Virus record (IMG/VR): IMGVR_UViG_3300019890_000013
Span: 1 to 37,480 of that record
DNA from: a virus
DNA length: 37,480 nucleotides
Reading direction: 5' to 3' (one strand)
Positions 1 to 37,480 of the stretch are shown here, piece after piece. Numbering within the stretch: the stretch's first letter is position 1; every line of letters begins with the position of its first letter. The notes below the pieces were generated by a model that did not search any database, was not told the DNA's origin, and was given only the letters and a program-made list of their open reading frames with translations. The position numbers were made by a program, and so were the translations under genes.

Positions 1-149
1 CAAATGTAAAATTTGCAATAATGAAAGATCTAGAAATTACGTTAATAAAAACAGAGAAAAAATTAACGAATACAAGCAAAAATGGAGAGCAAAAAGAAAA
101 AACGAAGGCTATATAAAACCAAAGCCCAGAAAAGAGAGAAAAATATATG
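1..149. repeat. Left copy of terminal redundancy
   Basis: Bases 1-149 match 37333-37480 except for one extra C in the left copy (CCC at about 125-127 against CC on the right). An exact overlap of this size at both ends of a contig is what a circular or circularly permuted genome gives on assembly; a short true direct terminal repeat would look the same. The left copy keeps the spanning gene in frame: 86 nt from 37247-37332 plus 853 nt make 313 whole codons. The right copy would frameshift it. Confidence 0.9.
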
Positions 150-853
150 ACCCTAATGATGACGGGGATATTTGGCAATGCAATATTCATGGATGGTTAA
201 AAAAAGAAAATTTGTATTTTAGAAAAATAAAGGAAAAATATTATCAACCAAGTTGTAAAGAATGCGTAAAACAAAAAACTACCAAAGATTATTACGATAA
301 CAGGGATATAAGATTACAAAAACATAGAGAATATGAAAAAGAAAATGCAGATATTATAAAGTTGAAATCAAAAATTTATAGAGATAAAAACAAAGATTTA
401 ATATATCAACGATTAAAAGAAAGAATAAGGAAAAACCCAGAACACTTTAAAAGATTAGCAAAATTAAACAGAATAAAAAATGCTGAAAAAATAAAAATTA
501 TAAATAAAGCATATGTTTCTGAAAACAGAGAAAAAGTAAGAGAAACAACTAAGAATTATTATGAAAGAAATAAAGAACGTTTACTTTTAAAGCGTAAAGA
601 ATGGATAAATAGAACAAGAAAAATACGAAATGAAAAAGCAAGACAATATACAAAAAAAGCCGTAGATGAATTAAGAGATAGTTATATAAGACTAATATTA
701 AAAACATATCAAAAAGGTGATAAGAAAGGAAAAGAGTATATTTATTTAAAAGAAATTGAAATACCACAAGAGTTGATTGATATTAAAAGAAACTTAATTA
801 AATTAAAAAGAAAATTAAAGGAAAAAAGAAAATGTCAAAAACCCCAAGCTTGA
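2..853 (+). CDS. Lys-rich double zinc-motif phage protein (5' part lies at right edge)
   Basis: This frame is open from the window edge, and its 5' end is the ATG at 37247 across the circular join, giving about 312 residues. The N-terminal part has two similar modules of form C-x2-HG, then a basic stretch, then C-x2-C: one reads CKKHG with CKIC, the second CNIHG with CKEC. Such pairs look like zinc ribbons. The middle is an extremely Lys/Arg/Asn-rich helical region with repeated N-(K/R)-E-K units. The C-terminus (IPQELIDIKRNLIKLKRKLK) resembles a tail I recall in small phage proteins. Similar N-termini occur in phage HNH/endonuclease VII-type proteins, but no HNH motif is present here. DNA or RNA binding is inferred. 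It overlaps the next gene by 22 bp. Confidence 0.8.
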   Translation, partial: KCKICNNERSRNYVNKNREKINEYKQKWRAKRKNEGYIKPKPRKERKIYDPNDDGDIWQCNIHGWLKKENLYFRKIKEKYYQPSCKECVKQKTTKDYYDNRDIRLQKHREYEKENADIIKLKSKIYRDKNKDLIYQRLKERIRKNPEHFKRLAKLNRIKNAEKIKIINKAYVSENREKVRETTKNYYERNKERLLLKRKEWINRTRKIRNEKARQYTKKAVDELRDSYIRLILKTYQKGDKKGKEYIYLKEIEIPQELIDIKRNLIKLKRKLKEKRKCQKPQA

Positions 854-1056
854 ATCAATTATCGGATAAACTAGCATTAGCTATGAATAAACTAGAAGAT
901 GGAGAGTTAACAGTTGAGCAATGTTTAGCGTTGTCGAAAATGCACGATTCAATTATTAATGGATTAAAAACACAAATGCAATACGCTACTTTAACCAATC
1001 AAATCCCTGTTATTCCTATGCTAAACCAAAACCAAGATAAGTTAATAGAAAACTAA
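832..1056 (+). CDS. Small conserved-looking phage protein, 74 aa
   Basis: The ATG at 832 follows an A/G-rich AAAGGAAAAAAG stretch and lies inside the end of the Lys-rich zinc protein gene, so translation is probably coupled. The product looks wholly helical and soluble, with a motif ELTVEQCLALSKMHDSIINGLK about residues 24-45. From memory, a small protein of this helical type often follows Lys-rich zinc-motif genes in phages; its function is unknown. No membrane segment and only one cysteine are visible. Confidence 0.75.
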   Translation: MSKTPSLNQLSDKLALAMNKLEDGELTVEQCLALSKMHDSIINGLKTQMQYATLTNQIPVIPMLNQNQDKLIEN

Positions 1057-1059
1057 AAT

Positions 1060-1371
1060 ATGATTCAAATGGAATATATTTTTGATAAAGATAAATCGTT
1101 ATTTTCTGTAACTTTTGATAGTAACGTGATAGACCACTTAAATGCTAAAGTAGACGATTATTTATTTTGTTTGCAATCTATTCATAAATATAATTACTTT
1201 ATGTTATTTAAGGCTGACACTGGTTATAGAATTAGGCGTGTACCTAATAGAAAAAAAGTATATCAAATCAATATGGGTTTTAGGCCAAATTTTATACGAG
1301 AATTTGATTCAATGGATTGCATCTACTTTAAAAAGAAAAATGGAATGATACGTATAATAATTGATCAATAG
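1060..1371 (+). CDS. Hypothetical protein, 103 aa
   Basis: The gene begins 3 bp after the previous stop; an alternative ATG lies three codons downstream at 1069. I do not recognise the family. The product is a mixed alpha/beta, aromatic-rich soluble protein ending in a basic strand (KKNGMIRIIIDQ). Its place in the run of tightly packed plus-strand genes and its clean coding frame support it as a real gene. Confidence 0.65.
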   Translation: MIQMEYIFDKDKSLFSVTFDSNVIDHLNAKVDDYLFCLQSIHKYNYFMLFKADTGYRIRRVPNRKKVYQINMGFRPNFIREFDSMDCIYFKKKNGMIRIIIDQ

Positions 1372-1374
1372 TAT

Positions 1375-1398
1375 TTCCAGTGTTAACAATTACTGGAA
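1375..1398. promoter_or_regulatory. Inverted repeat, TTCCAGT / ACTGGAA
   Basis: A perfect 7-bp inverted repeat with a 10-nt spacer sits directly after the stop at 1371, in the 108-bp gap before the DUF551-like gene. There is no T-run after the right arm, so it does not look like an intrinsic terminator. It could be an operator or an mRNA-processing hairpin; I cannot decide between them. Confidence 0.35.
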
Positions 1399-1479
1399 GT
1401 ATCACCAACAGAAGTTGCCCTGCGTGGTTTTTGATGGTATTTTTTGTGCAGAAAAACTAGGAAGGAAAAAGAGAATAAC

Positions 1480-1698
1480 ATGAACTGGATAAGTATTAAA
1501 GATAAGTTACCAGAATTTGTTAACGAGAGTGGAAATATTGAATGGTCTAAGAAATGTCTTTGTTATTCTAGCGATAAATTAATAATATTAGCATCTTACA
1601 CTAATACTGGTTATTGGAAAGACTGGGAAAATGGATTAATGATTAAGATTAACGATGTTACCCATTGGCGCAATCTTCCAGAACCTCCGAAGGAATAA
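1480..1698 (+). CDS. DUF551-like phage protein
   Basis: The start is placed at the ATG at 1480 because the protein then begins MNWISIKDKLPE, the typical opening of DUF551 proteins; the frame is open further upstream without a better start. The end (THWRNLPEPPKE) matches the family's usual HW-x-PLPEPP finish, and the length (72 aa) is normal. DUF551 proteins are small phage and enterobacterial proteins of unknown function. A second member lies at 35926-36189. The next ATG follows the stop directly. Confidence 0.8.
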   Translation: MNWISIKDKLPEFVNESGNIEWSKKCLCYSSDKLIILASYTNTGYWKDWENGLMIKINDVTHWRNLPEPPKE

Positions 1699-1914
1699 AT
1701 GATGAAAATAATCGAAGCCAATCAATGTTTTTTCACTGTTCATTCAGTAAAGAGTGTTTTATATAAAGAAAACAAAGAGAAAGATTGCTGGGAGATATCA
1801 GTAATCTTCTCAGACAGTAATGATGTTAAAATATATGAAAAAACAGAAGAAGACTGTATAAGGAAATTTAAAGAAATTTTAATAGCTGTTAAATATTGCA
1901 CTGAGGATGAGTGA
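1699..1914 (+). CDS. Hypothetical protein, 71 aa
   Basis: The ATG at 1699 abuts the preceding TAA and has GAAGGAATAA as a good ribosome binding site. The product begins MMKIIEANQCFFTVHSVKSV and looks like a small beta-sheet protein followed by a helix (EEDCIRKFKEILIAVKY). I do not recognise a family. It overlaps the following gene through an ATGA stop/start, which supports both as coupled genes. Confidence 0.65.
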   Translation: MMKIIEANQCFFTVHSVKSVLYKENKEKDCWEISVIFSDSNDVKIYEKTEEDCIRKFKEILIAVKYCTEDE

Positions 1915-2096
1915 TGAAAAAATATGAATGGACATTAAAGGTTTCTTTATTCTTTTTCACGGCAAATATGCTTATATGGTATAAATATTATGATCATTAT
2001 TCATTTATACCCTGCTTTATTCTTGGATTTTTTGTTACTTTAGGAATAGACTCTTTCATTGAAAAGTTAATAAGATCAGCAAACATTGACCAATAG
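1914..2096 (+). CDS. Small membrane protein, two TM segments
   Basis: The ATG at 1914 shares ATGA with the previous stop and follows GAGGATGA. An in-frame GTG one codon earlier is less likely. The 60-residue product has a basic start (MKKYEW), a hydrophobic segment around residues 9-25 (SLFFFTANMLIWY), a short tyrosine-rich turn, then a second hydrophobic segment (SFIPCFILGFFVTLGI) and a basic tail. This predicts a two-pass inner-membrane protein. Its role is unknown; it is far from the lysis genes. Confidence 0.65.
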   Translation: MKKYEWTLKVSLFFFTANMLIWYKYYDHYSFIPCFILGFFVTLGIDSFIEKLIRSANIDQ

Positions 2097-2340
2097 CCAC
2101 CACTGGCGCAAAGGAACTTCCCGCTACTACAAAGCTCACATAACAAAGGACATGTTTGGCTACTACATCCTCACCCTTGTCTGGGGAGGTCTAAACTCGC
2201 GCCTAGGAAACTACAAACACCATACGTTTTCCACCATGGATGAGCTAAATGAATTGATGGAATCTGTCAGCAAAAGAAGATTACAGCGTGGGTATGAAAA
2301 AATAACCGCAGACAAACAAACTGTCCACGGTCTTGGGTAG
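2086..2340 (+). CDS. WGR-domain-like protein
   Basis: The frame opens with TTG at 2086, overlapping the previous gene by 11 bp; the first in-frame ATG (2152) would remove part of the domain. The sequence YYKAHITKDMFGYYILTLVW, followed by GG-x3-SRLG, then F-x3-DELNELMES and KRRLQRGY, fits the WGR fold (strand, strand, W-G-R region, helix, terminal GY). WGR domains contact DNA ends in PARP-type proteins, and stand-alone copies occur in phages and plasmids. Here the W-G-R triplet reads WGG. The gene is clearly more GC-rich than its neighbours, suggesting a separate origin. Confidence 0.6.
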   Translation: MTNSHHWRKGTSRYYKAHITKDMFGYYILTLVWGGLNSRLGNYKHHTFSTMDELNELMESVSKRRLQRGYEKITADKQTVHGLG

Positions 2341-2428
2341 CAAAATTGATTATGGAATTGATATGATTTTCGAGGAAAGACGTATATTATCCATTTATTG
2401 AAATATAGCAACACATTAAGGATGATAT

Positions 2429-2650
2429 ATGCGAATTATTTACGGATTGATTTGGTTAGTTGTCTTAAATACCTGCCACGCAGCTGAGATTAACTGCTAT
2501 TCACAAAAAACTCGTATCTATCATGGCTATGGGCATGATCTTTACCAGAACGACGGTGGGATATTGTTTACTGAAAATAAAAGCAATCGACAGGTCTTAA
2601 TATCTGCCGACTGCGTTATATTGGAGCCATTTCCATGGGAGACAAAATGA
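2429..2650 (+). CDS. Small secreted protein with signal peptide
   Basis: The ATG at 2429 follows AAGGATGATAT. The first 19 residues (MRIIYGLIWLVVLNTCHAA) are a typical Sec signal peptide with likely cleavage after CHA. The mature part of about 54 residues holds two cysteines (in EINCYS and SADCVI) that could form a disulfide, which fits a periplasmic location. Function is unknown. It shares ATGA with the next tiny membrane gene. The two-gene arrangement recalls spanins, but there is no lipobox and no long coiled coil, so I do not call it Rz/Rz1. Confidence 0.65.
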   Translation: MRIIYGLIWLVVLNTCHAAEINCYSQKTRIYHGYGHDLYQNDGGILFTENKSNRQVLISADCVILEPFPWETK

Positions 2651-2742
2651 ATTTAGCACTGTTAGTTTCATTGTTAATATCGATCAACTGCTTGATATTC
2701 TTTAGCGTTTACCATATGGATAAGATGAAAACCAGAAAGTAA
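2647..2742 (+). CDS. Tiny membrane peptide, 31 aa
   Basis: The start codon overlaps the stop of the secreted-protein gene (ATGA). The product is one hydrophobic helix (MNLALLVSLLISINCLIFF) followed by a basic tail ending KMKTRK, which predicts a single-pass membrane peptide with its C-terminus inside. It is the last plus-strand gene before convergence with the tail fibre gene 24 bp further on. I see no terminator hairpin in that gap. Confidence 0.5.
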   Translation: MNLALLVSLLISINCLIFFSVYHMDKMKTRK

Positions 2743-2766
2743 CATCAGCATATCTATTTATCCCAT

Positions 2767-4053
2767 TTATTGATTACAAAATTCTGTCACTATACAAACA
2801 CCTGCTGTTCCTGCACCACCGGCTGAATTAACACCACCAGATATTGCACCACCACCACCAGCACCAAAACCTAATGCAGCTTGACCAACCTGCGTGCTTC
2901 CTGATAATTCAGTTCCACCCGTACCATATTTTCCGCTAGCACCACCACCAGAAATTTGCTGAGTACTTGAAACTAAACCAAATACAAAAGCATAATGACC
3001 AGGCGCACCAGCATCATTAATGTCCCCCCCTGTCGCAATAGAAGGTCTTGCTCCTGGCGTACCTTCCACACCAACAGCGCTTAAATTACCGACACCACCA
3101 CCACCACCACCGCCGCCAGGTGCGGTTAATACTGCACCAGCGCCTGCTGGGGTAAATGTAGATGTACCACCAGTACCACCATTTCCTGAAGCAGCTGCAC
3201 CCGCTGCACCCGCTGCACCAATTACAACAGCAGCATTTGCACCAATTTCAGCAGCAGTATACGTTTTACGACAAGATGCTGCATAAGCGCCACCACCACC
3301 TAAAGCGTTTGAAACAGTAACAGTTCCAGCACCACCGCCCCCACCACCGCCGCCACACAATTCAGTAATACAATAGAGCATACCGGTTGATGGAGTGTAA
3401 GTGCTTGTGGTTGTAATGACTTGTGTTTTTACAGTTTTAACTAAACTTGCATTGATACCTAAATTACTAAGCAAAGTAATTGAGGGGACACCACTACTAT
3501 TAGTTGTTAATAATCCATTGTTCGCTGTCGCTAATCCAGATAAAGTAGAGCCAGCAGCAGCATAATATGCTAATTGATTAATCAATCCACTATTTACAAT
3601 ACCCGATCCTGAAAGAGATAGATATTGTGCATACCAAGATGCTGCACTTGTTCCGCTGGTTAAAATACAAGTCACCATTAGCGTAGTATTCGCCGCCATC
3701 GCTTGAATTGTGTTAGCGCCAGATGATTGAACCGTCACAACGCCTGATGAATTATTAACAATAAAAAATGCCTGACCAAGAACCAATGTTGATGTCACTG
3801 GTAGCACAACAGTTTGCGTTGTAACGCCAGTAAAAAATTGTTGGAAAGTATCATTGACTGTTAGTGTTGTCGTGCCAGCTGCCGTAGCAGTTGTTGTATA
3901 TCCTGATAAGAAACTATCAGCAGACATATTTCTATTAGCATCCCATCCTGCAAAAGATGTTGCCGTTGGCGATGTCGTGACTGACGAAACCGCAGTTCCA
4001 CCATCTGCAATAGGAAATGGTTTCGGAGAGTTTATTACATTATTTGTAGCCAT
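2767..4053 (-). CDS. Tail fibre / adhesin with glycine-rich tip domain
   Basis: This 428-residue product is the last gene of the late operon. The N-terminal third has the PFPIADGGTAVSSVTTSPT segment, a pattern seen in phage receptor-binding proteins, then beta-rich repeats rich in Thr, Ser and Gly. From about residue 230 to the end it is very glycine-rich, with runs such as CGGGGGGGGAG and PGGGGGGGGVG. This resembles the glycine-rich tip domains of distal tail-fibre adhesins that contact outer-membrane receptors. The ATG at 4053 follows AAGGGATTATTAA. Host binding is inferred from composition, position and the known family type. Confidence 0.8.
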   Translation of the reverse strand: MATNNVINSPKPFPIADGGTAVSSVTTSPTATSFAGWDANRNMSADSFLSGYTTTATAAGTTTLTVNDTFQQFFTGVTTQTVVLPVTSTLVLGQAFFIVNNSSGVVTVQSSGANTIQAMAANTTLMVTCILTSGTSAASWYAQYLSLSGSGIVNSGLINQLAYYAAAGSTLSGLATANNGLLTTNSSGVPSITLLSNLGINASLVKTVKTQVITTTSTYTPSTGMLYCITELCGGGGGGGGAGTVTVSNALGGGGAYAASCRKTYTAAEIGANAAVVIGAAGAAGAAASGNGGTGGTSTFTPAGAGAVLTAPGGGGGGGGVGNLSAVGVEGTPGARPSIATGGDINDAGAPGHYAFVFGLVSSTQQISGGGASGKYGTGGTELSGSTQVGQAALGFGAGGGGAISGGVNSAGGAGTAGVCIVTEFCNQ

Positions 4054-4064
4054 TTAATAATCCC

Positions 4065-4547
4065 TTATGATACTGTCAAATTACCAACCGCGCTTTGAAC
4101 AACCCAGGTAGTATTTGCCGTTACACACAATACCAAAACAGTGTCCCATTGGTTCGTGCTAGTCAGTGATCCAGCAGTACTAGATGCTAGATTACCGAAA
4201 TGAATAACTTGACCAGTATTAGCTGCCAATACCCAGCCAGCAGAACCTTTACCAGACACAGCCACAACAGATCCCTCTGCTGCAACCGATGGCAATGTCA
4301 CAGTCGTTTGTCCAACATTAGAGATAATGTAACCTTGGTTAGCTGCTGCGGCTTGAGTCGTACCTGCAACATCATTCCATTGTACTGATGTTAAAGTGGC
4401 AGCAATTGGGTCACTTCCCGTTACACCAATCAATGTTTGTCCCGTTGCTAATAATACACCTACCTGATTATTCGCTCCTTCACTGATCATGACACTATGA
4501 GCGGCTATATTGGGTGAGGCATTATTAATGGAGTTATTTGTTGTCAT
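4065..4547 (-). CDS. Tail fibre-associated beta protein (paralogue A)
   Basis: This 160-residue protein shares with the next gene upstream a domain of about 100 residues: a glycine-strand opening, VTLPSVAAEGSVVAVSGKG, SAGWVLAANTGQVIHFG, then S-x-TGSLTSTNQWD, TTWVV and a final GNLTVS. It opens MTTNNSIN, much like the adhesin's MATNNVIN, so all three probably attach to one structure. The ATG has AAAAAGGATTTTAAG in front. It is probably a short fibre or tip subunit; no enzymatic motif is visible. Confidence 0.7.
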   Translation of the reverse strand: MTTNNSINNASPNIAAHSVMISEGANNQVGVLLATGQTLIGVTGSDPIAATLTSVQWNDVAGTTQAAAANQGYIISNVGQTTVTLPSVAAEGSVVAVSGKGSAGWVLAANTGQVIHFGNLASSTAGSLTSTNQWDTVLVLCVTANTTWVVQSAVGNLTVS

Positions 4548-4565
4548 CTTAAAATCCTTTTTAAA

Positions 4566-5129
4566 TTAAACGACTGTTAAATTCCCTTGTACGTTCCTAA
4601 CAACCCAGGTGGTATTGGATACAACACATAACAATTCAACCTGATCATATTGATTAGTGGATGAAATAGATCCTGTGGTAGTCGTTGCAACATCCTTTCC
4701 AAACACAAGATTTTGCCCAGCGTTAAATACAATCGTCCATCCGCCAGATCCATAGCCTGCAACATCAATGGTTGTACCAAACTCACATAAGACTGGTAAC
4801 GTTAATGTTACAATACCAGCATTGTTTGCTACATAACCATTTGTCTCCACCATTTGCGCTGATGAAGCCGTAACATTATTCCAGAATACAATGCTGGTAG
4901 TAGAAGTTAGCTGAACCCAAGCAGCAATCGTATCGTTATAATATTCATATTCGCCAATGGTTGAGTTATAACCTATCAATCCAGCATAAGGGGTTAAAGG
5001 TCGGGTAATTGTTGTCCAGGTAACAACTGTATTACCAATGAAATTAACACCTGCTCCTACCCCAACATATTGGTTATGATTGCTAAGATTTTCTGCACTA
5101 AATTGTGAAAACTTTATGGTAGCTACCAT
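4566..5129 (-). CDS. Tail fibre-associated beta protein (paralogue B)
   Basis: The 187-residue product has a C-terminal domain parallel to paralogue A: VTLTLPVLCEFGTTIDVAGY, SGGWTIVFNAGQNLVFG, TGSISSTNQYD, TTWVVRN and GNLTVV. The N-terminal part (FSQFSAENLSNHNQYVGV, then TRPLTPYAGLIGYN) is different and looks like a fibre connector. The start has the RBS AAAAGGATTTAGGC. The pair looks like a tandem duplication that has diverged. It is likely virion-associated. Confidence 0.7.
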   Translation of the reverse strand: MVATIKFSQFSAENLSNHNQYVGVGAGVNFIGNTVVTWTTITRPLTPYAGLIGYNSTIGEYEYYNDTIAAWVQLTSTTSIVFWNNVTASSAQMVETNGYVANNAGIVTLTLPVLCEFGTTIDVAGYGSGGWTIVFNAGQNLVFGKDVATTTTGSISSTNQYDQVELLCVVSNTTWVVRNVQGNLTVV

Positions 5130-5157
5130 GCCTAAATCCTTTTAGGTCATACTATTA

Positions 5158-5511
5158 TTACGTACTTTGCACCTGTAATAATGATACACCAACTTGTGGC
5201 GTACCAGTAGAGATGAAGCTTATAGTATCCCCACCTTTGACATATCGATTAAAATCAACACCAATGCGCTCCTGGTAGGATGATTGATCAATAGTATTGG
5301 TTGTTGGCACCTGGGCTGTGCCATTCAATCTCACCCAAACATCCGCACTGGTACTGACTGAGAAATTCGCTCTATATGTTTGAGTTTCATTACCTGGCAC
5401 CGTATAACTAATCGCGGTACTTGCTGATAATAATACATTTAAATTTGTGTTTGAGAACGGCATCGTATGAGCATAGTTCTCATTCCATGGTGTGACCGCT
5501 GCTTGTGCCAT
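5158..5511 (-). CDS. Small beta-sandwich structural protein, 117 aa
   Basis: This is a soluble, Ser/Thr-rich, strand-forming protein (MAQAAVTPWNENYAHTMPFS, then VWVRLNGTAQVPTTNTI). Its composition and its place between the spike and fibre genes suggest a tail or decoration component. The 20 bp around its start codon are identical to those of the structural gene starting at 24833, including a strong AAAAGGAA ribosome binding site. I do not recognise a named family. Confidence 0.65.
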   Translation of the reverse strand: MAQAAVTPWNENYAHTMPFSNTNLNVLLSASTAISYTVPGNETQTYRANFSVSTSADVWVRLNGTAQVPTTNTIDQSSYQERIGVDFNRYVKGGDTISFISTGTPQVGVSLLQVQST

Positions 5512-5523
5512 TGCTAATTCCTT

Positions 5524-7605
5524 TTAAAATGAAAGTCCTAATCTTGCATCTGCCGTTAAATGAACACATATATAATCTGTTACTAAATCCCCAACAACTT
5601 GAGGATTATTGGTTATATAAGATGATTCACTAGAAGTTCCACCTGGGGCTGCCGGCCCAGAAGTTGCGGTTCTTGTGAAATTTACCCAATTACTACCTCC
5701 TCCAAGTGCATTATAAGAGAGAATTTCGCCATCAGGAGAAATGGGTGCTGCTCGCAAAACTGATGGATAATACCAAATAGCCCCACCTAAATTAGTACCA
5801 CCTGTTGAAACTCTATATGCTAACGCGCCAGCTATTAATCCCGTATTATCCGCAGGAACAACGCCATCTTCAAATGTCTTTTGATAATAAAACTGACATT
5901 TTCTTAATGATTCATCGTACGTTTCTGAATTTGTTTCAATAGCAAAATAATTTTGTGTTAATGATATTTTATCAAAAATAATAGAGTCTTCACTGCCAGA
6001 TGTACTATTTAGATTATCCATTGTGTAAACAACAATACCTAATACATCATTAAAAGCACCTGATTGAGAAGGATCAAAACCATTAAACGACATTGTACCA
6101 AATGGAGTCCCTGCTGAACTATCCGTCAATGGTGGCTGTATAATATATTCTGGATCATTAATAGGTTTAATCTCACGCCATGTACCTACAAAAATAGGAT
6201 CAGAATTGGCTGGCCAGCTTGCTATTGGTTCGGTTGCAGTTATTGGCTGTGGTAAGCCAGATTGAGTTATCAATCTAATTTTTAATCTAACTTGCGTACC
6301 ATGAGTAGTTAAAATAGCGCACTTAACCAATGAAGATAAGAAATAATCAAAATATGGAACAGCGGTTTTTGGATCAATATATTGAATCAATGCAAATCTA
6401 GTTTGTGTTGCACCAGTGACCGCTCCAACTTGAAACCCACCACGATAATCAACAATAGCTTTACCCGTATTTAATTGTGATGCAGCCTCTTGATGCAATA
6501 TAGTTTGATCAGCAACATAAGATGTCACACTAGAAACCGTGGTTCGTGTTGTTGTAATAAATTGATATGGGTTTAAAGGAAAATTCCATCCTACCAATAT
6601 ACTATCTTTAGGCTCTAATATAATAGAATTCCTATACACATGAAATTCATGATCAACTATTCGCTCATAAGTTAACTCTTGATAAAGTGGAGAATTACCA
6701 ACTGTATCTTGTTTGAACTCATCAGTTAAATGTGTACTTTGACCTGTAATCTGTAGGTTAGTTAATGCAATCTCACCAGATGGCGGCAATACATATCTAA
6801 TGGCGACAGAGCTAGAAACACCTTGATCTGAGTTAGTGGATGTCACTAAATCAACGGCATTCTTATAAGAAATAAATGCACCCGTTGGCACAACTTGATT
6901 GGATATGATATCTTTTTGTGTACCACTATCGGATGGAACATATACCACACTAAAGATAGTTGGATTAGTGGTTGATCTTGCCGTCACTGCCGCAGCTATT
7001 GCGCCACCACTAAAAATTGCACCATTGTTGTGAAACGTCTGTGTCAAATACACACTAGACCAAGATCCACTACTAGCAAAGTCGAGAAAGTAAGTTGGGT
7101 TGCCTGTTAAACCAGACGTACCAGGAAGCGATGTTTGCGTAACAACGACAGACCCAGATCCTACCATCGTCAGTTGCCAACCTGGGGCAATATCGTAGGT
7201 TCCTGCTGCTGTAAATGTGTGAGGTGAAGAAAAGAAAATATCAGCAAACTGTGGATTGGTCAGCATATTCTCTGCCAACAATAATGTATCTTGTGTAATC
7301 AACGAACCACCACCACCAGATTGAAAGTTCTCAATCAACCATATCAACTGATCTGCTTGCGTATTGCCATGTCTGATCTCAATACGATATGTTAATGATG
7401 GATCAAAATACAAATTATTTGGCAGAGTGCCTGATGGTTGAAATCGTATTGGATCAGACCATGGCGTTCCGTTTGGAGTTTGATAAACAGCCTGTGGCAG
7501 ATAAGGGAATGTATTGGTCTTGAAAAATGCGAAATACTCGTCATTCAAGCTGACGCCTGTGTGATCTGGTATCCACCATATTGGATTAGGTGCGCGTACA
7601 AACAT
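5524..7605 (-). CDS. Tail spike / fibre protein, 693 aa
   Basis: The N-terminal 90 residues (MFVRAPNPIWWIPDHTG, then a quick strand-turn pattern ending LTYRIEIRHGN) look like the particle-binding domain of P22-type tailspikes, in which the tail end of the protein sits on gp4/gp10. A QSGGGGS linker follows, then about 580 residues of beta-rich, Thr/Ser-rich sequence. No clear hydrolase motif is visible. It is directly downstream of the ejection genes, in the position expected for a spike/fibre module. The RBS AAGGAATAGAATT precedes the ATG. Confidence 0.75.
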   Translation of the reverse strand: MFVRAPNPIWWIPDHTGVSLNDEYFAFFKTNTFPYLPQAVYQTPNGTPWSDPIRFQPSGTLPNNLYFDPSLTYRIEIRHGNTQADQLIWLIENFQSGGGGSLITQDTLLLAENMLTNPQFADIFFSSPHTFTAAGTYDIAPGWQLTMVGSGSVVVTQTSLPGTSGLTGNPTYFLDFASSGSWSSVYLTQTFHNNGAIFSGGAIAAAVTARSTTNPTIFSVVYVPSDSGTQKDIISNQVVPTGAFISYKNAVDLVTSTNSDQGVSSSVAIRYVLPPSGEIALTNLQITGQSTHLTDEFKQDTVGNSPLYQELTYERIVDHEFHVYRNSIILEPKDSILVGWNFPLNPYQFITTTRTTVSSVTSYVADQTILHQEAASQLNTGKAIVDYRGGFQVGAVTGATQTRFALIQYIDPKTAVPYFDYFLSSLVKCAILTTHGTQVRLKIRLITQSGLPQPITATEPIASWPANSDPIFVGTWREIKPINDPEYIIQPPLTDSSAGTPFGTMSFNGFDPSQSGAFNDVLGIVVYTMDNLNSTSGSEDSIIFDKISLTQNYFAIETNSETYDESLRKCQFYYQKTFEDGVVPADNTGLIAGALAYRVSTGGTNLGGAIWYYPSVLRAAPISPDGEILSYNALGGGSNWVNFTRTATSGPAAPGGTSSESSYITNNPQVVGDLVTDYICVHLTADARLGLSF

Positions 7606-7609
7606 AATT

Positions 7610-9052
7610 CTATTCCTTATTCCCTGACATAAGATGTCTTAAAATTTCTTCACCTGTTAATAATGCAGATCCACCACCAGCGAATTTACCAACAGATGTA
7701 ATCCTTCCTTTATTATTAACTCTACTCTCTACTTCTTTTTTCAACTGTTTGGTTTTATCAGTAAATAAATGAGAATATCCCTTTTGTTCAGCTTTCTCTA
7801 AAGATTCTAGTATTTTCTTTGGATCACCTTGATTTAATCGACCTCCAATAATATTAAACATTATCTTATCTTTTGTTTCATCTGGAAGATCAGACAATAT
7901 TTTATTAATAGGCCCAGTTTTATCCTTACCTGATATTTTTTCAACAATATCATAAGGTGATTTAAATAAATCTTCTACATTACGAACAGATGTTCTGCCT
8001 TCTCTAACTATCTGTCTTAATTTCTTAGATGATAAATAGGGAGATACATTTTTCTCGTATAACTCAGATCCCTTAGTGTACTGATTCAACAAAGGTATAT
8101 TTGACGTTTGATCTCTTTTCTTCAAAAAATCTTTAATATGTGTTTTTAATTCTTCTCTTACTTTTCTTATATTTTTTAATTCCAATCTATCAGCACTAGA
8201 TAAGTTAAGATTAGCCTTTAAATGACCAACCATATTACCTAATTCTGATTGCAAATCATGTGCATTTTGCAATGTTGGTTCTGCTTTAAATTTTCCCAAA
8301 AGATCACCAATATTAAAATCTTCCATTTTATTTATTAATGATTTTGATTTATCTAATTGAGTGGTAATCAAAGGATCAATATGATCATAGATCTTTTCAT
8401 GTCCAGCTTGTTGTAGTGGAAACTCAAGATGAGCCACCGCTTGCTGCAAATGAGAGTCATGAGCATTTCTTATGCTATTTGTGATAGCCTGAGTTGATGC
8501 CTGAGTATGTGGCAATCCTTGGCCTAAATGTTCTATCAAGTCACCAGCAGCCTTTTGGGGCGATATGCTGGAAATTACCTTCTTGATAAGTTCTTTTCCA
8601 CCCGTGGATAATGATCCAGCTTTAGGCATGGACTTTATTGGCCCCACCATCTCACCAATCAACTGCATAAATCCACCAGGCGTATAAAATGGTTTTTCTT
8701 CAGTTCCCATCGCCTTATAAGGATCAAATATTGGGTCGGGTTTATCTTTATCAGATACAATATTTTTTGCTAGTGAACTAATTGGACTACCAATATTTGG
8801 CAATGACTTTCCTGTTTGATATAAGCTATTTAACATTCCACCAGCAATTTCTTTCATACCTTGGCCTAACATACCAGATGGTGAGCTAACCATAGCAGAT
8901 TTTAATTTTTCTACATTTTGTTCTTTTTCACTTAGAGGAGATTTATATTCTTTTACAGAACCACCATATTTTGAGTAATCAATGGGAGATTCTTCCTTTG
9001 CTGGAATTATTCTTCCACCATATTTAGAATAATCGATATCTATATCAGCCAT
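7610..9052 (-). CDS. Internal virion / DNA ejection protein (gp16 position)
   Basis: The start is put at the ATG at 9052, which overlaps the previous stop by a few bases and follows GTGGATAAT; an in-frame GTG at 9061 is the alternative. The 480-residue product opens with two copies of DYSKYGG (IDYSKYGGRI and IDYSKYGGSV), a signature I associate with phage internal proteins. A long Lys-rich helical body of about 300 residues follows, then a short glycine/alanine hydrophobic stretch (GKFAGGGSALLTG) near the end. Position and composition match the P22 ejection proteins, which leave the capsid with the DNA. Confidence 0.65.
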   Translation of the reverse strand: MADIDIDYSKYGGRIIPAKEESPIDYSKYGGSVKEYKSPLSEKEQNVEKLKSAMVSSPSGMLGQGMKEIAGGMLNSLYQTGKSLPNIGSPISSLAKNIVSDKDKPDPIFDPYKAMGTEEKPFYTPGGFMQLIGEMVGPIKSMPKAGSLSTGGKELIKKVISSISPQKAAGDLIEHLGQGLPHTQASTQAITNSIRNAHDSHLQQAVAHLEFPLQQAGHEKIYDHIDPLITTQLDKSKSLINKMEDFNIGDLLGKFKAEPTLQNAHDLQSELGNMVGHLKANLNLSSADRLELKNIRKVREELKTHIKDFLKKRDQTSNIPLLNQYTKGSELYEKNVSPYLSSKKLRQIVREGRTSVRNVEDLFKSPYDIVEKISGKDKTGPINKILSDLPDETKDKIMFNIIGGRLNQGDPKKILESLEKAEQKGYSHLFTDKTKQLKKEVESRVNNKGRITSVGKFAGGGSALLTGEEILRHLMSGNKE

Positions 9053-9053
9053 A

Positions 9054-10067
9054 TTATCCACTTAATCTTTTATGGTCAGGATGTTCACTTGCGAATTCAT
9101 CAGCATTTTCCGCTGGTATTTCAACTACTCTTTTTCCATCTGGCAATAAGAAGCTAGCCATATTATTTTGTCCAGATGATGGCGCAAATGAGGCTTCTTG
9201 CGATTTATGCAGTCCGCCTTGGGCACCAGTTGCAGTCATTGGTATTGACTGTCTAGCATGTAATGCTTCTTTTAATACTTTTGATACCTTATCTAATGCA
9301 ACCTGTCTTGCCTTATCCTTTAACATTGGATATCTTGCATTAATTGTCTGTTTTGCTTTATCCATTACCTCATTCAAAATGGTAACACCACTCTCAGTAC
9401 CTGCCATTCTTGCCTGTAAAGCGGCCTTATCAAAAGATAATAGGTCAGATGCTATATTATTTCCTATTCTAGTTTGTGCTTTTTCATCAGGATTAAAAGT
9501 ATCTTTTATCTGAGCCATTGAAAAACCCATGACAGTATTTCCATATGGCTGCCTGCCTTCACTAATGGCTTTATCAATGATAGGCATTTCTGCTTCTGCT
9601 TGAGCACCTTTTACCCCTTGAGTAATTAATGCAGATGTAGTACCTCTTTTTTTAATTTGATCCATCATCGCTAGCTCAATAGGTGTTAATCCAACATCTT
9701 CTCCATTCATAGCCCTATTGATTAATTCATCAGATTCTTTTTGTCCTATTCCTCTAGTTTGCATAATGTAGTTTCTTGCACTACTTATGTCTTTAAACCC
9801 AGCACTTCCAGCACCAAACCCACCAATGCCTCCTCCCCCAGTTTTTCTCTGATGAGCGAGTGCCTGTTCCGCTTCAATTTGGGCCCTCAACAATGCATAT
9901 TTTTCAGGTGATCTTTCCATCGCCGCCAAAGCACGTTGATGCTCAGCATTAGCCGCTGTCTGCTGACGATCAATAGGCGCTGCAAGCAATTTATTCATCC
10001 AATCAGAACCCTTGGCGAGAGCTTCACCTGGTTGATCTGGCATAGGAATGGGTGCTGTGATCGGCAT
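9054..10067 (-). CDS. Internal virion / DNA ejection protein (gp20 position)
   Basis: The 337-residue product is Ala/Gln/Met-rich and largely helical, with a proline-rich start (MPITAPIPMPDQPGEALAKG) and a glycine patch (TGGGGIGGFGAGSAGF) near residue 80. It has no enzymatic motif. It lies between the gp7-like gene and the DYSKYGG gene, the slot held by gene 20 in P22, whose product forms part of the transperiplasmic DNA ejection channel. The function is inferred from order and composition only. Confidence 0.6.
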   Translation of the reverse strand: MPITAPIPMPDQPGEALAKGSDWMNKLLAAPIDRQQTAANAEHQRALAAMERSPEKYALLRAQIEAEQALAHQRKTGGGGIGGFGAGSAGFKDISSARNYIMQTRGIGQKESDELINRAMNGEDVGLTPIELAMMDQIKKRGTTSALITQGVKGAQAEAEMPIIDKAISEGRQPYGNTVMGFSMAQIKDTFNPDEKAQTRIGNNIASDLLSFDKAALQARMAGTESGVTILNEVMDKAKQTINARYPMLKDKARQVALDKVSKVLKEALHARQSIPMTATGAQGGLHKSQEASFAPSSGQNNMASFLLPDGKRVVEIPAENADEFASEHPDHKRLSG

Positions 10068-10077
10068 AATCTAACCC

Positions 10078-10692
10078 CTATCGATTGTATTGATTAGCAG
10101 CGCCATATGCACCACCAGTCATGTAATTTGCAGCGCCACTAGCAGCACCACCTAGCAAGTTTCCAAACAATTGCCCTGGTGCATTTTGCTGTCCATAAGC
10201 AATCCCAGCCATATTCTGACCTTGAGTCATGGCATTGCTTGACATGTTCCCCGCAGCATTTGCTCCTGTGCCATAGAGATTCTGACCCAAACCAATACCT
10301 GTCATGTATTTTTGCATGAGATCATTCATATATTGCTGCCTATCACGGGAGACAATATCACCTGCGCCCTGCTGAACATTTTGTAGTGCGCCGCTTGATG
10401 CATTCAAACCCATTGAGCTTGCCGCTTCCTGACCTTGCTGGGAGTTCATTTGTTCAAGACGCTTGGCATAGGGGGATTCTTCGTATCCTTCACCCCACTT
10501 GTTCTGTAAGGTCTGAGGATCCATCAGATCGCCTGTGGCTTGATTTAAACGACCATATTGGTCTTGCCCATGCTGATTGTAGGGTTGGAGATAATTCTGG
10601 CCTTGCTGATAGTATTTCTCAGCCTGCTCGCCTGCTTTCTTATAACCACGCTCTGGGTGAAGAAAGCTTGTTACCATGTCAAACATGCCCAT
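10078..10692 (-). CDS. gp7-like DNA transfer protein
   Basis: The 204-residue product opens MGMFDMVTSFLHPERGYKKA and is very rich in Gln, Gly, Ala, Asn and Tyr, with many Q-G and N-Q pairs and a Gly/Ala-rich C-terminus (NLLGGAASGAANYMTGGAYG). This is typical of P22 gp7-type ejection proteins and of small internal proteins of related podoviruses. The ATG has the strong site GAGGAG seven bases upstream. Location next to the tail needle-like gene fits the P22 order. Confidence 0.7.
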   Translation of the reverse strand: MGMFDMVTSFLHPERGYKKAGEQAEKYYQQGQNYLQPYNQHGQDQYGRLNQATGDLMDPQTLQNKWGEGYEESPYAKRLEQMNSQQGQEAASSMGLNASSGALQNVQQGAGDIVSRDRQQYMNDLMQKYMTGIGLGQNLYGTGANAAGNMSSNAMTQGQNMAGIAYGQQNAPGQLFGNLLGGAASGAANYMTGGAYGAANQYNR

Positions 10693-10704
10693 CCGTAGGC
10701 TCCT

Positions 10705-11085
10705 CTATGGTTCTTCCGTATATGCCTGATACACAATAACCGATGCAAGCGGGTCAATATTAAAGGTTATGGTAAAGGCATTTAATCCTGGTGTCACTGA
10801 GACTATTTTAGCATTTGGAGCACCAACACTCACTATGTTTGCAGTAACAAATCCTGCTGAGGTTAATCCTATTACTGGCACGCTAAATGATGTTGCGCCA
10901 CCCGGTATATTATAGCCACTTGCTTGAATCAGAAATTGTAGTGCATTAGCTAATACAATTAAGTTCGCATTAAGAACATCCACAATATTACTCAACCATC
11001 GCTTCATATCAGAGCCAAACTGCGTTTGTTCCAATATAGGAGGGTCTAACTGATCAAGTGTTACAGGATTAATTGGCTCCGCCAC
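10705..11085 (-). CDS. Short tail needle-like protein (gp26 position), GTG start
   Basis: Translation starts at GTG (11085) after the near-perfect site AAGGAGGG, which lies inside the end of the gp10-like gene; the genes overlap by 17 bp. The opening MAEPINPVTLDQLDPPILEQ recalls the start of P22 gp26 (MADPSLNNPVVIQATRLDAS, from memory), the part that plugs into gp10. A helix of about 30 residues follows (MKRWLSNIVDVLNANLIVLA), then a small beta domain that also ends the protein encoded at 24135-24833. At 126 residues it is far shorter than P22 gp26 (about 230), so a stubby plug is proposed. Confidence 0.55.
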   Translation of the reverse strand: MAEPINPVTLDQLDPPILEQTQFGSDMKRWLSNIVDVLNANLIVLANALQFLIQASGYNIPGGATSFSVPVIGLTSAGFVTANIVSVGAPNAKIVSVTPGLNAFTITFNIDPLASVIVYQAYTEEP

Positions 11086-12901
11086 TGACCCTCCTTACAT
11101 TCATCACAGCACCCAATATAACAATAGGAACCTTAGATACGGCAATCAACTTATAAACCCTATTTCGTGAGCACCCTAACTGATACCAGCGCATACGCCA
11201 GCTATACTGACCTTCTTGAGAAAATTCTCTGTTATCAGCAGATTCAAATGATATGCCACCATCATCTGACCAATACAAAGAAATATGAGGATTAAACTCA
11301 TCATTATAAATATTACTATCAGCCAATGTTGGGAAGTTACCTTCTTCTGCAATAACATAGACTGGATCACTCCCTGAACTTGCCACCTCATCAATGACAA
11401 ATTGCGGTGTGCCATCAGTTGCGGCAGATTCATCAATAATAAATGTCGTATTACTAAATGGGCCTTCTGAATAATTAATGAAGCTCTCACCAAACACAAA
11501 ATCTATTTGCACATATTCTGTTTCAAATTCAGCATAATCATCTTCAAATATGATAGGTGTAATACGTTCATATCTAAACGGCAATACAGTGTAGGCATCA
11601 GAGGCTTGTGGATCTGGCTGATTAACATTCCTTATCTCATTACTGTAATACTGACCTGACATATCATAAACAGTACTGTCGCCAACAACCGTCACAAGAT
11701 GCGTATTGTTAAAATAAAGATGCAATTGTATACGATTACGATTGCCATTATCTTCAATACATCGATGCCAGGTTTGAGTTTCAAAATTAAACTCGATACT
11801 ATTAGCATTCATTTCCTGATCTAAAATGCCATAGTTAACAAATTCACCACCTGACATTCTATAAGAAATAACATCTTCATATTGATATAGAAATCCATTA
11901 GAGTTAGGCACAAGAAATGGACTATTATTTCCAAGTGCGTCACTATATCGTTGTAATAATGTACTAATAGCTTTGTTGTTGATAGGTTCAGGCTGTCCAC
12001 CATTACTAGCCATAAAGGTTAACAATCCTTCATAATTCCTAGCTAAAAACACCATATAACCAAAGTTAATATCTAATGATGTCGGATTGGCTATACCAAA
12101 ATTCCAGTTATAAGTTGAGTTCTTTTTCCATGGAAAAGTAACCGGTGGTTGCATCGTTGATCCTGAGAACACAGCAGGATTATTTGACCACACGCCCGTT
12201 TCATAATCAGTGAATATATAAAGTGTATTGTTCAGCACACCCATCTGACGAATAATACCGTCTTCTTGTGCAAATACTTTAGGCGTTGTTGCGTTAGTGA
12301 AACATGTAAACGGATCAAATGCATCACCACCAAGATTAATCTTTGATAATACAAACTCTGAACTTTCTAACACAGATACTGTTATTCGATTACCAAATGC
12401 CGCTATATAACCAGGCTTAGTGCCATCATTACCAGGGCATAATAGATCTGTTACAAGATAAAAATGATTAGTGTCCTCTCTATAAATGTATACTTTCTGC
12501 TGATCTGTAAAGCATGCAAATACAATATTGCTAACGACTAGAAAACAGAAAAAAACATTGCCATCAGGAGAACTATTAAATATTGCTCCAGATATATCGA
12601 TTAAATTATATTGATCATCAACCCTATATATGGTGTTTCCAACGATAATATAACCATATTTAATGGTCTTAAATAATCCACGAGGTTCAGCACCGAATAC
12701 TAACTGATTAGTGCCAGTGGAATTAATATGAGCACGTCCTGGAATAGGATACATAGCAAATTGTTTTTTAGCGTTTTCATCTTTCACCATAAACCAATTG
12801 GCAGCATCTTCAGGCGACCATTGACGAAATCGTTGGACATTGTAGCCACCAACAATATTGCATGGTTTTATCTGAAATTGTCCGTCTTGTGGTGATGGCA
12901 T
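11069..12901 (-). CDS. gp10-like tail hub / packaged DNA stabilisation protein
   Basis: The 610-residue protein opens with IKPCNIVGGYNVQRFRQWSP and continues with repeated four-stranded blade-like segments (for example GYIIVGNTIYRVDDQYNLID, then VFACFTDQQKVYIY), which suggest a beta-propeller as in the P22 gp10 family. P22 gp10 (472 aa, from memory) forms the tail hub that seals packaged DNA; here extra C-terminal beta modules add about 140 residues. It lies between the gp4-like and needle-like genes, as in P22. The ATG follows AAGGATAGGCAAGG. Confidence 0.75.
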   Translation of the reverse strand: MPSPQDGQFQIKPCNIVGGYNVQRFRQWSPEDAANWFMVKDENAKKQFAMYPIPGRAHINSTGTNQLVFGAEPRGLFKTIKYGYIIVGNTIYRVDDQYNLIDISGAIFNSSPDGNVFFCFLVVSNIVFACFTDQQKVYIYREDTNHFYLVTDLLCPGNDGTKPGYIAAFGNRITVSVLESSEFVLSKINLGGDAFDPFTCFTNATTPKVFAQEDGIIRQMGVLNNTLYIFTDYETGVWSNNPAVFSGSTMQPPVTFPWKKNSTYNWNFGIANPTSLDINFGYMVFLARNYEGLLTFMASNGGQPEPINNKAISTLLQRYSDALGNNSPFLVPNSNGFLYQYEDVISYRMSGGEFVNYGILDQEMNANSIEFNFETQTWHRCIEDNGNRNRIQLHLYFNNTHLVTVVGDSTVYDMSGQYYSNEIRNVNQPDPQASDAYTVLPFRYERITPIIFEDDYAEFETEYVQIDFVFGESFINYSEGPFSNTTFIIDESAATDGTPQFVIDEVASSGSDPVYVIAEEGNFPTLADSNIYNDEFNPHISLYWSDDGGISFESADNREFSQEGQYSWRMRWYQLGCSRNRVYKLIAVSKVPIVILGAVMNVRRVSGGAN

Positions 12902-12950
12902 CCTTGCCTATCCTTGTACAAATATAAAAACAATATTAGGTCTTTCCAGC

Positions 12951-13712
12951 CTAGACACCCGCTCTGAGTCTCCAACTACCGTTTAAGTAGCTCTCATTCG
13001 CACTATCAATCACAAGATTCATTGCAGAGACTGATTCCATATTGTCTTTAGCTTCTTGGAACATTAATTCCAATTTATCTGTCCATGCAGCAGATCGACC
13101 TTTGTAGTAGGCTAAATCACGCGCTAAGGCGAATTTCAAATATCGATAATAATAAGCAGGCACTAATGACATATCGCTGTTTTCTGTCAGCGATGGAAGC
13201 TGAAACTTGCCATAAATAAATAAGTTATATTGCTGAGACGGTGCTGGATATAACTGCATAGTTGTATAATCTAAATCATTGGTGATAATTGCGAATCGCG
13301 GTAATCCTAACTGTGGTTCAAATTTGTAACTTCCAAAAAATACGCCACGGGCTTCATCTATTAATGGATAGGTAACACCATCTAATTCAAGCCATGCATC
13401 TTCTAAATTACTAAGTCTTCCAGCATTATAAGTCGGTAATGTTGTTCCATAATCAGGATTTCCAACCCAACTCGTTGGAGGTACAAAATCAGGGCCTGCA
13501 AAGGTTACAAATCGTTGACCAATTTGCGCGATCAATTCGATCTTCTTTGCAATCGTCAACATCAATGAGCTTGAGCTATAGTCCAGCAACAATTCATTCA
13601 AGAACTGCACGCCCTTTGACATATCATTCCCTTGTAAAGGAACGGTCGGGCTATTTGCACTGATTAACTGATACGCATCAATTACAAAATGCTTAACTGT
13701 CGGCGCTGCCAT
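12951..13712 (-). CDS. gp4-like head-tail connector protein
   Basis: The start is placed at the ATG at 13712 (MAAPTVKHFVIDAYQLISAN), which overlaps the upstream gene by 20 bp; the frame extends nine codons further up without a better start. The helical opening and the FLNELLLDYSSSSLML segment resemble gp4-type adaptor proteins that sit under the portal ring. At 253 residues it is longer than P22 gp4 (166 aa, from memory), with a beta-rich middle (VTYPLIDEARGVFFGSYKFE). Position between coat and gp10-like genes is the main support. Confidence 0.65.
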   Translation of the reverse strand: MAAPTVKHFVIDAYQLISANSPTVPLQGNDMSKGVQFLNELLLDYSSSSLMLTIAKKIELIAQIGQRFVTFAGPDFVPPTSWVGNPDYGTTLPTYNAGRLSNLEDAWLELDGVTYPLIDEARGVFFGSYKFEPQLGLPRFAIITNDLDYTTMQLYPAPSQQYNLFIYGKFQLPSLTENSDMSLVPAYYYRYLKFALARDLAYYKGRSAAWTDKLELMFQEAKDNMESVSAMNLVIDSANESYLNGSWRLRAGV

Positions 13713-13962
13713 CCTTTGGCTTCCTCTTAAGAGGTGCAATCTTTATTTCAGGCTTTACTTCAAGTTTTGCTTCTGGTTTTTCAATAAACCACAAACCACT
13801 TGCCAGCAAAGATTCAAATTCCTTGTATGATTTTGCTAACCGCTTGTCTTTTTCACTGTAAACAAACGCTCTGAAATGTTCTTTATTAACCCATCTATCT
13901 TTATAAAAAAACTGACCTTCATGTGGATTAATACTGGTAATTTTCTTCTTAGCTTGATCCAT
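13693..13962 (-). CDS. Small basic protein downstream of coat, 89 aa
   Basis: The ATG at 13962 has GGAGTGATCA in front. The product has an aromatic N-terminal half (EGQFFYKDRWVNKEHFRAFV) and a Pro/Lys-rich C-terminal tail with repeated K-P-E units (KLEVKPEIKIAPLKRKPKDG). I do not recognise it; a small head-completion protein is possible from its place. A terminator-like hairpin (13975-14001) separates it from the coat gene, so it may be made at lower level than coat. Confidence 0.6.
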   Translation of the reverse strand: MDQAKKKITSINPHEGQFFYKDRWVNKEHFRAFVYSEKDKRLAKSYKEFESLLASGLWFIEKPEAKLEVKPEIKIAPLKRKPKDGSADS

Positions 13963-13974
13963 TGATCACTCCAT

Positions 13975-14001
13975 AAAGAAAAGGGGGTTGATAACCCCCT
14001 T
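13975..14001 (-). terminator. Rho-independent terminator after coat gene
   Basis: Read on the minus strand this is GGGGGTT-ATC-AACCCCC followed by TTTTCTTT: a 7-bp, GC-rich perfect stem with a 3-nt loop and a U-rich tail. It begins a few bases past the coat stop. Because essential tail genes lie beyond it in the same direction, it probably acts as a partial terminator that raises coat mRNA relative to downstream genes, or is antiterminated. Confidence 0.85.
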
Positions 14002-14010
14002 CCTATATCA

Positions 14011-15285
14011 TTATGACAATACGCGAACCGCAAACTCTGGATTGATCGCAACACCTGCAATGATGTCGATACGATCTAACTGAACATAATTTCTAATGTC
14101 AGCACCCAAGGAGTAGGTCATTGCCATTTTGTAGAGATCACTGTAGGAAGTGACCGCTTCAACACCACCTTTCAATTCCTTGATAGGAGGCGCTGCAAAC
14201 ACAATGGCTTGGTTATGGAACGCGATGGAGACGTTATGACTATTGGCACGATATAACTGCGCATCATCTGGGATAACAGCAGAGATATTTTGTCTTGCGC
14301 CACTAACCACAATGGTTGGATTGACAGGAACTTGATAAACCGTTGCAGTACCAGTACCCAATGAAATGACATCTGCTGTCACAACAAATTGAGCGGTTTG
14401 TGGTAATGGTTCGTAGGTCAATGGATTAACCATAAACACATCAGATGCGGCATCAATGGTGATGATATCGCCTGCACGGAACAAGATAGCACCAGCAGTC
14501 GTTGAAGCATCTAGACCATCAATCGCTAATACATTGCCACCACTGATTGGGCCTACAATCTGACCTGCTGCCAAGTAACCAGTTGGAGGAGTACCCGCAA
14601 CCGCTGCATCTGGCGTACCAGCGACTTGTCTAATCAAGAAGTTAGTCTTGAAGAAGTCAAAACCAGATAAGTGGCCAATGAAACCATCTAATAATGCACC
14701 ACGGTTCACCGTCATGTTGAACACATTATAAAGCGCATTAGTTAAGGTTGCGGACACTGCTGGTGGATTAGCCCAATATCGATTGCCATCTTCTGGAATA
14801 CCTAACTGAGTCATATAAGCATCAGTTTGGAAGACAGTGTTTTGATCAATCGCAACACCTGGTGTGCCATAGGCTTGATAGGTGTCTAATTGGAAATTTT
14901 GCTGTGCGACAAATTGCTCAACCATGTTAGCCAATCGCTTAGCGCGTGGGTTTAACATCATGTCGAGATAAGGTTGGTCACGGGCACGATCAAAGGTTAA
15001 TTCAAAACCAGAGAACTCAACCATGGTATGGAACTGAGTATCAATGGTTAAGGGTTTGACAACCTGAATACGAGCTTCAGATGTAGCAGTTGCGCCTAGT
15101 CCACCTAAGTATCTTTCTTCCAGACGATAGTTAATTGTCTGGCCAGTTGCATACTTTAAGCCTTTGAAATCGCCTTCGAGGTTACGATTAGCTACCTTAC
15201 AAAAGTTAAGATAGTTAATAAATCGTATAAAAGTTTCGTCTAAAATATATTGTGTAGTTTCAAATTGATTAGGCATCGTCGTCAT
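14011..15285 (-). CDS. Major coat protein, P22 gp5-like
   Basis: The 424-residue length is almost that of P22 coat (430). It opens MTTMPNQFETTQYILDETFI, with the family-like layout of an N-terminal helix, a long acidic/hydrophobic core, a mid insertion rich in Gly/Ala/Thr (PDAAVAGTPPTGYLAAGQIV) and a C-terminus with IDIIAGVAINPEFAVRVLS. It lies after portal and scaffold and before gp4, as expected. ATG 15285 is preceded closely by AGGGAA; the second ATG three codons on has better spacing. A terminator follows the stop. Confidence 0.85.
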   Translation of the reverse strand: MTTMPNQFETTQYILDETFIRFINYLNFCKVANRNLEGDFKGLKYATGQTINYRLEERYLGGLGATATSEARIQVVKPLTIDTQFHTMVEFSGFELTFDRARDQPYLDMMLNPRAKRLANMVEQFVAQQNFQLDTYQAYGTPGVAIDQNTVFQTDAYMTQLGIPEDGNRYWANPPAVSATLTNALYNVFNMTVNRGALLDGFIGHLSGFDFFKTNFLIRQVAGTPDAAVAGTPPTGYLAAGQIVGPISGGNVLAIDGLDASTTAGAILFRAGDIITIDAASDVFMVNPLTYEPLPQTAQFVVTADVISLGTGTATVYQVPVNPTIVVSGARQNISAVIPDDAQLYRANSHNVSIAFHNQAIVFAAPPIKELKGGVEAVTSYSDLYKMAMTYSLGADIRNYVQLDRIDIIAGVAINPEFAVRVLS

Positions 15286-15590
15286 TTCCCTGACAAGACA
15301 AATGTATTAACGCTGATTGCTCAGCACCTTTTTATTTGCCTCGGCGGAAAGACTATATACGCGCCATTCTGTGAAAAGCGGGGTTCACCTTACTACACGC
15401 TTGAATAAATTATGTACTTATTTATGAATGAAATCAATAGTCCTATGAATGTCCTACGTTTGTCCTACGTTTGTCCTAGATGCAAGATGCAAATTGCAGT
15501 TGCAAAATTGCTAGTTATTTTCTGGCAATTATCATTTTCTTGACTTAAAATACACAAAATCATCACTAATATTGTCTTTAAGGATTAAAA
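15286..15590. promoter_or_regulatory. Noncoding region between coat and plus-strand island
   Basis: These 305 bases separate the coat start from the divergent plus-strand island, and I see no credible gene in them. They hold four phased GTCCTA repeats (15440-15478), a cluster of TGCAA repeats (15481-15505), and TTGACT at about 15540, which may be a -35 element for the island though no well-spaced -10 is evident. Minus-strand mRNA of the head genes must cross this region to reach coat, unless coat has its own promoter here. Confidence 0.5.
15440..15505. repeat. Phased 11-bp repeats plus TGCAA cluster
   Basis: GTCCTA occurs at 15440, 15451, 15462 and 15473, exactly 11 bp apart; the two central units are identical (GTCCTACGTTT). 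Directly after come TGCAA-type units at 15481, 15488 and 15501, with a related TGCA at 15495. One-turn spacing puts each repeat on the same face of the helix, the usual arrangement of an iteron or activator array. The binding protein is unknown. Confidence 0.75.
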
Positions 15591-15959
15591 TTGCAAAAAT
15601 TAACAATAATACTTCCATTTCTAGGAAGTCAGCAGATTGAAAAAAAATCAGTAATTGCAAAATACAATATAGGACAAAGAATATACTATATTGAGTGCAT
15701 GAAAGGCGATGCTCATATTATGTCGGGATATGTTCTGTTTATTGGTGTTGAGCATCCATTACAAGGTGATGATTTAAAATATATGATTGATAAACAAGTT
15801 AGAAATTCAAATGGACATGAGTATATTACAACGCTTGATTCGTTCTATGAAAATGAATTGTTTTATGATGGTTCAGATGCAGCAAAATATCTATTAAAAA
15901 AGATTAAAGATCAAATATCAAGACTAAAACTCATAAAACAATCATCAGGAGATTATTAA
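15591..15959 (+). CDS. Hypothetical protein, 122 aa, TTG start
   Basis: The TTG at 15591 has an excellent AAGGATTAAAA site six bases away and no competing ATG, so a TTG start is preferred. The protein begins MQKLTIILPFLGSQQIEKKS, has a compact beta-like core (KYNIGQRIYYIECMKGDAHI) and ends in a basic helix (KYLLKKIKDQISRLKLIK). No family is recognised. It is first in a three-gene island transcribed against the flanking head genes, which marks it as a likely moron. Confidence 0.65.
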   Translation: MQKLTIILPFLGSQQIEKKSVIAKYNIGQRIYYIECMKGDAHIMSGYVLFIGVEHPLQGDDLKYMIDKQVRNSNGHEYITTLDSFYENELFYDGSDAAKYLLKKIKDQISRLKLIKQSSGDY

Positions 15960-15961
15960 GC

Positions 15962-16162
15962 ATGACTAAAGACGAGCAAATTGCTATCACCAAATATGAC
16001 TTATATTATGAATCACGCATGACAAAGATGGAAACTGTTGCTCAAAATCTACAAGAAGACATGAAAGAGATTAAATTAGACCTTCGCTGGATGTTAGGAT
16101 TAATGATAACATTCACTACTATCATGCCAGGATTACTGGCAAAAGGATTCCATTGGTTATGA
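15962..16162 (+). CDS. Coiled-coil protein with C-terminal TM helix, 66 aa
   Basis: The first 40 residues form a charged helix with heptad pattern (MTKMETVAQNLQEDMKEIKL). A hydrophobic helix follows (WMLGLMITFTTIMPGLLA), ending GFHWL. This tail-anchored layout matches the protein at 26880-27110, although sequence similarity by eye is low. Such small phage proteins have been annotated as holin-like or as inner-membrane proteins of unknown role. It overlaps the next gene by ATGA. Confidence 0.7.
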   Translation: MTKDEQIAITKYDLYYESRMTKMETVAQNLQEDMKEIKLDLRWMLGLMITFTTIMPGLLAKGFHWL

Positions 16163-16407
16163 CCAAACACAGTCACACAGCCCCAGTGAAAATGACCACT
16201 CACCAAGCCAAGACTCTGTGGAACACTCTATCGCCTGAACAGAAGAAACACTTCAATGAAATGTATCAAAAGCTCCAGAATGGCGAGCTAATGTTACAAA
16301 ATGTCAACGTTGATGATAACGAGAAAATTCAGAATATCGTGCTAGAACCCAAAGATAAGTTTAGTAAGCCAATAGAGCCGTTTATGAGCCATTTTAAGGT
16401 GGACTAA
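16159..16407 (+). CDS. Hypothetical protein, 82 aa
   Basis: The ATG at 16159 shares ATGA with the previous stop, which fixes the start. The N-terminal half is basic and His/Thr-rich (MTKHSHTAPVKMTTHQAKTL), then a short helix EQKKHFNEMYQKLQNGEL and an acidic-basic tail. I see no known domain. It ends the plus-strand island and its stop overlaps, by 4 bp, the end of a convergent minus-strand gene. Confidence 0.6.
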   Translation: MTKHSHTAPVKMTTHQAKTLWNTLSPEQKKHFNEMYQKLQNGELMLQNVNVDDNEKIQNIVLEPKDKFSKPIEPFMSHFKVD

Positions 16408-16562
16408 GTAACCTTTTCCCATATTCTATTTAAGGAAGCTAGCTGCATCTGCGTGAGATTGGATCCTTTCCCATGAATTGAATCGATAAACCCAATCTCC
16501 CAGTCATTCATCTTTGACTCACGCTTCATGCAATCATCAATCATTTGTTCAACTTCGGTCAT
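16404..16562 (-). CDS. Small phage protein, 52 aa
   Basis: Starting at ATG 16562, 14 bp inside the upstream gene, this frame encodes MTEVEQMIDDCMKRESKMND followed by WEIGFIDSIHGKGSNLTQMQ and LASLNRIWEKVT. The pattern W-x2-FI-x-SI, then Q-x2-LN-x-IWEKV is one I recall from short phage proteins of unknown function. It is too short for many gene finders but has coding character and tight packing. Confidence 0.65.
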   Translation of the reverse strand: MTEVEQMIDDCMKRESKMNDWEIGFIDSIHGKGSNLTQMQLASLNRIWEKVT

Positions 16563-16929
16563 TAATCAATCCATTCTCAATTAAGTAAATATACATTTTT
16601 GCGCGTACGTTAGCTTCTGTTTCTCCGGTAATATATGAACTTATCGGAGAAAGTGCCCTACAAAGCCACTCATTATCTTTTTTTCCACTATCAAAATAAT
16701 CTGGAAGCATGTCGCCAAGTTCTGCAACGGTGAATGCTGAAAAATATTCATATGAATCATCTATAAAAAATGAATTATTATTACCTAATATTGTCTCTTT
16801 ATAACCAAGATTCATTGGTAATGGACTATATTTCCATTTGAGCCAATAAAATAAACTTTCCTGTTTAACTCCAAGTTTTTCTAGCTTCTTTGCCAATTCA
16901 ATAGAGCAAACTTGATCTTCTAATTTCAT
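16549..16929 (-). CDS. Conserved-type phage protein, 126 aa
   Basis: The start at ATG 16929 is fixed by an ATGA overlap with the gene upstream. It begins MKLEDQVCSIELAKKLEKLG, then VKQESLFYWLKWKY, with AFTVAELGDMLPD in the middle and AKMYIYLIENGLI near the end. This pattern (VCSLELAKKLKELGVKQESLFYW, then TVAELGEMLP, then ARAKMLIYLIENGL) is familiar from many phage genomes, but I know no assigned function. Its presence inside the head cluster is a little unusual, because I mostly recall it near early genes. Confidence 0.75.
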   Translation of the reverse strand: MKLEDQVCSIELAKKLEKLGVKQESLFYWLKWKYSPLPMNLGYKETILGNNNSFFIDDSYEYFSAFTVAELGDMLPDYFDSGKKDNEWLCRALSPISSYITGETEANVRAKMYIYLIENGLINDRS

Positions 16930-17693
16930 CCCCACAAAACTCCTTTCCCTTCGCATTTATTATTAGAGGTTTTTCTGCATGATTTACACATATAACAAAA
17001 GTAAATTTCAGTTATTCTTAGCCAAAAAGTATCATTACCGCATTCGCACTTATAATGTGGATTAGGCGGAATTTTAGAATAATGATTCATCCCGCGAATC
17101 TCATTGATAGCTGACCATATCTCTTTAATACCATCCATAGAGTTTAAAATGGTTTCTACATTTTTTATTCTGTGTTCATGCTGAACTAATTCATCATGGA
17201 AAAATTGGTCATTTGATTGCGCCGACATATCTTCAATTCTTTTTATCTGATGATCTTGAAAATCCATGTTTTTTTCTAAGTTTCTAATGCAACCTTCTGC
17301 CGCGCCCAGGTCATCTTGCAGCTTTTCTAACCTTCCTTCTAATATCTGCTTTTCTTTCAACAAATATTGGTAATCTTCCCATTTAACTACTGGACTCTTA
17401 TCACTCACTTTCTCTGGCTCCTCTTTCAAACACTCCTGACATCCACTATTTATTGATCGTAAATGTTTACATAATGAATTATTTGTAATGGTTAAATCAG
17501 GACTCCACACCCATTCTTGCCTTACCATTCTACATGGACAATTACATACTGGCGGAACAGTTGACCCCCACTCTTTATGACAATCACAATTGCAAAAGCT
17601 GCTGAAACACCCACCTGGACGACCACTAGGATATGAACTACACGTTCCGTTTGGGTTCATGCAAGCGCCTGTACATCGAAGACACTCTGTCAT
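16926..17693 (-). CDS. Cys-rich / coiled-coil / zinc-ribbon protein, 255 aa
   Basis: The product has three clear parts. Residues 1-90 carry 14 cysteines in patterns such as CLRCTGAC, CNCDCH and CNCPC. Residues 105-200 form a long charged coiled coil (EKQILEGRLEKLQDDLGAAE). Residues 214-248 look like a zinc ribbon (CECG, then CYMCKSC). I do not recognise a family. It sits between head-region genes on the minus strand. A metal-binding scaffold or a nucleic-acid-binding virion factor is conceivable but unproven. Its start overlaps the preceding stop (TAAATG context). Confidence 0.7.
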   Translation of the reverse strand: MTECLRCTGACMNPNGTCSSYPSGRPGGCFSSFCNCDCHKEWGSTVPPVCNCPCRMVRQEWVWSPDLTITNNSLCKHLRSINSGCQECLKEEPEKVSDKSPVVKWEDYQYLLKEKQILEGRLEKLQDDLGAAEGCIRNLEKNMDFQDHQIKRIEDMSAQSNDQFFHDELVQHEHRIKNVETILNSMDGIKEIWSAINEIRGMNHYSKIPPNPHYKCECGNDTFWLRITEIYFCYMCKSCRKTSNNKCEGKGVLWG

Positions 17694-17870
17694 TTATTTA
17701 CCTATATCTCTATAGAATCTATCCCACTCAGTTGCCGCATACATTAACTCACGAGCAAGTTCATGCGCCTGAGATTTATATTCAATCCAATCATTGATTT
17801 CTTTCAGTTTCGATATACTTTCTAAACATTCATCAATTCTTTTCTTAAACCATTCTTGCCTAGGCGTCAT
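17694..17870 (-). CDS. Small helical protein, 58 aa
   Basis: ATG 17870 overlaps the stop of the Lys-rich peptide gene by ATGA and is preceded by GGGAAG. The product (MTPRQEWFKKRIDECLESIS, ending WDRFYRDIGK) is entirely helical and charged. Function is unknown. Three coupled overlaps in a row here show a tightly translated small-gene cassette within the head operon. Confidence 0.6.
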   Translation of the reverse strand: MTPRQEWFKKRIDECLESISKLKEINDWIEYKSQAHELARELMYAATEWDRFYRDIGK

Positions 17871-17977
17871 TTCTTTTTCTTCCCATAATCCTTAATCTTC
17901 TTTTCTGATACTTCATGAACTTTTTTCTTATCCATTGGCTTTTCTTTCTTTGCTACTTTCTTCATTTGTTTTTTCAT
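17867..17977 (-). CDS. Lys-rich 36-aa peptide
   Basis: This tiny gene runs from ATG 17977 (TAATG with the previous stop) to 17867 (ATGA with the next start). The peptide begins MKKQMKKVAKKEKPMDKKKV and ends DYGKKKK; 17 of 36 residues are Lys and there are no aromatics apart from one Tyr. Perfect coupling to both neighbours argues that it is translated. A DNA-neutralising capsid peptide is a speculation based on charge and location. Confidence 0.6.
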   Translation of the reverse strand: MKKQMKKVAKKEKPMDKKKVHEVSEKKIKDYGKKKK

Positions 17978-18252
17978 TATCGATGATCCTTATGCCTAAT
18001 ATCCGATATTTTGCCATGTTTTGGAATCTTTGCACCAGATTTACGTGCAGTACTTAAAGATGCAGCGACTGCTTGTTTTTGCGGATAGCCACTGTGAACC
18101 ATTTCAGAAATATTTGCCGATATAACTTTTTTACTCTTACCTTTCTCAAGCGGCATACTTTTCTTCTCCTTTCGTCCAGCACTATAATTTGGCCCACGCT
18201 GAGACTCCATGGTTAAACCTGATGGATTTGAGACGCGACCAACAAAACTCAT
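17977..18252 (-). CDS. DUF6496-like protein
   Basis: Residues 33-72 (MPLEKGKSKKVISANISEMV, then HSGYPQKQAVAASLSTARKS) fit the DUF6496 pattern, a short basic motif in phage and prophage proteins of unknown function often encoded near head genes. The family motif normally starts at the MPL methionine, so the first 32 residues (MSFVGRVSNPSGLTMESQRG and on) are an extension or reflect an upstream start. ATG 18252 is coupled to the gene before it by ATGA. Confidence 0.7.
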   Translation of the reverse strand: MSFVGRVSNPSGLTMESQRGPNYSAGRKEKKSMPLEKGKSKKVISANISEMVHSGYPQKQAVAASLSTARKSGAKIPKHGKISDIRHKDHR

Positions 18253-18443
18253 CGAGATTCCCCATACCTACTCAACGAAGGATTAGCAGGATAATCCCGT
18301 TTCCTATATCCCTTATTTTCCTGAGGCATCTTATTACCCTTACCAAACTGTTTATTACCATCTGGCATGCCACGCACGGTATTAACTTCTTTCGGGCCAT
18401 CTTCGTAAGCAACTTTGTATTGATTATAGTAATTATCTATCAT
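18249..18443 (-). CDS. Hypothetical head-region protein, 64 aa
   Basis: The polar, Gly/Asn/Tyr/Lys-rich product (MIDNYYNQYKVAYEDGPKEV, then GMPDGNKQFGKGNKM) looks disordered. Both ends overlap neighbours (ATGA and TAATG), so it belongs to the coupled series downstream of scaffold. Its composition is like small internal virion proteins, but I cannot assign a role. Confidence 0.6.
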   Translation of the reverse strand: MIDNYYNQYKVAYEDGPKEVNTVRGMPDGNKQFGKGNKMPQENKGYRKRDYPANPSLSRYGESR

Positions 18444-18688
18444 TACCGATGCTCCGAATGACGCTTTCCTAAAAGATACTGTTGTTTTGCCATACCTTCA
18501 TATTCATTAGCCTCTTTTTTTGCTTCGTCATAATTTTTATCTGAAACGCCTAAACCTAAAATACCTGAATGTTTTTTACCACCGCCAAACCATAATCTTT
18601 TCTTTTCCATACTGGAAATTTCATCTCTTTTTTTCTTAACTGTTCCCATATCTTCATCTAGCTGTTCTTCTGGTGTAGACATTCGCAT
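18443..18688 (-). CDS. Hypothetical head-region protein, 81 aa
   Basis: The start at ATG 18688 is preferred because AAGGGGAAGTAATT precedes it and it begins just after the upstream stop at 18691; the frame is open further up. The product opens MRMSTPEEQLDEDMGTVKKK and contains a GGGKKHSGILGLG turn and a Tyr/Glu helix (YDEAKKEANEYEGMAKQQYL). The function is unknown. Confidence 0.6.
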   Translation of the reverse strand: MRMSTPEEQLDEDMGTVKKKRDEISSMEKKRLWFGGGKKHSGILGLGVSDKNYDEAKKEANEYEGMAKQQYLLGKRHSEHR

Positions 18689-18690
18689 AA

Positions 18691-18861
18691 TTACTTCCCC
18701 TTCATCCAAGATTGATCTAAACCATTGTCATTATATCCTTTACGACCATTCTCGTAACTATTGCGCATTGGCTCATCCCAATATTCAGATAGGGATGATT
18801 GACCAATAGCCTTGTCATTTTGCATTTCTTCAAAACAGCAATCTTTGATTTCTTTGCTCAT
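18691..18861 (-). CDS. Hypothetical head-region protein, 56 aa
   Basis: ATG 18861 gives MSKEIKDCCFEEMQNDKAIG and ends NGLDQSWMKGK. An upstream in-frame methionine (18885) would overlap the previous gene and lacks a better site. The product is polar and acidic with one CC pair. It is coupled closely to both neighbours. No family is recognised. Confidence 0.55.
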   Translation of the reverse strand: MSKEIKDCCFEEMQNDKAIGQSSLSEYWDEPMRNSYENGRKGYNDNGLDQSWMKGK

Positions 18862-18863
18862 GA

Positions 18864-19028
18864 TTAGATCTCCCCAAAGATGCAACTATATTTAGCCTCA
18901 GGCTTATTCATCTTCACTTCTTTCTGAACGCAAGCACCATTGTTAGCAACATCATAAATGCGCTTCTCACCTTGCTGTTTGGCATCAATGATATCTCTTG
19001 CTGGTACATTATCTGCTGGTATCGCCAT
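18864..19028 (-). CDS. Hypothetical head-region protein, 54 aa
   Basis: ATG 19028 has GGGAGATAGTC in front, a good ribosome binding site that decides the start over an upstream in-frame methionine. The product (MAIPADNVPARDIIDAKQQG, ending SCIFGEI) is small and soluble, with two cysteines. Unknown function; part of the small-gene run between scaffold and the plus-strand island. Confidence 0.55.
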   Translation of the reverse strand: MAIPADNVPARDIIDAKQQGEKRIYDVANNGACVQKEVKMNKPEAKYSCIFGEI

Positions 19029-19182
19029 GACTATCTCCCTGTCTTTTAGGCTTTGGAAATATAAATTTAACATAACTTCCGTTGCTAGTCACAACGTGTA
19101 TATGCGGCTTAAACACGTCAGGCGCTAGATGAAATGAGCATTCACTATCATAACACTCTTTATTTACGTTTTTGTTTAGCAT
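19009..19182 (-). CDS. Hypothetical small protein, 57 aa
   Basis: The frame from ATG 19182 encodes MLNKNVNKECYDSECSFHLA, then HIHVVTSNGSYVKFIFPKPK. Two close cysteines and the His-rich stretch hint at metal binding. No good ribosome binding site is visible, and it overlaps the scaffold end by 23 bp and the next start by 20 bp, so the call is less certain than its neighbours. Confidence 0.45.
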   Translation of the reverse strand: MLNKNVNKECYDSECSFHLAPDVFKPHIHVVTSNGSYVKFIFPKPKRQGDSHGDTSR

Positions 19183-20056
19183 AAGAGGTAATCCTGTCTT
19201 CCAGCGATGGCTGACTAATAGCCTTATTCGGTAAATCACCCTTAGGCGGTGTCAATGGCACAGGTGCCTTACTCGCCGCTTTACTATCCTTTATCATTCG
19301 TTCATGTAACCGACCAACTTCTGCTGCTTGTGCGTAAGGGTCTGCAATGCGTGAAATACGATCCAATTCCTGAGGATGTAACTTACTAGCCCCATAGACA
19401 AATGCTGCTGGGTTATCAAGTGAACGTGTTGCCATTAACATGTCATTGGTGATGGGCTTACCCTCAACTACCTTGTGGAAATCCTGATACTTATTCATAC
19501 CAGTCGTGAACTTTGACTCAAAATCTGCTTGTTTAGCCGCCTCATTAGCACGCCATTGTGTTTCTGACTGCTTAACCTGACGCTTCTCAATCGTACGCTC
19601 AACAAAGGCCTCTAATTGAGTCTCCCAAGATTCCTCGCTATTAGGATCTGCGGTAAAATCCTTAGCATCTTGCTTGATCTGCTGTTGAATTTGTTGCGGT
19701 TGCTCTGCGTATTTGCCGCGAGAAAACCGATCCCGCATCATCTTATTAACTTCTTCTTCCGTATAAACACGTGGCTTTTCAACAGGATTACCATATTCAT
19801 CAATGGGTGAATCTACTGCCTTTGTTTCTTGATCAGGTTTTGACTCTATAGCTTCAATCTCAGGTTTATTTTCTTGATTTTCAGTGATTTCATCATTACT
19901 TTGCGTATTTTCTGCAATTTCTGGCTCTATTTTATCAATATGATCTATTTTAACTTCTTGATCAATCGCTACAGGATCAGCAGGTATTGTTTCACTAGCA
20001 GCCATTGCTTGTTCACGAGGTACCAATATTGAATCAATGTTTTTTACGTCAGTCAT
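19160..20056 (-). CDS. Scaffolding protein
   Basis: The 298-residue length is close to P22 gp8 (303 aa). The N-terminal third is very acidic (many E, D and Q; for example ENQENKPEIEAIESKPDQET). The middle is helical and Gln-rich (YAEQPQQIQQQIKQDAKDFT), and the C-terminus is short and basic (DRITSYAKQKRK), as needed for coat binding in P22-type scaffolds. The start overlaps the portal stop by ATGA. Position between portal and coat supports the role of guiding procapsid assembly. Confidence 0.75.
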   Translation of the reverse strand: MTDVKNIDSILVPREQAMAASETIPADPVAIDQEVKIDHIDKIEPEIAENTQSNDEITENQENKPEIEAIESKPDQETKAVDSPIDEYGNPVEKPRVYTEEEVNKMMRDRFSRGKYAEQPQQIQQQIKQDAKDFTADPNSEESWETQLEAFVERTIEKRQVKQSETQWRANEAAKQADFESKFTTGMNKYQDFHKVVEGKPITNDMLMATRSLDNPAAFVYGASKLHPQELDRISRIADPYAQAAEVGRLHERMIKDSKAASKAPVPLTPPKGDLPNKAISQPSLEDRITSYAKQKRK

Positions 20057-22224
20057 GCATTACTTCCTTGTTGTTTTGGTTTATGTTTAGCTTGATGCGC
20101 GTGTTCCTTTTCTTGCATAGACTTCTCATGATAAATCTCACCACTATGCGTTAGCATCTTAATCAAGTTTTGCGAGTGATTGATCTGTAAATCTGCCCCA
20201 ATGCGTTGAGATTCGGCCTGATATCGTAACAAGGCTTGCTGTAGTTCTGCGGCAGCCTCTTCCTTCTCAGCTTCCAACTTCTCCCAAGCCAATGACATAT
20301 CTTGATGCGTCTCTAATGCTTTGCGTTGTAATTCCGCTTGCTTGACTTGTAAGTCCTGCATCTTCTGCTGCGCTTCTTGCTGATCTTTTTGCGCCTTCAT
20401 TTGTAATTCTTGTTTCTTCAGTGCAATCATTGGATCTTCTTGGGGCGGTTTAGGTGGCAATGGTTTACCAGTCTTACCTGCCTCGATAATTTCTTGTGGC
20501 ACCATTGTTCGCAAACGATTACGTAGTTCAAGATTATTATCTAATGGAAGATTCTCAACATACAAATCTGCAATCAATGGGAATACTTGACCACCACGAT
20601 CAGCCTGTAATACATCTTTCATCGAATCCAAGGCTTCTTGTTTCTGACCCTCATACGATGGGCCAGGTTTAAGCCGAATCTTAAATCGCCCTTTTGTCAT
20701 ATCATTTTCAACATTCAAACCATATTCATCGGATGGTTTATTAATCTGTACTTTTTCTTCCTGTGAGTTTGGTGTAGGCAATACCAACATGCGCTGTGTA
20801 TCATAAACGGATGGGATCATCTCATTTACAATCTCACCACCTGTTGCAACTGCAATCTCTAACGCATTACGTGGAATTTGCGTATTCTTGCTACCACGTT
20901 GATTTCGTTTATCAATAGCCGTACCTGATACCTCATTACCCATCTCACCTAATTGCGTATTATACAATCCAGTACCGGACTGAATATCAACCAATGTACG
21001 CTCATATTGCTGAACCAATGATGCTGACAACTCAGGTGGTTTTAATTGCTCGGGTTTAGCTCCACTTGGCGTTTCATCGTAATACAATGCGCCATTCACA
21101 ACAGATGGATCACGCCATTGTTGTTGAGCATCAGGGCTAGCTGCGCATTTACGCGGCATAATAAATTGATCGTAGCGACTGATCTTCATTATATAAGCCG
21201 CTTGTGTTGCAAGGTAATTTAAATAACGCTGCGCATCTTTTACATCTTTAAAGAATGAACGTGTGATTTGCTGACCTTGTTTCGAGTAATAACTTCTTTG
21301 ATCAACGAATAAGACTGGTAATAGTTGGCTAGGAAAATCCGTTTCTTCAAGAATGAAATCCCCAGCTATCTGTCGGTGCTTGATGGTGTACTTAACCACT
21401 TTACGTGTTTCAACTACCGTGACAGGCATACCATTTTTAAGAATATACTTTTTCTTATCAATGACTATCTTTTCAAGAGCCTTAAACTCTTCGTCATTAA
21501 CAACCGAATCATCTGATAACTTTCTAATCGTTATGCTTTTGCCTTCTCGTTCGTAATCATCAACTTGAGTGATGGAATCATCATCAGCAAACGCCATTGT
21601 ACTGTCTTCGGTAATCGCAGTCGTGCCAATCTGTGATTCAATATCTTTTCCATACTTATCTCTAAAGGCGCGTCGAGACAGTCTCGTTTTAAACCCAGCA
21701 TACATGCCATCAACCTTGCATTTATGCTTGGCTGATATATCCCAGTAACATCTGTTGGGGTCTTCAAAGTCATAGAATTTTATCTCTTGATTGAACGCAT
21801 CTGGCCCATCATCGCTAACATAATCCGTACCAATGCGGTAAGCACCATAGCCACCTACAATTGCCTGCCCATAAGCAGTCTGATAAACGGTCTTAGCATC
21901 TGAATTTAGAGATATGTTACGAATAAGGGCTGATCTTGCATGAGCGGCATCAACTGGTACATCTTCATCAGGTACAATTTGCAAATTAGGTGTATTTTGT
22001 ATCTGATCACCTAATAAATGGTTCATCAGAACGCCTAACTTATTCATCATCAGCGGTATTTTGTTATAGCGTTCAAATAACTTAGACTCATCCTCTCGCC
22101 ATTGATCACCCATGATGAAATCAACCCATTCATAATAGAGAGATCGGTTGATAGTCCAGTATTTCTCCCACTTATCAACTCTATCCCTGATCTTACGGCA
22201 AATCTCTGGGTCTTTGCGTGGCAT
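20053..22224 (-). CDS. Portal protein, P22-like
   Basis: The 723-residue length equals that of P22 gp1 (725). It opens MPRKDPEICRKIRDRVDKWE, has NKLGVLMNHLLGDQIQNTPN with LQIVP (a typical portal entry region), a stem/wing core, SGTAIDKRNQRGSKNTQIPR near residue 440, and a long Gln/Glu/Lys-rich helical barrel at the C-terminus (about 590-715) as in P22's extended portal barrel. It forms the dodecameric DNA channel at one vertex and docks the terminase and gp4. It is encoded directly after large terminase. Confidence 0.85.
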   Translation of the reverse strand: MPRKDPEICRKIRDRVDKWEKYWTINRSLYYEWVDFIMGDQWREDESKLFERYNKIPLMMNKLGVLMNHLLGDQIQNTPNLQIVPDEDVPVDAAHARSALIRNISLNSDAKTVYQTAYGQAIVGGYGAYRIGTDYVSDDGPDAFNQEIKFYDFEDPNRCYWDISAKHKCKVDGMYAGFKTRLSRRAFRDKYGKDIESQIGTTAITEDSTMAFADDDSITQVDDYEREGKSITIRKLSDDSVVNDEEFKALEKIVIDKKKYILKNGMPVTVVETRKVVKYTIKHRQIAGDFILEETDFPSQLLPVLFVDQRSYYSKQGQQITRSFFKDVKDAQRYLNYLATQAAYIMKISRYDQFIMPRKCAASPDAQQQWRDPSVVNGALYYDETPSGAKPEQLKPPELSASLVQQYERTLVDIQSGTGLYNTQLGEMGNEVSGTAIDKRNQRGSKNTQIPRNALEIAVATGGEIVNEMIPSVYDTQRMLVLPTPNSQEEKVQINKPSDEYGLNVENDMTKGRFKIRLKPGPSYEGQKQEALDSMKDVLQADRGGQVFPLIADLYVENLPLDNNLELRNRLRTMVPQEIIEAGKTGKPLPPKPPQEDPMIALKKQELQMKAQKDQQEAQQKMQDLQVKQAELQRKALETHQDMSLAWEKLEAEKEEAAAELQQALLRYQAESQRIGADLQINHSQNLIKMLTHSGEIYHEKSMQEKEHAHQAKHKPKQQGSNA

Positions 22225-22275
22225 AGTATTAGTCCATTAATACAAAATTTAATCTATTGTAACTACTTTACCAAT

Positions 22276-23799
22276 TTAGCGGAACATACTTCTTTCGTAT
22301 GTGTTTAACTGCGGTACCTCTATCTGACTATTGTGTGAGCCGTAAATGCCGCTTAGGAATGTGAGGCTAAGGCTGTCACCGCCGTCTGGTGAGTTCATGC
22401 CTCTAGCACGCAGATCATCTTTGCTCTCAATTTGCAGCCTGCCAGCACTATCGTATTTAAACCCCAATGAACACAGCTCACCATGCAATTCATCTGAATC
22501 TGGTATTTGAACTGACATTTCCTGATATAGCCAGTCACGCATGTCTGACCACAATTCCGCCCGTAAATTCTTAAATTTGTCCTTATCATTAGCGCTACGT
22601 GCCACATTCACGCCTTCAACCATATCAAAGCCCATTTCCTGCATACGATCAACTACACCTGCACCAATACCAATGCAATCAATATACATTTTGTGTGGCT
22701 TTTCTTCCAAGATAATGCGCTTTAACCTGCCACATATCTCCATCGTGTTATGATTAGCTAACTTCTCAAGGTTATAAGCTAAACGACCTTTGCGCCTGAT
22801 AATAGCAGTTCGATCATTATTACCAATCGCCACATCAACGCCAATAATAAGTGCGCCCGTCCCAGAAATATCAGCTTTACGCGCTTTTGTCACAAATCTG
22901 GCATTGATAAATACGTTTTGGATAGGGTTTAGGAAGGCTTCTGTCGCTGAGAACGGATATTCTTGTTTGAATTGTTCTAAGCCTGCATCATAATCTTTAC
23001 TCAGTCCCGCAATCTTATTTCTACGCCATGCAAGATGACCATTTGTCAGACCATCAGCATTATATAAACCAAACAAATACTCTTCTTCTTCATTACGCTG
23101 AAAACCATCATCAATGGATTTATATTCATCCTGCCAATACCAAGGTAGAAAGATAGCCTGATATTCACTAGAACCACTCATCGCATTATTCCAGCGTGAA
23201 TGAAAATAATTACCTATGCCATTGGCTGTACTTTCTAATATTATTTCGGTTCCTGGCTCATCACTAACTGCTTGCAGTATTCCCTTAGCGTGGTCTTCTG
23301 CATATGACCAGAAACCAACTTCTGATCCATGAAATAATTGAATTGTTTGCGAGCGGCCCACAGATTTATTTCCAGCAGTACCCACACTATAACCACTATC
23401 CAACTCACGATAATACAATTCCTTAGCGTTCTCAGTATCGGGGATTGGGATGAGTCCTGGTTCCACATTCTCATTGAATCTAATGGCCATCGTGAAGAGA
23501 TTTTTGGTGGCTTCTTTATCATGGGTTAAAATAAACGCCTTCTTTCCCTTGGTAGTGACGACCTTATGGAAAAATCGCCCTTGTATTAAAGTTGAGCATC
23601 CTTGCTGTCGGCCCTTAAGGATAACGGCCCGTACCTTCCCTGTTGCAGTTCGTTGCGTCTCCAATCGTCTATGCAGATAATCCTGCGCTCGATTGAACTT
23701 GAAAGGCTCTGTCCTTCCAGACTTGGTACGTATAATAAGAAACTTATCAGCAAACTTTCTAAAGTCTCTTAACGTATCTAGTTTTTCTTCGCTGACCAT
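22276..23799 (-). CDS. terL: Terminase large subunit
   Basis: The 507-residue protein has an ATPase domain with a Walker-A-like LKGRQQGCSTLIQ (about 61-73) and a Walker-B/coupling segment IILESTANG (about 187-194). The RuvC-type nuclease domain has acidic strands GALIIGVDVAIGNNDR (D322), MYIDCIGIG (D374) and SPDGGDSLSLTF (D472/D475). These are the expected catalytic acids for DNA cleavage during headful packaging. It lies before portal. ATG 23799 has TTGGATGTAA as RBS. Confidence 0.9.
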   Translation of the reverse strand: MVSEEKLDTLRDFRKFADKFLIIRTKSGRTEPFKFNRAQDYLHRRLETQRTATGKVRAVILKGRQQGCSTLIQGRFFHKVVTTKGKKAFILTHDKEATKNLFTMAIRFNENVEPGLIPIPDTENAKELYYRELDSGYSVGTAGNKSVGRSQTIQLFHGSEVGFWSYAEDHAKGILQAVSDEPGTEIILESTANGIGNYFHSRWNNAMSGSSEYQAIFLPWYWQDEYKSIDDGFQRNEEEEYLFGLYNADGLTNGHLAWRRNKIAGLSKDYDAGLEQFKQEYPFSATEAFLNPIQNVFINARFVTKARKADISGTGALIIGVDVAIGNNDRTAIIRRKGRLAYNLEKLANHNTMEICGRLKRIILEEKPHKMYIDCIGIGAGVVDRMQEMGFDMVEGVNVARSANDKDKFKNLRAELWSDMRDWLYQEMSVQIPDSDELHGELCSLGFKYDSAGRLQIESKDDLRARGMNSPDGGDSLSLTFLSGIYGSHNSQIEVPQLNTYERSMFR

Positions 23800-23819
23800 T
23801 TACATCCAATGTAAAATAA

Positions 23820-23855
23820 AACACTCTCGCATAGACGACACCATACAAGAGTGTT
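23820..23855 (-). terminator. Candidate terminator between structural gene and terL
   Basis: On the minus strand an 8-bp stem AACACTCT / AGAGTGTT with a 20-nt loop is followed by TTATTTTAC. The stem is perfect but modest in GC, and the loop is long, so termination may be partial. It would separate the small gene at 23869-24120 from large terminase. Confidence 0.5.
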
Positions 23856-23868
23856 ATTCAGGAACTAA

Positions 23869-24120
23869 CTACTTACCGCGATCCGCGTTGTAGTTGTAAT
23901 CATTGTCACCACTGCCGTTACCCATAATTTGGGTATTACGCTTAGCCCCTTCCATTTTGGTGGCAGGATGAGGTGTGTTGGCGAGATCTGCCATATTGTT
24001 GTAACCCATACCTTTGTTCATTTCCATGTTGTTTCTTGCTTCCCAAGATTTAGGCATTGCAACGTAATGTTTGTCTTTTACGTTCTCAACCGCACCTGCT
24101 TCGCCGTCAAAATCGCTCAT
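23869..24120 (-). CDS. Small polar protein, 83 aa
   Basis: The product opens MSDFDGEAGAVENVKDKHYV and is rich in Asn, Gly, Met and Asp (MEMNKGMGYNNMADLANTPH, ending NYNADRGK), like a disordered structural accessory protein. I do not recognise it. It lies between the beta-rich structural gene and terL, downstream of a 14-bp gap, and its 3' end is followed by a terminator-like hairpin. Confidence 0.6.
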   Translation of the reverse strand: MSDFDGEAGAVENVKDKHYVAMPKSWEARNNMEMNKGMGYNNMADLANTPHPATKMEGAKRNTQIMGNGSGDNDYNYNADRGK

Positions 24121-24134
24121 GGTTAATTCTCCTA

Positions 24135-24833
24135 TTATGAAGCAGCTCGAATAATTTGATAATTGATGATCGTGTCCGCACCTGGGTTACCACTGAAAGT
24201 AACAGTCAAGGTGTCGTTGGTAACGACTGCTTGTAATGCCGTGACATTGGCAGTTCCATTATCAACCACCTGAACAAATGCACGATCTGTTGCGCCAACC
24301 GCACCCGTAACAGTGAATGCTTCAGCCGCTGCACCACCAACGGTTGTTACTTGGTTTGCGAATTTGATGACGTGACTTGGTGCAATACCTGTTGCTAACT
24401 TTGCAAGTGTGACGTTTGCATTTAAGATCTTAGCAGTTGTGATCGCATTATTGGCAATCGTTACAGCGCCAGTGTTAGAAATCGTTGCATCGCCTGACAT
24501 CGCAACGGCTGTGGCAATATTGGAAGCATTACCAACAAAGATATCACCACTAGCAAGAGCGGTAGAAACAAGACCTGTTAAGATAACAAAGCTTGTGCGA
24601 TCTGCGGAAATTTCGAAGAAGCCATGGCCATCACTTGCATAGATGAGGGCTAAATCACTATCTTGCCAATCGAATGGTTCTGCATCAGATGCATTGTTTA
24701 ATGCGGCAATATTGGCGGCTTGCCCTAATAGGTAATCAGCGGTGCCAACTTCTGCAAGCGTGTTTTCTGCGACAATACGAACGATGTTTGATTCATCATT
24801 CTGATCCCTGCGAATAAATGTAATGCCAGCCAT
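24135..24833 (-). CDS. Beta-rich structural / head fibre-like protein, 232 aa
   Basis: The central part (GDIFVGNASNIATAVAMSGD, then ATISNTGAVTIANNAIT) is typical of trimeric phage fibre shafts. The C-terminus (LQAVVTNDTLTVTFSGNPGA, then DTIINYQI) is a small beta domain similar in pattern to the end of the needle-like protein (10705-11085). Its place between the terminase subunits is unusual for a tail fibre, so a head fibre or decoration protein is more likely. It shares an identical start-region 20-mer with the gene at 5158-5511. Confidence 0.65.
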   Translation of the reverse strand: MAGITFIRRDQNDESNIVRIVAENTLAEVGTADYLLGQAANIAALNNASDAEPFDWQDSDLALIYASDGHGFFEISADRTSFVILTGLVSTALASGDIFVGNASNIATAVAMSGDATISNTGAVTIANNAITTAKILNANVTLAKLATGIAPSHVIKFANQVTTVGGAAAEAFTVTGAVGATDRAFVQVVDNGTANVTALQAVVTNDTLTVTFSGNPGADTIINYQIIRAAS

Positions 24834-24895
24834 TGCTAATTCCTTTTAGCTAAAGTGTTAAAGATTACTTATTATGGGTCAGAGTTTATCCAAAA

Positions 24896-25105
24896 TCAAT
24901 CTGGCATTTTTTCTTGACAGCCTAAATACACATAGGTTTTAGTCACAATGGGTATTGTCTTATTACATTTAATACATCTATCTGCATGAGCAAGAGGGAT
25001 TTCTCGTCTAATGCCATAGGTAAAATATAAATCATTATCCAGCCCAGTGGTTGTTTCCATGGTGTAATCGTGTTGGCATAACCATTGTTTGAGGCGTGTG
25101 ATCAT
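24896..25105 (-). CDS. Small Cys protein between terminase genes, 69 aa
   Basis: The start overlaps the small terminase stop by ATGA. The product has a CQHDY near the start and a C-x2-C pair in the middle (DRCIKCNKTIP), with a further Cys near the end. It resembles short single zinc-ribbon phage proteins with a WLCQHDY start. The role is unknown. Confidence 0.6.
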   Translation of the reverse strand: MITRLKQWLCQHDYTMETTTGLDNDLYFTYGIRREIPLAHADRCIKCNKTIPIVTKTYVYLGCQEKMPD

Positions 25106-25551
25106 AGTTTATCGATTAACTGCTCAACGAGGGATTTTTTGTCATCGGCGGAAATGTTTGTCTTCGGTTCGCCATATATTTTGGGTGCGAGTTTTTGAGC
25201 TAACCATTTACGCGTATCAATACGTAACCTTGAGCGATTAGCCCATTCAGTATTGTGAGCTTCATATTCATCACCATTTTTAGTAGTTTTGGTGATAGTG
25301 TCATAGGTTGAATCATCAGCAATATCTAAACATTCATCAACCAAAGTTTCTACTTGTGATATCTTTGCATTTATGTACATGTAAGAAAATTCTGGCTTAT
25401 TTATGCGCCATGCATGGATTGTTTGACGAGTTGGGAAATGCGGATTTTCTTCACAAAGAGTTTTTAATCCTTTACTAGACGATGCGATATTTTGGCAAAT
25501 CTCTCTTGCCAATTCTTCACTATAATCCGTTGGTCTGCCTACTTCCGCCAT
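25102..25551 (-). CDS. terS: Terminase small subunit
   Basis: The 149-residue protein begins MAEVGRPTDYSEELAREICQ with a helix-turn-helix DNA-binding region (LCEENPHFPTRQTIHAWRIN), then a central helical oligomerisation region (ISQVETLVDECLDIADDSTY) and RSRLRIDTRKWLAQKLAPKI with YGE. The last pattern is highly typical of Sf6 gp1-type small terminases. It recognises the packaging site and feeds DNA to large terminase. ATG 25551 has GGGGAAAACGA upstream. Confidence 0.9.
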   Translation of the reverse strand: MAEVGRPTDYSEELAREICQNIASSSKGLKTLCEENPHFPTRQTIHAWRINKPEFSYMYINAKISQVETLVDECLDIADDSTYDTITKTTKNGDEYEAHNTEWANRSRLRIDTRKWLAQKLAPKIYGEPKTNISADDKKSLVEQLIDKL

Positions 25552-25744
25552 TCGTTTTCCCCACTAAATGTCCGTATTTAAAGCGTGGATTATCTACCCA
25601 TTTTATTGCTAAATGTTTATCTTTCCCCATAATAATGCAATCAAGATATACCCAGGTAGTGACATCATTATGGTTATAATGCCAGCGTTTTGGCATAGGC
25701 CCTCGATTTGGAACCATCAAGGTTTTATGTACGCCATAGGCCAT
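25520..25744 (-). CDS. Hypothetical protein, 74 aa
   Basis: The product (MAYGVHKTLMVPNRGPMPKR, then WHYNHNDVTTWVYLDCIIMG) is basic and aromatic-rich. It overlaps the small terminase start by 32 bp. AAAGGA lies about 14 bases before the ATG. The frame shows coding-like composition, and small genes are common at this place upstream of terS, but I recognise no family. Confidence 0.5.
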   Translation of the reverse strand: MAYGVHKTLMVPNRGPMPKRWHYNHNDVTTWVYLDCIIMGKDKHLAIKWVDNPRFKYGHLVGKTNGGSRQTNGL

Positions 25745-25815
25745 ATATAACAGAATCCTTTCTTACAATTATTACAGTTCTTACAGTATAAACATTGACC
25801 TATTGTTACATACAA
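25717..25815 (-). CDS. Possible 32-aa Cys-repeat peptide (TTG start)
   Basis: A short frame from TTG 25815 encodes MYVTIGQCLYCKNCNNCKKG then FCYIWPMAYIKP. Five cysteines at C-x2-C spacing come from a 9-bp repeat (TGTAAGAAC, TGTAATAAT, TGTAAGAAA). No ribosome binding site is evident, so translation is doubtful; the pattern is nevertheless zinc-knuckle-like. Confidence 0.25.
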   Translation of the reverse strand: MYVTIGQCLYCKNCNNCKKGFCYIWPMAYIKP

Positions 25816-25834
25816 TTAGCACAATAAAAAGACA

Positions 25835-26053
25835 TTATTTCTTTGCCATCAAATAAACATATAAAAATGACAAGATAATCATCACAAAACCATTCGACCC
25901 AAACTGGATTAATTCTACCCATTCTTGGGAATCAATATTGCCATCTTGCATTATTTCAGCGAGTTTTGCGCCAAAGTTTCCAGCTGAAATGCCGGCGGAA
26001 GCGAGCACTGTTTTATCCAGGTTATTTTCGATAAAATCATTTAACCAAGTCAT
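25835..26053 (-). CDS. Candidate holin, 72 aa
   Basis: The start overlaps the lysozyme stop (TAATG). The product has a short N-terminal amphipathic part (MTWLNDFIENNLDKTVLASA), a weakly hydrophobic stretch (GISAGNFGAKLAEIM), an acidic linker (DGNIDSQEWVEL) and one strong membrane segment at the end (GFVMIILSFLYVYLMAKK). Size, C-terminal basic end and linkage to lysozyme fit a small holin, although holins more often precede lysozyme. No Rz-like genes are seen beside it. Confidence 0.6.
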   Translation of the reverse strand: MTWLNDFIENNLDKTVLASAGISAGNFGAKLAEIMQDGNIDSQEWVELIQFGSNGFVMIILSFLYVYLMAKK

Positions 26054-26481
26054 TAGCCTTCCTCCATGAGATTAGCAAGCCTGATTGCTCTATCACCCAC
26101 TTGTTGCGCCCATCTAGAATCTAACATTTCCCTTGCGGCCAATTCATAATCTCTCTTTGAAATAGCCGATAGCATTTTGTTGAAACTTAGGAACTTACGC
26201 CAGCCAAGGTTGTAGCACATATTGAGCAGTGAAACTTTGCGATTGTCGGTGAGGGAAGCAAACCAGACATAACATTCATTGAGTTTTTTGTAATGAAAGT
26301 CCATATCCTCATTGAGAAGTTCTAGCAAGTAACGATCTGGCAAGCCACGATCTGTTAGGTTATAACCTGCACCAATGGTAATTTTACCTACCACATCAAC
26401 ATAGGGAAAGTTGGTATATTCTTCATCCTTAATCAGTGATTCACGTAATTTAAGCCTGATCTCCGGCTGCATTGGCGTCAT
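26053..26481 (-). CDS. Endolysin, T4-type lysozyme (GH24)
   Basis: The start at ATG 26481 is chosen for AGGATAATC just before it; the frame runs eight codons further up. The protein has the lysozyme triad in the right spacing: Glu at about residue 20, Asp at 29 and Thr at 35 within KDEEYTNFPYVDVVGKITIG, followed by AGYNLTDRG. Later MCYNLGWRKFLSFNKML and AAREMLDSRWAQQVGDRAIR are the usual GH24 C-terminal motifs. No signal peptide is present, so it needs a holin to reach the peptidoglycan. Confidence 0.9.
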   Translation of the reverse strand: MTPMQPEIRLKLRESLIKDEEYTNFPYVDVVGKITIGAGYNLTDRGLPDRYLLELLNEDMDFHYKKLNECYVWFASLTDNRKVSLLNMCYNLGWRKFLSFNKMLSAISKRDYELAAREMLDSRWAQQVGDRAIRLANLMEEG

Positions 26482-26629
26482 GATTATCCTGTCCTTTGCT
26501 ATCATCCATTTCTTTTGATTCTACCAAAAGAGGATCGCAAGCGTGATAACATTTTTCGCAAACATAATAAGCGATACCTTCACCACCTTGCTCTACAAAC
26601 AATCTATCTTTACAGCAACGACTTAACAT
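26450..26629 (-). CDS. Small zinc-binding-like protein, 59 aa
   Basis: ATG 26629 is preceded by GGAATGAAGTA. The product (MLSRCCKDRLFVEQGGEGIA, then YYVCEKCYHACDP) has a CC pair and a C-x2-C-x3-C cluster, as in small zinc ribbons, then an acidic polar tail. It overlaps the lysozyme start by 32 bp in another frame. It lies directly after a terminator on the same strand, so it may be the first gene of the late transcript. Confidence 0.6.
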   Translation of the reverse strand: MLSRCCKDRLFVEQGGEGIAYYVCEKCYHACDPLLVESKEMDDSKGQDNHDANAAGDQA

Positions 26630-26630
26630 T

Positions 26631-26654
26631 ACTTCATTCCGTACTTCATTCCGT
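26631..26654. repeat. Tandem 12-bp direct repeat
   Basis: ACTTCATTCCGT occurs twice in perfect tandem (26631-26642 and 26643-26654). It sits between the minus-strand terminator and the zinc-finger peptide gene, where a late promoter or activator site for the virion operon would be expected. On the minus strand each copy includes GGAATGAAGT, part of the next gene's RBS region. Confidence 0.7.
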
Positions 26655-26657
26655 TAT

Positions 26658-26685
26658 AAAAAAAGCCCCTAATGAGGTAAGGGGC
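26658..26685 (-). terminator. Rho-independent terminator before late operon
   Basis: Read on the minus strand: GCCCCT, nine-base loop, AGGGGC, then seven Ts. The stem is perfect and GC-rich. It would stop minus-strand transcripts arriving from the replication/nuclease genes and thus isolate the late lysis and head genes, which then need a promoter of their own or antitermination. Confidence 0.85.
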
Positions 26686-26688
26686 AAC

Positions 26689-26811
26689 ATGGATGTGTTA
26701 ACCAATTTAAAGGAACTATCTTCAAGGAGCTATTATGCGTCCGACATAACAGCGTGTTGCATCCATTTCAGTGTATGTTTTGTATTATTTTGTGTCAATA
26801 TGTCTTATTAA
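26689..26811 (+). CDS. Possible small membrane peptide, 40 aa
   Basis: ATG 26689 follows AAGGGGCAAC and opens MDVLTNLKELSSRSYYASDI; the second half TACCIHFSVCFVLFCVNMSY is one cysteine-rich hydrophobic helix. The frame and composition are natural for a membrane peptide, but the start region is shared with the terminator stem and no promoter is seen. A mini-frame ATG-CGT-CCG-ACA-TAA behind AAGGAG overlaps it. Confidence 0.35.
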   Translation: MDVLTNLKELSSRSYYASDITACCIHFSVCFVLFCVNMSY

Positions 26812-26816
26812 AAGTG

Positions 26817-26845
26817 TTGACATGGTGTTACTATCTTGATAATAT
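26817..26845 (+). promoter_or_regulatory. Strong sigma70-type promoter
   Basis: TTGACA (26817-26822), 17 bp, TAATAT (26840-26845). This is near-consensus and points to the coiled-coil membrane gene at 26880. The -35 and following bases (GTGTTGACATGGTGT) match the promoter at 30266 in 14 of 15 positions, which suggests common control of the two plus-strand units. Confidence 0.8.
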
Positions 26846-26879
26846 CATGGCATAACCTAACGAGGCAGAGGGTAACAAA

Positions 26880-27110
26880 ATGAAAGATAAAACAGAAAAT
26901 TACATTGACCATGAAGTAAGAATAAGATTACAGGAAGCAAAATACTTAGAATTAGGAAGAATATTTACATCGATTGATGGAAGATTTGATAAAATTGAAG
27001 CAACCATCGCTTCCAACTTCCACTGGACAATCGGTGTTATGTCCACCTTCTTTGTAACGATGTTAGCGCTTTTTGCAACCGTCATCCTTCATTCTGCTAA
27101 CCTCATTTAA
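26880..27110 (+). CDS. Coiled-coil protein with C-terminal TM helix, 76 aa
   Basis: ATG 26880 follows AGAGGGTAACAAA. The first 45 residues are a charged helix (DHEVRIRLQEAKYLELGRIF, then DGRFDKIEATI), followed by one hydrophobic helix (TIGVMSTFFVTMLALFATVI). It has the same layout as the protein at 15962-16162 in the other island. A membrane-anchored exclusion or holin-like role is possible but not shown. It is the first gene after a strong promoter. Confidence 0.7.
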   Translation: MKDKTENYIDHEVRIRLQEAKYLELGRIFTSIDGRFDKIEATIASNFHWTIGVMSTFFVTMLALFATVILHSANLI

Positions 27111-27121
27111 GGGGTTAGCCA

Positions 27122-27283
27122 ATGACACCAAGAAAATTCTCAATCTACGTACCGCATCGCACTGACGCTGAGCTGAAATGGCTATGTCAAAAATATGGTG
27201 AGAATGCTAGCCGTGTGATCTGTCGCCTCATCATGGAAGAACACCACAGAGAGCAAACCAAAGAAGGAGGGAAAATAATCTAA
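27122..27283 (+). CDS. Ribbon-helix-helix-like DNA-binding protein, 53 aa
   Basis: AAGGGG precedes ATG 27122. The product begins MTPRKFSIYVPHRTDAELKW, a beta strand (KFSIYV) followed by a helix, then YGENASRVICRLIMEEH as second helix, which fits the Arc/CopG ribbon-helix-helix fold. Such proteins bind DNA as dimers and often repress their own promoter; the upstream promoter at 26817 is a natural candidate. Its stop overlaps the end of the convergent HNH gene by 4 bp. Confidence 0.6.
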   Translation: MTPRKFSIYVPHRTDAELKWLCQKYGENASRVICRLIMEEHHREQTKEGGKII

Positions 27284-27606
27284 CCAGCTTTAAAGTTTTC
27301 CATTTTGTGATGCTCTCTATGATGAGTAAAGCAAAGCCATCTTACATCATAAGTTTTATTGTAATCGTGATGGTGGGCTTCTACTTTTTCTGATGTTCCA
27401 CAAACCTGACAAGGTAATTTTTTTAATTTACCCCTAAGTATTCTCATATTTGTTTTTCTTCTTACATTATTTTTGAATCGCTGTTCCTCATTCAGAGAAT
27501 GATTCTTTCTCCACTCCCTTACATATGCCGCATGGCATTTACGACAATAACGCTTACTTTCTGTTTCCTTTACTTCCTTGCATTTAGAGCATTTATTAGA
27601 TCGCAT
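27280..27606 (-). CDS. HNH endonuclease-like protein, 108 aa
   Basis: The N-terminus has a zinc ribbon (CSKC, then CRKC) and a basic linker. The C-terminal half is a compact HNH motif: CQVCGTSEKVEAHHHDYNKT, then VRWLCFTHHREHH. The two C-x2-C/C-x2-H sets hold zinc and the AHHHDY histidines would bind the catalytic metal. Free-standing HNH proteins of this size are frequent in phages and may be homing or packaging-linked nucleases. ATG 27606 has AAGGA twelve bases upstream. A palindrome lies just upstream. Confidence 0.85.
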   Translation of the reverse strand: MRSNKCSKCKEVKETESKRYCRKCHAAYVREWRKNHSLNEEQRFKNNVRRKTNMRILRGKLKKLPCQVCGTSEKVEAHHHDYNKTYDVRWLCFTHHREHHKMENFKAG

Positions 27607-27627
27607 AACAATGGATTTCCTTATCCA

Positions 27628-27643
27628 AGTTTCATGTGAAACA
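27628..27643. promoter_or_regulatory. parS-like palindrome upstream of HNH gene
   Basis: AGTTTCATGTGAAACA matches the bacterial chromosome partition site consensus TGTTTCACGTGAAACA at 14 of 16 positions. On the minus strand it follows a perfect TATAAT (ATTATA at 27643-27648), so it lies about where transcription of the HNH gene would start. It may therefore be an ordinary operator, a host ParB binding site, or both. Confidence 0.5.
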
Positions 27644-27673
27644 TTATAACTGTTGATTAATAAAGAAAAATAA

Positions 27674-27710
27674 CCTTAAGGTTGACAATATGCTGCCTTA
27701 AGGTTGACAA
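27674..27710. repeat. Two 15-bp direct repeats, CCTTAAGGTTGACAA
   Basis: Identical units lie at 27674-27688 and 27696-27710, 22 bp (two helical turns) apart. Each unit has an internal palindrome CCTTAAGG. The right unit also starts an inverted pair TTGACAA / TTGTCAA that reaches the VRR-NUC stop. The spacing suggests a protein-binding array in the HNH promoter region. Confidence 0.75.
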
Positions 27711-27717
27711 AAGCTTG

Positions 27718-28110
27718 TCAAAGCGGCAAATCAAAGTAATAACTCATTGCCTCCAAAAACTCCTCATAAGTCTTAATAACGGCCACATAATAACCATTTT
27801 TCTTTAATTCCTCACACCACCACTTCTGCGTATCAGACAAAGTACCGTTAGACCCATCCTTAAACTCAATATAAGCCCCGTGGTAATCTTTTCTAGGTAT
27901 TGGTATGGCGAGGTCAAGGATACCAGGAGAAAGCCCCATATCGCGTAAAATCTTGGCCATGTAAGGTGTACGTCGCCCCTCATTGTGGATTTTGTAGCAA
28001 GAATAGCCACGCTTTTTCAACCAAGTGACGCATTTGATCTGCAATACTTGTTCAGGCCGATCCATCTTTCGGGGTTTTTTTGCTACCTTGCTCTGCCAAT
28101 GCCCTATCAT
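27718..28110 (-). CDS. VRR-NUC domain nuclease
   Basis: The 130-residue product carries the small VRR-NUC nuclease fold: EQVLQIKCVTWLKKRGYSCY at the start, then N-x-G-R near residue 43, SPGILDLAIP (the catalytic G-x2-D) and GAYIEFKDG (E-x-K), followed by LSDTQKWWCEELKKNGYYVA. These PD-(D/E)XK-like enzymes include stand-alone phage proteins, where a role in junction or branch processing is proposed. ATG 28110 follows GGGAG; a second ATG at 28065 is possible. It overlaps the upstream small gene by 59 bp. Confidence 0.85.
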   Translation of the reverse strand: MIGHWQSKVAKKPRKMDRPEQVLQIKCVTWLKKRGYSCYKIHNEGRRTPYMAKILRDMGLSPGILDLAIPIPRKDYHGAYIEFKDGSNGTLSDTQKWWCEELKKNGYYVAVIKTYEEFLEAMSYYFDLPL

Positions 28111-28219
28111 CGTGTGACTCCCTGTCTTTGCTATCGCCGTATAATTCCTTTACAGCGTTCAAATATCCTAACCTGTATCGCTTTGACTTCCAGCCAAAAT
28201 CAATATCATCTTTCTTCAT
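28052..28219 (-). CDS. Small hypothetical protein, 55 aa
   Basis: ATG 28219 follows AAGGATGCC. The product (MKKDDIDFGWKSKRYRLGYL, then NAVKELYGDSKDRESHDDRA) is polar and helical. It continues 59 bp into the VRR-NUC gene in another frame. The good start and the filling of an otherwise empty gap support it; the function is unknown. Confidence 0.5.
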   Translation of the reverse strand: MKKDDIDFGWKSKRYRLGYLNAVKELYGDSKDRESHDDRALAEQGSKKTPKDGSA

Positions 28220-28231
28220 GGCATCCTTGCC

Positions 28232-28510
28232 TTATGTTAATGCTTCTTTTATATCCTCATTTGTCCATTTTCTAAAGCATTTAATCAATTCATCATTTTT
28301 TAAATCAGGATGATAAATACGACCTATCTTTTTCAATTTAGTGAACATATTGGCTACTTCATTCACACATTCAGCCCAATGAACATGACTAAAATAAATA
28401 CTCTTGAGCCTTAAACAAACCTCCTCTCCTAGTGTTATCTCTGGATTGATCGGGTTTCCTGTCTTCGCTGGTTGATACGATTGATCGTTTATCGGGTTTA
28501 ATCTGGTCAT
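28232..28510 (-). CDS. Hypothetical replication-region protein, 92 aa
   Basis: ATG 28510 is chosen because GGAGG lies six bases upstream; it also avoids overlap with the gene before it. The product (MTRLNPINDQSYQPAKTGNP) has a helical core (VCLRLKSIYFSHVHWAECVN) and ends RKWTNEDIKEALT. The position after the initiator gene is where a helicase loader or accessory factor might be, but it is too short for a DnaC-type ATPase and has no Walker motif. Confidence 0.6.
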   Translation of the reverse strand: MTRLNPINDQSYQPAKTGNPINPEITLGEEVCLRLKSIYFSHVHWAECVNEVANMFTKLKKIGRIYHPDLKNDELIKCFRKWTNEDIKEALT

Positions 28511-28527
28511 CCATGACCTCCATAAAT

Positions 28528-28833
28528 TTAATATCCATAACTTTCCCAATGTGTTTCTGATTGAAAAATGAAAGAATCAATCGCCCTTCTTAATTCCCAT
28601 GGAGAAATTCCACTCCAATAACAACAATCTTTATAGGTATAAAACAAACAAGTATTATCATCTTCTTTTAGTGGAACGATAGTATTTATTGATGATAATT
28701 TAAGTAAAAATACTTCATCTCTAACTGTATTTTGTATTACTCTTTGTCCGGCAATAAAAGCACCTTTAATCCATACAATAGGTTGTTTAACTTCTTTTTC
28801 TTCATCTACTTTGATTTGCTTCTTCTTAGACAT
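28528..28833 (-). CDS. Hypothetical protein, 101 aa
   Basis: The product opens MSKKKQIKVDEEKEVKQPIV and has a beta-rich middle (AGQRVIQNTVRDEVFLLKLS) and three cysteines (one in TCLFYT, two in KDCCYW). Its ATG is 10 bp downstream of the initiator stop, after AAAGGAAAT. I see no known domain. It is probably co-expressed with the initiator. Confidence 0.6.
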   Translation of the reverse strand: MSKKKQIKVDEEKEVKQPIVWIKGAFIAGQRVIQNTVRDEVFLLKLSSINTIVPLKEDDNTCLFYTYKDCCYWSGISPWELRRAIDSFIFQSETHWESYGY

Positions 28834-28842
28834 ATATTTCCT

Positions 28843-29646
28843 TTAATTTAAAAAACAGCCAGCTTTCATAGGTTGGCCTGATCTTTGACTTTCACGTTTA
28901 GCTGGTAACTCAGTTAATAAAAACTTTTTGAACCGCTTATCAAGGTCATCAGTAATCTTGTAAGGCTTCATTATTTTATTAATAAAACTTCTAATTAAAT
29001 AAACGCCTGTCTTTCCAATCTTGTTACCTATCTGATCCGCTAACTTTTGGTTCTCAGGATTGGGATAAAATTTAAAATCCAGCTCTGGCTGTTTGCTTGT
29101 AATGGTAGTTGTATGTCCTTTCGGTGTTTGCAATTTCTCCGTATCTAATTGATAATTATTATTATTTTCTTGTTTTTCAGATGAAATTAGGTATTCTTTT
29201 GAATACCTAGTAGGTATTCTTTTAGATACCTTTCTAGGATTATTAGGTATTCTTTTAGATACCTTTTTTGGTTCCCAAAATATCCCGAAACCAGAAATTG
29301 TGGATAAGTTTTCGCGTCGCTTCTGAGTATAATTGATTAAAAAAGATGCTGGCTTGTAAAGATTCTTTCGTTTATCTTTTGCGTTCTGATCAATGTCTAT
29401 CAATCCCATCTCAGTTGCTTTTTTGCATAATATTTTTACAGCATGAATTTTAATATCTAATTCATCCGCCAGCGTTTCTTGGCTAACCCAGGTATAAGGA
29501 TCACTTCCAATGCGGCAAGCTAAAGTAAACAAAAACCCACGCATAGCAGTCGTAATGTTTACCTTCTTTCGTTCGCCAGTTTTTTTGTTAATGCTGAATA
29601 AATTGTTTTCTCGGAGAAATAAACCTAAATCTAAAAGCATACTCAT
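28843..29646 (-). CDS. Replication initiator with winged-helix domain
   Basis: The ATG at 29646 has AAAGGAATTCC as RBS; in-frame starts further up (29661, 29682, TTG 29709) are possible and would add up to 21 residues. The N-terminal half has a winged-helix pattern (WVSQETLADELDIKIHAVKI then LCKKATEMGLI) as in phage and plasmid initiators. A linker (residues about 120-190) is low-complexity and is encoded by the iteron repeats. The C-terminal part (YPNPENQKLADQIGNKIGKT) is helical. By analogy with lambda O and P22 gp18, it would bind the iterons within its own gene and recruit the host replisome. Confidence 0.7.
   Translation of the reverse strand: MSMLLDLGLFLRENNLFSINKKTGERKKVNITTAMRGFLFTLACRIGSDPYTWVSQETLADELDIKIHAVKILCKKATEMGLIDIDQNAKDKRKNLYKPASFLINYTQKRRENLSTISGFGIFWEPKKVSKRIPNNPRKVSKRIPTRYSKEYLISSEKQENNNNYQLDTEKLQTPKGHTTTITSKQPELDFKFYPNPENQKLADQIGNKIGKTGVYLIRSFINKIMKPYKITDDLDKRFKKFLLTELPAKRESQRSGQPMKAGCFLN
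29157..29263. repeat. Iteron cluster and AT-rich tract: candidate replication origin
   Basis: Three 18-bp near-palindromes lie inside the initiator gene: GGTATTCTTTTGAATACC (29190-29207), GGTATTCTTTTAGATACC (29213-29230) and the same again (29246-29263). Starts are 23 and 33 bp apart, near two and three helical turns. An almost pure A/T tract (29157-29180) flanks one side. This is the layout of lambda ori (iterons in gene O next to an AT-rich unwinding region). Confidence 0.75.
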
Positions 29647-29709
29647 TGGAATTCCTTTCATTTGGGGGTTGACCTGATCCATGGGCAACGTATAATCGTA
29701 GGTGCGCAA

Positions 29710-29822
29710 GGGTTCAGGAGAACCTATTTTTGAATCTGTGCGCTCTGTTTCAACCAGGGCGCATGTCTTTTAAACCTTCCCTATATTACCACCACCATTA
29801 AGTTTCGCTAGTCACCACAATG
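29710..29822. promoter_or_regulatory. Structured leader upstream of initiator gene
   Basis: No gene is evident here. The stretch contains GGTTC-AGGA-GAACC followed by TATTTTT (plus-strand terminator-like, about 29709-29730) and a larger GC-rich hairpin TGCGC / GCGCA (about 29738-29763). Both lie in the 5' leader of the initiator transcript, so control of initiator synthesis by RNA structure is possible. Confidence 0.4.
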
Positions 29823-29891
29823 CTAGTCATAAAAGGGAATAATTATGTAAGAAATAAACATAATGAATAAACAAATATCTATCACTAACAT
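29823..29891 (-). CDS. Tiny membrane peptide, 22 aa
   Basis: ATG 29891 has AGAGGTGGCA as RBS, ten bases past the stop of the preceding tiny gene. The peptide MLVIDICLFIMFISYIIIPF plus YD is a single hydrophobic helix. The strong RBS and tandem arrangement with another membrane peptide argue that it is translated, although it is very short. Confidence 0.4.
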   Translation of the reverse strand: MLVIDICLFIMFISYIIIPFYD

Positions 29892-29900
29892 TGCCACCTC

Positions 29901-30023
29901 TTAATCCAAACTCGTTATCCAACCACCGCAAAAAAGTAGCGTACATATCCCAAGTATTGGGCTGATAGAAAACAACCCGATAACAATTAATCCCATAAAA
30001 ACCCATCCAAAACCTACAGCCAT
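29901..30023 (-). CDS. Small membrane peptide, 40 aa
   Basis: ATG 30023 follows AGAGGTGATAAAA, a strong site. The product (MAVGFGWVFMGLIVIGLFSI, then SPILGICTLLFCGGWITSLD) has one or two membrane passes. It would be the first gene of the leftward early transcript, at the divergence point with the rightward genes. Function is unknown; superinfection exclusion or cell-envelope effects are possible for peptides of this type. Confidence 0.55.
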   Translation of the reverse strand: MAVGFGWVFMGLIVIGLFSISPILGICTLLFCGGWITSLD

Positions 30024-30109
30024 TTTTATCACCTCTCTATTGATATATTCATGCTAATTTGTTAATATCGCGGTACACGTTACCACAATTATAACAAAGA
30101 GAGCAACCC

Positions 30110-30274
30110 ATGAAAGGAAATGTCAAAGCAGAAAGAACGCTACCCATCAGAATGACACAACAAATGTACAGCGATTTGCAGAAGTTATCCTATGATAATC
30201 AATTGCCTATGGCAGAGATCATTAGGAACGCTATTAAAAAGATTATAGAATCTCAAAGAAGTGTGTTGACATAG
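30110..30274 (+). CDS. Arc-like ribbon-helix-helix protein, 54 aa
   Basis: ATG 30110 follows AAAGAGAGCAACCC. The product begins MKGNVKAERTLPIRMTQQMY and continues SDLQKLSYDNQLPMAEIIRN. A short strand (RTLPIRM), helix, turn and second helix match the Arc/Mnt/CopG fold, and the 54-residue length equals that of P22 Arc (53). It would act as a dimeric DNA-binding repressor. The 18-bp palindrome just downstream of its stop, inside the next promoter, is a likely target. Confidence 0.75.
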   Translation: MKGNVKAERTLPIRMTQQMYSDLQKLSYDNQLPMAEIIRNAIKKIIESQRSVLT

Positions 30275-30294
30275 TGTATAGCTAGCTATACAAT
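30266..30294 (+). promoter_or_regulatory. Strong promoter overlapped by palindrome
   Basis: TTGACA (30266-30271), 17-bp spacer, TACAAT (30289-30294). The -35 overlaps the stop codon region of the first RHH gene, and the promoter drives the second RHH gene at 30363 and probably the rest of the rightward operon. Its -35 region matches the promoter at 26817. Confidence 0.85.
30275..30292. promoter_or_regulatory. 18-bp perfect palindrome operator
   Basis: TGTATAGCTAGCTATACA is a perfect palindrome that fills the promoter spacer and covers most of the -10 box, so a bound protein would block RNA polymerase. RHH proteins are encoded on both sides (30110-30274 and 30363-30527), making autoregulation by one of them the simplest reading. 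Confidence 0.8.
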
Positions 30295-30362
30295 GCAACA
30301 CATAATCTAGTTTAAGTAATAAATAGACTAATATAAAAAAGTAAACATAAGGGAAAAAGTAA

Positions 30363-30527
30363 ATGAGTAAAGAAGAGTTGAAAAAGGTGGGAACGGAAGT
30401 ACAAGAGGAAACTCTTATATCACTCAAGATTCTTGCACTCAAGAAAAGAGTTACACTAGCTGAATATGTTAGAGAAGTATTAGACAAACATGTACAGAGT
30501 AAAAGTAAACAGATAGAGGAAAGTTAA
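30363..30527 (+). CDS. CopG/RHH-type DNA-binding protein, 54 aa
   Basis: The product begins MSKEELKKVGTEVQEETLIS followed by LKILALKKRVTLAEYVREVL. The strand TEVQ, helix LISLKILALKK and helix LAEYVREVLDKHV give a classic ribbon-helix-helix. AAGGG lies upstream of ATG 30363. It is the first gene behind the palindrome promoter, so it may repress its own synthesis. A strong hairpin follows the stop. Confidence 0.75.
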   Translation: MSKEELKKVGTEVQEETLISLKILALKKRVTLAEYVREVLDKHVQSKSKQIEES

Positions 30528-30538
30528 TCTTTAGAGGT

Positions 30539-30569
30539 GCTGAGTAGTAGCTAGTAACTACCACTCAGC
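30539..30569. promoter_or_regulatory. Hairpin after RHH gene
   Basis: GCTGAGT-A-GTAG, loop CTAGTAA, CTAC-C-ACTCAGC gives a stem of 7 plus 4 bp with one A/C mismatch. There is no T-run after it on the plus strand. It lies in the gap between the RHH gene and the gene at 30605 and could stabilise or process the mRNA, or act as an attenuator. Confidence 0.6.
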
Positions 30570-30604
30570 GGAATAAAACATAACGCAACTTGGGAGCTAC
30601 AATC

Positions 30605-31027
30605 ATGTTCAAACGAACCATACACCAGTATTGCAATGATTCGCAATATAATTTTGCTTTAGGTAACGCCAAGGAAGGTATGACCGATAGACTATTCAGA
30701 CTATTCGTAAAAGATTTAATCAATAATTATGCCAAGCCACTCGATGGCACATTCTATTTATCTGTTAACCAACTACCAGAATTAGAGAAGAAAGAGTATC
30801 TCAAGCAGTGGATGTTTTGGGGTAAGGATGACGGCTCCATTGATGACTGGGCAGAGATTGTTGCCAAACCTGAAATATATCCTCACTACTTTACCGAATA
30901 TAAATCATCCCTTCAATACTGGGTAGACTTCTATTCTGATGACGTTTACCAAGAAGTACAGGAAGGTTTTGGCATGTGCTCGGTGATTGACATGCAAACA
31001 GGCGAGAGACTGTGGAGAATACAATAA
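30605..31027 (+). CDS. Hypothetical early protein, 140 aa
   Basis: The ATG at 30605 has GGGAG ten bases upstream; an in-frame TTG at 30590 is less likely. The product (MFKRTIHQYCNDSQYNFALG) is acidic and aromatic-rich, with WMFWGKDDGSIDDWAEIVAK in the middle and TGERLWRIQ at the end. I recognise no family. Its place early in the rightward operon suggests a host-takeover or regulatory role, but this is inference. Confidence 0.65.
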   Translation: MFKRTIHQYCNDSQYNFALGNAKEGMTDRLFRLFVKDLINNYAKPLDGTFYLSVNQLPELEKKEYLKQWMFWGKDDGSIDDWAEIVAKPEIYPHYFTEYKSSLQYWVDFYSDDVYQEVQEGFGMCSVIDMQTGERLWRIQ

Positions 31028-31128
31028 TGTCTATTCACTACTGCCACGAGTGCGACCGTCATGTTGATACGGATTATGAATATTGTAACTGCGAGGAAAG
31101 TGAAGATGAAGCATGCACGGAAGCTTAA
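31027..31128 (+). CDS. Tiny Cys-rich peptide, 33 aa
   Basis: The start overlaps the previous stop (TAATG). The peptide MSIHYCHECDRHVDTDYEYC, then NCEESEDEACTEA has C-x2-C and C-x-C pairs, consistent with one small zinc ribbon. A strong RBS for the next gene lies within it. Confidence 0.5.
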   Translation: MSIHYCHECDRHVDTDYEYCNCEESEDEACTEA

Positions 31129-31234
31129 AGATATTTATGTGGATATTAGATCAAGTGTAATAGCTGAGACTATTATTATGGCAGCAACATGTATGTGGAT
31201 TATTTATTGCTGCTTAATACTGATAACAAATTAG
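31106..31234 (+). CDS. Small membrane peptide, 42 aa
   Basis: ATG 31106 lies inside the preceding gene, after GAGGAAAGTGAAG. The product MKHARKLKDIYVDIRSSVIA, then ETIIMAATCMWIIYCCLILI with TN has a basic amphipathic N-terminus and one membrane helix. The strong site and the orientation of charges (basic end inside) support a real single-pass membrane peptide. Confidence 0.5.
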   Translation: MKHARKLKDIYVDIRSSVIAETIIMAATCMWIIYCCLILITN

Positions 31235-31241
31235 GTGATAC

Positions 31242-31418
31242 ATGAAAGATGATAACTGTGAATATGACTGTAAACATGTTTGTGTTGGATGCGATAAAAC
31301 ATTTTGTGAGATTAAAGATGAATATGACATGAAACATGAAGACGAGATTGTTGAGTCGTTACAGTTAAATTGCGGCGATTATTATTGTCACCCAGATTGC
31401 TTTAGAGATTGTCACTAG
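31242..31418 (+). CDS. Cys-rich zinc-finger-like protein, 58 aa
   Basis: TTAGGTGATAC precedes ATG 31242. The sequence MKDDNCEYDCKHVCVGCDKT with FC and later LNCGDYYCHPDCFRDCH contains ten cysteines and several histidines, arranged as two adjacent zinc-binding clusters similar in spirit to LIM or treble-clef fingers. It could bind host proteins; no known family is identified. Confidence 0.65.
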   Translation: MKDDNCEYDCKHVCVGCDKTFCEIKDEYDMKHEDEIVESLQLNCGDYYCHPDCFRDCH

Positions 31419-31450
31419 ACAAACAAGATAATTAATTAAAGAGGTGTCAC

Positions 31451-32335
31451 ATGGCGTTAAAGGCTAGAAAACCAATTGTAAAAGAAACAAGATTCAAAGC
31501 TGTTGTGTATGCTAACAGAGGTGTGGGTAAAACGCATTTATGCTGCTCCTTTCCAAATACTTACTTCATAGACAGCGAAGGGCTTAGTTGCCATCCCCAT
31601 TTTGTAGACATGCTTATTAAAAACAATAGCGATCTTGCACGTATCAACGAACTATCAGAGATTATCGCGGAAGTTAAAACATTGTTGTCCACTAAGCATG
31701 ATTACAAAACATTAGTGATAGATTCTATTACCTTCCCCTTTCACTTGTTATCAAACTTTGAAGCTGAACGTCTGGCAAAGAAATCTAAGATAGATTCAGA
31801 GGGTACAGAGTTTGGCGCAAATATGGCTAAAGCTAAACGACAAGTATTTGAGCTTGGTATGTTGTTAAGCCGTCTTGATATGAACGTGATCGTAACTGCA
31901 CATGAAAAAACAAAATATACTGATGGTAAAGAGCTGGGTAAAATGTCAGATGTGAATGACAAAATAGAGTATGCGCTTGGTAGTGTTATCAATCTAAAGT
32001 TAATTGGTAATGATGTAAAAGCATTCATAGAAAAGTCTAGATATACTCAGCTTCAACGCAATGAATTCATTGATTTTAACAACGGTTATGAGATACTTTG
32101 CGACAAATTGGGCAAGCAAGTATTTACCAAAGAATCCATAGCAGAAACATTAGCAACAAAGGAACAGTTAGAGGAAGCCAGACGATTAATAAAAGTATTG
32201 TCTGTGCCTGAGGAGTGGTTAAACAAAAAGATTGCATCTTGTCGAGCATCATCTGTTGATCAACTATCAGAAAAAGATATGCAGGAATTAATTAATTTGA
32301 TGTTAAACCGTCTTAATGAAAAGGAAGCCAGCTAA
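31451..32335 (+). CDS. Sak4-type RecA-like ATPase (AAA_24)
   Basis: GAGGTGTCAC precedes ATG 31451. The 294-residue protein has Walker A ANRGVGKTH (21-29), Walker B YKTLVIDSIT (D91), a sensor-like MNVIVTAHEK (H151) and a late basic/aromatic part. This is the layout of AAA_24 proteins including Sak4, a phage single-strand annealing recombinase that works with an SSB. The next gene encodes an SSB-like protein, which supports the recombination role. The genes overlap by one base. Confidence 0.8.
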   Translation: MALKARKPIVKETRFKAVVYANRGVGKTHLCCSFPNTYFIDSEGLSCHPHFVDMLIKNNSDLARINELSEIIAEVKTLLSTKHDYKTLVIDSITFPFHLLSNFEAERLAKKSKIDSEGTEFGANMAKAKRQVFELGMLLSRLDMNVIVTAHEKTKYTDGKELGKMSDVNDKIEYALGSVINLKLIGNDVKAFIEKSRYTQLQRNEFIDFNNGYEILCDKLGKQVFTKESIAETLATKEQLEEARRLIKVLSVPEEWLNKKIASCRASSVDQLSEKDMQELINLMLNRLNEKEAS

Positions 32336-32826
32336 TGTTTGATTATACAGTGATGACAAAAGACCAAGCAGAAATAGCCAGATATTCTTTGATGGAGAAA
32401 GGAAGATATAAGGCTGTTATAAAAAAGCAAGAATCAAAAACATCAAAGAGTGGAAACCCAATGATGGAGGTTATATTAGAGGTTTACGATAACAGCGGCG
32501 ATATTCATCAAGTAAAAGATTATTGGGTGTTCTCTAAAAAGATGATGTGGAAAGTCATCCATAGTATGGAGGCTTGTGGTTTGTTGAAAGAATATGAAAA
32601 TAAAACATTTCAGCCATACATGGTTGAGGAAAAGTGTGTAGATGTTATGGTTGGCATACAAAAAGGCCAGGAAATACCTTTTGATAAACTAGGCGATAGA
32701 CCGCTAGGAAGTTGCTACCCAGATAAGAATTGTATCGATGATTATGTGGTTGATGTAAATGTTAAACCTGCATCATCTATGCCGTTAAATGCAGTAGATA
32801 AATTCAACGATGATATTCCATTTTAA
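32335..32826 (+). CDS. SSB-like protein (DUF669-type)
   Basis: The 163-residue product has a beta-barrel-like core (GRYKAVIKKQESKTSKSGNP then MMEVILEVYDNSG) of the kind found in DUF669 and related phage ssDNA-binding proteins. Its last residues are FNDDIPF, almost exactly the acidic C-terminal tip of bacterial SSB (DDDIPF), the docking tail for host repair and replication enzymes. Together with the adjacent Sak4-type ATPase it forms a recombination module. Confidence 0.8.
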   Translation: MFDYTVMTKDQAEIARYSLMEKGRYKAVIKKQESKTSKSGNPMMEVILEVYDNSGDIHQVKDYWVFSKKMMWKVIHSMEACGLLKEYENKTFQPYMVEEKCVDVMVGIQKGQEIPFDKLGDRPLGSCYPDKNCIDDYVVDVNVKPASSMPLNAVDKFNDDIPF

Positions 32827-32835
32827 GGATATAAA

Positions 32836-33171
32836 ATGAAAAAGGTATTACTACTATTAGCTATTTCCACCTGCCTAACTGGCTGTTGGGAAAGAGCGAA
32901 CGGTGAAAAGGTTGGCGTTATTGTTAAGTGTGCTAGTGAAGGTGCGTTTATCAAAACTTATGAGTGTGAAATGATACGCGGTGGACTGAGTGGTGCAAGC
33001 GGTGTGATGGGACAATCATTCCACTTCACTGTTGAGAATAAAAATGATATCCCTCTAGTAGATAAAGCATTGGCAGAACAAAAAGAAGTACATATTAAGT
33101 ATCACAAAGAGTGGATAACCATGTGGCGTACAGAAACAAGTGATAATTCATTTTTAGATGAGATTGGTTAA
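32836..33171 (+). CDS. Outer-membrane-type lipoprotein, 111 aa
   Basis: A signal peptide MKKVLLLLAISTCLTGCWER ends in a lipobox LTGC with the lipidated Cys at 17. The mature part (GEKVGVIVKCASEGAFIKTY then ECEMIRGGLSGASG) resembles small lipoproteins I recall from bacteria and prophages. Residue +2 is Trp rather than Asp, so sorting to the outer membrane is expected. A role in superinfection exclusion or envelope modification is possible. A 390-bp noncoding segment follows. Confidence 0.75.
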   Translation: MKKVLLLLAISTCLTGCWERANGEKVGVIVKCASEGAFIKTYECEMIRGGLSGASGVMGQSFHFTVENKNDIPLVDKALAEQKEVHIKYHKEWITMWRTETSDNSFLDEIG

Positions 33172-33241
33172 AGAGTTCTTCGTGACGAAGAAATGGCGGT
33201 TGCGGCATTGATTGGCGAAATGCACTGAGTAGATACACTAA

Positions 33242-33315
33242 TTAGTTAGGTTAAAGCCCCAGGTATGCGCGTGTATCCGCGCAAAGGGGTAGTGAGTTCG
33301 AATCTCACCAACTGT
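33242..33315 (+). ncRNA. tRNA-like element or degenerate tRNA
   Basis: GTGAG-TTCGAAT-CTCAC (33292-33308) is a perfect T-arm with consensus T-loop. Upstream a stem TGCGCG / CGCGCA with a 6-nt loop sits inside CCCC / GGGG, in the anticodon-arm position, and AGTT-A-GG can pair with CCAACT as a weak acceptor with one bulge. The 74-nt span is tRNA-sized. No D-arm and no clear anticodon are seen, so a functional tRNA is not supported. Confidence 0.35.
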
Positions 33316-33327
33316 CAAAAATAATTA

Positions 33328-33391
33328 TTACCGTACGGTAACATTACGAGTGTTATTGTACATTTGTGTGCCATTTGTTACCGAGCGGTAA
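33328..33391. promoter_or_regulatory. Paired palindromic operators TTACCG-NN-CGGTAA
   Basis: TTACCGTACGGTAA (33328-33341) and TTACCGAGCGGTAA (33378-33391) share the same half-site and have centres exactly 50 bp apart. Extended, both read ATTACCG-NN-CGGTAACA, but in opposite orientation. Such a pair suggests cooperative binding or a loop by a dimeric regulator. Confidence 0.75.
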
Positions 33392-33461
33392 TGTTGAAGA
33401 GCAACAGGCGGGTAACACTATTTTGGGTTCGTAAGAATGCCAAAGGAAGCTATGCCAAATT

Positions 33462-33500
33462 GGTCGCCATAAAAACTTAGACGTACGCTAAGTGGCGACC
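33462..33500. promoter_or_regulatory. Cruciform-forming inverted repeat
   Basis: GGTCGCC (33462-33468) pairs with GGCGACC (33494-33500), and ACTTAG (33475-33480) with CTAAGT (33488-33493), around a centre ACGTACG. The left side has a six-base bulge (ATAAAA). The stem totals 13 bp with a strong outer clamp. Without a T-run it is not a standard terminator. Confidence 0.7.
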
Positions 33501-33540
33501 TAAAAGCCCACCAAATTGAGTTATTAAGAAAAACTTAATA

Positions 33541-33562
33541 GGAGAAAGTAATGCTATAAGAT
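33541..33562 (+). promoter_or_regulatory. RBS and two-codon leader frame before DUF6948-like gene
   Basis: AGGAGAAAGTA precedes ATG CTA TAA (33551-33559). The main ATG at 33563 is in the same frame, one codon after the stop, and lacks an RBS of its own. Either the gene relies on restart after the mini-frame, or an original N-terminus has gained a stop at codon 3. Confidence 0.65.
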
Positions 33563-33928
33563 ATGAAGTTAAAAGATGTAATCGAGCTTGTTAATTTATT
33601 ACAAGACCATCCTGTAATGGGATCTTTGAAAACAAAAGAAGATGGAAGATACGTAATAGCTAGGACTTACACTGCGGGTGTTTTTGCGGGCGAATTACAA
33701 TCGCGTAATGGCAGAGAAGTTGTATTTCATAATGCCAGAAGATTGTGGAAATGGTCTGGCGCTGCTTCATTATCTCAATTATGCATGGAAGGCGTAAAAG
33801 ATCCTGATAACTGCATGTTTCCATGTGAGGTTGACAGAGTTGAGTTATTAGAAGTTGTAGAGATTTTGGATGTTACTGACAAAGCTAAAAAAATTATTAA
33901 AGGTATAAAAATATGGGAAAACAAATAA
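33563..33928 (+). CDS. DUF6948-like protein, 121 aa
   Basis: The centre reads VIARTYTAGVFAGELQSRNG followed by REVVFHNARRLWKWSGAASL and SQLCMEGVKDPDNC. The pattern RTYSAGV-x2-G-L-x-SR-x-G-KEV, then NARR(I/L)W-x-W-GAASL is what I know as DUF6948, found in phages and mobile elements with no known function. The C-terminus has I/V strands ending KIIKGIKIW. It overlaps by 16 bp the gene for the Gly-alternating peptide, so the two are probably coupled. Confidence 0.75.
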   Translation: MKLKDVIELVNLLQDHPVMGSLKTKEDGRYVIARTYTAGVFAGELQSRNGREVVFHNARRLWKWSGAASLSQLCMEGVKDPDNCMFPCEVDRVELLEVVEILDVTDKAKKIIKGIKIWENK

Positions 33929-34092
33929 TAGCTGACGGTTCTGGTTCTGGTTCTGGTGACGGTGACGGTTCTGGTTACGGTTCTGGTTACGGTGACGGTT
34001 ACGGTGACGGTTACGGTTACGGTGACGGTTACGGTTACGGTGACGGTTACGGTTACGGTTCCGGTTACGGTTACGGTGAAGGTTACGGTTAA
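33913..34092 (+). CDS. Alternating-glycine repeat peptide (GX)n, 59 aa
   Basis: ATG 33913 lies inside the end of the DUF6948-like gene with AGGT eight bases before it. After MGKQIIAD the rest alternates strictly Gly-X for about 25 units, where X is Tyr (12), Asp (6), Ser (6) or Glu (1). The DNA is a tandem hexamer array (GGTTAC, GGTGAC, GGTTCT), yet no unit breaks frame and the array ends in TAA. Such (GY/GD/GS)n sequences resemble low-complexity, phase-separating or structural glycine proteins. Its function is unknown. Confidence 0.7.
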   Translation: MGKQIIADGSGSGSGDGDGSGYGSGYGDGYGDGYGYGDGYGYGDGYGYGSGYGYGEGYG

Positions 34093-34119
34093 TTTAAAGG
34101 TGTCGAATTCGAGGTTGAG

Positions 34120-34500
34120 ATGAGTGAAGAATTAAAAGCATGTCCATTTTGCGAGGGTGGAGCAGAACTAAATGACGATGAAGAATATTATACGTTTGGG
34201 TGTGAAAATTCGAAATGTATAGCTTATTGCCTAAAATTCACATATTGGTTTGATGATTTAGATGAAGTTCAAAAGAAATGGAATATCAGACCTATTGAAG
34301 ATGCAAGCATTCCAGAATCTATTTTTGTTAATCGAATTTCGCATATTTTATTAGATGAAGGATTAACTAACGACATGAAGATTCACTTAATAAAGTTGAG
34401 GTATAGAATCATGGCTTTTCCAGAGGTTGAGGTTACGGAAACAGAACAATCCGCTTTAGACTTTGTCTATAGAAGACAAAATGCACCAACTGAAAGTTAA
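34120..34500 (+). CDS. Lar-family restriction alleviation protein
   Basis: The opening EELKACPFCEGGAELN, the C-x4-C pair at CENSKC and the later EVQKKWNIRP fit Lar-type proteins (CPFCGG, then a CxxC-like pair, then A-x2-WN-x-R). Known Lar/Ral proteins modulate type I restriction to protect phage DNA. Here the family core (about 60 residues) is followed by a helical C-terminal extension of about 65 residues (FVNRISHILLDEGLTNDMKI). ATG 34120 follows GAGGTTGAG. Confidence 0.75.
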   Translation: MSEELKACPFCEGGAELNDDEEYYTFGCENSKCIAYCLKFTYWFDDLDEVQKKWNIRPIEDASIPESIFVNRISHILLDEGLTNDMKIHLIKLRYRIMAFPEVEVTETEQSALDFVYRRQNAPTES

Positions 34501-34521
34501 TTGCGCCAATGAGGTGAATGA

Positions 34522-34710
34522 ATGAAGTTAATTTGCTTTTTATTAGGGCATAAATATTTTAAATATCTTCAAACGTCCGAAGGTAATTCAATTGATGAAT
34601 GGGATTATAAAGGTGTAAAAATATCAAAGAAAGTTGTTACATTTTTTTACTGTAAAAGATGTTGTGAAAGATATACTTTGACAGAGTGCTTTAAAAAAGG
34701 TGATGAATGA
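34522..34710 (+). CDS. DUF1660-like small zinc protein, 62 aa
   Basis: The start MKLICFLLGHKYFKY and the pair CKRCCERY near residue 45 match the DUF1660-like layout (MKL-x-C-x2-GHKW, then C-x2-C), a short phage/prophage family proposed to bind zinc. GAGGTGAATGA precedes the ATG, and the stop overlaps the next start by ATGA. Confidence 0.65.
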   Translation: MKLICFLLGHKYFKYLQTSEGNSIDEWDYKGVKISKKVVTFFYCKRCCERYTLTECFKKGDE

Positions 34711-34886
34711 AAGATGTAGTTTATGATGATATAAAATTGGCAAAAAAGTTATTTGAAACAATAGTTGGTATCGATCCAAATTGTCACCATGAGTTAGAGT
34801 TCAATAAGTCTGATATGAATTTAAAAATAACATGTAAGAAATGCGGGTTGTTTTTAACAGCGAGTATTAGTAAAGGTGGTGGATGA
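34707..34886 (+). CDS. Small zinc-type protein, 59 aa
   Basis: The product begins MKDVVYDDIKLAKKLFETIV, then NCHHELEFN and ITCKKCGLFLT, giving a possible Cys/His zinc site (C-x-HH plus C-x2-C). It is coupled by ATGA to genes on both sides. The AAAAGGTGATGA junction provides the RBS. Unknown function. Confidence 0.65.
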   Translation: MKDVVYDDIKLAKKLFETIVGIDPNCHHELEFNKSDMNLKITCKKCGLFLTASISKGGG

Positions 34887-35077
34887 AAATATCTAAAAAT
34901 ACCAAAAGAAATGAGTCTATCAGTTCAGTGTTTGGATTAATGGAAAACTTAAAGAATATTAAAAAATGTTTAATTGGTAGAAATGGCCAAGCACCAGAAT
35001 GGTTTTATTGCTCTGGTTGTGGGGCTAACCACTACGATTTTCCTGATAAAACAACTTCAAAAATAGGTGATAAATGA
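34883..35077 (+). CDS. Small Cys protein, 64 aa
   Basis: The product MKISKNTKRNESISSVFGLM continues to PEWFYCSGCGANHYDFPDKT, where C-x2-C within FYCSGCGANH looks like half a zinc ribbon. Starts and stops are shared with neighbours (ATGA). Function unknown. Confidence 0.6.
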   Translation: MKISKNTKRNESISSVFGLMENLKNIKKCLIGRNGQAPEWFYCSGCGANHYDFPDKTTSKIGDK

Positions 35078-35238
35078 GTGAGTTACATAGTTATGAAGTT
35101 ATCCGTGAAGAAGAAAGTACAGGATTAAAAATAAGTAAGTTTAAAGTTGAGAGCGGCTGGTTATACGTTTTTTCCTATCCATTAGGCTTACAAGTACAAT
35201 TCGTTCCAAACCCGCCGGAGAAAGTGAATGAAGGATAA
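35074..35238 (+). CDS. Small beta protein, 54 aa
   Basis: Coupled by ATGA to the gene before it. The product MSELHSYEVIREEESTGLKI, then SKFKVESGWLYVFSYPLGLQ with VQFVPNPPEK is a compact beta-sheet of the kind I recall in small phage genes. The end codes for the stop/start module GGAGAAAGTGAATGA. Confidence 0.6.
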   Translation: MSELHSYEVIREEESTGLKISKFKVESGWLYVFSYPLGLQVQFVPNPPEKVNEG

Positions 35239-35374
35239 AAAATGGAATGAACCATATCCCGAAAATTATATTGATATACTAAGATATGATTTAGCTACAA
35301 GACCAAAAGATTTAAAGGAATTAGAAAAAGCAGAAGAGTTTCTAGGAATTAAGGAAAAAGTGAATGAGAATTGA
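35228..35374 (+). CDS. Small helical protein, 48 aa
   Basis: ATG 35228 lies in the end of the previous gene, with GGAGAAAGTGA as RBS. The product MKDKKWNEPYPENYIDILRY, then DLATRPKDLKELEKAEEFLG is charged and helical. It ends in the same KVNE residues as its predecessor because both stops fall in the repeated junction DNA. Confidence 0.55.
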   Translation: MKDKKWNEPYPENYIDILRYDLATRPKDLKELEKAEEFLGIKEKVNEN

Positions 35375-35534
35375 ATTAACAGAAGAATTTTTAGCGAGAA
35401 TTGATTATCTTGAACGCGCAGTAGTTGATTTACTTTATCTTGCTAGATGCCAGGGTTGGAAGTTTGACTACCAAGAAACACCGCAGATAAAAAACATACG
35501 ATTGAGCAATGAGATATCCAGCGAGGGAAAGTGA
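35364..35534 (+). CDS. Small helical protein, 56 aa
   Basis: ATG 35364 follows GGAAAAAGTGA. The product MRIELTEEFLARIDYLERAV, then VDLLYLARCQGWKFDYQETP is an amphipathic helical protein. It ends at the junction GAGGGAAAGTGA, which is the RBS for the next gene one base on. Confidence 0.55.
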   Translation: MRIELTEEFLARIDYLERAVVDLLYLARCQGWKFDYQETPQIKNIRLSNEISSEGK

Positions 35535-35747
35535 ATGAGTAATGATGAAGCAATTATTAGTGAAGATGTCATGAAAACTTTGCGCGGTATTTTTTGGGAT
35601 GGCTTCGATAGTTTTTTAATATTAGCAATAAATCTTCTAGATAATTACGAAAGCGATGAGCTAGCGACAATGAATTGCTTGGAATTAATAGAACAAATAA
35701 AACAAGATTTGCATGAAGAAGCTGAATTATACAAACAAGGTGGATAA
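35535..35747 (+). CDS. Small helical acidic protein, 70 aa
   Basis: GAGGGAAAGTGA precedes the ATG. The product MSNDEAIISEDVMKTLRGIF, then WDGFDSFLILAINLLDNYES is acidic and helical, ending YKQGG. Unknown function; part of the coupled small-gene array. Confidence 0.6.
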   Translation: MSNDEAIISEDVMKTLRGIFWDGFDSFLILAINLLDNYESDELATMNCLELIEQIKQDLHEEAELYKQGG

Positions 35748-35756
35748 GGATAAAGA

Positions 35757-35861
35757 ATGACACACCACGAACCAATATGCGCACATTCTTTTATGACATA
35801 TAGATGGCCTGTAAAGCCAACATTAGTGGCTAGCTCTGCTCTCGCGGAGCATTCTAGCTAG
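35757..35861 (+). CDS. Possible 34-aa peptide
   Basis: AAGGATAAAGA precedes ATG 35757. The product MTHHEPICAHSFMTYRWPVK, then PTLVASSALAEHSS is plausible, but its second half is written by the hairpin DNA at 35830-35861, so the coding frame could be incidental. Confidence 0.35.
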   Translation: MTHHEPICAHSFMTYRWPVKPTLVASSALAEHSS

Positions 35862-35897
35862 ATAAATGACGACCGTATAAATACGGCAAGCACGTCA
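35830..35897. promoter_or_regulatory. Two consecutive strong hairpins
   Basis: First: CTAGCT (35830-35835) pairs with AGCTAG (35856-35861) around GCTC / GAGC. Second: TGACG (35867-35871) pairs with CGTCA (35893-35897) around CCGTAT-AA-ATACGG (35873-35886). Neither has a T-run. They sit between two small genes and may form a stable RNA or bind regulators. Confidence 0.6.
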
Positions 35898-35925
35898 CAG
35901 GTTAGAGGTTTATTAGGTGAATGAG

Positions 35926-36189
35926 ATGAGCGATAACGACGAAACATACAAACTAGACACCACGCACCGAGCAACAGATAGACGTAATAGCAGAGTGATT
36001 GAGTGGGTTAGTGTAAAGGATAAAAAAATACCACCTAAGAATACAAAATTGCTATTTAAGATATTCAATGAAGATTTAGCGTTAGGACATTTTAATGAAT
36101 GTTTTATTACTGAAAATTGGAAACTATTAGGGAAAAAAATAACCCACTGGGCGGATATATCCCAACTAAAACCATCAGAGGATTTATAA
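35926..36189 (+). CDS. DUF551-like protein (second copy)
   Basis: ATG 35926 follows AGGTGAATGAG; a GTG three codons up is possible. After a polar 25-residue start (MSDNDETYKLDTTHRATDRR) the motif VIEWVSVKDKKIPPKNTKLL and the ending KKITHWADISQLKPSEDL match DUF551 (WISV-x-D-x-P at the start, ITHW-x-P late). The DUF551-like gene at 1480 has the same motifs. Confidence 0.7.
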   Translation: MSDNDETYKLDTTHRATDRRNSRVIEWVSVKDKKIPPKNTKLLFKIFNEDLALGHFNECFITENWKLLGKKITHWADISQLKPSEDL

Positions 36190-36470
36190 TGACAAACGAA
36201 GAATTCAAAGCAAAGTGGGAAGAAAAACAATATTTATCTGATGGTGTTTATGCCTGGTTTGATGGTTATCATATCTGGTTAGAGACGCTGGAAGGGAATA
36301 AAATAGCATTAGAACCAGACTGTATAAAACTATTTGGTATATATGACGAATCCTTACGCAAAGATATCCGCCGCGTGATGAAGTTAGGAGAATTCAGCGC
36401 TACAGACAAATGGTATAAAGATGCTGCTGAAAGTGAAACTGATATAGATACAATATCGGCTGTAGTTTAA
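36189..36470 (+). CDS. Hypothetical protein, 93 aa
   Basis: The ATG at 36189 overlaps the previous stop (TAATG), with GAGG ten bases before it. The product MTNEEFKAKWEEKQYLSDGV, then YAWFDGYHIWLETLEGNKIA is aromatic-rich with a likely beta fold and a short helical end (ESLRKDIRRVMKLGEF). No family recognised. Confidence 0.65.
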   Translation: MTNEEFKAKWEEKQYLSDGVYAWFDGYHIWLETLEGNKIALEPDCIKLFGIYDESLRKDIRRVMKLGEFSATDKWYKDAAESETDIDTISAVV

Positions 36471-36649
36471 TGATGAACATAACAGAATATAAGTTAACCA
36501 TAACTGATGATGTCAGGACTAAAACTCTAACCTATAGAGGAAATGAAAATATAATCTTAGAGTGTAATATCCCTCAAAATGAGGATAATTCTGCAATGCT
36601 TTTTCCACGTCACATACTAGAAAAGTTTATGGAAATGATTAATTCATGA
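36470..36649 (+). CDS. Hypothetical protein, 59 aa
   Basis: TAATGATG at the junction offers ATG 36470 (overlapping the stop) or 36473. The product NITEYKLTITDDVRTKTLTY, then RGNENIILECNIPQNEDNSA is beta-like and ends in a helix (PRHILEKFMEMINS). Its stop is shared with the next start by ATGA. Confidence 0.55.
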   Translation: MMNITEYKLTITDDVRTKTLTYRGNENIILECNIPQNEDNSAMLFPRHILEKFMEMINS

Positions 36650-36879
36650 TGAAATTAATAGAACAAAAATGTTTAGAATTAGCTAGAAAACATGCTGATA
36701 TATTAGAAGAAGAATGCAAAAAAGTGTGCGAACAATATGATATAGACCAAGCTAATTTAATTATTGAATATCATTCAGATAATTCTATCAAAATAAAGAT
36801 ACAAGCTTCTCATTTTAAGGTAACTAATGTATTTACATATGATGGTGGAGAAATTAGGAATGAAGCCTCTAGTGACTAA
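36646..36879 (+). CDS. Hypothetical protein, 77 aa
   Basis: The product MMKLIEQKCLELARKHADIL, then EEECKKVCEQYDIDQANLII has an N-terminal charged helix with three cysteines, followed by a beta-rich half (SIKIKIQASHFKVTNVFTYD). Coupled to the preceding gene by ATGA and overlapped by the next gene for 20 bp. Confidence 0.6.
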   Translation: MMKLIEQKCLELARKHADILEEECKKVCEQYDIDQANLIIEYHSDNSIKIKIQASHFKVTNVFTYDGGEIRNEASSD

Positions 36880-37024
36880 CCAAACACACTGCACTCAACT
36901 ACCAGATAGAGAATGTAAAGAAGATGATTGTTGTTTAAGAGTTTGTAATATACCAAAAGAAACATATGACAAAATGCATGAAATGATGGATAAAAGGAAT
37001 TGGAGCATTTCTTGTGAAAAATAA
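36860..37024 (+). CDS. Small Cys-rich protein, 54 aa
   Basis: ATG 36860 gives MKPLVTNQTHCTQLPDRECK, then EDDCCLRVCNIPKETYDKMH, with six cysteines in the first 40 residues or so. This start is set by GGTGGAGAAATT before it; an earlier in-frame ATG (36827) lies deep in the previous gene. Zinc binding or a disulfide-free metal cluster is plausible. Confidence 0.55.
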   Translation: MKPLVTNQTHCTQLPDRECKEDDCCLRVCNIPKETYDKMHEMMDKRNWSISCEK

Positions 37025-37048
37025 ACTATCAAACTATAAGAGTTAACA

Positions 37049-37216
37049 ATGAATAACAGACAATATATAAAATTACCAAAGAAAGAAAAGAAGAAACACA
37101 GAGATCATAATTTCATGATGTTTATCAAAAAACTTGAACGTGACGAAATACTGTTAAACAAATGCGAAATACCAAAGGATGATGGTTCAGTATATAAAAG
37201 GCCTTGGAAGTTATGA
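37049..37216 (+). CDS. Small basic protein, 55 aa
   Basis: ATG 37049 follows AAGAGTTAACA. The product MNNRQYIKLPKKEKKKHRDH, then NFMMFIKKLERDEILLNKCE is strongly basic at the start. After its stop, a tiny frame of 13 codons and then the Lys-rich zinc protein follow. Function unknown. Confidence 0.55.
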   Translation: MNNRQYIKLPKKEKKKHRDHNFMMFIKKLERDEILLNKCEIPKDDGSVYKRPWKL

Positions 37217-37246
37217 TCAAGAAAATACTATGTTTTTTTGGTTATC

Positions 37247-37480
37247 ATGACTGAAGAAGTTAAAACGTGTAAAAAACACGGGGAATTACAACAAAAAGAT
37301 ATATGGATAAGATCAGATAATCCACACTTATTCAAATGTAAAATTTGCAATAATGAAAGATCTAGAAATTACGTTAATAAAAACAGAGAAAAAATTAACG
37401 AATACAAGCAAAAATGGAGAGCAAAAAGAAAAAACGAAGGCTATATAAAACCAAAGCCAGAAAAGAGAGAAAAATATATG
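37247..37480 (+). CDS. 5' part of Lys-rich double zinc-motif protein
   Basis: ATG 37247 opens MTEEVKTCKKHGELQQKDIW and runs into CKICNNERSRNYVNKNREKI. Up to 37332 the sequence is unique; beyond that it repeats the left end, where the frame continues to 853. The one-base deletion in the right copy (about 37457) would break the frame soon after, so the left copy is taken as correct. No obvious RBS is seen, so restart from the preceding 13-codon frame (37213-37254) is possible. Confidence 0.8.
   Translation, partial: MTEEVKTCKKHGELQQKDIWIRSDNPHLFKCKICNNERSRNYVNKNREKINEYKQKWRAKRKNEGYIKPKPEKREKYM
37333..37480. repeat. Right copy of terminal redundancy
   Basis: It equals bases 1-149 less one C. 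It supports a circular map and gives a unique genome of about 37,332 bp. Headful packaging by P22-type terminases produces circularly permuted, redundant ends, which agrees with this. Confidence 0.9.

Follow-up and report, generated by a model that had tools for sequence, protein, structure and literature searches.

Three near-palindromic repeats lie within the coding sequence of a predicted replication initiator of an uncultured phage, in more than one reading frame. Do they mark a replication origin of the phage lambda O type, with selection acting on the DNA rather than on the encoded peptide, as the initial annotation proposed, or are they better explained by gene regulation, RNA folding or the history of the repeats? 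To address this, we analysed the locus in the window, the whole 37,480-base stretch of the virus record, in which genes for an Sf6-like small terminase, portal, major head, lysozyme and a Sak4-like protein were recognised.

The initiator gene and its iterons

The gene that holds the repeats and its two predicted domains are as follows.

28843-29646 (minus strand): O-like replication initiator gene, 267 amino acids from its ATG, assigned by O-like family matches and homologues
29272-29646 (minus strand): predicted N-terminal winged-helix DNA-binding domain (AlphaFold2 pLDDT 75.8; nearest solved folds, MarR-type repressors)
28846-29076 (minus strand): C-terminal domain, common to relative L103, whose N-domain and iterons differ

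Matches of the initiator to PHROG O-like families are weak (E 7.5e-5 to 1.4e-3; phrog_345 at 7.5e-5, phrog_270 at 1.2e-4, and also phrog_678 and phrog_391), and tblastn against 50,697 phage records returned no match. The O-like assignment is made firmer by homology (E about 1e-24) to a protein of L098 that is itself firmly placed in phrog_678 ('replication initiation O-like', E 1.7e-32). The reading frame stays open as far as TTG 29709; as relatives keep the MSMLLDLG start and not the TTG-29709 extension, ATG 29646 is the most likely start. A full-length AlphaFold model was unusable (pLDDT 39), and the N-domain was modelled alone instead, giving a predicted winged helix over residues 1-112 with block pLDDT mostly 70-91. 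MarR-type repressors bind palindromes as dimers.

No lambda P-like loader or helicase was recognised among the window ORFs scanned, and we therefore file the locus as an O-type in-gene origin and not as a lambda O-P module; a helicase loader may be present unrecognised in the genome or be supplied by the host. Directly after the initiator gene lies a 101-residue ORF (28528-28833, minus strand) with a homologue in L096, a similar ORF in L094 and no family match, which is a candidate for the missing loader function or may be unrelated.

29189-29208 (plus strand): iteron copy 1, AGGTATTCTTTTGAATACCT, read R-Y-S-K-E-Y-L
29212-29231 (plus strand): iteron copy 2, AGGTATTCTTTTAGATACCT, read K-V-S-K-R-I-P
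29245-29264 (plus strand): iteron copy 3, AGGTATTCTTTTAGATACCT, read K-V-S-K-R-I-P
29141-29190 (no strand assigned): A/T-rich tract adjoining the array, candidate DNA unwinding element by nearest-neighbour stability

The three near-palindromes described in the initial annotation were recovered as exact 20-mers in these places within the initiator coding sequence, and its account of copies 33 and 23 bp apart in two frames holds: the minus strand reads KVSKRIP twice and RYSKEYL once, within the product ...KKVSKRIPNNPRKVSKRIPTRYSKEYLISS... across the array. Start spacings of 23 and 33 bp put copies 2 and 3 in one frame and copy 1 in another. Copy 1 is a perfect palindrome (AGGTATTC-TTTT-GAATACCT, with 7 of 7 arm pairs of the 18-mer), and copies 2 and 3 are imperfect (5 of 7). 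No further copy with up to 3 mismatches was found in the 37,480 bases; shuffles give 0.04 matches expected by chance, and none of them contained three copies. Tandem Repeats Finder called copies 1 and 2 as a 23-bp array. Elsewhere in the window, Tandem Repeats Finder marks an ORF at 33913-34092 (plus strand) made of a GGTTAC/30-bp tandem repeat that encodes a Gly-Ser-Asp-Tyr repeat peptide (TRF score 197). An exact iteron occurs in just one other viral contig, L002, which comes from an unrelated phage; its sole copy lies by an integrase-like gene and was dismissed as chance.

The A/T tract reported beside the array is real and adjoins copy 1. It comes within 0.04 kcal/mol of the gene's least stable 50-mer, at about the top 0.2% of the window, and lies on the C-domain side of the array, the side that such a tract also takes in lambda, P22 and phi80. 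The gene's least stable 50 bp falls at the array end towards the C-domain in L096, L094, L103, lambda, P22 and phi80; in L098 and L108 it lies away from the array. A GC-skew signal had also been suggested as a check, and the cumulative minimum, near 30 kb, does agree with an origin, but it coincides with a switch in gene direction and so says little.

Concerted change of the iterons and divergence of the predicted recognition helix among relatives

Relatives were reached via the terminase, a two-row alignment, whole-record searches and the upstream DNA pattern; viral and genome contigs scanned with the window initiator as the sole query gave no match, nor did a genome scan with the initiator alignment. 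Initiator homologues were thereby identified in L083/L096 (71% identical), L094/L097 (59%), L098 (E about 1e-24) and L108 (E about 1e-28), the last two being related to the window initiator by the N-domain. When the initiators are aligned, as the initial annotation proposed, the 71% and 59% homologues keep three palindromes at the same offsets while both letters and peptides change. Iteron starts at gene nucleotides 384, 417 and 440, in frames 2, 2 and 1, are identical in the window, L096 and L094, and the gene-sense consensus sequences are GGTATYY-AAAA-GAATACC, GGTAGAC-AAAY-GTATACC and GGTGGCY-AAAA-GRCCACC, respectively. The individual copies, also in gene sense, are GGTATCTAAAAGAATACC twice and GGTATTCAAAAGAATACC in the window; GGTAGACAAATGTATACC, GGTAGACAAACGTATACC and GGTGTACAAACGTATACG in L096; and GGTGGCTAAAAGGCCACC with GGTGGCCAAAAGACCACC twice in L094.

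Iterons are more alike within a genome (14-18 of 18 bases) than orthologous copies are between genomes (11-13 of 18). From one genome to another each copy has 5-7 changes, of which 2 to 5 are shared, in both position and new base, across frames (permutation p 0.04 to 5e-5), and between the window and L094 four of the five changes in one copy recur identically in the copy of the other frame (p about 1e-4), the p values serving as a guide because positions were taken as independent and descent was not corrected for. In the relatives KVSKRIP becomes KVDK(C/R)IP or KVAKRPP, and RYSKEYL becomes RCTNVYV or RWPKDHL. Differences between the window and L096 fall 7/5/7 on first, second and third codon positions in the linker versus 4/1/27 in the first 60 codons, a loss in the linker of the third-position bias of nucleotide differences. 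Concerted change in two frames, together with these codon-position differences, means that the peptide does not explain the iteron pattern. The earlier argument for selection on the DNA, from the likeness of copies within one genome, is insufficient as it was made; the concerted change between genomes is what supports it. By comparison of the sequences, we take this change to be selection on, or homogenisation of, the DNA, to which neutral gene conversion among copies could add.

More distant members extend the pattern. L098 has three copies of TAGGAAC-NATN-GTTCC, spaced 32/33 and in two frames, and in L108 the 24-mer AAAAATACAGGTCAAAATTATCCT recurs unchanged in all three copies, spaced 32/24 and likewise in two frames. 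Every one of the five members of the N-domain family therefore has three iterons spread over two frames, with letters that differ from member to member. In L103 the C-domain is shared (E 5e-7 to 1e-11), whereas the N-domain is of another kind and the iteron, GTCTCGACTTAGCGAGAG, occurs three times (spacing 22/23, two frames). Because the iterons lie at the joint between the domains, a crossover there would swap the reader and its sites together.

Palindromic linker repeats were also seen in further O-like genes of terminase relatives, all in phase in L085 and L087 and in more than one frame in L086, L091 and L092. Calls in L089 and L093 are tentative, as among 197 control ORFs the iteron caller reported three or more copies in 26 and palindromy of at least 12 in 5; in L088 it called none.

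29407-29448 (minus strand): predicted recognition helix, residues 67-80, a divergence hot spot between relatives

The protein diverges where it would be expected to read these sites. Residues 61-90 are 40-47% identical among the window, L096 and L094, against 77-93% in the flanking stretches, and the densest 20-residue block of differences starts at residue 63 and covers the predicted helix (shuffle p 0.004). This hot spot fits an initiator and sites that change together, with the helix probably matched to its own iterons in each genome.

A predicted divergent promoter and two hairpins upstream

29669-29696 (plus strand): promoter-like block TTGACC-N16-TATAAT, 11 of 12 consensus, pointing away from the initiator
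29711-29724 (plus strand): hairpin 1 of the predicted divergent RNA (GGTTC-AGGA-GAACC), with hairpins of other letters there in 6 relatives
29738-29764 (plus strand): hairpin 2 of the predicted divergent RNA, terminator-like in the window genome
Whole element, promoter block and two hairpins: window 29669-29772 (plus strand); L096 3870-3976 (minus strand); L094 3870-3977 (minus strand); L103 2149-2260 (plus strand); also in L105, L108 and L109

The block, at the same 11/12 match to consensus, occupies the same place in the window, L096 and L094, and recurs with a conserved spacer upstream of the initiator-position gene in L103, L105, L108 and L109; in three of these four the N-domain is of another type. 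With 3 mismatches allowed, it is absent from 45 other records (44 terminase relatives and L098). The conserved spacer region (29668-29689) contains an imperfect inverted repeat, GTTGACC-N8-GGGCAAC, in single copy in the window, which is a possible operator. On the other strand, TGGTAATATAGGGAAGG at 29777-29793 (minus), similar in L105 and L108, looks like the extended -10 of an initiator-directed promoter, and further upstream of the initiator lies a small membrane-protein-like ORF (29901-30032, minus strand; MAVGFGWVFMGLIVIGLF...), the start region of which is similar in L083/L096.

The predicted divergent RNA is approximately 70 nt long (about 29703-29772). Across seven loci, with the arms of hairpin 2 aligned by hand as MAFFT misaligned both hairpins, 67 of 70 pair cells are kept, against a mean of 43 and a maximum of 55 in shuffles, and compensatory changes are numerous. 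Hairpin 2 pairs better as divergent RNA than as initiator-sense RNA (67 versus 61 pair cells) owing to G-U pairs. In the terminator scan, a T-rich tail after hairpin 2 was accepted in the window only, and an Rfam search with the upstream element gave no real match.

Such a layout, a divergent promoter at the initiator start and a short RNA ending in a hairpin, is that of lambda oop, here as a prediction. The lambda oop and phi80 M3 RNAs likewise have a promoter at the initiator start, pointing away, and run for about 70-80 nt to a GC-rich hairpin; promoter and terminator are similarly arranged in lambda (oop), with an annotated homologue in phi80. The gene to which oop is antisense in lambda is cII (PMC3985674). 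The window gave no recognisable cII, and its RNA, unlike lambda oop, is predicted to be antisense to the leader of the initiator itself; since it would pair with that leader and no cII was recognised, we describe the element as oop-like in layout and do not file it as oop. A tentative and rather doubtful proposal is that in this small clade N-domain and iterons are exchanged as one cassette, L103 having just the C-domain in common, while the fixed upstream promoter and RNA control whichever initiator is present, in antisense, as in plasmid-like copy control.

The locus as a probable origin and its known counterparts

Taken together, the O-like homology, the conserved array, the concerted change and the side on which the AT-rich tract lies make the lambda-O-like origin put forward by the initial annotation the best reading, and we consider it highly probable that the phage replicates from this locus, as an origin of the lambda O type. 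We propose that dimers of the O-like initiator would bind the three near-palindromic 18-bp iterons through the N-terminal winged helix, the iterons being placed in the stretch of the gene that would encode a flexible linker between the DNA-binding and C-terminal domains. Bound roughly two and three helical turns apart, the dimers would form an O-some and melt the adjoining A/T-rich tract (29141-29190), and the initiator C-terminal domain would recruit the replicative helicase, so that binding, melting, helicase recruitment and origin activity are all predicted for this stretch. With both in one gene, recognition helix and sites would be inherited and changed together, and selection would bear more on the sites as DNA than on the peptide they encode.

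A repressor would also be in keeping with the palindromic sites and a MarR-like winged helix, and a promoter-like block with a conserved spacer does stand upstream, such that the repeats might instead be operators for autoregulation of the initiator, or sites of another phage regulator. That they lie about 380-460 bp inside the gene and not at a promoter, have no copy elsewhere in the window, and are accompanied by an unstable adjoining tract in a layout that suits an origin, as in lambda, P22 and phi80, makes this very unlikely. History alone, through recent tandem duplication or homogenisation by neutral gene conversion, could leave likeness across frames without selection, and the close similarity of copies within a genome, including the identical 24-bp copies of L108, is what it would leave; yet palindromy survives repeated changes of letters, the 33/23 spacing is fixed in three genomes although the DNA between repeats has escaped homogenisation, and where the sites diverge so does the predicted recognition helix, which renders it extremely improbable as the explanation. 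Hairpins in the initiator mRNA are barely credible: compared with shuffles, every region has the better fold (z -3 to -6), but any palindrome folds, and we rejected this account as the members are without a common fold and most copies tolerate mismatches in the inner part of the arms.

We judge the lambda-type origin in this uncultured phage to be real and well supported, new as a member and known as a design. It extends that design to uncultured phages whose initiator matched no known phage records. The five initiator/iteron pairs form a natural series with differing sites, and in the three closest pairs the predicted recognition helix is the part of the initiator that differs most; such a series could help in working out how O proteins recognise their sites. 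The divergent promoter and two-hairpin element upstream of exchangeable initiators may be newer than the origin itself and would, were it expressed, represent a new regulated element laid out like lambda oop.

In lambda, O dimers assemble on inverted-repeat iterons, the adjacent A+T-rich 40 bp is opened and the helicase is delivered by P (PMC5043065, PMC7466680). The window shares with the lambda origin near-palindromic 18-19-bp iterons that lie within the initiator gene and occupy more than one frame, an A-rich tract on the same side (gene-sense strand), the order N-domain, linker, C-domain, and a divergent promoter with a short-RNA element at the gene start; it differs in having three iterons and not four, other letters, 33/23 spacing and no recognisable P gene. 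Frame-crossing, which had been singled out as unusual, is ordinary for this type of origin, as the four lambda iterons (39034, 39054, 39078 and 39101; spacing 20/24/23) and the four of P22 gene 18 each occupy three frames; iteron positions are presumably set by spacing along the helix and not by reading frame. In the P22 gene 18 and phi80 gene 15 origins the iterons occupy the same position as in the window, within a gene of the same kind, and have letters of their own, phi80 sites being spaced 20/21/21. Unlike the window, both have four iterons and enterobacterial hosts, and P22 encodes its own DnaB-like helicase. P22 iterons keep the 20/24/23 spacing of lambda with other letters, which is the pattern seen between the window and its relatives.

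Follow-up and report, generated by a model that had tools for sequence, protein, structure and literature searches.

Phage genes of the family DUF6948 (PF22253) form a near-obligate pair with a second gene, directly behind and usually overlapping, whose product is an alternating (Gly-X)n chain, here termed GX. The pair was followed up from one window, the whole stretch of DNA analysed, an IMG/VR virus record 37,480 bases long. The reading we favour, at a probability of about one half, is a two-gene module in which an Sm-like barrel is cotranslated with an acidic, Tyr-rich and probably disordered partner that acts as a trans-supplied, Hfq-like tail. No function is assigned to the DUF6948 family in Pfam, its pairing with a (GX)n gene is absent from the literature searched, and the pair seems not to have been named before.

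In the window, the GX gene is an open reading frame for 59 amino acids on the plus strand (33913..34092), which reads MGKQIIAD followed by GSGSGSGDGDGSGYGSGYGDGYGDGYGYGDGYGYGDGYGYGSGYGYGEGYG and ends at a TAA stop codon. Strict Gly-X alternation extends over 51 residues (33937-34089), comprising 25 pairs and a last Gly, with Tyr at 12 of the X positions, Ser at six, Asp at six and Glu at one. At the DNA level this is a plus-strand array of GGT-(TAC/GAC/TCT/TCC/GAA) hexamers, 25 units plus the last Gly codon (33937..34089), which TRF detects with period 6 at 33955-34091 (score 183) and also calls with period 30 (score 197), the top-scoring repeat of the whole window. The array has a G+C content of 55%, against 37.5% for the genome. 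The original prediction of a 59-residue (Gly-X)n peptide, with X drawn from Tyr, Asp, Ser and Glu, in frame to a proper stop and overlapping a DUF6948-like gene, is thus borne out in each of its parts, the overlap measuring 16 nt and the upstream product matching PF22253 with an E-value of 5.6e-30 (103.8 bits, above the cut-off of 27). The GX peptide also scores against two other Pfam models, TrAA12-like (21.8 bits, cut-off 30.9) and sulphur globule protein (SGP; 10.8 bits, cut-off 26.7), but both are low-complexity matches under the cut-off, and both identities were set aside. The open reading frame is not a product of chance, because unrelated phages carry the same kind of frame in the same place.

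The association was examined from both sides. IMG/VR was scanned for twelve GGN-KMN units, (GGNKMN)12, giving at least 120 contigs, and most matches were short (Gly-[Tyr/Ser/Asp])n frames with a short leader, often starting ME. A filter demanding at least two of Tyr, Ser and Asp removed unrelated Gly-Ser, Gly-Asp and Gly-Glu runs (e.g. L037, L044, L062, L096). The upstream frame of each GX frame was taken regardless of its nature; where it was readable, it was a DUF6948-type gene in 62 of 70 cases, all 62 belonging to one BLAST cluster. Five of the eight exceptions lie on a single contig (L050). Of the other three, L048 is an Asp-rich run that passed the filter, L076 lies at a contig edge, and L117 is a GX gene that follows another GX gene. 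For the reverse test, loci were fetched through the DUF6948 sequence alone, with up to 80 viral loci examined per scan out of 510 confirmed DUF6948 viral contigs; the collection search used a closer subset of DUF6948 proteins, since the first alignment was too diverse. In the subfamily of the window, a GX frame lies directly downstream in 79/79 viral loci uncut by a contig end, and in 47/52 loci on bacterial and archaeal genome contigs. Three other query subfamilies give 77/78, 2/2 and 57/59. Pooled, a GX frame comes next in 262 of 270 loci by script and in about 268 after inspection, a total in which some loci are near-duplicates, so that not all 270 are independent. The higher count holds because arrays were found by eye among the script misses (L224, L242, L263, L287, L381 and L397), L242 having a short array with a C-terminal domain and L263 an array at the contig edge. 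Two loci were left with no confirmed array, L272 and the degenerate or broken L260.

Carriers of the pair include Pectobacterium phages of the Ymer genus, Dickeya phage Setonix, Iodobacter phage phiPLPE, Vibrio IKEMa6-1 and Chlorobiaceae CV-1-33, as well as a Monoglobus plasmid, in which it lies near SSB and RusA genes. In all, it is present in hundreds of phage contigs, in contigs binned with many bacterial phyla and in a few archaeal MAGs, and members of the DUF6948 superfamily may be as little as about 15-25% identical to the protein of the window. The search of other phage genomes for a DUF6948 gene followed by a (GX)n frame, proposed with the original prediction, therefore finds a nearly universal association. 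Stops or frameshifts in related copies, named there as grounds for rejecting it, did not occur, the sole cut array among those inspected by eye being that of L381, where an in-frame stop falls part-way.

The two reading frames are tied together by their overlap. In the window, the GX start lies inside the end of the DUF6948 gene (33563..33928, plus strand, 121 amino acids), with a coding overlap of 16 nt (33913..33928, plus strand). Overlaps fall into classes. In this subfamily, 78 of 116 loci overlap by 13 nt and 11 by 16 nt; a second subfamily has a single-nucleotide overlap (TGATG) in 35/73 loci, and overlaps of 14, 8, 17 or 11 nt occur in a third. Where the overlap is 13 or 16 nt, the GX start codon is formed around the TGG of a Trp close to the C-terminal end of DUF6948. 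Of the GX starts, 44% have a Shine-Dalgarno-like 4-mer in front of them, against 9% of upstream control positions, and one contig (L027) has the DUF6948 gene and the array fused in frame as a single protein. From the overlaps, the Shine-Dalgarno-like motifs and this fusion we infer that the two products are made at a constant ratio and share a complex.

The usual neighbourhood of the pair, as read from gene content, is the module of single-strand annealing and early replication. Upstream in the window are genes for a Sak4-like ATPase (31451..32335, plus strand; Pfam AAA_24 4e-17, PHROG Sak4-like 9e-20) and a DUF669-type single-strand DNA binding protein (32335..32826, plus strand; Pfam DUF669 7e-6, PHROG SSB 2e-8), and next downstream is a gene for a Lar-like restriction alleviation protein (34120..34500, plus strand; Pfam Lar_restr_allev 6e-8). 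Across loci, the neighbour families recognised most often are Sak4-type AAA_24, YqaJ, VRR-NUC, RecT, SSB, Gp157, ERF and DUF669. This setting bears on the idea that GX is a surface or virion adhesive polymer of silk-like beta structure, with the glycines on one face and DUF6948 as its anchor or assembly factor. Strict alternation and the Gly, Ser and Tyr content do resemble silk repeats, and Ymer-genus phages have the pair between genes for tail fibres and membrane proteins. An adhesive is nevertheless very unlikely, given that the neighbours in most loci are SSB, Sak4, RecT/Erf and YqaJ, that GX leaders are short with no resemblance to secretion signals seen, and that the Asp content is high and the order not fixed. 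On the 5' side of the pair, an inverted repeat, GTACGGTAACATTACGAGTGTTATTGTAC, at window positions 33333-33361 is listed as terminator-like, with two more TTACCGNNCGGTAA palindromes near it; it is a possible operator or terminator.

Composition separates the protein from its DNA. Over loci ranging from 25 to 80% G+C, the X positions hold 30-44% Tyr, 23-34% Ser and 23-25% Asp, while X codons ending in C go from 27% to 98%. Residues that stay constant while third bases track the genome imply selection on the protein. The glycines tell the same way. In 6,880 Gly slots that have Gly slots on both sides, with the modal codon of each array as its own reference, the first, second and third codon positions show 101, 74 and 389 single-base differences, so that changes away from glycine occur at roughly a fifth of the neutral ratio, although slippage can copy a variant and these counts are therefore not independent events. 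Judged by codon and residue usage, the GX frame, its glycine spacing and its Tyr/Ser/Asp alphabet are maintained by selection on the protein. The alphabet also differs between subfamilies: X in the DRGW subfamily of DUF6948 is 50% Tyr, 20% Asp, 16% Asn and 6% Ser, whereas other subfamilies have 34-42% Ser, which suggests co-adaptation with DUF6948 but could reflect shared descent.

These results weigh against a DNA-level element, in which the repeat would be an attachment site or a recombination or replication site and its translation incidental. Exactly this has been speculated for one of the arrays: a (KMGCCG)35 repeat of 210 bp at 46,046-46,255 of phiPLPE was suspected of being an attachment site (PMC3391216). 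Its coordinates coincide with the GX frame behind the DUF6948 gene phiPLPE_84 (EU876853.1, L130), making the two the same object, which the account of the repeat in PMC3391216 treats as GC-rich DNA, with neither the coding frame nor the partner noted there. The many recombination genes among the neighbours would suit such an element, as would the glycine codons of A+T-rich loci (G+C below 42%), of which 75% are GGC in the arrays as opposed to 21% in the other frames of the same loci. However, the GX frame is bound to the DUF6948 stop through fixed overlaps and preceded by Shine-Dalgarno-like motifs, synonymous positions, unlike residues, track genome composition, there is resistance to non-synonymous change in the Gly slots, and arrays occur in phages with no sign of a common DNA sequence (the window has GGT where others have GGC). 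Rather than conservation of the DNA independent of reading frame, as would mark an attachment site, frame, residues and codons favour coding. A DNA-level element is thus distinctly improbable, and for phiPLPE itself the coding evidence speaks against a purely DNA-level role and challenges the earlier attachment-site reading. The phiPLPE frame (EU876853.1, 46,046-46,255) is unannotated, and a terminator-like hairpin with a T run follows it. The window, with GGT, is an exception to the GGC excess in A+T-rich arrays. Elsewhere in the open-access literature searched, DUF6948 is never mentioned, GX peptide strings occur only in unrelated papers, work on phage low-complexity hexamer repeats holds nothing on a GX peptide, and the Ymer-genus paper does not mention glycine.

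While the alphabet is kept, the number and order of units change very fast, in six-base steps. To illustrate, the Pectobacterium phages Ymer, Abuela and Amona are identical in the 3' part of DUF6948 and in the downstream DNA, yet the GX protein has 73 residues in Ymer and Abuela and 67 in Amona, with Tyr, Ser and Asp reordered. Among 101 pairs of loci with at least 90% identical upstream DNA, the array differs in 76, and in 67 of these the distance between the array start and the stop is either unchanged or altered by a multiple of six bases, the remaining nine leaving a remainder of three; short-read assembly may collapse some arrays, as is likely for L144 versus L145, and exact lengths therefore call for long-read data. 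Hexamer slippage that alters copy number but not frame, as originally proposed, is therefore seen between close relatives, including cultured phages. A diversity-generating retroelement was set aside, since the change is a reshuffling of hexamers and not adenine-directed substitution.

Two further readings take variability as their starting point. GX might be a tolerated, functionless product of slippage, a small frame behind DUF6948 that expands as GGC-rich hexamers slip; array length and order do vary freely, and the L381 array is truncated by a stop. We consider this exceedingly unlikely, as the frame is retained at close to 100% behind DUF6948 proteins down to about 15% identity with that of the window, its residue make-up is constant across genome G+C, and its alphabet is specific to the subfamily (Asn 16% and Ser 6% in DRGW, Ser 34-42% in others). 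Alternatively, GX might be a hypervariable recognition or decoy peptide, in which Tyr, Ser and Asp at alternate positions of an extended chain form a reshufflable binding surface displayed by DUF6948, the rapid change being driven by an arms race with host defence or by a moving host target. Arrays reshuffled between identical flanks, an alphabet restricted to a few contact-making residues and the Lar-like gene next in the window would accord with this. But the changes in order resemble plain hexamer slippage and recombination, and the neighbours elsewhere are recombination genes, not defence or anti-defence genes; we regard recognition, arms race included, as unlikely.

The partner protein is predicted to be an Sm/LSm-like small beta-barrel with N- and C-terminal helices. 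PF22253 is matched individually by 40 of 48 aligned upstream proteins at E<=0.01. An AlphaFold2 model of the window protein, made with 48 homologues in the alignment, reaches a pLDDT of 92.9, and the PDB matches listed by Foldseek are Sm/LSm proteins or chains of spliceosomal or Lsm complexes (best E-value 4e-3). The best 50 PDB rows from VIA-align are also all Sm, LSm or SmAP chains or parts of complexes of that kind, with Z of 7.9-6.7, values below 8 that can reflect a common small-barrel arrangement. A search of a viral library returned DUF6948 proteins and then, lower down, phage proteins named Sm-like. Sequence homology to Sm/LSm proteins was not detected by PDB sequence search (no match), hhalign or Pfam. 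The hhalign probability is 5% against SmAP and 0.5% against Hfq, with approximate reference sequences. Where it aligns DUF6948 with archaeal Sm proteins, the aligned part coincides with the strands forming the Sm1 region, and no Sm2 motif is evident. None of the 48 members matches Pfam LSM or Hfq, and one touches SM-ATX weakly (E=0.0087). Because of the Z scores under 8 and the weak sequence comparison, we term DUF6948 Sm-like and not a member of the Sm family. Its proteins are not uniformly basic (median pI 7.8). The adjacency and overlap of the genes, together with this predicted shape, make it probable that DUF6948 and GX work as one unit in the handling of phage DNA or RNA.

The closest known system is Hfq, an Sm ring with an acidic, disordered tail that imitates nucleic acid and controls binding (PMC5606850) and that, in Acinetobacter, has Gly-rich GGFGGQ repeats (PMC11617691). 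Both combine an Sm-like barrel (predicted here) with a low-complexity chain, acidic and/or Gly-aromatic, for which, in Hfq, repeat redundancy and acidity matter (PMC5606850, PMC11617691). The overall composition of GX, with Asp at about 23% of X and Lys and Arg together at about 0.5%, fits such a chain. Hfq, however, is one protein and DUF6948/GX two overlapping genes; GX has strict alternation, X almost only Tyr, Ser or Asp and a hypervariable array; and the pair belongs to a phage recombination context, with no detectable sequence homology between DUF6948 and Hfq.

Phage and bacterial SSB proteins also consist of a small beta-barrel that binds nucleic acid, a Gly-rich disordered linker and an acidic tip. 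The barrel and Gly-rich disordered chain (again as predicted) are shared with the pair, and SSB genes lie in the same phage modules, but SSB has an OB fold, a single gene and no alternating hypervariable array.

For the tail model itself, we infer mutual binding and function as follows. Synthesised in constant proportion, the two products would bind one another. The barrel, which might assemble into a ring, would handle single-stranded DNA or RNA in the recombination or early module of the phage, and the GX chain, acidic, Tyr-rich and without basic residues, would be its disordered tail, supplied in trans and competing with nucleic acid on the barrel as the acidic C-terminal tail of Hfq does. 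Weak Tyr contacts could possibly hold several complexes together in a sticker-and-spacer manner. Since it is mainly composition and length that would matter for such a tail, slippage could, we propose, reshuffle the array harmlessly; competition and multivalent contacts require composition and length but not order, which fits the features that are conserved and those that vary. A broader version, in which the barrel and its alternating Gly-[Tyr/Ser/Asp] partner, reshuffled by hexamer slippage, form a phage-wide two-gene ribonucleoprotein- or condensate-like system, is offered more tentatively, as a possibility somewhat short of an even chance. If true, such a pair would be a protein diversifier needing no dedicated mutagenic enzyme. 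GX is among the least protein-like sequences preserved by selection, and the pair is a compact natural case in which to ask what a low-complexity chain requires for its work if its composition is retained but its order is not. The DUF6948 family, for its part, gains a partner, a predicted fold and a genomic setting, along with predictions that can be tested.

Variant GX proteins offer a counterpoint to the tail model. Many gut Bacteroidales and Clostridia loci have, in frame behind the array, a conserved domain some 150 residues long with the motif YIDGIPT...FAHGETL...LTGSC..GR (L241:5402-5866 and 22 homologues, alignment A3), which is also present on the GX protein of the Monoglobus plasmid. 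This folded C-terminal domain (AlphaFold2 pLDDT 93) is carried by many gut-phage GX proteins and is unneeded by a plain tail; it has no convincing PDB match, and PHROGs, NCBIfam and Pfam yield no usable name. A second type of C-terminal extension, LHAT..P.KW.GER.WIVAL.G.V, occurs on the GX proteins of L054 and L091, has no Pfam match and presumably resembles DUF7666-type proteins. The GX gene is sometimes duplicated, as implied by L117 and by L161 (3230-3800), where two successive GX frames follow one DUF6948 gene. Finally, L050 (1693-2971) contains a tandem series of five nearly identical GX genes that all differ in their arrays. Each array lies between the leader MGLKAFLKF and the tail EPNLTSAGATVVEE, and the series is preceded by a PcfJ-like gene in place of DUF6948.
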